Origin: Lichtheimia corymbifera B2541
Taxonomy: Eukaryota > Mucoromycota > Mucoromycetes > Mucorales > Lichtheimiaceae
Assembly: GCA_000697475.1 (NCBI GenBank)
Contig: JNEU01001003.1
Coordinates: 124,001-188,000 of the forward strand
Reading direction: 5' to 3'
Length of the DNA stretch: 64,000 nt
Shown here piece after piece: positions 1 to 64,000 of this stretch. The notes below the pieces were generated by a model. It had not been told where the DNA came from and ran no database searches. It worked only from the letters and a program-made list of their open reading frames with translations. How positions within the stretch are numbered: position 1 is the stretch's first letter; every line of letters starts with the position of its first letter. The position numbers and the translations under genes were made by a program.

Positions 1-1162
1 CTCCTTTACGACAATCAAACGTAACAGCATTCATTCGGGCAGTTGCTATTAGCAATGTCTCTGCGCCATTGTACCCAAACAGCGTTCACAGCCTTGTCAC
101 TCTACTACTACAACACACGCTCTTGTACGCTTCTCTGTTTCAACCGAACGTAGCAGCTGTTGCTATCATCAAACTCTCTACTCCATTGTCTCAAGTTACT
201 TGCAGCAGCTTGCCTTGGAGCCATTCCCACATGGACAACAGATAGCCATTGTATAGACCCAGTTTTATTTACGCATAGCAACATGATACAATACATACGG
301 TATCCCTACGGATATGGATTATGGATTATGGATATGGATTATGGATTATGGATATGGATTATGGATATGGATTATGGATATGGATTATGGATATGGATTA
401 TGGATATGGATTATGGATATGGATTATGGATATGGATATGGATATGGATATGGATATTGGTTTGGTACTTGGTATTGAACGATTTGGACATACAGTATGG
501 GGGAAAGCTTATTCTGCTTATGCTACCATCCTGAACGATTGATGCATTCATGCCTCAGCCATTACTACGATCATCCTTTGTGCAACCTGTCAACCATATA
601 CAACTATCAACTATCATCACCCAACTCTGTGTTTCGTGCATAATTCGCCACCATACATCAAGAGCCGTTTCACATGCGTCTTTGCACACTCAAAGGATAG
701 ATTCTCTTCAAATCGAAGTATTTCTCCCCCTCCCAATATTAGAGCATTTCATTGTACCTCTCATTCTATCTCCTGTGAATGAAGTTTGGATTCAAGGGTC
801 ATTTCTAAGATCCAATAATGTAAAGCGAGCATCTCCTTCCTGAATTAATCCTCATCTTGATGCATTGTATTACACAAAGATTTTAAAAGTATATCCGCCT
901 GTGAATGCTGTGATAATACAGGAGAAAGAAGAAAGAGGAAATTTCTGATTGATTCATTGTGTCTCGAACAAAGACTGTATTTGATTGTATAACTCGACTC
1001 CCTACGACTAACAGTGTTGTGCACATGTTTTTTGTCATCACTGGATAGCTCTTGCAAGTTGATGTACAAGTTGATCTCTAGCGCGGATATCTGAGATTTG
1101 ATTAGCCCCCGCAAATACAAGCGTGTGAGTTCGCTTCTTGCATATTTACATAACCTGTCGAC
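1..1162. other. Intergenic region left of MECR
   Basis: No convincing gene. The stretch holds the hexamer/heptamer tandem repeat at about 310-459 and otherwise unremarkable AT-leaning sequence. The open frames across the repeat are only translations of the repeat itself. The last part is presumably promoter and leader of the enoyl reductase gene that starts at 1163. Confidence 0.6.
310..459. repeat. GGATAT/GGATTAT tandem repeat
   Basis: About 150 bp made only of two modules, the hexamer GGATAT and the heptamer GGATTAT. The first half alternates them irregularly, the middle is a regular 13-bp GGATATGGATTAT unit, and the end is pure GGATAT hexamers. Because 6- and 7-bp units are mixed, the reading frame shifts inside the array, so it is unlikely to be coding. 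Confidence 0.9.
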
Positions 1163-2641
1163 ATGGGCTTGTTATTCCGATCGTTGTTGCAACATACACA
1201 GCAAGTGAGCGGTCGCTCATTGGTGCGTCGTGCCTATTCAAGCGCGTCTTCTGACATTACGGTGAATGCCATGGTGTACGGATCGTATGGCAAGCCTTCC
1301 GAGGTCTTGAGGTGAGTGTTAACACATATACACACGCACGTGCGCGCATATGTTATTGACGTGTATATCATAGAATGCATTCGTACAAGCTTCCTGCCTT
1401 GACGTCTGATACGGTGCACGTGCGTTTTTTGGCATCTCCTATCAACCCTGCTGACATCAACCAAGTCCAAGGCGTGTATCCCCTCAAGCCTCCCTTTGAA
1501 CAGCTTGGTGAAGGTGAAAAGGTTGCCGTGGGTGGTAACGAAGGTGTCGCTGAAGTCATTGCTGTGGGTGATAACGTCAAGAACCTCAAAGTGGGCGACC
1601 AAGTAGTAATGGCTCGTAGTGGTTATGGTACATGGCGCACCCATGCTGCTGGTCCCGAAGCTGATTTCCAACCTTTGCCTGCTTCCACCAACACATCATT
1701 GATCCAAAAGGCTACCATCACTGTGAATCCTTGCACCGCTTATCGTATGCTTAAAGATTTTGTGCAACTCAAACCTGGTAAGTCAGCAGCGTATGATGGA
1801 TCATGGATTTGATAAAGTAACCCCTTTTTTATATATCCAAGGCGATTATGTCATTCAGAATGGAGGCAATAGTGCCGTGGGTCAAGCTGTCATCCAGATT
1901 GCCAAGGCTTGGGGTATCAATACTGTCAACGTGGTGCGCAATCGACCTGAAATTGAGCAGTTGCGACAAGAACTCAAGGAGTTGGGTGCTACCCATGTGG
2001 TGACTGACGAGGAGCTTGGTACTCACGAGATGCGTTCAAAGATGAAGGAGTGGTTTGGTGGTAAACCCCCATTGCTTGGTCTCAACTGCGTTGGTGGCAA
2101 GAGTGCCACGGAGATGGCACGTTATCTGGGGTAAGTTCAGGGCGGTCTATTCACAATTGCGGATGGTTATGGGACAGAGAAAGAATGCCAGAAGGGGTCA
2201 TTGGGAGGAGGGTTTCCTTTATCAACAACGATGATGCTGGATAACATGGGGATATGACGATATGCATGGAAAAGGGATAAGATACATACTCACACTCACT
2301 AACGAAACGCTTATATCATCCTATTCATCCACAGCCACAATGGTCAATATGTCACTTATGGTGCTATGGCCCGTGCTCCATTAGCTATCCCAGCTTCAAT
2401 GCTGATTTTCAAGAACTTTTCTTTCCATGGTTTTTGGATGACTCGCTGGACTGACAACCACACCAATGAAGAACGCTATGAGATGCTCAAGGATCTTGTC
2501 GAATTGATGGATAAGGGTCAATTGCGTGAACCTCGCTGGACTGAGGTGGAATGGACTGAAGAAAGCATGAAACAAGCTGCTGACGGAGGTATTCAAGGAT
2601 TCACCCAGGGCAAGCAAGTTTGCTTTCCTACCAAGGCATAG
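1163..2641 (+). CDS. ETR1: Mitochondrial trans-2-enoyl-CoA/ACP reductase (MECR/Etr1)
   Basis: Last reductive step of mitochondrial type II fatty acid synthesis, NADPH-dependent reduction of trans-2-enoyl-ACP, which feeds lipoic acid and respiratory chain assembly. Exons 1163-1311, 1374-1777, 1842-2130 and 2335-2641 give 382 residues. The N-terminus ([10 protein letters not shown], then several Arg and Ser and few acidic residues) looks like a matrix targeting peptide. The GroES-like part carries [11 protein letters not shown], then NPCTAYRML. The Rossmann part has the nucleotide-binding [19 protein letters not shown] run and VVRNR, typical of MECR rather than of general quinone reductases. 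The ATG at 1163 is the only start giving the presequence. All three introns are GT-AG; the third is longest (204 nt). Confident assignment from family motifs. Confidence 0.93.
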
Positions 2642-4004
2642 AAGATTACAGCCTTTATACACACACAAAAATCATCCAATTAAACATACATGAGTGAAAT
2701 GTACATATATGACACGTTTTGGTATCGAAGATGAGTGGATGCTGTGGGATAATCAAACGTACATTTACGTTCATGCCGGTACAAAGTTATAAGGAGGTGG
2801 TTGAGACATTATTTTACCCCGACCCGTACATGCTGTGCTGGATATTCAGCCGTGTATTATCGATACCGGCTAATGTTATATAAGAGGCACATCTTCACGC
2901 AGTAGACTGATCGGTCGTCATTCCTGAAAAAGCCATATGTTGTGTTTACTAAATATGGCGCATGATGTGGATATATGGTATGTAATGTCAGCAACATAAT
3001 GAGGCCCTTTCTTTTGTTTGTTGATGATCGCGGTATACACGATACTCGGGTCTTTATGATATGGTTCATTCGGCCCTTTTACATACATACGAAGATTGGA
3101 TTGAGAAAGGGGCAAGTAGCGGCAAATACAACAAGAGATTGCACCAGCTAATATCATCCAGATACAATGGTGATAAACAGCAATGCAGGTTATTTCACTT
3201 GTTAGTCGCCCCTGAGATACCCTTGCTTCCTGTTTTTTTTTTTTTTTGTTTTCTTTGGCACGATGTATGTAATCATGACCTTGCTAAGTTTTGGATGTAA
3301 CAAAGCGGGATATATGTATTACAACGGGATGAAACATGATGAGGAGGAGAATGTGATGTGATCAGGGAAATGGTCATGATGATCCTAGAGCTGAATCACC
3401 CGGGATTATATTTTTTCTAGATCGATCATGACGAAGCACACACCGATGATCCACGTGTGTGGATCTTGTACAAGGAGGCCTAGGCCAAAGCGATCATGAA
3501 ATAAGGGAGGATTAGCAGTAGAAAAATAAATAAAAATCAAGAGGGGAACAGGGGATCTATAGAGGAGAAAGGACGACGAGGAGTGAGTGAGAAAGAGAAA
3601 TAGAGAGTAAGTGAGGGGGAGAAAAGGGAGGGGGAAAACGCAGTGTCACATTGGGTGCATACAACCTGTTGGCTATGCAATATTTCCTTCCTGTATCGTT
3701 CGTTTGCTTCACTCAGCATGCTGCTGGTTGCTTGGTTGCTCGTCATGGCTATGTATATCGGGGGAGTCGGTCTTGTTTAATAAGGTTCGGTTTCCAACTT
3801 GACAAATTTTGACGCCCTGAAGCAATGGCAAGTGCGCATCATCACATCCTACATCTATAAATATACAGCTGTTTTCTGTCAACTTGAAAAAGAAATCCCT
3901 CTTTCTTTCCCACTCTTTCTCTCCACTCTTTCTCTCTTTCTCATCCATCTACCTGCAAAGTCAACCACTTTTATTCCGCACCCAATACTTTCCTTTTTGC
4001 AAAT
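2642..4004. other. Intergenic region, 3' of MECR to Cys-rich gene
   Basis: About 1.36 kb without a credible gene. The first part is presumably the MECR 3' UTR. The last 150 bp hold a TATA-like element and a CT-rich leader belonging to the next gene. A GA-rich run lies at about 3563-3640. The short open frames here lack family resemblance. Confidence 0.6.
3856..3863 (+). promoter_or_regulatory. TATA-like box TATAAATA
   Basis: TATAAATA lies 142 bp upstream of the ATG at 4005 and is followed by a CT-rich stretch (about 3897-3950) of the kind common in fungal leaders. It supports the short downstream ORF as a transcribed gene; function is inferred from sequence only. Confidence 0.5.
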
Positions 4005-4361
4005 ATGGATCTTTTTCCCTCACCACCCTCTTCACCCGTGCAACAGCCACAGCATGATGATCCTAACGACGGCAAGGTAATTTGCGGATCCTGCGACAAG
4101 GTGCTTTCGTCCGACTGGTTTTGTGCCGACTGCCACCAACGTTGTGCAACATGTAATCGATTTCTAAGTGCTGGTGAACACTGCACACGCTGCTGGTGCT
4201 TTGACAGCATTAAAAACATGTATATCCGCAAACCACGACACATCCATGCTGCTATTGCACAACCACCGCCATCTCCTCCCAGCCATTACCATCATCACGC
4301 GTTATCATCATATCGACACTACGACCACCACCATTATCATGCAACGCATCCCTTTTATTGA
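4005..4361 (+). CDS. Small Cys- and His-rich protein, unrecognised
   Basis: Single-exon ORF of 118 residues that I do not recognise. Residues 1-22 are Pro/Ser/Gln-rich. Residues 27-64 hold CGSC, CADC, CATC and CTRCWC, giving at least four Cys pairs at zinc-knuckle spacing (CxxC-x9-CxxC-x3-CxxC). The tail (about 80-118) is Pro-rich then strongly His/Tyr-rich. The Cys spacing and a TATA box 142 bp upstream argue for a real zinc-binding protein rather than a chance ORF. It could be a metal-binding or zinc-ribbon adaptor; no function can be assigned. No intron is needed. Confidence 0.6.
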   Translation: MDLFPSPPSSPVQQPQHDDPNDGKVICGSCDKVLSSDWFCADCHQRCATCNRFLSAGEHCTRCWCFDSIKNMYIRKPRHIHAAIAQPPPSPPSHYHHHALSSYRHYDHHHYHATHPFY

Positions 4362-5805
4362 TGTTATGAAAATTCAAGGGGTGAAGAAAGGGACATGCCT
4401 TGTGTTGCTGTATGCATACATATATATGATTTGGACATCGTGCAAACAAATGATAACGCTCTTTATCGTTTCATTGACCGTCAGTAGCAGCAATCTACTA
4501 TGCCATCATTTTCATCGACCAAGCGAAACGAAAATGAGCGGCCTAATCATTTGATTTTCAAGTCATCATAATCCTTTACCTACTCATCTCTCACTCACTC
4601 ACGCACATTCAACGCACTTGTTCCTTCATCATGACATTTTCATTCACCACGCTTCATCATTTTGCCTTTTTTTCTTTACATTAGCTATAACACTAATATA
4701 CACACATTTCATTTTGCACGATCCAAATCATACTGGCATATATCACGCATTTCATGCAGCGCATACATTCTCTTTCTTTTCTCTCTCTTCTCTCTCTTCA
4801 CCCCCTTCCTCTTTAAAACAGGACACCATTGATTCCCTTTTTAGTCTACTTTCACAACAAACATATTCACCATCATTTACGTAAGCTGTAATCTCGAAAA
4901 CAATTATATAAAAAAATGAAAAAAAGACATGTTGCAAAGTCAAAGTTATGTGGAGAGAGAGGGGGTTGGTGGGGTAAAGAAAAGGAAAGCGAAAAAAGGG
5001 GATACAAGGGGAGAGGGGGTTTGTAAGAGACAGAGAGAGATAAAGACAAAGAACGCGTGATCGTGGTGGTGGTGATGGTGATGCTGACAAGGAGGTGAGT
5101 ATGATAATGAGCATAGTTTTATGTATCTATTTGTATCTTCTCTCCGCCTGTTTATGTATGTGCATGGATTGGCATCGATCCCAGGGATGAAGCGATCTAT
5201 TTTTCGCAACATGCTAGGCCTTTTGCACATAATCCCACAAGGGTACATCACGATATGCATGCCAAAGGGTGGTGGTGTGGTCTCTTTGTTCCGAATCCAT
5301 TCATACGGCTGTTTCTCCTATATTCCAATTGAGACTGGCGTGCATTTTCGTTACTGCTGCAGTTTCCTCATCTTTGGGTCGACAAGGTGTTGAGATGGAA
5401 TATCAAAAGAGAGATCAAGGCGTGAGAGTATAAAGTGAAGAAAATATATTTAATGCATCATCCAAGGAGAGAAAGAGAGAGAGAGCTTGCAAAGTGGGGA
5501 TCCATACGCACGCACATTTAGATGCTCCGATGCATTGCCCGCGTAGTTTACTCCCCAAGTGTATATATATGACAGCAAAGGAGGGGGAAAAGTGAGAGAA
5601 TGAATCAAAGAGATTGACGACATTATGCATTGCAAAAGCCTCCTTAGATCCATCGTGTATGTGTGTGTGTTGGCAAGTATATTACGGAGATTTCTCACAA
5701 GGCATGCTCATGCATAAATATCTTTTTAAACAACACGTGTTGTATGGCCACCATTGTCATTCACTCCAACAAATTGAACAGCAAAAAAAGCCGATACTAT
5801 GTGTA
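4362..5805. other. Convergent intergenic region
   Basis: About 1.4 kb between the 3' ends of the Cys-rich gene (+) and VPS23 (-). It contains CT-rich (4770-4810) and GA-rich (4950-5045 and 5405-5490) stretches. Several open frames exist but all are low-complexity or unlike any protein family, and no RNA gene is evident. Confidence 0.55.
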
Positions 5806-7671
5806 TTAGGATGATGGTGGTAATGTTTCACTGGATGGGGGTTTAAGTGCATCTCCAATCTTTTTCATCAAGGCCCGCTTCATAAATTGCTCACGTGCTA
5901 ATGTCCGCGTTAACTAGAGTAATACGTACGATATTAGCTTGATTCGAATATACTGAGTGTCCTTATAATATATACCTTCATAAAGGTGACCAAATCGATC
6001 CTTTCTGAATTAAGCGCTTTGCCAAGATAATAAATCGTATCCACAATAGCATTGTCATCCGCCACCAAATCAAATAACCTAAATCAAAAACAAGATGAAT
6101 CGCGTATTCCAATACATATCTTCCATACGTACTGATTATAAACGATGGTAGTTCCGCAGAGAGCCTCATCGACAGCCATATCAGGCATGGCATTGACGGT
6201 ATCAGTGATCTCTTGGATTTCATGGTCCCTTGATTTGAGGACATGGATATTATCTTGTAAACGCCGCAACATATCTGTCAGTGTTTGTTGTTCGTGCCTG
6301 ATTTCGTTTTCACCATCATTGAGTTGTCGATTAATGACCAATAGCTTATCCATTTCGCCTGATACTGCCATATTGAATGCCTGCATCCTCTCCGCCACTT
6401 TTCTATACAATCGATCCTGTAGATCACGCTCCCGACTTTCGGGGGTTGTTCTTGGCAAGGCTTGGCGAGGTGGTGGTGTGGCTGCACCCGGTGCTGCTGC
6501 TGATGTTGTGGCGGGTGTACTATTGCTCACTGCTGATGTAGTTGTGATACTGCTGTTGGCAAGTGCAGGTGATAAAGCTGGTAATGAGGCTGGCTTATGA
6601 ATGGCACCTGTACTAGTTGTAGATGTCGGCATGGGTGGTGGTGTCGATGATGTATATCCTTGTGGACTCAAACTCATAGCCTAATAATTCCCACTTATTA
6701 TCCTGATATTTACCCATTTCCACAACCAATGTTACTTACTGCAAGACCTTGTTGGATATTGTAATACGCTGTACCGTCACCTGAAGGCCACCTGGATGTT
6801 GGAGAATCCGAAGTAGTTGTTGAAGGCGAATAAGGTGTTGACGTGGATGAAACTGGATGTGGTGGATGTGGTGGAGGCATGGTTGGTGGTTGTGATGGTG
6901 GAGGTGGTGGAGGTGGTGGTGTATTGTTTGGCAACGAATGTCGATTATCATTCACTTTGGCAGGAATGGATGGTGGTGGATGAGATAACATAGGACTTCC
7001 AGTTGTGGCGGCGGCGGCGGCTGATGGGACTACGCTGTATACAGGTGGTTCCTGAGCGAACACTTGTTGAAGGATAGCAACCAGCTCTAATAGATTGTGT
7101 TTCTATAATCAATCCAATCCAACCCCATCATCATCCCTTGTCAATAACAGCTTGATATAAATCAGGATCGAGATATACTCACATTAGGATTCTCCTTCCA
7201 AGATGATCGATATGGATGATAGCATAAACCACTCTTGTCAACGTGTTTTCCTTCGCGTACAAGCATGTTGGATGTCGGTTTCACATAAGGCATAGGCGGG
7301 CTTCGTGGGTACTCGCTTGGAATCCAAAAGGCTACTGGAATATAATATGGTATCGATCGATAGGTGATTGGAACCGTGCCGTGTACACAAAGTAGTAGTT
7401 GCGTATGGCCATCGTTGTACGCTATTGTTTTCAAATGCTTGTCAGTACAATCCACACACATACACAATCTATACTTTATCACAATGCTTACTATAGGTGT
7501 CCATCTTTGGCTTCAAGGACGAATACATTTCCAAAACGGCATCGACATCTCGAAAGGTTCGATCCGGCTCTTTGTACTATACGCATTATTAGCACACTCC
7601 AAAGACAAGGCTTATCTCGACCCACAACGTACCGATTGTAAGACGGTCTGCAACCAGTTCTTGATATCCAT
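5806..7671 (-). CDS. VPS23: ESCRT-I subunit Vps23/TSG101
   Basis: Binds ubiquitinated cargo and Vps27/HRS at endosomes and recruits ESCRT-I for multivesicular body sorting. Exons 7671-7633, 7576-7492, 7421-7183, 7102-6740, 6680-6133, 6078-5976 and 5913-5806 give 494 residues. Residues about 1-145 form the UEV domain: MDTYTYNDGHTQLLLCVHG, PVAFWIPSEYPRSPP, KHVDKSGLCYHPY, FAQEPPVYS. It lacks a catalytic Cys, as the family does. A Pro-rich linker (about 150-330) follows, then a coiled coil and the C-terminal steadiness box (AIVDTIYYLGKALNSE, LTRTLAREQFMKRALMKKI). The 39-nt first exon starts at MDIKNWLQ, which matches the length of the UEV N-terminal helix. All six introns are GT-AG. Very confident. 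Confidence 0.95.
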
Positions 7672-8785
7672 GCAGGAAAAAAAGAGCTGTGAACGGTGAC
7701 AAGAAGGAGGAGGTTACGAAAAGGTTCTTGGAGAACAAGGCGAGCAGCAGCAGCATACATACCACAGCTTATCGATTCAATTTCCGCAAGCATTGGCATT
7801 GGGAATACCATGAGAAGATCTTTGCCAGTGATCAACTGCTCCTAAATTCCAATGTAGCTCATTTATAGCCATGTTGTTGATATATTCATCTCAATATAAT
7901 CCATTTGTATCCATATTATCACGTGTGCTTTAATGAAACAAAGCGAATAAATTGTCGTCTCTATTAGCAGTACTACTGAAAGTGTCTAAGGAACTCTATG
8001 ACTACAACCGATGGAATAATCAATTGCAGTAAAATGCTCCAATCACCTGGCTCTAACTTGGGAAGCCATATGTAATCATCATGATTGATGCTCAGTCACC
8101 TGAAGATGTATCTTGATAGCGGCAATGGAATCGCGTTCCATTATCTCATAGATCGCAACAGTCAAAGAATATATAATGTGTTATATCAAAATGCAGCAAC
8201 CAATAAACGAAGCTGATGATGGGTACTAATATTATAAGCAGGCAATTGGTTATTATGAAGATCTATTATATCAACAACACTGCCCAGGTAGTAGCAACTT
8301 GAATAATACACAACCATTCGAACTTCGCTAGACTATCGGATACTCAAAAAGTTGGCTAAGGGGGTTACGTGCCGACATGTCAAGCATGGATATCAGAGCT
8401 CGCCATCCGAGAAACCGGTCAATTAGTGCCACCCATAATGTCTATGTAATTCAAAGCTTGATAATGTTGTATCACTGAAAAGGTTGTATTTGTATATGTT
8501 TCTTACCAAGGAGATTATTATAAAGTGGATTGTATGGGGCCTGATTACATAATCGATCAAGTAAACATCATCATCATACGAGTAACCAAGCCAAATAGCG
8601 CACGAATTAAGGGATGTCGGTATGCTGAACGGGAAAAAATGAATCCCGCGGGAGAGGTTGAATGGGCCTTTCCCTAAATAGTGCATATAAATATGCGGGT
8701 GTAGATCTCATTTCCCTCTCTTTCCCGCCTTTACCTTTTCTACACGTTCTCTTTTGTTCTCTTAACATTTCGCTACTTTTTGAAT
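7672..8785. other. Divergent intergenic region VPS23/PMI40
   Basis: About 1.1 kb between two divergent genes, so it should hold both promoters. Nothing coding is seen. A TATAAATA element for the isomerase gene lies at 8686-8693. Confidence 0.6.
8686..8693 (+). promoter_or_regulatory. TATA-like box TATAAATA upstream of PMI40
   Basis: TATAAATA 93 bp upstream of the isomerase ATG at 8786, followed by a pyrimidine-rich leader (about 8705-8770). Inferred core promoter. Confidence 0.55.
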
Positions 8786-10235
8786 ATGACTCAGCAACCA
8801 GCCGTATATCGTCTTGAAGCCAAAACACAATCCTATGACTGGGGAAAGCTTGGTGATGTTTCCAAGGTTGCACACTATGCAAAGCAGTCTGGCGTCGACG
8901 TGGATCCCGCCAAGCCTTATGCTGAACTATGGATGGGCACTCATCCCAATGCACCATCCGTCGTCATGGATGACACTCGTACGCCACTCAAGGATCTTAT
9001 TCAAGCTCATTCGGAATTAAGCACCGAGACAATCTACAACCAGTACAACGGTGACCTTCCCTTTTTATTCAAGATTTTATCTATTCGCAAAGCATTGTCT
9101 ATTCAGGCACATCCTGATAAGGCGCTTGGTGCACGTCTTCATAGCGAGTTCCCCAACATTTACAAGGTATGTAAAAGGCACCTATTTGAGTGGCATGATT
9201 TATTTGCTTACATATCGCGTGATTATAACGCCCAACACAGGATCCCAACCACAAGGTAATATATTGGATGGACTACAGATGGAACCAATCAAACTAATAT
9301 AATGCTGGTTGTTTTTGGACGCGTTGTTTAGCCCGAAATGGCAATTGCTCTTACCCCGTTTGAAGCGTTATGCGGTTTCCGGCCCCTGAATGAGATTGCT
9401 CAACATCTTGACACATATCCCGAATTGGCAGCTTTGGTGGGTGACGAAAAGGTGCAGCAATTCAAAAACACCATCAAGCAAGACAATCAAGATCAAAACA
9501 AGGCTGTGCTTAAGGATGTGTTTGCTGCCATCATGAATAGCTCCGCTGACAAGGTCAAGGAACAACTGGCACAGCTTACCGAACGTTTGAGAAACAAAAA
9601 TGAAAAGACGGTGGTGGATGAACTTGTATTGCGTCTGGATCAACAGTACCCTGGTGGTGACATTGGTGTCTTTTCAATGCTCGTGATGAACTATGTTACC
9701 ATGGAGCCCGGTCAAGCCATGTTCTTGGGTGCGAATGAACCCCATGCTTATTTGTCAGGAGGTATGGATGGATGGAAGGAATAAGGATAAAGCTTGTGTT
9801 ATTGACGAGCGAGGATGATTAGATTGTGTGGAATGTATGGCTGCCAGTGACAATGTGGTGCGTGCAGGTTTAACACCAAAGTTCAAGGATGTGGCCGTGT
9901 TGGTGGATATGCTCACCTATCGATATGGATCAGCAGAATCGCAAAAGATGAAGGGCGAAAGCTTTGGTCTTCACTCACTCTTGTATGACCCACCTATCGA
10001 TGAATTCTCAGTGGTGTTGACGCGTCTTACAGGAGGACAAGCTGAAACGCATGAACCCATTTCAGGTCCAAGCATCCTCATCGTGACTCGTGGTGCTGGT
10101 AAATTAGAAGCCGACAATTCTCAATTCGACCTCAAGGATGGATACGTCTATTTCGTGGGTGCCAATGTCTCCATCTCGGCAACTGCAGAAGAAACCGGTC
10201 TAGAGTTTTATCGTGCATTCACTGTTCCCAATTAA
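8786..10235 (+). CDS. PMI40: Mannose-6-phosphate isomerase, type I
   Basis: Interconverts fructose-6-phosphate and mannose-6-phosphate in the cytosol and supplies GDP-mannose for glycosylation and cell wall mannan. Exons 8786-9166, 9241-9255, 9332-9761 and 9823-10235 give 412 residues. The zinc ligands Gln107 and His109 sit in IQAHPDK; GANEPHAYLSG gives the later metal/substrate His, and YWG-type YDWG and FRPLNEIAQ are typical of the family. Exon 2 is a 15-nt micro-exon encoding DPNHK; without it the conserved DPNHKPEMAIALTPFEA stretch is broken. ATG 8786 is the first start giving the conserved YRLEAKTQSYDWG N-terminus, with a TATA box 93 bp upstream. Convergent with FMP27, 170 bp between stops. 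Confidence 0.95.
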
Positions 10236-10405
10236 TTATCTCCCTAGTCATCCTATCATACTTGCAAATTGCTTTTTCATATTAATGCATCCATCTTTCA
10301 AAACAATAACATGTCTCATGATGATAATTGTGAATATTAATTAAGCTTTGATTTCTTTTGTGTCGATGATGCTTTATTTTGGAATGAGGTTCTACAACTA
10401 TGCGA

Positions 10406-13400
10406 CTAGTCTATGCCTCCATTGACTTTAACCTTGCGTCCTTTGCTGGTAGGTTTACTTGGGCCAGCTGCGAATGCATATATGGGTCCATTGTACTTTT
10501 TGCCAAGTAGCATACGCCCTTTGGTAGTCAATTCTTCATCGAGTGTTGTGGATGTTTCCCCTCGAAGTTCAATGCTATCAACGCTATGGCGCTTGTCTCG
10601 TGGATGATGATGATGTTGTTGTTGTTGTTCGTGGTCATGCGATTGATCGGAAGTTTGACGTTTGCGAGATCTAAAAAAAAGAATTGATTGTGAGCAAACG
10701 TGTAGATGACAGCAATAGATAAATCTTACTTTAGAGACCAGGGTATAAAACGTCGTGATGGTGTATGTGATGATGTGGAGGGTGCTGTTGTTGACTCGGC
10801 TGCATCTTGATCATACAAACTCATTGACCGAAGCGAGATAGCATCATGATCCAATTCACCTTCTTCCAATTCATCCTGCGTACTATCACTCGATTCATTA
10901 TCACTGTCGCCATAGATACGTGCATCGGGATCCCCAAACATGTCGGAAGGCGTACTCTGCGTCGAAATACCCGATTCGGTCATCTTGTGAGGCGGTTGTT
11001 CTTTTGTATGATGTCGGCGAATCGTGAGCTTTTCTTTCAACAAGGCGGTGCTGTTGTGTAACAATGCAGCTCGCATGAAATCTGTATTACACATGTTGGT
11101 ATAAATTCCTCATACATTATGCAAGCACATACCTCTTTTAACGGTGGCAAGCAACTCATACCATGACCAGGTCTCATTACTGTATTCAAGAGTAGGCTGC
11201 TGGAAAGTGAAATCCCGTAAATCCTCAATATTCTTCTCCTTGGGTCCCTGGATCCAATAGACGAATGTAAGAGACATGCATTGCACTGAATAAATATGCT
11301 TACTTGATAACTCAAACAATGTCGTGTGCCTGGGATCTTGACCAGCAAAAAGGCTCTGTTGCTTGATGCACGTTTCTTCATGACCGATAAATCATCCACT
11401 GCTGCCTTTTTCGCTCGCTTACGCTTGGCTTGCTTGAGACCCTTTTTCATGGATGTGGGTGCAGAGGTCGACTCACTCACAGCGGTACTAGTATTGTTGC
11501 TGATGTTGTTATTCTCGAGTAAAGCGGGTGCACTCTGTTGGAAATCTTCCAAGCCTGAAGCTGCCAAAAACATGTCGCCTGTAGAAGCTGAAACCTGCAT
11601 GCCTGATTCATTCTCAAGAGCCGTTGCCGCTGTTGCTGTCACAGGAGATACAGGAGACTTGTCATTGTTGTTGGATGCAGTGTTGCCAGCTGATTTACGT
11701 CGCTCGACTGGGAACAAGAAAGATGCCAACGCCTTGCCAAGTTCATATGTGATCTGTAATCTCAATGGGCACAAGTTGATCTCCAAATGTTGTATCACAG
11801 GAATCCCACCAACGGGTGGCAAATCAGCGAGATAACCACGAAGCATCTTGTTGCGTGAGAAGTCAGGTGTCTTTTTGTTGTTTCCATAGTATGGTGCAAT
11901 CACGTCAGTAAACACTGGGGATGAGGTGGTATTCTTGATATGCAGCATTTCGACTTCGACCGTGTTGCTGCTGGAACGGTCTTCTCGGTTGATAAGCATG
12001 TACATGGTGTTGGTAAGATTCCACTCGCATAATGGCTTGTCCTGATCAAGCATCATCTTCCATACAATCTTCTCGGCAGAGAACACAAACTTGAGATTCG
12101 TCTTGGGTTCGTGATAATTCTTGCCCCGTTGGCTGCGTTGTTGTGTAAGCTTGATAGCCTCCATACCCAAATACAACTCCTCCATCTGCTCACGCATGGC
12201 CGCTCGAATGGATCGAAATTCTTCAATACGTGCTTGGTCAAGATGCGGTAGTCGTTGCCGATATTGAGTATACATGTAGACAAGTTGACGCACGTGATCC
12301 TGATGTCTTGCAATACGCTCGGTTGTCTCGTGTAGGCTATTCCGATCCGCTGCCATCATAATTTCACGCAATCGATCAAGTCGTTCTTTCTTGGCTGGTT
12401 CCTTGTACAACAATAAATCTGTCACCACCTCGTAAATAGCATTGTACTGCTGCGAGTTGACTGTCAATGTCAATTCGGGGAAGCTGAGATGCACTGAATC
12501 ACAACGATCTTCAAATGGATGAATTCTTGCAAAGGATGTTGGATGCGTCTTGAATCGAAGCTGATTATATTTGTCGTATTGGATCGAAGCTGCCAATCGA
12601 AAACCGACTCGCTGGAACTTGTCTGTGCGCTTGACATAATCGATCAACATCTCTGGTGGAATCCATGCTAGCCATCGATCGCTTTGTTTGGCACCATAAT
12701 GGTTGTCAAGGAGTAAATCCACGCTGTCAAATCGTTCCTTTTTGGCCACAAAGAATTGCGAATTCTCCACGCTGACTATAGTACGATCCTTCACAAGGTC
12801 CATTTCCTCATCTGGGTCATTGGTATCGGTGATAGCAAAACCTTTCACTTGCATACGCTCGTTGGACATGAGCACCAAGCTATCCGGATCACGATCGCTC
12901 TGCAAGCTAACTTGAGGATGAATAAGATCCACTAAATAACTGCTCTTGATGCTGTATCCTTCAGGGACGCTGTTCTTTTGATATACTGGGTCGTTCACAT
13001 CAATACTGCCACCTGATGCAGGCATGTCATTGTCGGGTGCGCGACTTGTATCTGTGCCATCCTCGGTCTCATTCGTTGCCACAAGTTTGGTATATTGTTC
13101 GGAAAGAAGTTTCTCCAATAGCTCATGTGGCATACTTCCACCATTGCCATCGCTGTCATCATCCACCACAACCGTATCAGGTTTCCATCTTCGCTGCTTT
13201 TGTGTTGCTTCAGTGAGATCTCTCAAAAACTTGACAGCACGCATAGAGCCATAATATGTCAATGCTCGTCGATGCGCTTGAAGATCGAGGAAATGATAGA
13301 TAATGTTGCGTACTGAGTTGTTCCAAATGATTTGTGGATTGTGGACAATACAGCGTTGCTTGAAATAGCCCATCAACTCCTCCCATCTGGCGACTGAATC

Positions 13401-16400
13401 CTTGCAAAATACGGTTGATGTGGAATAGGTGGTACTGTTGTCAGATGTACTGCTGGTATCAGAGACATTCGGCATCGTTTGAGTGGAGAGTTGCTTAAGA
13501 TAACGCTGTAGCTGATTGCGCTTTTCAAATAACACCTCGGTCTTTTCCACAATTGATTGTGACTAATGAAAGAACGTATTAAATACATGACAAATCAACC
13601 CTTTTTGCTTTACACACCTCTACCAAGAACCTTTCATCGTCTGTCTCAGAGTACTTGCTCTCAACCACATGAAGACGAGCCTGATGTTTGCGGATTTGGA
13701 CATCAATGTCTTGACTACGCTGCTTCAAAAGCTCCATCTGGATCTCACGTGTATCTATATATACAATGAAGGATGTTGGTCATTGTATTCTCTTTTCTCT
13801 ATGCTTATACATACCACCAGCCGTATCCACAATGCAATTATGCGTATCTCTCAAATAGCGATATTTGTCACGACCACCACGATTGGTTTGCTTGAGATAA
13901 TACACGAGTGGCGAATATACAAAAGGAAGGACTTGTACTGTGGGTGGTGTAGTAGGTGCGGTCACTCGTAACTCGATATAGTCGTCAGGATCAGCCCAAT
14001 CGGATGGCTCATTATCCTCATTGGCTCGCTTATCCAATCCGTCCATGAGGTCTGGATCCACACTGCTGTCGCTCATTGAATCGCTTGAACGATGCGTAAT
14101 GCTGATAGAGGGTGGCGCACTGCTTCCAATGGTACCGGCATCACCTCCTCCACCACCTCCACTGCTGTTGACGCTTCCAGGACCATTTGTAGTTGTAGTT
14201 GTAGTTGTAGCAGAAGTCCCAGTAAATCTTGCCCTGACGGCACGTAGATCAATGCTCTTCAAATGTATCTCCGCTTCATGCACTGGCCAGTTGGCCTTGA
14301 GTCTCTTGCTGTCAAGTTTGTGGTTGGTCACATCGATGATCTCACGTCGCTGATGAATGTCCACATCAAAACCGGCCACGACACCTTTTAATCCAACAGA
14401 ATCACCCGTCTCTTCGATATGCTTGTTATCCTCGCTAGTGAATTCATCCTTGTAAAAGTAGCCAATCACCAGTGGATGAAGCATCACCTTGTATTTCATA
14501 CTCGTCATATGCTTGCCAAACTTTTTGGTGGGACGTGGATCGCTGCGTGGAAACAGTGGGCCATTACGCATTGGATAGCCCATAGCACCGCCAAATAATC
14601 GAAACCAGGTGACAAAGTGATCCATGAAGCCTGGTGAGAGATGCATCGAATTGAGGTTGGCAGTAGAGATGTCAATCTTTTCATTCTTTTCAGATGATAA
14701 CTTGATGATGCTGATCGAAATGTGAATAAAGTGTGATCGAAATCCTTCATATGCATCATAACCCTGTAAATTATATTAACAATGAGCGATCTTTCTTTGT
14801 CAAATATAATGAACCTCATACCTCGCCATGATCTGGTAATGCTTTCACTGCTTGTGGCGTCTTGAAACGTACTCCATAATGGGGCTTGAAATGCAAAAAG
14901 CGGCATCGCGTCGTGTCGAGACGTGGGTTGATAGAGATACGTCGAGTTGATCCACCGTCTTTGCAGTTCTCGCATCCCCAACCACACATCCGTTCAAGGT
15001 GAAATCCAATACCCATCCGAATTCCATCTGAAAGCTTTAGCGCCACTTTGACAAATCTCGGATCAGATCGTGTTGCATTAAGCAATGATGTCAATGTTCT
15101 CGTTCGCTTCGGCGCACATGCATTCTTGTCGTGTGTATCATGTCCTTGTTGCTGATCATCTTTGGCATTGATTCCCGGCAATATATAGGTCGCTGTGTAA
15201 CCGCCATAATCCAAATCAGGCACGCCAAATGCATAATCTCGACTGATGATTTGTAACACCTCGCGATCAGGATTGTCGTGATTGATCAACCACACCACAT
15301 CATTGCTCCACACTTTGGCTAGACCATAACCACGTTCACTGGTATCATAGGGATCACGCGTACCCTTCATTAAGAACGCAAAGTCACCACCACCGACAAA
15401 AGAGATCTTGGCACGTGTATGAATGAGTAATCGAATCTTGTCCCAGAAACCGACTTTGGGTGATGGATCCACGGGAGGTCGTGTAAACGAATCCAGCACT
15501 CTTGACACATCTTGAATGGCAGGCTGATAGGGCACCGACCATGAAATGCTTGACATGTCTTGTGTATGCACATCAATGTTGACAATCGAATAAAATTTGG
15601 CTGGTGTGCTGGTACGTGCAATGTCCATGGAATAGGAAAGGGTATCTTCAGCAACAATGGGTATATTAATGCGCCGTGTAGCATCCAAATGGCCTAGCTC
15701 ATCACCCAGCACGTAATCGCCTGACAATGACCATGATACGGGTGGTTGCTCGTCGCCAACTTCACAATGGCCTGTCGGTGGTGGGACCAACAAGACTGGT
15801 AAAGGATAATCGCGAATCTGTGCCCATGTCTCACCCGCACACCAATCCAAATGGAAGGGAACCAGTGTGGAAAACTTGGTATCAATAGGAATGCCTTTGC
15901 CATTTTCATGCACAAATTGACGTGTCTCATCCAATGGGAAATCAGGTTGCCTCATGGTGAAAGACATGTTCATGATGGTGAAATCAAATAAGGGCGGATG
16001 CGGTGGAATAGGCATTGTCTGAATACAAAATAGGCTTGCGATTGATTGCCCTTCATCATGCTGTTGTTCGTCATACAAATCATCCAAACCACCCATCATA
16101 CAAGCATGTCGATAATCGGATAAGCGGATGGACTCGTGCTCTGATTCTTCCTTATGCATAGCGTCATTGATATGTTTGATCCAGGAGTTTGAATGAATCT
16201 CTTGCAGCCCATGCCATGCCTCTTTCACGCGCACATTGGCAGAATCATTGTCATCATCAGTAGCTGTGCTGCTAGCTGCATCATCATCGCGACCAGAACT
16301 TGATCCACTCTTTTTCATTCCACTGCCCAAAAACTTGCTACGTGCTTGCTCATTGTCCATAGCTCGACGTCCGCTACTAGGTGTGTTGGTGGTGGCGGTG

Positions 16401-19400
16401 GCGTTGTTAACGTTGGTGGTATCTTTGGGTGATGATGAGGATAATGCCTCCTGCATAATAGTCTGTGCCTTGGCTTGAAACGCTTCCTGCAAAGCAAGTC
16501 TTGATTGCTGCTCAGCCAATCCTGTACGCCAAATCATTCGCAGTCGAATCTCGAAAGGATCATCATCAAAGTGCAGTCGAAAAGCATCACATTTCAAGAT
16601 AATGGTAGGCAGTGCACGCGGTCCAGGTGATAATGCAGGCCCAAGATATGTGAATGGCTTGATATTGGAGAATCGCCCATGCATGGCTTTGAGCGCCTTG
16701 ATAAAGCTGACCGTATTGTCGACCACATTGGCAACCACATATTGATATGGAACACGTAGCATCAACTTGGACATGACAAATTGGAATGTTTTCTTTTCCC
16801 TCGACTTGATGAGCTCAAAAGAAACATTGTCCAACTCCAATAATTGATCCCACTTGCCTTTTTGCTTGGGAGTTTCACCATAAAGTGTAATGTTGCGGAT
16901 GCTGAGCGTAGGCTGCTGCTGCTGTCGTCGATCCTCCTCATCACCATTGCCATGCATTTTGATCTCTGTACGAAGACCATCCATTCGCAAATACAATTTG
17001 GTCTTGTTGGGTAATGAAAGAGCAATATCTCCACGATTGATCTGCAACTGGGCCTTTTCCACCTTGACCTTAGGGCGTCCTGTCGCTGTTGTTGTTGTTG
17101 TCTTTTGTTGCGCTGTCGAAAAAACGTGTCGTTTCAAATCCATGACGTCGTATAATGCCAAGATGATTGCATAATGTTCACGAATCGAATACTGAAAACC
17201 GCACTTTTTGACAACCATTGCCGGGGACAAGACAGCTGCACATGTCTCATCCATAAATAAATCAGCCGATAAGCTCACACGAGAACTCCAAAAGAGCAAA
17301 TGATCGCCATGATAATCGTGATCTTCACTTGGACTGAAGCCGCTTCGGACCGTAAAGCATTGGATCGAACCACGCAACATGCCATAGCGATTATGGGTAG
17401 ATGACTCTTGCGAATCCTCAGAAGAGACTGATAACCGATGCTGACGAGCAACCCCTGTGCCACTGAATCCCAAAGAAAGCGATTCAAATCCCACTGTCAT
17501 TTGCGAGTCGATGTCGTGCTCTGGTGCGTTATCCATGTGTTGCTCAGGCACAGGACGTTGACCTTTGATCCCCTTATCCACACTGACCAAGATGATGGCA
17601 AGATCAGCTACCAATACTGACACTTTGATGTGTTTCAAGATCCTGGGATCCATTGACGTTGTATGATGATGTTGTTGTTGTGGCTGTATTTTGGGTGATT
17701 TGAGTGAATTGGCAATCTGGTTGATCCAAAATTCAAGGTCGCGCTGTTTATGTATGCCGAAATGTAACACAGGTGCACGGACCGAAAATTCGACTTGATT
17801 GTGCTGCTTCTCCCATGCCCATGTCACTCTCGAGTCATCCTCCTTCGTTACAGTTGCTGCCATTTGCACACGTGCACCCAATTCACCACGCTCAACCGTG
17901 ACCAAGGCTGGCTCCTTGACAATCGCATTCAAGCTACGTGCCCAACGTAGTGCTAAATGGTCAATCTTGATCCCTGCTCTCGCATGGTACATCCACTCAT
18001 CCACTGTCGTTGCTGCTGCTGCTTCCTCAGGTTCAGGTTTCCAACTTTTTCTGAACAACTTGCTCCATGGCTTGGGTTGTCGTCGCTTACGTACGCCAAA
18101 TTCTTCACAAAGAGGAGATATCGGAGGTGACGTTACTGATTTTGTCAAGGGAACATAACCACCGGATACTTCCAACGTCACATCCACGCAACTGACAAGT
18201 CCATGACCACCATCCTTTGAATGACAAAAATCCAACAAGGGCCGTTCCAGTTGTATCGATAACGAAACATTGGGCAAGTTGTCAAACTGTCTTTCTTTGT
18301 GGATCCATGTGCTCCTTTTCTCATGTCTCGTGTCTGTTGATGATGATGTTGATGTCTTGTGATCACTGAGGAAGGCGCGTAATAGCCCAATCTTGTCGAT
18401 ATCCACCGTCACCTTAGGCTCCTTGAAAGAAACAGTCGCTTCCACGTGTCGTCGTCGTCGTCCATGTGATGATGCACTGGTATTGTTGCTCTTTTTATTG
18501 CCTACCAATTGATCCAATGCCATGTTCCTGAGCATTGAAGATGGTGTTGCTGTGGTGGTGGTGAGCTGCTCATCATCTTCTGATATGGTTGCTGGTATAT
18601 TGCTAACTAATGGACCATTTGTCATAGCCACTGAAATACGAGTGCGGGGTATCTTGAGAGGTTCAATGTATTCAGTAGCTGATTCAGGTTTGTTGTTGAA
18701 AACGGACCAAGTAATGTGTTCCACACTACCCTGAACAACCATCGTTGCGACTGTTGCCGAAATCATAAATGTATGTAACCGAATAGATGAATACAAGCCG
18801 AGTGGCGTTTCATATGTAAATGCTGTATCGGATATGGTGATTGTCATGTTGCGTACAAGTCGTGTGAATTTGTTGCCACTGCCTCCTCCCTGACGACGTT
18901 GTTGCTGTGCTGATTTTGCTTGTTGACGGATCGACTGAATGGCTTGTGTGATACGAGAAACCTGATCCAGTTGAAGCTAAATAATAGCGTATTAGCATCC
19001 CCCTATCTTTTACCACCCAACTCATTTATTACCTGGATAGCATCAACATGCATATTCACATCCACATCTTTAAGTGTGACGCAACCTGCTGACAAATGAC
19101 ATGAGATGGCAACTCGGCTACCCTTCGGCAGACTCAAAATGTCGTTGGTCGTTCCATTTGCTGGAAGAAATCCCACGTGGCCCATTTGGACTGTGATCTC
19201 GAAAAACTTCTCCTTGAATAAATGCTCGGCTCGTTTAAGCGAATGTCGCTGTCGTCTTGCATGAAAATGATGATGATTGGTACTGCTGCTACTGCTATTG
19301 TTGTCAGAGTCGGATGTGAAATGTTGTTGTACTGCATCCATCCATGTCGCTGTTGTCCTTGATGGCCGATGCAAAGGCATTCTTGAAACTGCAGCAAACA

Positions 19401-19971
19401 TGATTGAACTGAAATCGAGACGCTCCATCTCCAGGATGCCCACATGATCCAATGATACTCGTAGTCGATCTATTCGTACATCCACATAGTTGGCTAATCC
19501 TGCCATCATCAACTGTGCTGGAAGTGCTGACATGAACTTTATAACATGCTTCACCAACGATATCGAATACCACCATGGTATCCTTCCAATCTGATCTCCA
19601 ACACTCGATAGTCGACGATTAAAGCTGTTGCTAGGTGTCTGTTGTGGCCCTCCTCGTCCTTTTTGTCCTGCTGCTGCTCGTAATGCACCTAGATCGCTCA
19701 ACGATAGCTCAATGTCGGAAAGATGAATGGTTATCCAAGCAGTGGATGTGGCGCATGCCGGGCGTTTAAGACGTGTCTTGATTTTGCCGACAGCAATCGA
19801 CCATGCGTTGGTGTTGTCAATGTTGCTTGGCTGATGATATCGAATGCCGGTGATGGAAAAGAAACCAACGCGACGAAACTGCAAATGGAAACGCAGAGCT
19901 ACGATCCAGCGAATCAAACGTAGAACAAGGACAAATAAAACCAAGACGAGTGCATATTGGATAATAGACAT
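10406..19971 (-). CDS. FMP27: Bridge-like lipid transfer protein, Fmp27/Hob/BLTP2 family
   Basis: Very large repeating beta-groove protein thought to shuttle lipids between ER and plasma membrane. Exons 19971-19033, 18976-14822, 14763-13815, 13754-13618, 13562-11304, 11247-11133, 11081-10730 and 10670-10406 give 3056 residues. A hydrophobic N-terminal segment (MSIIQYALVLVLFVLVLRLI) anchors it in the ER. Family landmarks are GFWDKIRLLIHTRAKISFVG with GTRDPY about mid-protein, GWGCENC, the FVTWFRLFGG stretch, and near the C-terminus KIPGTRHCLSYQ joined to GPKEKNIEDLRDF and TLEYSNETWSW. The tail is polar with Ser and His/Gln runs. An in-frame upstream ATG (20109) would add 46 residues across a GA repeat; the start at 19971 puts the anchor at the very N-terminus as in homologues. 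All seven introns are GT-AG. Confidence 0.92.
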
Positions 19972-22008
19972 GTTGCGTCCAGAGGACGACTCAAAAAGAG
20001 AGAAAAAGGAAATGTAAGGGAAGAGAGAGAGAGAGAGAGAGAGCGAAAGAGAGAAAATGACAAACCCAAATCTGGATTGTGTCCTACCATGTGACTCTGG
20101 CATCGCCATTGGAGCTTGGAGCTGCGTTTCATGCAGTATAACGGCAATGAGCGCGTGTCAAACAATGTTCAAGCGGAGCATCTTGTAATTGAGAGGAATC
20201 GAGAGAGAGAGAGAGAGAGAGGAGGGAGGAGATCTTTACTCATTGTAATACATCAGGAGCATCGTTTTTTATAATATCTCTGCTGCTTTCTTTTCTCTGT
20301 TTTAATTGGGAGGGGTTGCTCGCACAGACATTGTTTAGTAGCTTATATGCCATGCTGCACCTCCATAATCCATTCCACACTCAACCACTCCATTTTATAT
20401 AAAGCTCGATTTGCATATGCGTAGCACAAAGTGTGCGGGATTCTTACTTTTCGGTTGCCATGATGTCATACAATTTGGGTTTGCCAAGATGTAATCTCTA
20501 TACTGTACTAGTAGCAGCATCATTTTTATTACGGGGTGGGTGGGGATGAGTGTTCTATAGAAGCATGCAAGGCACTATTTAAAAAGATCAATGAACCCCT
20601 TGCCATATGCTATTACCCAATTTGTCAAGTCATCAGCCAGCCATCAATAATCATATGCATGGTGGTCGCCGTTTCCTAAATGCCATTTGATATCCATCAG
20701 CTCTTGATTTGCAGTCATAATAGCAGACAATGACACCATCGACGTCGTATATATACGCACAATAGGATTGAAAAAGTGGGGTCGTTCTTGTTCAACCTGA
20801 TGACTCTACTATTTGAATGTGTGCATAGTTGTTTGTGGTAATATATGCACGTTTGTTATTATTATAGATATCAATTTTTCATGCATCGCAACACAACAAA
20901 TGCGACCGGGCACTTAGAATGTCATCCGCACCAGAAAAGAGAACAAGCAATATAAACATTACTGCACCACCACAACAGCCGCAATCACTGGTACAAGAAC
21001 GAATCGGTAATTTGCATCATGAAAAGAGTCTTTTTGCGTGACAGGGACCATATGCTCGTTTGATGATCTACCGGCCAGTGAAATTCACGCGGATCTGCTG
21101 TATTATCAAATGGTTCGATGTCCTCGCTCCATAAAAAACCACACTTGTAAATAGCTGTGCATATGCACAAACGTGGTCCTTTTCTTACAAGTCAAAACGT
21201 TGATCATTGTACCTTCTGATGCGGTCTCAAAATCAGCCTCTTTGTCGTGCCATTGTCATCTTTCTTCCACAAAATGTCATGTGGAGATGGTGAGTCGGAG
21301 TATCGTCATTGGGCGCAAGTTTTTCTTTCTACTCCTCTTGTGCATGACCCACCACGCTACATCAAGCTGTTGCATGTGGTAGTATATATATGCCAACTTG
21401 CTGATGCAAATATATGTACATGTTGAATCTGAGTGATATCCATTGGGCGTATATACGCTGGTGATGAATTTCAATTGCGAGCACAAACACAATATACGAA
21501 TAGCACTGCAGCTGCACGTATATGCAAAAGCGGGCTACTACTACTAGTTTGCAACGTTTATCTTGGGAACACCGACATATCCCGGGTTGGATTTTCGAGT
21601 CAAATCGATCCATGTGCACATGCAATTGAGTTTCATGTTGGGATTATATATCTGGCCATGGCTGTGCGTGTGCCTGTGTATGGGAGAAAATAGTATTTGG
21701 TTGTGGTGGCGTGTTGCATGAAAGGCTTGCACTTCTTGTTTCATTTCCAAAGAAGGATGATCAAGCATCGGAAATGGCAAGGATCGTCAGGTGAACAAAA
21801 AGAAAGAGGGAAAATGGCAGAATGATAAGCAAATGCAATACATGTATAGATTAAGGGACCTGCTGTGAAACAAGGTCATTACACACACACTCACACGCAT
21901 TCAAACGCATGGAACAGATGATGCGCGGAATGAACCTTGTTTATCTTGATACAAATACATTTCAATCCATCTCCCACTGCTGTTGTTCTTCCGCATCTAT
22001 CTTTTCCA
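19972..22008. other. Divergent intergenic region FMP27/coiled-coil gene
   Basis: About 2 kb between two divergent genes. It contains GA repeats at about 20019-20052 and 20200-20232, in the likely FMP27 leader and promoter. A TATA-like TATATAAA lies near 20396 without a credible ORF behind it. Short frames at 21.2-21.8 kb do not resemble proteins. Confidence 0.55.
20019..20052. repeat. GA dinucleotide repeat
   Basis: GAGAGA microsatellite about 50-80 bp upstream of the FMP27 start on the minus strand (CT-rich in transcript sense), with a second GA run at about 20200-20232. CT-rich leaders are common in fungal promoters. Confidence 0.7.
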
Positions 22009-23887
22009 ATGCATCCACAACACCCACATCCCATCGTCGACTTGCCTACACCATCCTCCAGTGCACAGCTTATTCCATCATCATCGTCACCCGAAAAGAA
22101 GGATCATGATCCACCTGTTTCACCTACTGCCATTTACCAGCACATGATTATGTCAGATACATTGGATACCAAATCTCCCGAAGAATTACGATCCCTTGTA
22201 CAAGAGGCATATACAACACTTCGAGCCAAAGAAAAGGGTATGTTACACACGTCTTACATGGATACGAAGACTAAATCCCATGATTGTAGATATCAAGTTG
22301 GCAGCCGAAGTGGGATGGGCTTTGCTTGAAAACAATCTGGAACTCAAAGCCAGGCACGAGACGTTGGAAAAATCGCTTCATGTGAGCCGGACTAGCAGTC
22401 CTGAACTGGATATGAAACCATCGACATCCATTCTCACCCGATCCAACAACACCCACGCCACAGCATCACGTATTTTGCAACGTGTCGATTCTAGTGATAG
22501 TCAACAAAGCAATGACTCTAATAGCACCATGCGATTGATTTCACGAGAGCAAGCAGATGAGGCCATTGTACGTATGCTAACCGACAAGAACGCTGAGATT
22601 CAGCATATTCTTGATACCACGTTGGCACGACATGAGGCGGCACGTCAAGCAGATTTGGAGCGTACACAACGACTCGAGCAAGAAATGAACCAGCTTCAAA
22701 CCAGGCTTGATCAAGCCGCACAAACAATAGAGCGTCTTGAAAAGTCAAAGTCAGCGACATCACAACAACAATCGGCAGCAGCAGAAGAATCAATGTATTC
22801 CTCATATGACGATCACATGCTTACGGCACGTCTTGCTCAGCTTCAACAAGAGCATGAACACTTGTTAGCAGGCAAGGCAACTACCCAAAGCAAGCTTGAC
22901 AAGGCAACTTGGGACTTGGAACAGTGGCAACAGCAAATTGCCAATCTAGAAATCATTGACCAGAAATACAAAGTACAGCAGATTGCATTTACTCAGCAAG
23001 CACACGATATCACACGGCTCACAGGCGCTCTTGAGGATTACAGAACACAAATGACACAAGAGGATACTACAAGCAATAAGAGTAGTCGTCGTAGTAGTCG
23101 AGTTGAGCAGCATGTGTACTTGGATAACGATACACAAATCACCTATTCAAGCGATAAGCTGAAACAGCCAGCAACAATGACGCCATCCAAAAGTAACCAG
23201 ACAACCAGTTTATTGTGTGAGCTTGAAAGAACATGGGCAAAGGAGCGTCGTACCAGAGCAGCTCCTCCCCCACCTCTCACACTTGCTTCGTCTAACCATC
23301 ATCATGGTCGTCGCGCATCATCCACTTTCACTGATAGTGCTGCTACTACCACCAATAGAAAAAGCAGCGTACATGAATTACCGCCTGCTATATCCGCTAC
23401 ATCGCCTATGCACCACCACCACATGCTATACGAATCCCCAACGCATACATCCAACGGTGGTAGCAATATCAGCATGTCATCATCATCCAGTGAAGGTGGG
23501 ATGTTACTTCCTTCTCCATCGACGTATTCATCATTATCATCCCAAAAATACGCTCGATCCTTACATCCATCACCAAGCAGTATTGTTGCTGGATTTGAAA
23601 ATGGCTCATGCACCATACCACCGTCATTGTATGCTAACCTTTCAGCATGTTGCAGCCGACGGCCATTGATTCCTAGTCCACCTATCCGACGCTTCAGGAG
23701 ACGATCTGTTGTTCCACCTTCATCATCATCATCCACCTCCTTGTGTTCCATGCTTTTGTGGTTCCCATTGTGGTTCCCATTGTTGATGATTCACAAGATT
23801 TGGGCCTGGTACAAATTCTCGCTTATTCTATTTCTAGCAGTCCTCATCAATCTCTGGCAAGGTCCAGACGCCATTCTTGAAAAGTAG
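22009..23887 (+). CDS. Tail-anchored coiled-coil protein with CC1 box (candidate dynein adaptor)
   Basis: Not a named fungal family that I recognise. Exons 22009-22237 and 22290-23887 give 608 residues. Residues 1-50 are Pro/Ser-rich. A helix follows, and the exon junction creates DIKLAAEVGWALLENN at 77-92, an exact AAxxGxxLL CC1 box as in BICD, Spindly, HAP1 and TRAK, which binds dynein light intermediate chain. A long coiled coil runs about 150-350. SLLCEL at 383-388 matches the SLxxEL Spindly motif that contacts dynactin's pointed end in those adaptors. A disordered Ser/His/Pro region follows, then two hydrophobic stretches (about 564-600) and a short polar tail, consistent with a tail anchor. 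Adaptor function is inference from motif order. The two exons join in phase; the start at 22009 is the first in-frame ATG. Confidence 0.8.
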
Positions 23888-24002
23888 TAGTCAACATGTG
23901 AATATGTCTTTTTTACGAATCAGCAAGTTTTATTTTTCCCTTTATTGTGAAAACCTCATTTATACATACACGTACACACACACACTATCTGTTCCCTGCA
24001 AA

Positions 24003-26620
24003 CTACATTTGGCCCTTGATGTCAATCTTTTTATACCGTTTCGCGCTTTCTGCAAGATTGGCCGATGCCGTTTTGGTATCCAGTGCAACATCCTCTCCTT
24101 TGCCAGTCACGTGCCATGCCTTGTGTTCCTTTAAGAATTTCTCCAATTGTTCCTGGTTGTCAAAAGCCAACTCCTTGGTGATGAAGCTCAACTTCAATGA
24201 GGGTCGGAATCTATATAGCCATCCACAATCAATAAACCTTGCCAATGTACGTCCTTTGTGACTTACGCTTTACACAGAATCATGAGTGCTTGAGCCCGTT
24301 CACGTTCCACAAATTGGTCCATCAAATAACCGCCCATGTTGGGAGCATGAATATACAAATGGAAAAACCGATGATAGTTGTTTGTCGCAATGGATGATCG
24401 TACTTGCAATGCATGACGCACATTAGGATCCTCCTTGCTTTCGATTGAAATCCCGGCCATCTCAGAATTGATATCTAGAGATCATCCATCAATAAACACG
24501 CCATGGTAATAAAAAACAACACCACTCACCAGACCAGTTCCTTGTGTGTAAAAAGTATAGAATCCTGTATGCCGTAAATTCATTCTCGTTGCCTTCGATG
24601 CCCTTCTTGTACAAGCTTTTAAGCTGAGTCTGACATTGGTTGTATTCGCCAAGATCACCCTATTTCACATGCATCAGTTCCTGCCCCAACCTCAATGTAA
24701 CACGAACTTGCCTTTTCTAATGCAATCCTTGCATGAATCTCATAAACCTTGACTGTAAACTCATTTTGAATCCGCTGCACCTATAATACCCTATATGAGT
24801 ATCCAATCCAAATCCAAATCCATATATATATACTCTACCGTAAGATCCTGTCGCATTGATTTGAATTGATCGCAAATGTAGGTGTAGTTCTGCTCCTTTC
24901 TCCATTTGTTCTTGAGCAACTCCAATGTCTGTCGAAGAATAGGCAAGGGCCGTACTGTGGCAGGATCAGGGGCCTAATAAAAAGCAAGATGATTTAGTCT
25001 CGAGATTTCCTCAAAGCCAAGGACTTTTTACCGAAGTTAACCGAAGATAGTTCTTTTCAAGTGTTGTGCACGTTCCTACAATGGTATGATCCATATTCCT
25101 CACCGCTGTATCATCTGCACCAGGTGAAGCCCGACGTGGAGTTGCCAATGTACCTTGGAACCGCAAGAAACGACTCCGTCGACGCTCCTCCTCTTCTCTT
25201 GTCAATGGTGGATCAACGGAAGGTACGCTCTGGTTATCATGCTGATCCTGGTATCCTTTGAACTTTCTACATACACACATATCATGAGCATCTCATTTTT
25301 CCTTTCTCCTCCTAAATTCTCCCACTTACTTTGGCTTTGATGACTTTCTGAAACGTGCTGAGCCACATGCTCTATATAAAACGACGTTAACCTATCACGA
25401 TCGCTCATTGACAACACTATTGACTTACAAAGGTAGATCCATGTTCTTCCAGTCAGTCGTCATTAGTGTGCCTTGCCTGTGCTTGTCCATGATGATAGAT
25501 CGTAGCTGCTTTTCCGCCTGATCACGCTTATCTGGTAAACAATTATTAAATACCTCTTCCACGTATTCCCTATCACAAGAAACAATCAGTCTCAATCTCC
25601 CTCATAGATATAGCACAAACTGCCTTACTGTAATGCTGGGGGCCATGAATCGACTGAGGGTGGTTTGCTTGCATTGTTATTAGCTGTACTTGTCGCTGAT
25701 GATGCATGGGATGGGGTAGGGGAGGGTACTGTTGCTGGTGGTGCTGTTGTAGAAGGGGAGGCAGTGGTTGCAGCAGTGCTTGTATCAGTAGATTCGTTCG
25801 TTGCCTTGGCCTTTTTTCCACCTATTGTATTATCCATTATGAGTATAAAGAGTATATATATACATACAATGTGATCATTGTTATTTACCTGTTGGGGGTA
25901 CAGCGATGTAACTTGGAGGGCCCGAAGGTGGTTGCTGTTGTTGTTGTGTTTGCTGGGATGCCTTTTTTTGCTGTTTGTAAGAGGAGGATGCCGCTGCTTT
26001 GGAAGGGGGAGGAGGTGGAGGTGGTGGGCGTTGATAGGATGTACTAAACCCATTACCATGATTAGTCTTTTAGTATCATCCATCCATTGTCTCTCTTTTT
26101 TACTTACCCTGTGTTTGGTTGTTGTGATGATGTGGGCGACGCACCATAGTAGTAATGATCGTAAGCATAATGCGATGTACCTGGAGCTTGGGCTGCTGAT
26201 GATGAGGTTGCTGCTGCTGCGCCATATTGTGAATAGTCATAAGCACCATAACCTGCGGTAGCTGGGTACTGTGAATAAGCATAGTTGTAGTCATACTGGT
26301 ATCCTGCATGTTGCTGTTGAGGGACTGTTGCTGCTGCTGCCGAGCTTGATGGTTGTTGATATTGTTGGTAATAGTTGTAATACTGATCGGGATACTGTTG
26401 ATAGTATGCATAGTTGGGATCGGTTGCTGCTGGATACGCCTGCCCATTGTATGCTTGCGATGAAGCCTGAGCTTGCTGTTGCTGCCATGGATCCGACCTA
26501 AAAGGGTACCGGTAAGTGTCATGATGCACACGAGGACGCGATTGCGCAGTCGACTCAATACATGGATTCGAGTACTTACCAAGGTTGACTTTGACCGTTG
26601 CTTTGTTCCTGCTCGCTCAT
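24003..26620 (-). CDS. THP3: SAC3/GANP-domain protein, Thp3/LENG8 type
   Basis: Thp3-like proteins act with Csn12 in transcription elongation and mRNA maturation. Exons 26620-26580, 26497-26108, 26043-25889, 25821-25629, 25569-25429, 25371-25330, 25266-25032, 24973-24839, 24780-24712, 24659-24530, 24474-24267 and 24210-24003 give 648 residues. The N-terminal part is Gln/Tyr/Ala/Pro-rich low complexity. The C-terminal part is a SAC3 domain: [43 protein letters not shown], then the winged-helix end [15 protein letters not shown]. The intron at 24711-24660 is GC-AG (AG|GCAAGT) and is required to join IALEK to GDLGEYNQC. Exon 6 is only 42 nt. Convergent with the coiled-coil gene, 115 bp between stops, and divergent from TTI1. 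Confidence 0.9.
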
Positions 26621-27424
26621 GATGAAATGTGTGTTGTACGGGGATTCCACTTGGGCAGTTGGGAAGGGCAAAACGTGCTGAGAGAGAAAGGGCAAGCGGT
26701 TTCAATCCAAGCAGCATCAAATGAATTGAATCCTGAGCTCGTGACTTACGACACCCCCACCCACCAGCTCCCTCTCTCTTACCCACACACCCATACTACT
26801 GAAATGCACTGAACACCCAACATCTCCAATTCAATTAGACAACTGCAGAGATAACCTGAGTATAATAAGATCATGCATGCTTTCAATAAAATCTCAAATG
26901 TAACTACTACGTGGTATGGGAATGAATTGATAGACGTATCGGCATGATCCATTACCATGTCTATAATGAAGGTGTCATTGTTTGACTTTCTTTTCTCAAA
27001 CGAACGCTCACACAAACTTTCTTGAACAATATCTTATTCCATGATGAAATAAGAGCACAGCAAGCGTTTTGCAATAGCATATTGATGTCATTGTTTAACT
27101 ATAAAGGTTGCCATCTTGTTTATAGATCCTGACTTATTCATTGACATCCAAACATGTCAACAAGGCTCTATGTGAAGACAACAGCTGGTCCCCATTTCAT
27201 CACTCCTTCCTCCTGTTTGTGATCACAAAACACCAACGCCCATCATTTTAATTTAAAGTGATAATGGAGACATCAAAGCATGAATATGAAAATGGGGCGT
27301 GATGCGTGCATGATAGGGCGAATAAAGTTAGGCGACCAATTTCATAGCGTAGAAATCACGTGGAGCTGGGACAATTAAAATTCATTGGATGTCAATGCGG
27401 TGACACTTTTAACCCTTCTTTCGA
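26621..27424. other. Bidirectional promoter region THP3/TTI1
   Basis: About 800 bp between divergent genes. No coding or RNA feature is recognised; AT-leaning, with presumed promoters in both directions. Confidence 0.55.
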
Positions 27425-30400
27425 ATGTCTTTATCACCTCTCTTTGGGCAACTTATTCCTATACGCCAAACATGCTTTTCAAAAGACCCTCTGAATTCAC
27501 GACAAGATAGCCAGCAACTCAATGAGCAATTACGCGACCTACTCGCCATTCTAAAGAAGCGATCAGAATTTGAGACATGCGATGCAGCGATCTATGGCGT
27601 TCTAAATGATATGCTTGTGGCAGCACTTTTACGTATCAAAAAGGCCAACGCACGATACGACAGCACAGTTGAGATATGGCTTGAATGTATGCTTGCTCTT
27701 GTCAGCTATGAACGTTGGCAACTCCTTGCTTCGTCACAACTCGTACAGCAGCTCGTGATTTTGTTTTCAGACATGATTATGCCACCCGATAAAACAGCAC
27801 GCGGCACTACATTCCAGCAACAACAGCAACCCGAAGAAATCCAGCATTTAGCAATCCGATGTCTTTCATCGATTCTTCCAGTACAAAAAGGCAGATATTA
27901 TTCACAATCACCCAGACCCGACTTGATACAAGCGCTGCAGGATATCAAGTTTCGATCTCAAATCGGTTACACTGTCACTGCATTGCTCGAATTATCGCTC
28001 AAAGCCGATGCTATGGAAATGCGACTTGTTGCCATGGAAACGCTCAGACAACTTTTATTGGACAATCTCAGAGATGAGGATATCATCGCTTTCATGTTGC
28101 CAAAGATCGTGTCCAATCTATGTCGTATCATGTACCAGAAGAAGGAAAAAGAGAACCATCGCATTTTGGTGATTGCATTGGACGTACTGGGTGATGTGCT
28201 GGTGCATGTACTTTGTGATTCCAATACCCCGGATTATATATGCCCAGTCGTCCATTCATTTCAGGATTTGGCACGTGTCGGCATTTTGGCAAAGACGACA
28301 AACACAATACCCGAAGAGGAACAAGAACAACAACGCACCAAGGAATGGTATGAAACCATCCAACAGCGGATCGAGGAACAATTGCAAACTATTTTGGGAG
28401 GCGGTGGACAACACAACGAATGGCGTGTGCGACGAGCCTATGTGCGATTTGCAAACAAGCTGTTGACACGATGTGCACAGACATTGGACAAGTGTGTGCC
28501 ACTGTTACTCAAGACGATGGTGCTTCATTTTGATGATCCATATAAGCAAGTGGCCATCGAATGTAAGATGCTTGTTGGGGAGCTAATGACAAGAGAATCT
28601 TCTCCGCAATTGACGATCATCCCCACTCTTCAATCCAATCTTTATGCATCTCTTACCAGCCTTCCTGCATGTTTGATCTCTGGTGGTGACGAGCAAGAAA
28701 AGGCGAGTGCTATGGCTTTGATCACTGGCTACGTTCTCATACTTGGAAAACACGCTGAAAGTGTTCTCGACAAGGGTATCACTCGCAATGCGGATGCATG
28801 GCTTACGGCACTCACTGTGGATCGTGATGGTCTCAACATCCTTGATGAAGCATGGCAAAAGAGTGAAAAGTTCGTCGACTTGCAACAAGAGGATTCAGCC
28901 ACAGCATCCTTGGTCTATCCCAAATTCCGATTCAAGTATCTGGTTGCCGAGCACACGGTTGAACAAGCAACACGCATGTTGAATGTTATTGGAAGCAAGA
29001 GCAGTGATGTTGGTTATTGGATCAATTTCTTCAAGGGATTTATTCATCCATTGAACGACAATGAATGGGAACCACAAGCTATCTTTGTGATCCACGCCCT
29101 TCTTTCAGGCGCTTCGTCACGTGATGAAGATGATGGTAGCGATTGGGGATTACATATACCTCGGGAGGAAGATGATATGGGAGAAAAGCAAGCCTTCAAG
29201 ACTGTGGCATTGCAGGCACTCCATGACATGATGGAAATGGTGATTGATCCCGCGGAAGAGGACCCATTGTCTCAAAGCAAAGCCATGGTATCAACAACAG
29301 CGACGATGATGACAACCACTGAAATGGAGACTTCCAAGGTGCTTTCAATATGCTTTGGCTTACAAACAGTCGGGTTATTGGCGTGCATATTGGAACGAGA
29401 GTATATGCAAGATGAGCTCATCACCATATTGTATCCGCTACTGGCACATCTCGGTTCACCCAACATTTCAATCCACAGCTACGCATTGACAACATTGGAT
29501 GTGATTGCTCTTGTATGTGGACAGAGGAGTGCAAAGGAGTTATCCGTGGCCAATTGCGATTACATCATCAACATGGTCACTCGCCGTATGACGGTGCTTG
29601 CTGACAACATGCGAGGTCCACTTGTGCTCAAGGCTCTCGTTCGTATTGGTGGTCATGCCATGATTGATTATCTCGGTGATACAGTTGAAGAGATCTTTGA
29701 TGCACTTGACAGGTTCCATATGCATGGCTGGTTATGTGCACAATTATGCAGCGTGCTTACGGAGATTGTTTTGGTCTTTTATCGATCCACCGGTCTACTC
29801 GATATTCAGCCATTCTCTGATGACGACATTGAAGCGACAGGAAACGTGGAGCATCTTCAACAGGATATCAATCCTATTTCAAAGGACATATATGAGTTTA
29901 TTCAGGCACAACAACAACAAGAGTATACTGACGACCCAGTTGACAAGGCGACAACGGAAGAAATTGGACGTTATTTCTTGGATCTGCAACGTCAAAAGGA
30001 GAAGCAACAGGAGGAGGAGGACAAGAAAGAAATGACAATGGATGAGGATGAGGATGATACAGCAACAATGAACCATGGCAATGACGATGACAAGATACCC
30101 CTTACGCCAACTGAAAAGATGACGGCTGATATCCTGCAAAAGGCACAACACTTTTTGACATCTCCATCACCTAATGTTCGATCGGAAATACTTGCGCTAT
30201 TTGGTAATGGCGCTGTCGTATTACAAGGACGACCCGAGACTTTGGTACCTTTGATTGCTACAGTATGGCCATCCATTATGCAACGATTGAAATCGGACAA
30301 TGAGCAACACCATACGATCATACAAGCCGTGGTATGTGTTGGCCGACTTGCAGAAAGCGTAGGAGATGCATTATCACGCCGATTTGAGAAACAAGTGTGG

Positions 30401-30814
30401 CCACGATTTCGTACGTTGATGCAGCAAGGACAAAGTGAAGGTGTATCACAATACTATTCGCCCTTTTCTTATATGAGCCGTTTGCATGGATCCATTCTTC
30501 AAGCTATCACCAAGGTAGTCGATCACGTAGATTTAACGGCTGAAATTGTGCCCGAGCTGCAGGCAGCCACTCAGCGCTTCTTGGACGAGCGTTTTCATCC
30601 TGACTTGCAAGAATACGCCATCACGCTTATGATATCACTTTCCAAACGACATCCAGACACAGTATGGCTAGGTCTATTCTCATTGTTGGGCGACAAGGCA
30701 CGAATAACAGCCCCTGATCCCATGTTGAATGATTTTGTGGTAGCGGAATGGTCAAGAAACAAGGACAAATATTTAGTGAGGAATGCACGAAGGCTGTTGG
30801 ATCAAATTGCGTAA
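27425..30814 (+). CDS. TTI1: Tti1, HEAT-repeat subunit of the TTT (Tel2-Tti1-Tti2) complex
   Basis: Co-chaperone scaffold that matures PIKK kinases (TOR, Tel1/ATM, Mec1/ATR). One uninterrupted exon of 1129 residues, close to the length of other fungal Tti1 proteins. It is all-helical with HEAT-like repeats: an N-terminal armadillo part (LRDLLAILKKRSEF, IQHLAIRCLSSIL), a central part (MEMRLVAMETLRQLLLDN, NHRILVIALDVLGDVLV), an acidic linker at about 830-890, and the C-terminal LFGNGAVVLQGRPETLVPL followed by WPSIMQRL, the most diagnostic match to animal TTI1. The C-terminus DFVVAEWSRNKDKYLVRNA closes in family style. It has no introns, although most neighbours are intron-rich. The identification rests on motifs and repeat order. 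Confidence 0.87.
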   Translation: MSLSPLFGQLIPIRQTCFSKDPLNSRQDSQQLNEQLRDLLAILKKRSEFETCDAAIYGVLNDMLVAALLRIKKANARYDSTVEIWLECMLALVSYERWQLLASSQLVQQLVILFSDMIMPPDKTARGTTFQQQQQPEEIQHLAIRCLSSILPVQKGRYYSQSPRPDLIQALQDIKFRSQIGYTVTALLELSLKADAMEMRLVAMETLRQLLLDNLRDEDIIAFMLPKIVSNLCRIMYQKKEKENHRILVIALDVLGDVLVHVLCDSNTPDYICPVVHSFQDLARVGILAKTTNTIPEEEQEQQRTKEWYETIQQRIEEQLQTILGGGGQHNEWRVRRAYVRFANKLLTRCAQTLDKCVPLLLKTMVLHFDDPYKQVAIECKMLVGELMTRESSPQLTIIPTLQSNLYASLTSLPACLISGGDEQEKASAMALITGYVLILGKHAESVLDKGITRNADAWLTALTVDRDGLNILDEAWQKSEKFVDLQQEDSATASLVYPKFRFKYLVAEHTVEQATRMLNVIGSKSSDVGYWINFFKGFIHPLNDNEWEPQAIFVIHALLSGASSRDEDDGSDWGLHIPREEDDMGEKQAFKTVALQALHDMMEMVIDPAEEDPLSQSKAMVSTTATMMTTTEMETSKVLSICFGLQTVGLLACILEREYMQDELITILYPLLAHLGSPNISIHSYALTTLDVIALVCGQRSAKELSVANCDYIINMVTRRMTVLADNMRGPLVLKALVRIGGHAMIDYLGDTVEEIFDALDRFHMHGWLCAQLCSVLTEIVLVFYRSTGLLDIQPFSDDDIEATGNVEHLQQDINPISKDIYEFIQAQQQQEYTDDPVDKATTEEIGRYFLDLQRQKEKQQEEEDKKEMTMDEDEDDTATMNHGNDDDKIPLTPTEKMTADILQKAQHFLTSPSPNVRSEILALFGNGAVVLQGRPETLVPLIATVWPSIMQRLKSDNEQHHTIIQAVVCVGRLAESVGDALSRRFEKQVWPRFRTLMQQGQSEGVSQYYSPFSYMSRLHGSILQAITKVVDHVDLTAEIVPELQAATQRFLDERFHPDLQEYAITLMISLSKRHPDTVWLGLFSLLGDKARITAPDPMLNDFVVAEWSRNKDKYLVRNARRLLDQIA

Positions 30815-31019
30815 TAAAAAAATACATATAAACAACGACGTTGCAGTATGTAATGGACCGCAGTCTTAAAAGGTTTATGGGGGATGAGGGGTAGAATACT
30901 GCGTTTGACTGACGATTACTTTGAAATTTAAACTGCCATCTCAATTCACTCTTTTCTTCCTCTTTTTCTTTCAATAAACCCCTTACTTTCAATCATCACC
31001 ATCATCATCACGCGATATC

Positions 31020-32648
31020 ATGCCATTCTGTAAAAGGTGCGGTGAATTGGTTCGATCTGAAAAATGCAGTAAATGCGGCAGCGCCATCCAAGGTAATTAA
31101 AGGCTACATCTACGTCCCTGAACGTGTGTACGTGCATTACTGATTTGAAAAATGTTCCGATTAGATCATACTATATCAGCGTGTTCGACACCCTCAGTGG
31201 ATCGATGGCAAACAAGGTACAGTGTACACTATGCGAAACCATGTTCTTTTTATATATATGGATGCTCAATTCCTATGTCAAGCTATCTTGGAAGTGTGAT
31301 TGGGCTTGACAAACTCGCACCACCATCATCGTCAGGCGATGGGAATAAGAGTGCTATGAGTAGCCCAATAAGATCCCCCTCATCGTTGCTTAGTCGAACA
31401 CGACGTCCTTCATCGTTGGCATCGTTTTGGGATTCGAAAAGAGTGGCCCCTTCTCCAAGACCAATGGCCAGCAATCCAAGCTTAAAGAAACCACAGGAAC
31501 CCATGCCAGAACCATCCTTGTCACAAAAAAGTAAGAAAAAGTCGTCGGGTCCATGTGCAGCATGCCACCAGCCGTTGAGCGGCAAAACAGTGCGATTGCC
31601 AGAGAGCACCACTCGCTATCACTGGGCATGTCTCAAATGTGCTCAATGTCACGAACCTTTTAAGGATACATCCTTTTACACAGATAATGCACGTCAGATT
31701 TATCATCCCAAGGTAGGATTTCAGATATGCAGGGTTACACACATATACATACGCATATATGCTTAATGACATTCAAGTGTTACACAGCAGCAATGCCAGA
31801 GACACAAACATGCGTGCGATGCTCATCCGAAATCAAGGAAGCGTATCTCGTCATCCATCAAGCTCACATGCATCCCAAGGCAAGTAGTTGTGTGATTGTG
31901 AAAATGAACATGCGATTAATCTGAGTTGATTTAGTGCTTTCGTTGCACATCATGCCAAAAAGCACTTTCTCCATCGTCGATTTATACTGACACAGGAGCA
32001 GCGGCTTATTGTCAACCATGTGCGAAAAAGACTGAAAAGATTCCTGACAATGCTGAAACTCGTATTGTACCACAATTACATCCACCACCACAACCACAAA
32101 TCAACAACCATCCATTGTCACCTACACTGACACAATCCATGGAGTCACTCTCCACACTTGCTAGTAGCCATTCTAACGGCAGCAGTACACCGACATCACC
32201 CTCTTCTCAACAACAACAGCCGACACAGCAACAGCAGCAGCAGCCGCAAAAAGTGATGCCTTCATCCTTGATGAGTCGACGTGCCAAACCATTACCTAAA
32301 TTTGGTATGCGTAAAGTGTGTGCTGGTTGCAATCAGACCATTGCTTCTGTCCACGATGAAAAACCAGGACCAAGAGCAACACGCTGGCATAAGAAATGTT
32401 TATGTTGTCAGGGTTGTGCCAAGGTGCTTGATTCAGCCGCTGTCGTGCACGATAATCCAGGTACTGGTGGTCTTGATCCTTGGTGTCGTCTTTGTCTTGT
32501 AAGTCATCATGCATGCAATTCCTTATCGTGTCACGTGAATCTTAACCCCAACCCATTACTCTTGATATAGCTTGCCAACAATAACAAAAACCAGGCTATA
32601 CCCAATAGGCGTTCCAATTCGAGTACCATTGCTGGTGCCATGCATTAA
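31020..32648 (+). CDS. Zinc-ribbon plus three-LIM-domain protein
   Basis: Exons 31020-31092, 31165-31216, 31283-31712, 31778-31879, 31935-32498 and 32571-32648 give 432 residues. Residues 4-19 form a small zinc ribbon (CKRC-x8-CSKC). A Ser/Pro-rich linker follows, then three LIM modules: one beginning CAACHQPLSGKTV, a second at CVRCSSEIKEAY and, after a Gln/Ser/Pro linker, a third at CAGCNQTIASV ending CRLC. LIM proteins of this kind scaffold actin or Rho signalling at growth sites (paxillin-like); that role is inferred. The intron after HPK (31880-31934) is GC-AG and is fixed by the HPKCFRC join. The 66-nt segment 31217-31282 is a multiple of three without stops, so it may be retained, adding 22 residues. 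Downstream of TTI1 on the same strand, with its own leader. Confidence 0.85.
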
Positions 32649-33025
32649 CTAAATATACCTTAATAATATAATCTTTTGTTGTCCTTTTTGGAAGCATGCC
32701 TTTTTTTATTTTGCCTTTTTTTTTATAAAGCAAGTGTGAGAGTTGTGTGTGTGTGTGTGAGGTGATAGTGAGTGGTGATGGTAATTGTTGGGTAGGTTGA
32801 GAGGTTGGTGTATAAAGAACAAGTTTGATACAAGCAAACGAAAGAAATAAAAAAAAAAAGAAAAAGAGACTCTCTTTAAGCCATTCTTGAGTTTACGCGC
32901 CGTATGATGAGCTGTTACTTTTTGGATCATGCAAATGGTTGGTTGGTGTGTGAGTGTGAGTGGAATAAAGGAAAGAGAGACAAACAGCGAGAGAAACCGA
33001 GAGATAGAGAGACAGAGAGCGCTTT
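32649..33025. other. Convergent 3' region LIM gene/G3BP-like gene
   Basis: About 375 bp of AT-rich sequence with T-runs, a GT dinucleotide stretch (about 32740-32760) and a GA-rich run (32975-33020). Presumably 3' UTRs of both genes; nothing coding. Confidence 0.55.
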
Positions 33026-34645
33026 TTACTTTTGGTTACCGCCACCACGCGACTTTCCACCACGAGGAGGTCCTCCACCACGACGGTTTTGTTGGAATCT
33101 ACGCTCATAGGATCCACCAGTACCGTTTTGTTGGTGACGTGGGTATCGACCAGGGACACGACGTTCTTCCACAATCACTTGCACTTCACCCACTTCCACA
33201 CGACGTTGCTTGAGAGCTTTCTGGCACGACTCAGGGTTGGCAAATGTCAAGAAACCAGTGGGTTTACCAGGAGGAATGGTCACCGACTTGACTTCACCAA
33301 ATTCAGCTGTAAAGGCTTCCTTGATTTGATCAGTCGTCAAACTCTTGATATTCTTAAGGAACACGTCCGTGGTTTCTATAGCGAAAACATCCATTAGTAC
33401 ACTGGAATACATACCCCCACTATCCCCTTTATAATGGTTTACCTTTGTTAGTTTGGTCTTTACCATGATCCTTACCATGCGAGGGTTTATTGCCTTGGGA
33501 AGGCTTAGTCTCTGCAGCAGGAGTAGCATTGGTTGTAGTAGTAGCAGGGGTGGTCGTAGTAGGTGTGGCAGTGGCAGTGGTCGTAGTAGTAGTAGCAGCA
33601 GCAGCAGCAGGTGTAGTTGTAGTTGCTGTAGCAGCTGTAGCCGATGGAGATGAGGATGACGACGAACCCCATTTGTTGTCAGAGCCGGCAGCAATGTTGG
33701 ACCAGGTCTTTGGTGCCTTGCTTGATTGTTCCTGATCCTTTGTCTTTTCCTGATCCTTTCCTTCTGTCACCTTTGATTTGTCAGCAACGGCAGGTTTCTC
33801 TGTAGTAGCAGGAGCAGGCTTTTCTTCAGCGACAACGGGTGATTGTGTGTTTGTGGTGACGGATGCAGCCTCAATGACAGGTGTAGATGATGTAGTAGCA
33901 GCTGTGCTATCCGATTCGACGACTGATGGATATGTGATGGGCTTGGCAGTACTAATGTCGGCCGCTTCTTTTTGCTCTTCTTGATCCTTTTCTGCTATCT
34001 CTGCTGCTGCTGCCTTCTCCTCATCACATGTGTAATAATCAATGTTGACTTCATCCTTGAGGAAACGGAAAATGTCATTGAGAACATAGTAACCGTTGAT
34101 CTGAGGAGCCAAGAAAAAGGTCTGACTGAACTTTTGAAGAGGGCCATCCATATTGCACATTTCACCCAACACCTGTACGAGGATACCATTGTTGGCCGAG
34201 ATTTGGCTATCCACTTGAGAAACGAGTACTCTGCAGTCTTCAAAGTGCAAATCTTCAATCTTCTTGCGGATTTCCTGTATAAGAAAAATTAATGAGTCAC
34301 CCTGAACAAACGAGGAGAGAAAGAAAGCGACAAGGGGATACCACATGTAAGAAAGAGAGAGGGGGTGTTGCGTGGGTGGATGGGTGGGAGTGCGTGTAAA
34401 AGAGAGATTGATCAACCTACCTCCTGTCCTTGGATTGCCGTCGATGGTGACGATTGACCCTCATCACCTCTCACCATGAAGGAATCCTTGCCATAGAAAC
34501 CGTACAACTTGTTGGGGCTCTTGTTCAAGAAGGTGTAATATTCACGAACAAAGATGAGACCAATCTCATGCGATGCAAGAGGGGACTTGCTGCCGTTTTC
34601 TACAGGCACATCGGCTTGAGTTGGCTGGCTAACAGTGGCAGTCAT
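33026..34645 (-). CDS. G3BP-like NTF2-RRM-RGG RNA-binding protein
   Basis: Homologue of animal G3BP and fission yeast Nxt3, scaffolds of stress granules that also act with ubiquitin proteases (yeast Bre5). Exons 34645-34421, 34274-33443 and 33375-33026 give 468 residues. Residues about 22-140 are the NTF2-like domain (IGLIFVREYYTFLNKSP, LYGFYGKDSFMVRG, GQEEIRKKIEDLHF, QTFFLAPQINGYYVLNDIF). An acidic Glu/Ala and then Thr/Ala low-complexity linker (about 145-340) follows, including a Thr/Ala run written by triplet repeats. Then comes one RRM (TTDVFLKNIKSLTTDQIKEA, PTGFLTFANPESCQ), and a short RGG tail (RRGGGPPRGGKSRGGG). Both introns are GT-AG. The start MTATVSQ is the first ATG in frame. Confidence 0.92.
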
Positions 34646-35440
34646 ATTGTATAGACAGATCTGACAATCAGGAATAACAATGGACGAGTGAGCAATGCAA
34701 TGCAGGAGACGATGCGTTGGTTTTCAAACGAGAGAGTTAAGAAAAAAAAACTCACAAGTACTTGACGAGGAGGAGGAGAGAAAAGGCTGTGAACCAAGAC
34801 GACGCGCCACGCTTTCACTCTTTGTCACGCTCGGCATACGAATTCCCTTTTCATTCTCTACTTCTCACCAAACACTATTACTGTCCCCCTCCCCCCATAA
34901 TTCTTTATCCACCTATTTCCATCATATAGAGTAGATATCAAATAAATATAATAGTTCTTCCACCATAATACAGACATCGTGACATATCATATACAATGGA
35001 CGGTAGTTTCATTCTTGCTTGCTGATGTGCTTACTGCTGCGGCAGACAACCACCTTATTTGTGTCACATCACATGGTCCCAATGCTTACAATGACATCCT
35101 TGACACATATATACAGCATGTTGATATGGATCCGAGTGCTCAATTAACTTGGAAACTCCAAAAAGATTTTATTGACACTGTGCTGCTGAGCTTAAGCTGA
35201 ATGACAATCGAAGTTTCGTGAAGTTTCTCCATCATTACTATCTATCAAATATCCAATCACTTTGCTCGAAACGTAAACAAAAACACTCACGTGCCCATTG
35301 TGATGAAAAAATGCACCTATTTACAATTCGCAGCGTATAATTTGATGCATCTCTTTGATTATCATTTAAAAAGCAGATCTGGTAGAAAATTTTATGTACT
35401 AGCAAAGTTGAATCAGGAAGCAAACAAATGGCGTTGTTGG
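34646..35440. other. Intergenic region G3BP-like/TRF4-like
   Basis: About 800 bp holding the G3BP-like gene promoter and the 3' end of the TRF4-like gene. A 73-codon frame on the plus strand (34979-35200) has no ATG at its start and resembles nothing; I do not call it. Confidence 0.55.
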
Positions 35441-37083
35441 CTAATGTAAAGATCGGCTATACAAGTATCTCGAGGGTCTATCTTCTTGTCTTCTTCTTGC
35501 TTTGTATTCCCGGGACCATCGTTCTTTGACTCTAGGATGATTGTTCTGGTTGCTAGTAGTAGGCGGTGATCTTTGTTCTCGTCTTTGTTTCCATCGTCTA
35601 GGTTTCTTTGTGTTGTTGGTATTATCTCGCTGCGAATGGTAACCACCTTCCTCCTTATTATCAGATGATTCTCTCTTCCTCTTTTGTCCAAAGTTCTTGG
35701 CAGGGCGAGCGATGTTCAATTCAATGTCTCGTGCTGTGAGTATAATCCTATCATTCCGGTATTTGTCTTCTCGATTCCTTGCTCCAAATCGCCACGATGA
35801 TGCTACCAATGGGCCAATCAATGATGCTGCACTTTGACGTGTGTCCAATAATGTCCGTCGTATCCACTCAAGTACAGCTCGTATCCGATCCATGGTGGTG
35901 GTAGAACGTGCCACATTCACATCTAGCAATTCTTATTAATAACATGCTACCTACGTTGCTCATGATCAAGACTTACCTGGTTGATCAGGATCATGGATGA
36001 TAAGTTTATGCGGATGCTTCCATTCGGATATATCGGGCTACAAGGGATGAATATGAGCAACGAGTTTAAGGAAGGAGAAAGGCAATATAAAGTACCTTGG
36101 TAAAGAACTCTGTGTCATCAAATTGTAGACCTTTCTTGGTATAATCAAAGCTACCATAGAACTCCAGTATCCCCATCAACAACCGCCCTAGATAATCAGG
36201 CGCCTTGGGATCAATCGCACTGTCCTTAGCTTGATACTAATTGTCGATTGATCAATACCTTGATGATCCCGAATCCAAAATTCTCATTCCGAATATATAC
36301 CTTAATGTAGTGCACAATCATGCATACCAAAGAATATCCAGCTAATCCTGATGTTTTTGCAGATATAAGACAATAGTTGGGGTCGTCGGCAAGTTGAATG
36401 CGTAATAAGACGAATTTCATGAACAAATAGATGGGTTTGAGCGCTTTGTGTTCTTGCATCCATTGTAATGTGCGCGTGGAGCTGATCGTGTCGTTGGCTA
36501 CGGATATATCGGCGGAAACTTCATTGCGATAAGGTTGAACAACCATCTGTATCACGGGGATCTACAAAGTGCCATCCATAATTTAGCTACAAGCAGTATT
36601 TTGTGTACAATGATCAACTTGCCTTTGCAGGAATGAACATGACTTGACGATAAAAGCCTCGCCGTGATAACCTCCTGAAATCCTTGGTGAGTCGAAGCAT
36701 AAGTCGTTTTACTTGAGCTGGCTCAAGCTCGGTCTCCAATGCCACGCGCATATCAATGTCACTACCCAACCATGTGTCAGCCTCCAACCTTTAAATACCA
36801 CACACACACACATAACATACCTTGAGGGTAATAAAAGCCCAGTTTCATACGATCCGAATGCATGCACCTCACTCGAGTCAATCTCCCTTTCGATCACCTT
36901 CTTGATCTCATTAAAGGCATAGCTGCGATCTCGCTTTTCGGTGGCCGTTGGCGCCAAGTATTGCACAAAGTCAACCAGCTCTTCAGAAAGTCTACATTGC
37001 ACATTGTCAGCTCCAACTCCAAGGCACAGTCAACTCCTGGTTTCATGGACCTACTTTGTGTAGTTGAAATCGTCAGCGGGCAT
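35441..37083 (-). CDS. TRF4: Non-canonical poly(A) polymerase, Trf4/Cid14/TENT4 type
   Basis: Nuclear nucleotidyltransferase expected to oligoadenylate aberrant RNAs for the exosome (TRAMP). Exons 37083-37055, 36991-36821, 36761-36623, 36561-36301, 36236-36096, 36037-35977 and 35922-35441 give 427 residues. KLSEELVDFVQYLAPT opens the catalytic region. FGSYETGLLLPSSDID gives the GS signature and Asp68 and Asp70; Asp131 in SADISV is the third carboxylate. The central PAP-associated part has LKPIYLFMKFVLLR and SGLAGYSLVCMIVHYI, and DPDQPDVNVARST is the nucleotide-recognition region. The C-terminus is Arg/Lys-rich. The 29-nt first exon encodes only MPADDFNYT; homologues usually have a longer N-terminus, so a further 5' exon is possible. 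The third intron (36622-36562) is GC-AG. Confidence 0.9.
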
Positions 37084-37664
37084 CAGGTAAAGGGGAGAGC
37101 GAGAGAGGGGAGCCGGGTAGTCAAGCACTCAAATCTTCATGCGCGCAAAACGACTTTGTTGTCAGCCAATGGTCACACGTCCATAAATGAATCCATTGCT
37201 TTCATCCTTTGGCTTCAATGGATACGAATGTCTTTTCATGTATTAACAGCGCTCAAGGTGTTCATGTATGCAATTCAGGTAATATCTTAAAAATACAACC
37301 TGGTTGAGTGGTCAAAAGAACTCATTTTGGTGTATAGCACATACTGGATGATCTTGTGAGAGAGACCATTGATACCCAAGATCAGGTCGACACACAACAT
37401 AGTAGCAAACCCTTCCTCATCATCAACTTCCATTGTAATAAACTTGTATCATTGTTATCGCTTCGCTCGAAATGTGTCGATTTCTCACTCACTAGCTTAT
37501 TCCTGCCTTTGGGATAATGTATATTCATGATTCATTTAGGAAATATGTACAAAGCAATGATGTTATTGATGGGAGGAGGGGTAAATATAATAAGAGGTGG
37601 AGTGCATGTGTAGGGGGTATCTGTAATTGCTGTTCGCCGAAAAGAATAGGGATCAAAGGTCTTG
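37084..37664. other. Intergenic region TRF4-like/SSH4-like, with short minus-strand ORF
   Basis: About 580 bp upstream of the TRF4-like start. A minus-strand 48-codon frame (37433-37287) starts with an acidic MEVDDEEGF and then reads LCVDLILGINGLSHKIIQ; a 45-nt GT-AG segment inside it is also in frame. It could be a short protein, an upstream ORF or chance. I do not recognise it. Confidence 0.35.
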
Positions 37665-38895
37665 TTATGATTGTTCAGCTGTATTGGAAGCAGATGAAGA
37701 AGTTTGCTGACTTGAAGGTGATGTATAAGGTGGAGGCTCCATATTGATTGCGACATCATCACCATTATTACCACGCTGGTTGTCGTTATCACCATCATCC
37801 TCATCCTCATTGTTGTTGCTGCCATTACCGGTTGCCAAAAGAATCGTATCCCCTTCCAATCCATAGGCTGGTGGTGGCGCCAGTGTACCTTGAGAAGGAG
37901 CCAAACCCCACTTTTTCACATTCGCTTCAATAAATACAAATCCCATCTGACCCAAGTTGACGTGGATCTGGCATGGTCCGTTGGCACCAACGGTGGGGAA
38001 CAAGTTCCAGCGAAGGCCCGTGTATGCATCACCCAATCTGCGTCCATTGCGAGTAAAAAACACTGTGCCAGTGCGATGCTGATATCCAACACCAATCACA
38101 TCACCGTGCTGATAAGGAATCCCATATGGCTTGCCGTTGAATACTGAGCTAAAGTATTTGCATCCATTGTGTGAAAAATAGCCAACCGAGTATCGATTCC
38201 AGCCTAGAATAAAGGATGATGGTGATTAGTGTTTGGTGTCACACACGCATAAAAAGTATCTTGTTACCTGGCAACCGCCAACTTGGATAAGGTTTCGTAG
38301 CTACGCCAACAGAGACTGTGGTTGTGTCAGGCAGATCATACATCTTGGCCTATATGTAAAAAGTCAATATCTCTTGTGGATATATAGACCACATCACTCT
38401 TATTATTACATACCTCCCAATAATATACATCCTGGTTCCGTGGTAAAGGCAAGTTGGTTTGTACGCAAGATTCGCCATACATGAACTGAACTTCTGTACG
38501 ACCCGCCACAAAACAATTGGCATCGGGTTCCCACTCGAATTCAAATGCAGAAACGCCTTTCTCTTGGATGGAGATAAGTTGTGGGGGTGTAAGATCCGTT
38601 GGAATACTATCAGGTGGATGCCTCTCTTGAAAGACTATACAGGTCTCATATAAGTATCCAATATATGCATTCCTTCTTCATATGACTTACCCTTGGCACG
38701 TTCATAGCTTAGTCTTGCATCCTCAGGCAGCGTCGCTACTTCGTCTTCAGGTTCAATGAGCCATTCGTCAAAGTCGGCATTGCCAACGTTTTCGGATAAC
38801 GCAATAGGCGATCGAGTAAAGCACAAGAGAAGTACAATCACCAGGAAGAACACAATGACACCGGTAAGAAATATCCAGCCATAGGTGCCTAACAT
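37665..38895 (-). CDS. SPRY-domain membrane adaptor of Rsp5, Ssh4/Ear1-like
   Basis: Ssh4 and Ear1 bring the ubiquitin ligase Rsp5 to endosomal and vacuolar membrane cargo. Exons 38895-38691, 38634-38414, 38349-38268 and 38203-37665 give 348 residues. Residues 6-28 are one membrane segment (WIFLTGVIVFFLVIVLLLCF). A short linker leads to a SPRY domain (about 85-275): QDVYYWEAKMYDLPDTTTVS, GWNRYSVGYFSHNGCKYF, GDVIGVGYQHRTGTVFFTRN. The tail has two PY motifs, PPAY and PPPY, the Rsp5 WW-domain ligands. That domain order matches Ssh4/Ear1. An in-frame ATG at 39135 would add 80 basic, low-complexity residues; I prefer 38895, next to the membrane segment. All introns are GT-AG. Confidence 0.9.
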
Positions 38896-39588
38896 TGCTT
38901 CATATGTGGTGTGTGCGTATGTATATGGTGTGACGATTGGGATACGTGTAAAAAGAAGAAAAGAGAGAAAGAGAAAGAACAAGGTCGTTCCCTTTTCCGG
39001 TGTTGAATAACCCCTTCCTTTCCAGTCAGCTGACACACAGGATACGGTTTCACTGCATCGTTGTTCCTCACTCACATCCTTCCCTCTTTCTCTTCCCTTT
39101 TGTCTCTTAACTCCTTCCTTCTTCCTCTCAAACATAGCAATTGATGATTGATGTCTTTCTGTCTTATGTGTCGCAGCTTTTATTATCTTAATACTCCTGC
39201 TTAATAGTCACTGCTCGTTCATGCGATAAAATCATATTCAGTTAGCTATTCAACTTGTTATAAGCGTGAATAATTGGGTGCTGCAATAGGGCTACTAAGA
39301 AGAATGGGTGGGTACACAAAATGAGGAGAGCCATTGATGTCATACCATCCAATGATGTAATCCTTTGGCACTGTAAAGGAAACTCTTTCTATCGGAGACA
39401 AAGAGAGCCATGAACGCTACTTTTGGCTCATTGTAATGCACCGCATTGTTTTGTGGGGTTAGTGCTAAGCTGTTGCATGGGATCAACACCTTTTAGCAAG
39501 CATGGATTGATTGTTTAATAGCTATCATCTTTATTCTCAATAGTGGTGGTAATAAGTATAAGTAAAATTTTTATGGATCGTTGCTGTA
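38896..39588. other. Intergenic region SSH4-like/ERG7
   Basis: About 690 bp with the SSH4-like promoter and the ERG7 3' end. The upstream in-frame extension of the SSH4-like ORF falls here (38896-39135). No other feature seen. Confidence 0.55.
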
Positions 39589-42268
39589 TTAAGCTCTGAG
39601 CACCTTGTCACCATATGTTCGAGCATACTTGCCAAGGGCCCAAATGGTAAAGGCAAACTTGTAGTTGGGATAAGAAATCATACCTTATAACAAGCAATAG
39701 CCCTATTAGTCATTGATCCGGTCATACCATTTGTTCTTTCACTTACAGTTGTGGTTAAAGACACCTTCAATATTCTCTTGAAGCCATTCACCGGTCTCTT
39801 GTTGACGTTGCATGATAAGCTCAATGCCACGACGAATAGGTTCTTCATGTGGATACTTGGCTTCCATCAATGCCATCACGGCCCAAGCAGTGTTGCACAA
39901 CTGAGATCTCTCGTTTTGGGTATACACCTTGTCCTCGCATGATCGATAAGTCTCGCCCCATCCACCATCAGCTTGTTGCTTGGAAATCAAAAAGTCGCAT
40001 CCCTTGCGCGCATGTTCACTGCATAAAACATATATCAGCATAAAAGATGGGGGCCATTATATATATCCCAACTTGCCTGTTTTCATAGTATTCTTGAACA
40101 CTGGCCAGACTTTGGAGAGCGAACATGGCTGCGTAGGTGAAACAAATCGCCCAACATCCATACCAGGATCCATCCTCACGCTGAACTTTTTTGACGTACT
40201 CGGTACATTCCTTTGCAGTTTGCAAAACCTCATCTCTGCGATAATCAGGATCCACTTTTTGGAAAGCCACCAGACCCATAAGCACAGCGGTGGTGCACTC
40301 AGGATAGCTGTATTCTGTCATAATGTTGCCAAACACTTCTGCAGGATTGAGCTGCTCAAGCCAGTGGGGTCCACGGATGGTCTCATAGGTTGCAAAGCCG
40401 TCATTCTTGTTACGCATGGACAAGAGTACATCCACGGCATCACGTAACCGCTCCACGCTCACCAATTGGGGCATACCAGGGATTTTCTGCAATGTCAATA
40501 CGCCCTTGATGCCTTCAGCTGTGCAATCAGAAACAGTGTAGCCTTGATCACGTGTACTGAATGGCCATGCACCCTTGGAAGTTTGACGATAGCAGCGCTC
40601 ATAGTTGGGTACGTTACGACGAATCTACCCAATTCATATGCATTAATACCAGAGAAAAAATAGGTATATTGATAGATCTATTTACCTGAGTGATATCCAT
40701 AAACTCCAATGCTTTAACCATGTGATCCCTGTAAAGCTCCACATCCGCCAATTGTGCTTCGGCAAGTGCTTGGATGATAAAGCTACAATCCCAGAGCTGA
40801 CTGCCATTGGTGCCGTTCATCATCATTCCCTCAGGTCCCATCCACATGAAATCTTGGTTACGTTTGACGTGTTCCCGGAATTCGCGTGAATCCTTGCCAT
40901 AGTGATCATACACCACCAACCAATTCATGACCTTGTTGACAGGGCCAATGTCCAAGAAAAAGGTATTCTCATCCTCCATCTGAATCTGCTTGACCGTTTC
41001 CTTGAGGGCCATACTACGGAGCCAGTTGAGTTTGGATGGCACCAATTCATAATATGTCAAGGCCTCTGTATCAAACGAAGATCAGTTTCAAATATATCCC
41101 TTGCGTAGAGAGTGTCATACCATTCAGGACATCCATCAATTTGGAATGGGGTGAATATAAATCAGCTGGGCAGATATTGTTGCGTTGCTTATTCCAATCG
41201 ATTTGATCGTAGGGTTGAGTGTACAATTCTTCGCGCAAAGATTGGGTGAATTCGGTGAGAGGTGCTGTAAGACGTTTGGCATAAACGTAACCCATGGGCA
41301 AGTACACCATACGAGTATGTACCCACCAGTTGCCAGGATTGAATGGCGTCCACTTTGGCATACACCTAAGGCACATCCATCAATGTCAGCTCAGAGTAGA
41401 ATAGAATCACGTGCTAATTCAAAAAAACACGCACCATAATTCAGGTGGCACAGGGTTCATTCCTTCCCATTCATATACACCGAGGGCAGCAAGATAAAAC
41501 TTTCCCCATGCTGGAGCACCGGTAGCACCGCCTACAATACATAAGCTTGAATAAGCAATGCCTTGGTTCAATGATAGCATGATGATCCTTACCCAATTTA
41601 TGCAACGTGTTTCTAGCCTTGACCATGGCAGGATGATCAGCACCAAGACCAAGGATACGCAAAGTGACATAATTCAATGCCGTGCCAAATACAGTCGAAA
41701 TGCCTTCAATATGGATACCCCATCCACCATCCTCTGCATTCGCGCGATTCAACAAGTAACGGATAAGCTCAAGGCGCATTGGTTCAGGTACAGGTGTTTG
41801 TGTGATATAATGCACAATGATCAAGCCAGGGATCAGGAACCTAGCAACGGATACCGTGTCAACCACACATATAATTGATATATATATATGTAACCTTACA
41901 TTGGACCGCCGTATTCACCACCCCAATGACCATCCTCGGTTTGAAGTTGACGATAAAACTCGAATCCATTACGTGCTGCTTCAAGAGGCGTTTTGGCTCG
42001 TGGTAACGTAGGTGCATTCTATATCCAAATAAGTTGTTAAACATGTGTAAACGCATTCAATGAGGTTGGCAAGGTAAATTACTGTTGGAAGACCGAGATG
42101 GTACTTGTCCCAAAATGTCTGTGGCCATTCACGACATTCTTCGTCAGTCTCAAGGTAATGCCATGTCTGTGCGCCTTCTTCTACGCGCAGACGCCAACGT
42201 GACAGATCGGTGAATGCTGGCGTTTCGGTGAGGTTGAGTTTGGCCGAGTGGAAGGTTTCCGGTTGCAT
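39589..42268 (-). CDS. ERG7: Lanosterol synthase (oxidosqualene cyclase)
   Basis: Cyclises 2,3-oxidosqualene to lanosterol, the first sterol of ergosterol synthesis; ER and lipid droplet enzyme. Exons 42268-42083, 42018-41900, 41840-41593, 41531-41435, 41365-41121, 41065-40686, 40624-40077, 40018-39747 and 39683-39589 give 729 residues, the normal family length. The catalytic acid is Asp458 in SDCTAEG. QW motifs include [41 protein letters not shown] and [10 protein letters not shown]. The substrate-channel region [20 protein letters not shown] is conserved. The intron 40076-40019 is GC-AG (AG|GCAAGT) and is needed to join YEN to [11 protein letters not shown]. The start [11 protein letters not shown] is preferred over an upstream in-frame ATG that adds only Phe-rich residues. 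Confidence 0.96.
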
Positions 42269-44400
42269 AGTGAAGAAGAAGAAAAGAAACACGAAACACA
42301 CACAGGAGAAAGAAGAGGGGTTAGGAATCTGGATGCGGACCTCTATACAGCTCTCTGTCGCCCCATAAAGTTACGCTGCATATTACTGGTGTCACATGTG
42401 AATCCAAGAAGCAATAAAGATTCTTTTTGAAAGGAGATCTATAAATCAAAAAGCAGTAGATGATGCTCATTTATCCCATGCCAATGTTGCAGTGATATAC
42501 TTTTAATGCGTGAAGACATGAGTAAACGATAATACATGATTGATGGGTGAAATGCATAACGATATCCAAAGCAGACATCGGCGCTGATTTACCCGACCAA
42601 ATGACATCAAAGCTTTGTTTGCTCTGCACTACACGATCTGCCATTTTATCTGCATCATCTTCCGGACATGCCAAGACCTTCATTGTAATGCTATATTAGG
42701 AATGCTATTCGTCTTGCGTTGAATTCCCGGTACACGGGTAACCAATGTCGCTCGTTATTCAAACTTGTTTCCTTGACAACCACTACTGCTGCATCGATCA
42801 AGCTTTTGATGTGGCCCCTGGCAACAGGCTTGACAGCTGCATAAAAGATAACCAATATCGTGCGAACGTCTACGCAAATCATTGAGGATCGAGGTTCCGT
42901 GACTTACATGCATCTTAGATAAAAGGGTTGCATAAAGCCACATTAAGACTTCGTGGTACTCAAACCATCGGATAGGTCTTGATGGCCATGCACACACTAA
43001 AAACCCGTGTTACAGTGCTCAAGCCTCGTACCTAGAATATCACGTGAAGGTGGCTAAAGACCAAGATGCCATAAATGGCGTACCCAAATAGATTGTTGGT
43101 CTATTGCTGGAGGATAAAGGATGGCCTATAGCAATTATTATCACCAACACATTTATTATAATACTACTGGTATCTTGTGCAATCATTAACAGCTACTACA
43201 TTGTTGAACATGCTTGTTCAACCGGTAAAGCTTAGCCGGTATGCCCTGATCATGCCGATGGGAGCTTTGCCGCTGTTCTATCCAGATATTCGGGTCTTGT
43301 CCGTTTCAACCATCTTTTAGTTGTGGGAAGATGATTACTTTGCATTTATTTCACAGCACAATGAACGTGGTATGGAATATAGACCATAGATTGATATCCA
43401 GCTTATTACTCATGTCACTTGATTTGAAATAGCCAGTGTACATGTGGTATGTGTTTTGTTTGTTACCAGCCAAATTTGGATGAGTTTGCCCATTCCTTTT
43501 TCTTTTGCACCACCATGTGGATGGGTTGTATTCTGAAACGATTATAGCATTGCTCCGCTTGAACACAATCATTCCCTCCCCCCTTGTCTTTTAGGATACC
43601 ATCCTGCTGCGTATGTTGTCACTCTACTAAATAAACTTCGGCACGGTATCAAAGCGCATGCAGGGGAAGAAGAAATGGGAGAGAGGGTGTTGTACTATGC
43701 ATTGATCCCCATTATGGGACTATAGTAATGGGTTCGCTGCACCATCATCAAAAACGATGATGACGGGTAAATTATACCACACGACATCGGATGATGGTGC
43801 CATAAGGCCCGCGACATCATATATCGCCATTAGGACATGGTACACAATTCGCACATATATTGATATTTGAAAGCAAGGGGAACTCGTAGTAATGCCATGA
43901 TGAGTAGTAGTAGTAGCTTGGTGCCAACAAGAATAGAAAGAAATGATGATGATACAGGGCACATGTGGCTCAAGAGGAATATACAAAGATGGCAACATAT
44001 AGAATCATAGGAAGGATATGATGATCTAGACAGGTACAAATAGACTTTTATGATCGAAGATTGATAGTGAATGGGGATAATAACTTAGGACAGCAGCAAT
44101 AACAACAATGTCCCTATCTAGCGCCGCTTTGGGTACTGGTCTCTTTTTCTTTTTTCCCCTTTGGCCCAACCCCTCCTTTCCTTTTATTTCTTTTCTGTAT
44201 AACTTTGCCACAACCTATCTCTTTGCACCTTGTACCGTCAGTGAACAGAGCAGCAGCAGCAACTATCGCCTCAACGCACACAGCAATTCCTCCCGCGTTC
44301 TCACGCTAGCTTCACCTTTACCCAACTTCCTGACGTGTATACAGCCGTTCTCTCTCTTTTTTTCCCATCTCGATCCGATTAAACACACCACCACAACTGC
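42269..44400. other. Gene-poor region ERG7/zinc-cluster gene
   Basis: About 2.1 kb between divergent genes. On the minus strand three overlapping open stretches in different frames (42471-42997) have protein-like composition but no intact gene. The last 300 bp before 44401 are CT-rich leader. No RNA gene or element ends are visible. Confidence 0.5.
42471..42997 (-). pseudogene. Possible degraded coding relic
   Basis: Adjacent minus-strand frames (42997-42755, 42882-42691 and 42683-42471) read in protein-like fashion, for example WFEYHEVLMWLYATLL and then FDVIWSGKSAPMSALDI, but are interrupted by frame changes and stops. I do not recognise a family. It may be an old gene fragment, or chance. 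Confidence 0.2.
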
Positions 44401-47255
44401 ATGGCTGATGCATCAGACCCCCAACCTAACGACACCAACGACAATCAGCCCAAAAACAACTCGAATAACCTGGGGGCTGCATGCTTTCGGTGCAGAGGTT
44501 TTAGGCATGTATATTCTTTGTTCTTTCTCATTCCACTCCTCTTTTTAACATTCATTATAGACATGCGTGCGACCGTCAAAAGCCAGCCTGTTCTCGGTGT
44601 AAACGACGAGGCATTACATGCACATATCCCGAAGCTGCCCCAACGTTGAAGAAGCTTCAAAAGGCGACAGAGACTCTTGGCGATCGTATACGCAAGTTTG
44701 GTGATCGATTAAAGTCGACTGAGGCTGGAATGCCCAAAGAATTTAGAGCCATTTCATTACAACGACTTGCCCAGCAACAACAACCGACAGCAACAACAAC
44801 ATCACCACCCACCCCAGATACAGCATCCGATACATTATCCATGGCATCATCAGAAGCAACATGCGAAAGTAGCAGCAAACAACAACCGCATCGATTAGCA
44901 TCCACCAGCAACTTTTCTGTTTATCCATGCGGCAAATGTTTCAAGGATCTACAGCAGTGCGACTTGACACTTCCGAAATGTAGTCGTTGCGAGGCCAATA
45001 ATTTCGAATGTGTCTATGGCAAAACAGAGCCCAAGGCAAACCATGTGTCCCAAGTATTGACGACGATGAACAAGGTTATGGATCAATGGCAGGAATCAAT
45101 CGATCGTATGGCTCGTGACTTTGCGCAAAAGACAAGAGACTTTTCTCAACGCACCAACAATGCATTTCGAATGAAACCATTGCAGCCATTCGCATGGAAG
45201 ATCACATCCACAGGTCGAGGATTATCAGTGGAAAGCAACGTCAACTCGTACAATGACCTTTCGAAGCTAGTGGATCAATTCAAAAAAAGTATGCATATTG
45301 GACCACCGGTGGATGATGGTGATCGAGACAATGATGATGGAACAGCAGTGGGTGGTGAATTGCCTGGATCTATGAGAACAGCAGCAACCGATGAACGGCA
45401 GAGGATAGCACAATCAGTGGAACTAGATGATACCAGCTCAGTACATACATCCTCGGGCTTTTCGTTTGCAGTGTGGAACTCTTGGTCACATCCCATGCAC
45501 GCAGTACCTCAGGATTACCCTATCGACATCACCGATGAGTTGACAGATAACCTAGTCGAGTTGTATTGTCGATCACCATGCTGTTCAGCCATTCGACTAC
45601 CGATCATTGATACAACTGAATTCATGAGACGTTATCACGATCCAGATAATCGCCCTTCCCAAGTACTGATCTATGCCATGTGCTCCATGTCAGCGCGTAA
45701 CGCATTTCAATTGCACATGTGGAGTAAGCGACCAGCACACGAATCACCACAATACAACATGGGCAAAGCATTATCGATTGCCTATTGTCTCAAAGGACGT
45801 GAAATGTTATCCGAATGCTTCGATGAACCATCGCTCGACAATTGCAAAGCAGCCATTCTACTTTCCTATTGCAGCTATCAGAACGGCTATTCCGGTGTGA
45901 TTTATATTTACGAGTGGATTGCATACAACATGGCACGAGAGCTTGGATTGTACGATAGTGGGCGCGAGTTTACTGAGGCTGAGAGCAAACTTGTATGGTG
46001 CTTGTATTATTTCAATACGTGGTATCGTGTCTTACAAGGTGGATCGAGCGCATCCGTGGAATCAAGTCAATTTTATCCATGCTGTCCGTTACCAGAACCA
46101 CCGACCAAGCCAGTTATGAGTGCAATGAAAGAAGAAGAATCACCGATCAAGTCAGATATGAGTGCAATGAAAGAAGAGGGGGTGGAAGAGGATGAAGCGA
46201 CTCGTCAAGAATTAGTGGATTATTACGTGTGGAGCACATGGTATTACCTTATCCGATTGCAGATCCTTCGACACGACGTCATGTCTCGATTAGTGGCTAT
46301 CCAGACGACACCCGGCAAAGCAGATCCCAACATATCGCTTGAATTACTTGCATTACAAGATCGTCTTCAAGAATTTTACAGCAGTTTACCTGATGAATGG
46401 CGTAGTCCGGATATTGCAGCCATGGCAGCAGCAGCCAAAAATGGAAGTAGTAGCAACAGCCAGTGTTCAGGATCACCATGTGCAGCAGCAACAGCCATGG
46501 ATGGATTATCACCATCATCAGCAGGATCATCTGATCGACATTATCATATCGACATTGCAAGCTTTGCAAGGTTTTGTATTTTGCATGTCCACATTTATTA
46601 CAACATCAACAAAATCCTATTGTATCAAGCATTCTTTCCATCTGAGCACTTTCCAACCGTACCATTCTCGATTCAATGCTTATATACATGCGTGGATGCA
46701 GCATCGACTATCACACAAACGCTTGAATACATGTCACAACAACACGACGAATGCAACGTACCATTGATTGGATTCTTATTCGCCAACATTGTCTATATCA
46801 AACTACTCAATTACCACGAGCATGAACGATGGTCTGATTTTGCGCGTCAATGCTTACAACTCTCGGTGGACATTTCCAAAGCATCGGTCACCTACATGTA
46901 TGATTTTGAGCGTGCAAAGACACTTGTGAGTGTTATGGAGCAAGATGTACGTGCATTATGTGGTCCTTCACCGCCATCACCTTTCAATAACATTCCCATG
47001 TGGCCGCATTATTACCCACCTCCACACATGCAACGGACCAACAGCGTTGATTCTTCATCAGATGGATGGTCACTGCGATCTCACAGCTCAATGCCTTCTC
47101 CACCTTATCTTCCAGTCACTTCTTCCTCCTCTTCATCCGCCACTGCAGCAGCAGCAGCCGCCCATCATCATCCTCATCATTCTCACCAATACAGTAAGCA
47201 AACAACAAGCATCACTGGTGTTCCTTCTCGTTACTACGAAATGATGCAACCATAG
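44401..47255 (+). CDS. Fungal transcription factor with two Zn2Cys6 clusters and an MHR domain
   Basis: Exons 44401-44504 and 44561-47255 give 932 residues. The first binuclear cluster is Cys28-31-38-45-48-55 (CxxC-x6-C-x6-C-xx-C-x6-C), split by the intron. A second cluster of the same spacing lies at Cys158-161-168-175-178-185 (CGKCFKDLQQC, KCSRCEANNFEC). The second is poorer in Lys/Arg between its first cysteines, so DNA contact may differ. The fungal-specific middle homology region spans about 300-720 (LPIIDTTEFMRRYHD, RELGLYDSGREF, WCLYYFNTW). The tail is Ser/Ala/His-rich. A 15-residue near-duplicate (PTKPVMSAMKEE and PIKSDMSAMKEE) lies mid-protein. The intron is GC-AG (AG|GCATGT); only this donor preserves the first cluster. 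Targets unknown. Confidence 0.9.
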
Positions 47256-47482
47256 CATACTTCATTTGCCCATCTTTGTTTTTCCCTTTTTCTCTCTCTT
47301 TTTGTTCTTCCCATGATACCTATTACTTGTTTCTCTTTTCTTGTGTAATTTGGCTTTCCTATACATCTGTAAACATCCTCTTCATCACCATTAATATAAA
47401 AAGATGCCAAGCAATATTATTTCATATGGTAGTGGAATGCAAAGATATATATATACGTGTGTGTGTGTGTGTCAGTGTTTGC

Positions 47483-49369
47483 TTATGCACAAACTTGGGT
47501 ATTGGATGGAAGAACACACTGCCATTTCTGTACAAATTGCCTGATACCGGAGGATTGCATCATGGATGGTGATGACATGAAAGCATGAAGTAGACCGATC
47601 ATTGCTTCTTGGCATGCAACATGAACACGCTCCACCATCTTGTTACCATAGTATAACACTGAGAATGCCGCTGACAAGGTATCCATCAACTATACACCCA
47701 TTTAATGCTCTTGCAATTCTTCTTTTTCTTTTTTCCCTTTTGCTTACCTCGATAATCATGCAACGATCATTGGCTTGGAACAAGGTCCATACGATTTGAA
47801 CCAACCCGAATCCTGCACGCATACTTTCCATTAAGGCTGCTTCGACTTGGTTGGTAGTTGCCACATCGTTGTTGTTGCTAGGCAACTCGGTAAAGTAATC
47901 TGACCATCCACGATCATTATGCTGGGAAAGCGATTGCATCATATTGGATTGATGAATTTGTAGTTTGCCAGCGAAAAAGAGTGCGTGTAAGCGTAACGCA
48001 TATCGGTTGACAAGGCGTGATGTGCTATCATTGGGATGTGGATGGTTGGTGTATGGAAAGTTTTTCCGAATCTTGTCACGCCAGGATCCCAAATCGTGAT
48101 CATGTTGGCTGATACGAGCAAGACCTTCAAGTTCTATTTCAAGAGCAAGGAGGGGTAATCTTTCATCTTCTGATAGAGGTCGCAACCGAACCAGCGGCTG
48201 CTGCTGTTGTTGTTGCTTGTCGTATAACACAGGTGGCGACATGGTACGCATCGCTAATAGCAAATCGGTTTGCAACATCCATGCTTTGAGTCTTGCAAAA
48301 TCCTCTTTTCTAGTTGCATTTTTCTCGGCCATACACATGTGTCGTTCTGCCAAGGACATGGAATATTGTTGAGTTGGTTTGCTGGTGGTGGCGGTGGTGG
48401 CAGCCGAGTAAAGTTGCATAAGAATCAAGGTTTCAATGGTGGTTTTGCTGGGTCGATCGAATTCCACAAGATCGTGAGCAAGTTCATAACAATCCTCTGC
48501 CAGCTTGTCCATGAATGGATAGATCCCAAATTGATCCGGATGACATACCATCCCATGCACGGCACTATATGCATAGATGGCACATACAAGTCCTGCATGC
48601 ACGTGTCCTAATCCCACTAAAAGTCAACCCTTCTTCTTGTTGTTATGATCCTTGCTGTTGACTCACCTTGTCGATATTGTTCAAGAAAGCGATCTTTGTT
48701 TGTACGTCGATACGATGTGCAGTTCAAGTGCAGCCGCACCAATGCATCAAACACAGATGCAGGGTATTGGCTCAGCTGTTGTGCAAATTGGTTAAATGTA
48801 CCAGGGCTATTCAACAAGCTGGCTGGGGTAGTATCACCATTGATATGGTTCCATGGATCATAACCACCACCAGGTGTAGTAGGTGTAGCTGTATTATTGG
48901 ACGACCCACGAGCTAGCATGGCAGGTCTGTTTGTTGCTGCTGCATGAGCTTCTTCCATAGCAGTTGCCACCGGACTTGGAAGTTGGTTACGGATGTCGGA
49001 CAAGGCGCGGTATAACTCGCCAAGTGTTCGGATGTTAGTCTCTACCTCGAGTAAAGAACGACGTCGACTATTGCCAACCGTCTTCCATCCTTTGGGAAGC
49101 CAAGCTTCTTCATCTTCTCCTTGTATATTAGGTTGCATTTGCTGCTGTGATGGTTGTTGCTGTTGTTGTTGTTGTTGCTGCTGGGAACATGGTGGCGTAG
49201 GTGGATATGTCAGCTCATGAATAAACTCATGATGGCTTGGATAAAATGAATCGGGTGGTTGTGTAGTGGTGGAAGCTGCGGTGCTAAAAGGTGACATATA
49301 CGAGTATTGTGGAAGGCTCATGTTATCTTTGCAGTCGTTGCTTTCAGAGGTAGCCGTTGTAGTCATCAT
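47483..49369 (-). CDS. MHR-like putative transcriptional regulator without a zinc cluster
   Basis: Exons 49369-48667, 48616-47748 and 47689-47483 give 592 residues. The N-terminal 110 residues are Ser/Thr/Pro/Gln-rich with a poly-Gln tract. The rest is helical and resembles the fungal-specific transcription factor (MHR) domain: FLEQYRQVGLGHVHAGLVCAI-type helices, MDKLAEDCYELAHDLVEFD, LRLHALFFAGKLQIHQSN and a closing MDTLSAAFSVLYYG. No Zn2Cys6 or other DNA-binding motif is visible in the ORF or in 400 bp upstream. It may act through a partner or have lost its DNA-binding domain. It is convergent with the double-cluster factor, with 227 bp between stops. All introns are GT-AG. The family call is weaker than for its neighbour. 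Confidence 0.75.
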
Positions 49370-52300
49370 TCACAGAAAAGAGAAATAGATGCAAAAATAT
49401 ATGTATGACAGGAAGAAGAAGAAAAGAAAATGGAAATCAAGGGGAAGTGGGAAAGGGGGAAGGGAAAAAAAGCTGGCCAACCAAACAAAAAGGAGGTGGG
49501 TGATCAAGATGGCTTGCTTTACTTTTGCACTACTACAAAGGTTTTTTCCCGGAAACTTGCGCGGGAGCGCGTGAACGCGTGTGTTTGACAAATGCAGAAA
49601 AGTGATCGACTTGACGTACAACCATCATCTTTATTGCAGTGATACGATGCATATTTATCACCACTAACAAGAGAAACCGGTAACCTGTATCTTGCATACA
49701 ACGGTGTGCAGTCTCCTTGGTGCCATCGGCTGGTCTCTCTTGCATGGTAACCATGCATGCAGTGCCACCACACCTTAAAATGAAACCTCCCCCCTATGTA
49801 CCCACATTAGCGTGACACCGATTTCCATATGCATTTGTTAGTTACACATGTCGCGTGACGCAAGGTATATCCTGTAGCTGATAATATTCTGGGAAATGGA
49901 TCGCATAGTGTTATCATCATCCTTGATTGCAGATGTCCAATGGAGCCATTAGTACGCTTCGTAGCCGTTCAGTGCTATACGACACCTAAAGAGAAGAGCA
50001 AGACCTGCTTCTGCTGTTGTCTATATTAGCTGATTGATGATCGTCGACAATTAAACCTTAGTTTACGCATTGGGGCCGATAACTTTAAACGCACTTGGCT
50101 TCAAATGGCTCATTGATATCCTGAAATCAGACATGTGTGCAGGTTCTACTTGTATGATATCGTATTACTGGAGGTTCATTGTAATACACAAAAGCCTCCC
50201 TTCTATAATCAAAGTGCGAAGAAAGTGGTTGCTCATGCTGGATCTTGCAACCTGTCGGCGATCCAGGTATCAAGGGCTCCAACCAAACATTTACATGCAT
50301 AGTAAAATACCTTTTATTGTTGCGCACCAACCTCTCAAGTGAGTGTGCTCTTGAGAAATCGATCCAAAAAGCATTGGTAACAATACCATCTTCATCCCAT
50401 TTCTGGCTACATGGAAGATGTTGCCATGATGTTTTCCGTGAAACGTAGACACTAACTTTTTTCTTCCATACCATAACTCAATTGTGAAGGACGCGTCATT
50501 TGATTTGATATGTTACGTTTTGATTATGTAAAATTGAGTCAGCAGCAGACCCTGATTTGGAGAATTCAAGATTACGCTTTATGCAGATCCATGCTCACTT
50601 GCATATACCCACAAAAAAGTGACCATCACGTTTTCAAGGACTTGTCTAGGCACATCACAAGGAATAGCTGTGGCTCTAAATACAATACCCGTCTCCCATG
50701 TCTGAATCAGCCACGCATTATATTGGTACTGGATGACTGACATTATCATATTGATCCCTTTTTTCAAAACTGTTAATGGGAGAGAGCACGTTTTGGGGAG
50801 GTGACATTTGCAATGTATGATCTTGCAACTAGCCAATTCTTTCATGCATGCGTACCCCTAGAATCATTAATATGAGGGATTCACTATTGTATTCCCCCTC
50901 AATGTTAACTGAAAAAGTTATAATGATGATGAATAAGAGGGAAGTGTGATTATTTTATTGATGATGATGATGGTGCGCACGGTGATAAAATGGCTCAGGA
51001 GCATATTTTTCTTTCAGCATGATAGGAACTGGGGATGACTTTGAGACTTTCGGACATCGGTAAACAGGATCACGGCTTCTACCGGGTGATGGATGCTTCA
51101 CATGAGGCAGTTTTGCCAGAAAGCATTGCTGATTTCAGGGAGCAGGATCACATTACCCATAGTTGCAAAGGTACGCAATGTCGATAAAGGTAACAGGTAC
51201 ACACCAATATAGCGCTCGATAAGAGTGTAGAAAAAGATCTTAAATCCATTGATCATGAAACCTAGGCAAGCATCCAATCCCTGCTTGTCAATAGTCCTCT
51301 TTGAAATACTGCCAGGCCGAAACACACCAGGTTTACTGGAGGAGCTGTTGCTAGGTTTCATTTCACCGAAACCAGCTGGATGCCCCAGATTGATCTTCTT
51401 GCATCCGATTCATAAAAAGGGAAGCTGTTATATCACCACCATCATATAGTCTATGGCGTGCAAACTAACCCAACTTTGCATATGCATTCCAGGAGGAAGC
51501 ACACCAAAAGAGTATATTAGTTAGCCTTCATGAAGCAAGATGATTAGGTTTACCTTAGGAACAAAGAGCCATATATCACAATGACCACAATAACAATGAA
51601 AAATAGAATAACAATGAATTGCTAAAGATCATTGCGAATGCCAGAGTACATGGATCGCTCATAAAAAGGGCCATGTGTCCACCATCACATCGATTTGGGC
51701 TTTAATAAAGCTGTCAACAATCAAAGAGATTGGGTGTGGGGCGACAACATCCTTGTTTATATTATCTGTAGGGGCAGTAAGCTGATAGAGTAATGGTTGT
51801 CAAGTATAAATCAGCCTGACATAAATAAATCCAAGTTAGAGAAGATGGCAACATCCGTCATCAAACAACAAGGACAATGTTGTTGTGCCCGTAAGATCAC
51901 CCCTTCAATTGCAGATTAGGCCATCTGTTACACTTTAATAATAATGGTGCATGTGTATGTCTACGCATCTGAATGCTGCAGCAAACCGTAATACGATCCA
52001 ACGGCATCGAGGAATCAAAAATTACCTGATATTGCTAGCAACAAGGTCTACCAGGGTCCATGATCGGGGGAAGTATGATGGCTCTCATGGGTTCTCTAAC
52101 ATCATCATACCACGGTGATTCCCTCTTTCAAGCTTAATATAGGGAGCGAGCATCTTTTCTCGTTGGGGGCATTTATAAGGCCTCGACTTGCAATTTGTCA
52201 TTATACCCCTAAAACGAGTATCATTACCCAGCACACGAGAGAACCTGATACCAGATGATGAGGCGTTATATTATTATTTCCCCTTTAATCCATGTCGGCT

Positions 52301-52874
52301 GAGAGCTACTTATATCGATGACAATGATGATGGATATCTATATAATGATCACTAGCCGCCAGTCCAAAAAAGATGTGGAAGAATGAAAATGTGTGCTGAT
52401 TGCCATGCGACAAGTTGTTGGGAACACAAGCAGCTGCAGTAGTAAGCCCCGACTGGATCTGGATCATTGTCCTATTAATGGCGATGCATTACAACTGTCC
52501 CTGATGTTTCAGACGCACCGACTCCGTCCTCATTGATAAATGGCATGATTTTAAAACGGATATCATTGATACATGACAAGAGTATGATACAAGCAAGGGA
52601 GATTGATCGATACGTGCAGTGTTTATCCTTGTACGACAGAATGATGTAAAATGAAACGATGTGCCTCGGCTGGGGAAGTCAGCAGGCTGGAATTGATCCA
52701 AGCACCACCCAAGGGAATATAGCGTGCTTTCTCTCTTTCTGGTTGTGTATGTGCATACGAGGTGCTTAAGGGGTTGCATCATAACTTTAAGGTAAAATAT
52801 CTTATCTTTTTTTATCTTGTCCCTTTCCCCTTGCTCTTTCTTTTTCTTTTTCCCCCCTTTGACATTCGAGCACG
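49370..52874. other. Gene-poor region with coding relics
   Basis: About 3.5 kb without an intact gene between two divergently placed genes. It holds several minus-strand protein-like stretches (50127-50474, 50579-50845, 50955-51361) broken by stops and frame changes. No terminal inverted repeats, LTRs or target duplications were noticed. The last 100 bp are a CT-rich leader for the FUSC gene. Confidence 0.5.
50955..51361 (-). pseudogene. Frameshifted relic of an unrecognised gene
   Basis: One minus-strand frame (51361-51098) reads GFKIFFYTLIERYIGVYLL and on to LLPEISNAFW before a stop. A second frame, overlapping near 51110, continues LAKLPHVKHPSPGRSRDP and ends in a Pro/Lys/His tail with a stop at 50955. 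The two together look like the C-terminal end of one protein broken by a frameshift. It faintly recalls a multi-copy hypothetical family of Mucorales (GFKxxFYxx followed by GxYxxxxL), from memory and unverified. An intron across the break is an alternative. Confidence 0.35.
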
Positions 52875-55800
52875 ATGGCTGACGATCGATCTGGAATATG
52901 GAAACTGCCATCAGAAGACGATCCTTCCCATTACACCATGGCCGGTTCAGCAATAGCTTGTATTCACGGTCGTCATTCGGCACAATGTGTGCGATGCCAA
53001 CAACAACGCTATCACCAGCAGTTTCCAGCAACATTTGCATCCTCAGCATATCAACTCGCACCTGAACAACTTGGCACATCTCCTTTATCATCTTATCAAA
53101 CCGCAGCATCAATTACAAATCATACCCAACAACGTACCAATGGATGGTGGATACCTCGTAGTACTTCAGGCAATAGCGTTACTGCCGCAGTAATGCCGGA
53201 TGCTCAGCTGTCAAAATCACCTACTTCCTATATGGGAACATACAACAGCGACGATTACAACTACTTTGATGTCGTGTTCGATGATGGCTCACGTCAAAAA
53301 CGATCTGTGTCCTTGTCGACTGTACCGCTCTATCTTGATACCAATGCAGCTAATCAATATCAACCCCATCATCATCCACAACATCCAATGCGTCGAGAGT
53401 AAGTAAAACAGTTATCATCATCACCCTTAAAAACTGAAACCAATGTTAATAATAGGGCCTCCGAGACAACGCTGCTGCTACCGAAACGCAAGTATGAAGG
53501 GGCCAAAATTCATAGCGACGACGATTCATCTGATGACGGGGAGGAGCAACCGGATCGATTATTTGGTCTCAACAAGAACCCTGTTGTACAACAGATCTAT
53601 CAGTGGCGTAAGGGCCTTCCTCACAAACAAAAGATGATCTTGAAATGCAGCTTTGCATACTTTCTTGGTTCACTCTTTACATTCGTTCCATTTCTCAATC
53701 AAATTGTCGGCGGTACAGCTATCAGCAGCCATATCGTTGCCACAGTAACAGTCTTTTTCAATCCCGCAAAGTCAATGGGTGGCATGGTGGAAGCTGCAGG
53801 ATTCGGCTTGCTATATGGTGTATTGGGGCTATTGGTATGTTTATGCAGTCTGGCGTGCATGGATTATCTTTTGGTGGACCATCACATGTATCTCGCGTCA
53901 TGCATCGTTACACTTGGCGTATTTGTTGGTGGAGGCACATTTCTGGTGGCATTTCTCAAGGCACATTTGGATAAACCAAGTATACGTACGGGTAAGCATC
54001 ATTGTGATCTATTGGTTGGCATGGATACAATGATTAACTTTTGATTTCCCAGCGTCATCCCTTGCATTCATTGTTCTCTTTTCGGTCCTTATACGAGAAA
54101 CATCTGCCAGCAAGCCCTTTGATGCCACCAAAGTGGAATTGACATTCAACGTGGTTATTATTGGTACCATTATTTCAGTTGCAGTATGCTATCTTGTGTG
54201 GCCCACCCGTTCTACCAAAAAGCTCAAGTATGTCTTTTTCTTTGTATGAAGGTCTCTGGTAAAATATGGTACTTTCCTCACTAACCAAAGTTATATGAAG
54301 ATCCGATATCAATGCCACCTTGGAATCCATCCGAGTATTGCTCAAGTTACTCACCAAGACGTTTTTGTTGGACGCCGATTTGCCGGATTTTACAGCCAAC
54401 AAGCAGCTGGAGAGTGCCATCAAATCCCACCGCTCATCGTTTGTTGCATTACGATCTTCACTCAAGGAAGCCAAGCTCGAGTTTTACAGCCTTGATATGT
54501 GGCGTCATTCTGATGGCTATGATCGAACTGTATCAAGTCTTCAGCGGCTAGCACAGCATATTAGTGGGCTACGTAGTAGCTGTGGCCTTCAATTTGAAGC
54601 TATGCAAGAGCATCAACAACATCAACGAGGAAAAGCAGCAGCAGCAGCAGTACCCACACCCATTCCATCAGCTACAACCAAAAGCCAAAAACAGAAAATG
54701 GCATCGAGCAAGATTGAACCCGAGGCACCCATTCATGTCAAAGCAGATGAACGACGACGCAAAATGGAAAACGAGCTACGACGAGAGCACAGCATGGTGT
54801 TTTACATGGATGATGATATGATGGGGGAAAGTCCAAGTATGGAACGCCAAGTATCAAGTACGAGTGTGCTCAGCAACAACAACAATGGTCAACATTATCC
54901 CCTGGATCCAGTACCAGAGACACCTGGCATCGAAGGCGAAGGTGCTTTGGTTCAATTTATCCGCACAATTCGACCCCCCATGAAATCATTGGCATACACT
55001 TGCAAGCAAACCATCATCCATATCCAGGCACACTTTACTGGCAACATCACAGCAAGCACACCATCCTTTGAACTTTTGAAACAAAACCTGACAACAGCTT
55101 TGGCCGTGTTTGAAGAATCTGAACAACGTGCCCTCATGCAACTTTATCGACGTAAACGCAAGCACAAACGTGCCAGGCAACAATCATGGCAACAACTACA
55201 ACAACAAATGGACCCACGTCAATTACATTCACAATTGATGCAGCAATTTCCGGCAGAAGATGTATTTCTTGTCTACTTTTTCGTGTTTTGCATGGTCGAA
55301 TTTGCCAAGGAGTTGATGTGTTTGATCGAGGAAGTACAAGCTGTGTTTGAGAGCGATTGTGATACCATGGGATTCTGGGCACATTGCAAGGAATTCTTTC
55401 ATCTCATGTTTGGTATGTTATTTTGGGTGTTTGTGTTTGTGAATGTTGTCGAGGCATGGATCACTGACAATGTTTATTATGCAGCCCGTGCGTCACGCCC
55501 GAATGATGATTTGCCAGAGAAACATGCAGCAGAAGAGATTTTCATACCCAACAATCACAACACCACCAATACACTTCAAACACCATCACCGACCACGTAT
55601 ATCCGCAAATGCTTTCTTCAACTTTGGAACTTCTTTTCCTGGTTCAGAAATCACACGGTGCGTTACGCTATCAAGGCGACACTCGTTTCAGTTGGGGTGG
55701 CCATGCTGGCTTTCATTCCTGCCACACAGCACTATTTCAGAGAATACCGAATGGAGTGGACTCTCATTACAGTAAGTTATCCTTTTGGAAAGGAATGAAA

Positions 55801-57220
55801 CAACAAACTAAGTCGAATATTTATATTGCATAGATTATGGCTGTCATGTCACCTACGGTGGGTGGTACCAATATTGTGGCAGTGCTACGAGTACTTGCAA
55901 CCATCCTGGGGTGCATCGTCGCGGCACTCGTATACACTGCCTTTAATGGCAATGTTTATATGCTAATGCTATGCACGTGGGTGTTCTCTCTTCCATGTTT
56001 CCATATCATCCTCAATCACAAGCATGGGCGATTTGGCCAATTTGCCCTATTGGCGTACAATCTGGTAGTCCTCTACAGCTACAATCATCGTGACGAGCTT
56101 GATGTGGGCGATGTCTACGAGTTGGCTTGGAAACGGTGTGTGGCTGTGTCTCTTGGTGTCATTATTGGTAAGCATTTACTAGAAGGATGAGATGGAAACG
56201 ACCATTGATTGACGATGAACTTGTTATTTAGGACTTGTGGTGACCGCATACATTTGGCCATATGAAGCACGCAAGGAGTTACGCAAGGGCCTTTCTGATC
56301 TTTTGCTGCATCTCTCTTGGCTATACAAGCAACTCGTATCCGTTTACTCTGAGACAACATCTGAGACAGATGCGGATGCCTATGCACTTTTGATTGAACA
56401 AATGTTTTATGATACCCGCACAAACAACCCTGACGCACCAGGTACAAGCAGCAGCAACGGTAATAGTGGTGGTGCTACTACTACCGGCAACATGCCAACA
56501 GCAGCTGCCATGGAAGCTTTGGCTGAACGCAACAAGATCCGGGCACTTCGGTTCCAAAAGGTCGAATTAGCACTTCAAGTGAGCTTGGTCACGCTGCGAG
56601 GTCTTTTAACCCATGCTCCCAATGAGCCCCGTTTAAAGGGACCCTTCCCTGTAAAGATGTACGAGTCGATGCTTTCATCCTGTCAGAATATTCTCGATAA
56701 GCTCTTGTCAATGCGCATTGTCATCTTGAAAGACGTATGGGCCATCCAAGTACGTCGTGCACTTATGCTACCCGCCTGCAAAGAATGGATGGATATGGCT
56801 GGCAACATTTTATTGTACTTTTATTTGCTCGCATCGGCTCTTCAACTCAAGACCCCATTGCCACCCTATTTGCCGCCAGCTGAAAAAGCACGTCAAGTCC
56901 TCTTTGATAAACTCGAAGAAGTATTGCCATCTACTTCAGCAGCCTCTGCCCAAGATGAGAGCTACATGGTCTTTTACGCTTATCTAGGAATGATGGAGGA
57001 GGTCATCCAGGAATTAGACAAGGTAAGGGAAAAGGAAAAAAAGGGGGAGCAACTCAAGTATTGACCTGTGTTTGGTACATAGCTCGGGGAGAATATGAAA
57101 GAGCTTTATGGTACACTGGTACCCGCAGATCAATGGGTTCGGTGTTTTGGTTTATTGGAGCCCATGGAACAAGGCAGCTTGGATCCAGCATTCGTTTTCA
57201 ATTTTGACAAAAAGCCATAG
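52875..57220 (+). CDS. FUSC/aromatic-acid-exporter-like membrane protein (DUF2421 family)
   Basis: Exons 52875-53398, 53456-53991, 54053-54227, 54301-55771, 55834-56167, 56232-57022 and 57083-57220 give 1322 residues. The N-terminal 200 residues are cytosolic and polar, with a CIHGRHSAQCVRC Cys/His motif. A first membrane bundle (about 210-400) includes CSFAYFLGSLFTFVPFL, GFGLLYGVLGLLVCLC and TFLVAFLKAHL; a long helical cytosolic insert follows. A second bundle (about 835-1015) includes SPTVGGTNIVAVLRVLATI and SLGVIIGLVVTAYIWPYEAR. The helical C-terminal region is the DUF2421-like part. This two-bundle plan matches fungal proteins related to brefeldin A sensitivity and bacterial aromatic acid efflux (ArAE). 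Export of small organic acids is inferred, not shown. All six introns are GT-AG. Confidence 0.9.
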
Positions 57221-57470
57221 CATACATTGCTCATTATACCACATCATCACTAAAGAAAAGCTATTATCCATTTATCGACGTTGTTTGGTAGTGGCGGGGG
57301 GGTTTGGTAATCATACATTATGTATCAAGAGGAGGCGCTGTTGTGGGTTGTAAATGTGTGTGTGTATGTGTTTGGAAACCTAGGGACCAGAATTAAATGA
57401 TGTAGAGACGAGGGAGATAGGAAGGGAGCCATGATGGTTGATGTGTGTTTATATATGCAAATGGGTTGGC

Positions 57471-60245
57471 TTATGCTTTCGCTGCTGCTGCATGCTGTTG
57501 CATTTCCTTGAGCTCTTGGAGACGTAATTGCATTTTTGGCACTTCTATCAGCTTTTGTTCGATCTGCAGGGTGGAAAAGTGTGAATACATGATATCCCAA
57601 AGCATGAATAATGTACACTTACAGCATTCTTTTCCTCCTGTAAAGCAAGACGTTTTTGTGCATCCAGCTTGGTAAATACGTAGCCGCCTTGTCCGTCATA
57701 TTGAAGGATAAAGTTGTGATATTGCCAAAGGGAAGGTCGATGGGACACAGTCAACAAGGAAATGCCGAGATCTGTCATTTATTACATGAACGAATTGTCA
57801 GCATGGTGCGGATTCCAGACAACTCTACAAAGAACTTACCTGTAGCATGAGTATACATGATCTTTTCAATATCCATACTGACAGCACTGGTGCCTAACCA
57901 TATCACACAATGTCAATATTTTACATCTATATCTTGGATGATACAAACTTACATTCGTCAAGGATAGCGTAACGAGGAGAGTGGTAAAAGAGACGAGCCA
58001 TGGCAATCTACAAGAATAGAACAATGTCAATTCAAGCTATCTCATTTGGCGCCCACAATGACCCCACTTACACGCTGCTTATCACCTCCTGAAAGAGCAA
58101 TGGCCCATTCTTTTTCAGCATCCCAACCGCCTTCGCGCTCAACAATGTGCTCGATTTGCACAACTTTGAGGATCTTTAAAAGATCGTCGTCGGTCACATT
58201 ACCTGAGTAAGCATGTAGGTTAGCGCTATGCGATATTTCACATCCCCTTAATACTCACGTTTCTTCATGTCTTCAAGCGTATCGGGATATAGGATTCTAG
58301 GTTGGATTATTAGGCCATCATCCAAAGTAAACGTCATTGTTGCATGATACTTACTGGTCTCGGAGAGTGCCCAAGGAGAGGTATGGTCGCTGAGGGATAT
58401 AGAAAATGTCACGATAGTGGGGTTTGTGAAGTGTGCCACCTAATTCCATGATTTAATACCAAATCCTCCCTATATCAAGCATTATTGCTTCTTACCGTAG
58501 ACGGGCCACAGGCCACCCAAAATACGGAACAAGGAAGATTTGCCACAACCATTAGGGCCAACGATCAGCAAGTGCATGCCAGGCTTGACGTGGAAAGTAA
58601 GTTGTGGAACAAGAACATCGCCATTGGGACTGATGATAGGCACATTGATGAACTCAATATTCTCGCTTTGTTCAATGACACCACGGCCTTCCAGCATCTT
58701 TGCATTGGCATCGGTTGAAACGGATGAGACAAGTCGCTTTTGGTATCGACCGGCCTTGACATCTTCAAACACATCCAAGAGATCCGTTACCTAATACAAA
58801 AGCGACATGAGTATTGATAATAGCAGCAACATGATGACCATAAAACATACACGACTCGTGTAGCCAGCAAGTTCGGTGATTTCCTTGTAGGCATACATGA
58901 TACGACCAACAGCATCTGATGAGCTCATGAGCAGACGGCGATTGGTGACAAAGCCTTCGGTACGACCACCAATATCTCCAATGGCTGAAATGCCAGGCAC
59001 CTTGAAGAAAACGGGTACAGAGCACAAGACCAATCCACATGCACCCCAAAAGTATTTGATGACAAAATCTTCAAGCATGCCGTGTGGGACTCTTAGGCGG
59101 AAAATGCGGTTGACGTGTTTGATGAGAGCGTAATAGCGTTGATCCAGAATGCCCTTTTCCACATGTTCACCATCAAACAAGGCGATCTCTTCGGCATTTT
59201 CAATCACACGCGAGTGACCAAAGCGGAATTCACCTTCCAATCGTTGTTCCTCAGCAACCATTTTACCAAAGGAGGGTGTATAACGACGCATGGTGGCTGA
59301 AGACAAGTTGATGATCACACTACCCAGCACCACAGCTTCAAATCCAACGCTCCGTGTAAGCTGATAATTGTAAATGAAGACATCCAGGATGGGTTTGGCA
59401 AGATTCGAGTACAGCTCGGCGAGTGAATTGCTGAATTTCATCGTATCAACGGTGATGCATTGATCGGCGTTCTTGATACGGTCGTCCAAGTTGCCCACTG
59501 CATAAAATGTCATATCGCTTAGGTATTGTTCATGAATGTGGTGTGTCAGCCGTGTGCGGAATGCCAATGCCAGTTTGCTTTGCATGTAAGACAACTATAT
59601 ATGTGATTGGATGAGCTATGCCAGTTAAAGAGGAAACACGCCATTTATGTCATACTTACCATGCTGTTTGTGTAAGTAGCCGGAATAGCAACGGTCATCC
59701 ACCAACCGATGCCGAGCATAAATTCCTTCAATTTGCCTCGTACCAACGCACTAACAATGCGACCATCCAAAGATGCAACATAGACTGATAAAACAGTTCG
59801 GAATACTACAAGATTCATGTTAATACACACACACATATTCACATTCACAATGTTTGGTGATCTACTTGCCCAAAAAGAAGGAATGAACGACCAGCATCCA
59901 GAATTCCTTGGAACGTACACCTGGCATCACAATACGTAAAAGACGTTGGATTTGTTTGAAAAAGGCCATATCCACCTATGGAGGGCTCTTAGCATGTATG
60001 CTTCTTCTTTTCCTTGTCATCCTTCCTCTACATACCTCCACTTTGCGTTTCTTCTTTTCATCAGGTGCTGGTGTGGTTGTATCCAATCGTGGTTTGGTTG
60101 GCTTGTTTGTCTCTTTCTTGAACAGGCGGATGGATTTACGAATAGATAAAAAGGAGCGCACCACGAACAAGAGCAACAAGACTCGCCGTATGGTGTCTCT
60201 GTGCTTAAGATATAAAGACGCCCATTGCTTTAGCATGGGAGCCAT
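57471..60245 (-). CDS. PXA2: Peroxisomal fatty acyl-CoA ABC half transporter, ABCD/Pxa family
   Basis: Half transporter expected to import very-long-chain acyl-CoA into peroxisomes as a dimer. Exons 60245-60036, 59975-59870, 59805-59660, 59594-58851, 58790-58496, 58439-58355, 58296-58259, 58202-58072, 58007-57953, 57893-57840, 57771-57623 and 57563-57471 give 701 residues. The ABCD transmembrane region shows [24 protein letters not shown] and the EEIALFDGE loop. The nucleotide domain has Walker [11 protein letters not shown]-loop FYIPQRPY, signature LSGGDKQR, Walker B YAILDE and H-loop SHRPS, so it should hydrolyse ATP. The second intron (59869-59806) is GC-AG and is needed to join SFFL to VFRTVLSVY. 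An in-frame ATG at 60290 would add 15 residues. PXA1 versus PXA2 is not settled. Confidence 0.93.
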
Positions 60246-61536
60246 TGTACTCCATTGCGACAATGCAAGCTTGGAGAGGACGTTCGGCATTGACGTTTGG
60301 AGAGAGTGTCACTGGAGTGCAAAGAGAAAAAAGAAGGGAAAAAGGAAATTGAGAAGCACACGCACAAAAGTTGAGAAGGACAAAAAACTGCACGTGAAAA
60401 CTCCAGGGCAGATGAGAGTGGTCATGACGTATGGAAAAGCACATGAATATGTAATCTATCCTCGGTCATGGCTCCCGTGGTAAACAACCACCCATTTTGT
60501 TACATGACAATATAATAAACCAATCTTGTCATAGACATCATCCTTTATAATATCTTTGATTGTGCCATCCAGTATATACTTTGACCAAGAGATAAAGACG
60601 CTTTATTCATTATTAAGACACATAAAAGAATCGGGATTTACATTTATCTATTGCGGGGATGGTGATCATGTTACACAATGTCGTCTCCATTGTGATCAAG
60701 AAGAGAAGTTTGGATACACCAGCTTTGGAAATGGAGACCTTTTCCTTTGTCCAAATAAATACTGTGATACCAGCGTTGCTCACATCTCCACTTGCCATTA
60801 TGCAAAGGTTTATTCCAATCTTCAAAAGCCAATATGATAACATTTACAGAATGGAGGCTGAAACGGAGGTCAACTTGAACGCAAGGGAAGGGTAGCCATC
60901 GGACGAAGCCAAACATGATTGCTGTTGCCTACACTTTTTTCATAAAGTTTTGCACAGTCTGGCTAAACGCTTGGTATTAATATGGGAAGGTGTAAGCATT
61001 GGCATAGGCATCATAGGCATAGGCATCATAGGCATAGGCATCATAGGCATCATAGGCATCATAGGCATCATAGCCATAGGCATAGGCATCATAGGCATAA
61101 CCATAGGCATCATAGGCATAACCATAGGCATCATAGGCATAGGCATCATCATATCCATAGCCATAGCCATAGGCATCAGATATCGCCGTCAGAATCACGA
61201 AGATCACACGTATCCACCCGCCATATTATAAATAAAAAAGTGCATAGCAACCTTGATTAAAAGGCAATTGATTCCCAGTTCCTGGATAGCAACATGTTAC
61301 CATGCCACCTGCAGCATAGCACGTGAATCATAACAAGCTGGTATGCACATGTCCACAGACATCATTTCATTCTCTTTTGTATGTGTGCGATCACCACGCT
61401 CAAAAAGATTAAACCACCGGTGAGCGAGGCGTTGCTACATGGATGTCGGTATTACAATGTATCGTACTCTGAAAAAGAAACTGCATATCATCTTTCTTCC
61501 TCTCCCCCCCCCACTTCTCCTCCTCCATTCGGCAAC
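60246..61536. other. Divergent intergenic region ABCD/FBXO9 with tandem repeat
   Basis: About 1.3 kb between divergent genes. It holds the GGCATA/GGCATC repeat (61001-61175). Plus-strand frames at 60556-60895 and their antisense counterparts are unlike any family. An in-frame ATG at 61381 would extend the F-box ORF by 52 residues, but those residues are not family-like. Confidence 0.5.
61001..61175. repeat. GGCATA/GGCATCATA tandem repeat
   Basis: About 175 bp built from GGCATA hexamers and GGCATCATA nonamers in irregular order, ending with CCATAG variants. Units are multiples of three, so frames stay open. On the minus strand the array reads as AYDAYGYAYDAY-like Tyr/Ala/Asp/Gly sequence ending NAYTFPY and a stop at 60977. 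There is no ATG opening that minus-strand frame. Confidence 0.9.
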
Positions 61537-63179
61537 ATGTCTACAGCAAGCAATGAACTGGAAGAATTCCGTCGTCAATGGCGACAAGAAGTTGAGAGCC
61601 GTAAACACCACCACCGCCACCAACAACAAAAACAACCGACACCGGTAGAGTCGCCACCGACAACCACCACCACCACCACCGATAACCTGTCAATCAAGAA
61701 ACCAACATCGCCACCCTTGATCAATGGACACAATTCAGCCACAACACTGCAACAACAAATGAGCTCGCTGTCAATAGAAGAAAATGAAGAGCAGCAAGTA
61801 GAAGAACCAGTAAAAGAGGAGCCAAAAGCAGTGTCAGCTATGGATCATTACATTTTTGCTGTCAACAGTGAGCGACAAGGCAGGCTTGGTGAAGGTACAA
61901 AAAAAACATATAAAGCTGCTGCGGTAAATATAACATGATGTTTATATATAGCATTGGCTTCCTACCGACGTGCTTTCAAGATGGATCCCGATATTGATTA
62001 TGCTTACAAACGCCATTATCAGACACACATTGCACCCACATTCAGCAATGACCAGCAACAACAGCAGCAGCAGCAGCAGCAGCAGCCAACTTCACCCACA
62101 AACCAATTTCAGAATCGCAAAGACGATGATTTTCTGCATCTAGTCCCTATCGGGCGTGAGTGGCAAGCACCATCGGCCGATCGAAAGGACCCATTGGAAG
62201 AGCTCATCGATGAAATCACAGCCAGTCAACCTATTGAATATATCCCTTTTGTCGATTACAAACCCGTTCACGTTGCCAATGTGCCAGGTAATTTATTACC
62301 TTGTTGGAGTGTGGAAGCTCTTTTTACTCATCATCCTCGCTGATTGTTAGCCGAAATTATGCTTCATGTGCTGCGACACCTCATTTTACGCTCCGTCTCG
62401 TCGGTGGCCAATTTTGCATTGGTGTGCAAGAACTTTTTCTTAATGACAAGGTCACCTTCCTTGTGGCGATATGCATGCGAACATGCCTTCAAATCACCCT
62501 ACATGACAGTTGACAATGCTCGCAAATTTCAAGCGGATTACGTAAAGATCTATGGTGGCCATTGGATGCGCATGTTTATTGAGCGACCCAGGTTACGATA
62601 TGATGGTATCTACATTTCTACATGCAATTACGTCAGGTAAGCTGCGGTTGGCAATATGTACACAAGGCAACCACTAACATGGCATATGTTATTAGACCTG
62701 GATCCAATGAAAACACGTATAATCAACCAGTGCATTTGGTGACCTATTACCGGTACTTGCGATTCTTCCCCGATGGCACGATTATCAAATACTTATCGAC
62801 GGATGAGCCAGCCCAAGTGGTCCGCTTGTTGACTCCTGAATTCAGTCGGAAGCAAGTATTCCGTGGGCATTTTGAGCAATCAGACGGCACGGTGTATATC
62901 GAAATGAAGGATTGGCTACGACCACGAGAAGATTTCCGTATGACACTAGAGATCAAGAGTACGCATCGTGGTCGACATAACAAGCTCGTGTGGCTGGATT
63001 ATTCAAGTTTCCCAGATGGAAGAGAAGAGGATGAAAGTTCATATGATCTTAAAATGATGAAGCCATACTTTTTCAGCCCGGTACGCAGCTACCATGTGGA
63101 TCCACCCTCTACACCACTCCATGATCTTGTTGGCCCACTCACAAGGAGACGCGGTACTGGCAGAGTATTGAAAAATTAG
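61537..63179 (+). CDS. F-box protein, FBXO9/Pof7 family
   Basis: Substrate adaptor of SCF ubiquitin ligases; the animal homologue FBXO9 targets Tel2 and Tti1. Exons 61537-61894, 61952-62287, 62351-62636 and 62696-63179 give 487 residues. The N-terminus ELEEFRRQWRQE is the FBXO9 signature. A Gln/Pro/Thr-rich stretch follows, then a TPR-like helical pair (HYIFAVNSERQGRLGEALAS, YRRAFKMDPDIDYAYKRHY) and a poly-Gln tract. The F-box region (about 232-280) reads AEIMLHVLRHLILRSVSSV with ALVCKNFF and LWRYACE. The conserved C-terminal domain has RPRLRYDGIYISTCNYVR, YYRYLRFFPDGTIIKYLS and NKLVWLDYSSF. All introns are GT-AG. A functional tie to the TTI1 gene in this window is only an inference from the animal work. 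Confidence 0.92.
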
Positions 63180-63257
63180 AATATAATATAGATCGATAGA
63201 CATTTTGATCATCTATTTAAATTTGCCTTTTTTTGTTGTTGTCCTACTGCAAATTAT

Positions 63258-64000
63258 TTAGACTACAGTGGGGTTGCTATGATGGGACGGTAACCGCTCA
63301 ATATGCTCGACGCATGGCTTTTCAACATCGGCTGATGAACCAAAGCGTTGAGAATGAAAACGATGCTCTACATCATCTTCCTTGCTCCATCGTATGACCC
63401 AGCATGATAAAATGGCTATGCTGACACAGGCAATGATAGCCATGTTCCTATGATCAAGATGCATGTTAATAAGGGTAAATGATGGCGATGTAGTGACACT
63501 ACCAATAAAAGCTGAGGATATCAGATGTGCATCCAATGGCAGGGGCTCCTGGTTGAGCTGAACGTAAGGCTGGCAATGCAAACAACATGGTAAGCCCAAT
63601 CATACTTGCATGGGCATTGATATGTCGCCTACAGCGCACCACCTGATAACCAAAGAGCAACATGACAAGTGACATTGCCCACATGAGTACACACACAAAG
63701 AGACTAAAGCCAATTGTCGTGGTAGATCGGCCTGTGACAATATGCAAGCCAACACGATCTTGGTTGGGTTTCGATGGTATCAATGTAGGCTGGAATGCAA
63801 ATGATGTCAAGCTTGCACTGAGCTGAAAAGTAATGGGGATAGCATGGTTTGTATCATTGACATAGGTTGCTGCCACTTCAAATGACCCAGTATACTTGTC
63901 AAAAGGATAATCGATTTCATCGCCATCATTGTAACTCAGGCTGACGTCCAGTGGATTATCACTCTCGCCTGCTTCAATGGTATAGCTGATCATGGATGAA
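63258..64000 (-). CDS. DUF4436-like membrane protein, 5' partial
   Basis: The gene runs off the right edge. Visible exons are 64000-63503 and 63447-63258, giving about 228 C-terminal residues; the reading frame is open to the window edge, so the start lies beyond it. A beta-rich luminal or outer region carries DEIDYPFDKYTGSFEV, the YPFDxY motif of DUF4436. Then come two or three membrane helices (TIGFSLFVCVLMWAMSLVMLLFG, HASMIGLTMLFALPAL), the SDILSFYWNM loop, a last helix (IIACVSIAILSCWVI) and a polar cytosolic tail. The biochemical role of the family is unknown. The intron 63502-63448 is GT-AG. Convergent with the F-box gene, 78 bp between stops. Confidence 0.8.

Follow-up and report, generated by a model that had tools for sequence, protein, structure and literature searches.

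A candidate tail-anchored dynein–dynactin adaptor of the CC1-box class in the fungus Lichtheimia corymbifera

We identified a gene in the window (the whole 64,000-nucleotide stretch of Lichtheimia corymbifera B2541 DNA that was analysed) whose product, judged from its motifs, is probably a tail-anchored dynein–dynactin adaptor of the CC1-box class. The reading as a candidate adaptor, proposed in an earlier note on this DNA, was supported; the term "activating" used there exceeds the evidence, as the helical rod appears to be interrupted. What was computed comprises the motifs with their order, spacing and degree of conservation, together with the matches to partner genes; coiling, dimerisation, binding, motor activation and membrane insertion are what we infer. 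The gene lies on the + strand of the window, which is part of a 35 Mb genome, and runs from an ATG at 22009 to a stop codon ending at 23887, and its spliced frame encodes 608 amino acids. Its features are as follows.

22009..22237, + strand: exon 1, residues 1–76 and the first base of the next codon; covers the N-terminus, modelled at low confidence, and the beginning of the CC1 helix
22238..22289, + strand: intron GTATGT...TAG of the GT-AG type, interrupting the Asp codon of KEK/D after its first base
22290..23887, + strand: exon 2 with the stop codon, residues 77–608
22301..22327, + strand: CC1 box AAEVGWALL, residues 81–89, the site of the HAP1_N, BICDR1 and TRAK2 matches
22382..22543, + strand: linker joining the CC1 helix to the long helix that follows, residues 108–161; low-confidence model with one short helix (130–142)
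22544..23071, + strand: two long helices, presumed coiled coil, residues 162–237 and 248–337 (AlphaFold2, pLDDT mostly 75–91)
23198..23257, + strand: Spindly-like helix holding SLLCELERTWAKE, residues 380–399, with the motif LLCEL at 384–388 (pLDDT about 50)
23789..23887, + strand: C-terminal anchor, short tail and stop, residues 577–608; hydrophobic segment at about 580–599, then QGPDAILEK

The start and the exon junction of the annotated L. ramosa protein P0002 matched those of the window protein in the alignment. We consider an error in the gene model unlikely, because the L. ramosa protein has this junction and this order of parts, as do the modelled genes of two paralogues described below. 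Upstream lies a large gene of the Hobbit/FMP27/BTLP2 family (11043–18976, − strand), in which three adjacent frames matched the family, and downstream a homologue of TTI1 (TELO2-interacting protein 1; 27413–30808, + strand). Neither of these two neighbours gave any sign of a function in common with the candidate adaptor. A Zn2-Cys6 fungal transcription factor was found at 44505–47249 (+ strand).

The nearest named protein was LRAMOSA04480 of L. ramosa, with an identity of 87% in BLASTP (full coverage) and 91–92% in MAFFT alignments. Six named homologues were found in Lichtheimia, Fennellomyces, Zychaea, Phascolomyces and Circinella (two), five genera of Lichtheimiaceae. The protein search, a method depending on exact shared words, yielded ten proteins, one of which (P0001) was the window protein's own record; the named relatives found so far belong to Lichtheimiaceae. 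Searches using the C-terminal 47 residues and the 89 residues around the CC1 box added no protein to the initial ten, and scans of viral and prokaryote contigs confirmed no relative. P0001, P0003, P0004 and P0005 start at or after the exon junction, P0003 and P0004 even past both alanines of the box, and all four were taken as truncated gene models. In the eleven-row alignment of homologues, G85, L88, N91–A97, L384, E387 and L388 were invariant, and L89 and L385 were each replaced by Met in one row.

Two paralogues (A and B below) are encoded in the same genome, at C157 (583 amino acids) and C286 (539 amino acids). Their identity with the window protein was about 27%, that between the two of them 38%, and their intron was modelled at the same position and phase as that of the window gene, paralogue B being read with a GC-AG intron. 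Both contain AAEIGKSLLENN, followed by LLYELENEW or LLGELESEW and by a C-terminal hydrophobic stretch, after which comes GPDAVLEK or GPEGMLLEY. Within the CC1 region, K, E, D, L, A, A, E, G, L, N and N were kept in the paralogues. The arrangement from the CC1 box through the long helices to the LLxELExxW-type motif and the anchor was preserved in the six named homologues and the two paralogues. The earlier note had staked its proposal on conservation of the two motifs among orthologues; AAxxG and the LLxEL-type motif were indeed kept in the homologues and the two paralogues, with P0003 and P0004 starting past the alanines.

Identical columns were counted in a nine-row set of seven orthologues and two paralogues, and were densest at the CC1 core (residues 71–95, 13/25), the Spindly-like helix (380–399, 6/20) and the anchor with its tail (577–608, 11/32). 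The corresponding counts were 1/56 for the N-terminus (1–56), 2/54 for the linker (108–161), 10/76 and 11/90 for the long helices, 0/10 and 1/42 for the gaps between these parts, and 1/162 for residues 400–561. Three such islands are the pattern expected if the CC1 box, the Spindly-like helix and the anchor are working parts. A tree of the same nine rows separated the orthologues from the paralogues across one branch (100/100), with a long-branch warning; for this unrooted tree, the simplest reading is that the paralogue duplication preceded the split of the genera.

The AAxxGxxLL-type CC1 box claimed for residues 81–89 was present in the spliced translation as AAEVGWALL, and the region of residues 74–92 reads KEKDIKLAAEVGWALLENN. 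The CC1 box of BICD2 is reported as EKIQAAEYGLAVLEE, in which A43 and G47 form the cavity that receives a helix of the light intermediate chain (LIC) of dynein (PMC7655957). The Pfam family HAP1_N (PF04849) matched residues 71–112 of the window protein with an E-value of 2.3e-4 (20.9 bits) and paralogue A with 1e-6 (28.7 bits), both below the curated cut-off of 33.9 bits; paralogue B, which gave no HAP1_N match at E ≤ 1, likewise did not reach this threshold. At E ≤ 1, a level at which 4 of 14 control prokaryotes also gave matches, HAP1_N was found in four of the eleven rows of the homologue alignment; four of the eleven rows are presumed upstream-shortened models, two of them lacking the two alanines. 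A six-frame scan of the genome with HAP1_N gave five weak matches (best E 0.0118), none at the adaptor locus or the paralogues, perhaps because the match there is too short for the first look.

When residues 1–108 were searched against the PDB at E ≤ 10, five distinct sequences were retrieved: BICDR1 four times (best E 0.0034) and TRAK2 (0.32). A box profile built from seven family members (53 columns) matched four BICDR1 records (best 1.5e-7) and TRAK2 (0.0023), the only PDB entries below E 0.01; next in the list were SIR4 (two records, at 0.038 and 0.053) and TPP enzymes (two records, each above 1). BICDR1 was also the top match of both whole-length profiles (0.0055 and 6.2e-5), and second came BST2 coils (0.013 and 0.0012), which matched a later helix. 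BICD2 and Spindly chains were absent from the PDB results obtained with residues 1–108, the box profile and the whole-length profiles; structures of both are described in the literature. At the level of sequence, we consider a CC1 box, with its AAxxG core in a predicted N-terminal helix, to be present.

The structure of the monomer was predicted by AlphaFold2 from the eleven rows, and its overall fold is untrustworthy (mean pLDDT 52.5, pTM 0.21). The prediction contained helices at residues 57–107 (51 residues; pLDDT about 71–76 over 61–100), 162–237 (76 residues) and 248–337 (90 residues), at 380–399 and at 562–599 (pLDDT 66–80 over 571–600), beside additional shorter ones. Helices were thus predicted at both motifs, as the earlier proposal demanded, the Spindly-like one at a pLDDT of about 50 only. 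An adaptor of the CC1-box class is expected to form a parallel coiled-coil dimer that spans about 35–39 nm between its CC1 box and the break ahead of its Spindly motif. The first three helices total 217 residues, or approximately 32 nm if summed (at the usual helical rise per residue), with a 54-residue linker after the first. Of the "long coiled coil" noted earlier, the long helices were borne out and the single rod was not: because of the linker at 108–161 it consists of separate helices, whose coiling is presumed. In the model the CC1 helix ends 18 residues past the box and the helices are interrupted there, unlike a continuous rod; the coil of BICD2 itself reportedly breaks in the vicinity of residue 80, about 27 residues beyond its box (PMC7655957). 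A further helix break precedes the Spindly-like helix, and such a break before the Spindly motif is described for known adaptors (PMC9481740). Within the linker, PSTSILTRS (residues 120–128, 22418–22444) was identical in all eleven rows, whereas paralogue A lacks it and paralogue B has an altered form; it is possibly a short interaction motif.

The second motif noticed earlier, SLLCEL, was found in the translation at residues 383–388. A homologous LLxEL-type motif occurred in all nine proteins examined and was the sole match to the pattern in eight of them; within the Spindly-like helix, L, E, L, E, W and K were invariant among seven family members. LLCEL agrees with the pattern L-hydrophobic-x-E-hydrophobic after a coil break, a short pattern that makes for a weak identification. 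In the stricter form xL(F/A)xE, the way the motif is written in PMC11310688, the F/A position is Leu in the candidate. The distance from the first Ala of the CC1 box to the LL motif was 280–319 residues across the nine proteins, near the segment of approximately 270 residues reported for known adaptors (PMC7655957).

These features bear on the possibility that the protein is a membrane-bound, LIC-binding recruiter of the RILP or JIP3 kind, non-activating because its broken rod and short motif fail to engage dynactin. We regard this as unlikely. The break of the rod by the linker and the low pLDDT of the Spindly-like helix fit it, as does the PDB search with a profile of the Spindly-like motif, which found no adaptor. 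However, according to PMC9481740 and PMC7655957 the coils of JIP3 and RILP are short and neither protein has an obvious Spindly motif, whereas the three helices of the candidate are long in total and its LLxEL helix is one of the three conserved islands.

The C-terminal hydrophobic anchor that the earlier note had proposed was confirmed as a hydrophobic segment: its hydropathy was 1.82 over 19 residues, and this hydropathy and its conservation suggest that it may insert into a membrane. It is among the most conserved parts of the protein. F586–K608 was identical in all eleven rows except for L588, which differed in one, so that the segment has been retained in the orthologues. A short tail that lacks net positive charge, placed behind a hydrophobic segment, suits the endoplasmic reticulum (ER) or nuclear envelope over mitochondria, and from this tail charge our guess is that the anchor membrane would be one of the former two. 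A nuclear-envelope protein of the KASH type, whose C-terminal helix and tail would reach the lumen and bind SUN so that dynein moves or places nuclei, would share the dynein mechanism of the tail-anchored adaptor and differ in naming the organelle. The strict conservation of the tail speaks for it, together with a weak KASH_CCD match in one of eleven members (E 0.0023). It nevertheless seems improbable: no Pfam KASH-domain match was listed for the window protein, the eleven rows or the paralogues, and the tail extends only about 10 residues past the hydrophobic segment and ends in ILEK or LLEY, unlike the proline-rich ending of KASH peptides.

To control the box matches, an HMM was rebuilt from the same seven rows and compared with 20,000 heptad-position shuffles of those rows. 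None of the shuffles reached 30 bits (top score 25.7) and 22 reached 20 bits, as against real scores of 34.1 bits for BICDR1 and 20.7 bits for TRAK2; the TRAK2 match alone therefore falls in the tail of the control. On 20,000 pieces taken from the later helices of the family, the top score of the box HMM was 3.7 bits. A chance origin of AAxxG was rejected, given the absence of shuffles at 30 bits and the restriction of matches below E 0.01 to CC1-box adaptors. These same two results, with the eleven CC1-region residues kept in paralogues of such low overall identity, make it very unlikely that the protein is a golgin-like coiled-coil membrane tether unrelated to dynein, with AAxxG as a coiled-coil coincidence, even though its long helices and C-terminal anchor, the BST2 match through a later helix and an NCBIfam search that returned nothing except unrelated coil-type families (to E 2.3e-5) and stray matches would fit such a tether.

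Genes for the partners of a dynein–dynactin adaptor were found in the same genome. The DLIC profile matched four co-linear pieces on C271, where a frame reads SNQAIASFFQSLLQRKTTGSG and contains a putative LIC helix, SFFQSLLQRKT, of the FFxxLL type, which presumably lines up with the human LIC helix. It resembles the LIC helix whose contacts are reported as L444, F447, F448 and L451 (PMC7655957). Three pieces of DCTN5 (p25) were found on C432, the best above the cut-off, with a profile that also matched 4 of 14 control prokaryotes, one of them above the cut-off. Dynactin p62 was represented by five pieces on C421, and a Hook-like gene on C237 scored above the cut-off only together with its neighbours, a match on C245 being weaker. 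Just downstream of the DLIC gene lies a zinc-knuckle frame (CFKCGERGHMKRDC; L010, about 4547–5476) that looks gag-like by eye.

We propose that the adaptor would dimerise via its coils and that the FFxxLL helix of LIC would bind in the pocket formed by AA/G in the CC1 box. With the coils lying against the dynactin filament, the pointed end of dynactin (p25/p27) would be engaged by the LLxEL helix. The whole complex would be held directly on an organelle by the C-terminal membrane helix. With the membrane helix built into the adaptor, a separate cargo receptor would be unnecessary.

Among known systems, BICDR1 (BICD family-like cargo adapter 1, BICDL1) has the nearest CC1 box in the PDB, with KEKDLxLAAxLGxxLLExN in common, and no significant match to the candidate outside the box; to our knowledge it has no membrane helix like that proposed for the candidate. 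Of TRAK1/2 and HAP1, the HAP1_N family, TRAK2 has a box akin to that of the candidate in DLxLAAxIGxxLLxxN. TRAK is reported to require the CC1 box and the Spindly motif for robust activation of dynein (PMC10011603) and to reach mitochondria through Miro (PMC10746525). In that system the membrane helix belongs to Miro, whereas in the candidate it would lie within the adaptor itself. KASH5 is an activating adaptor that spans the membrane and carries EF hands; ZYG-12, a possible membrane-spanning adaptor, carries a Hook domain. Both bind dynein, combine long coils with a C-terminal membrane helix and are described as transmembrane unlike other activating adaptors (PMC10071310); the candidate has a CC1 box where these have EF hands or a Hook domain. 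In Nesprin-2, the putative motifs are reported in reversed order and as insufficient without BicD2 (PMC11310688). In contrast, the order in the candidate is canonical.

Dynein transport in fungi is mostly attributed to Hook and cortical adaptors, and the CC1 box has hitherto been known chiefly from proteins of animals. Fungal Hook carries a Hook domain and Num1 is a cortical PH-domain protein; both are dynein adaptors, and we know of no CC1 box in either. The role of Hook adaptors in fungal dynein transport is described in PMC7649786. In the literature searched by title and abstract, outside which most subscription papers fall, we found no fungal CC1-box adaptor and no protein described as having, in canonical order, a CC1 box, a coil, a Spindly-like motif and a membrane helix. 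We lean towards the view that this fungal family, with three or more paralogues, joins an animal-type CC1-box dynein site to a tail anchor, each member being a one-protein membrane link to dynein–dynactin, and that the CC1-box mode is older than animals or arose outside them. If this is true, the CC1-box adaptor class would exist in Mucorales and would not be an animal speciality, and an organelle could bear its own dynein adaptor as an integral membrane protein.
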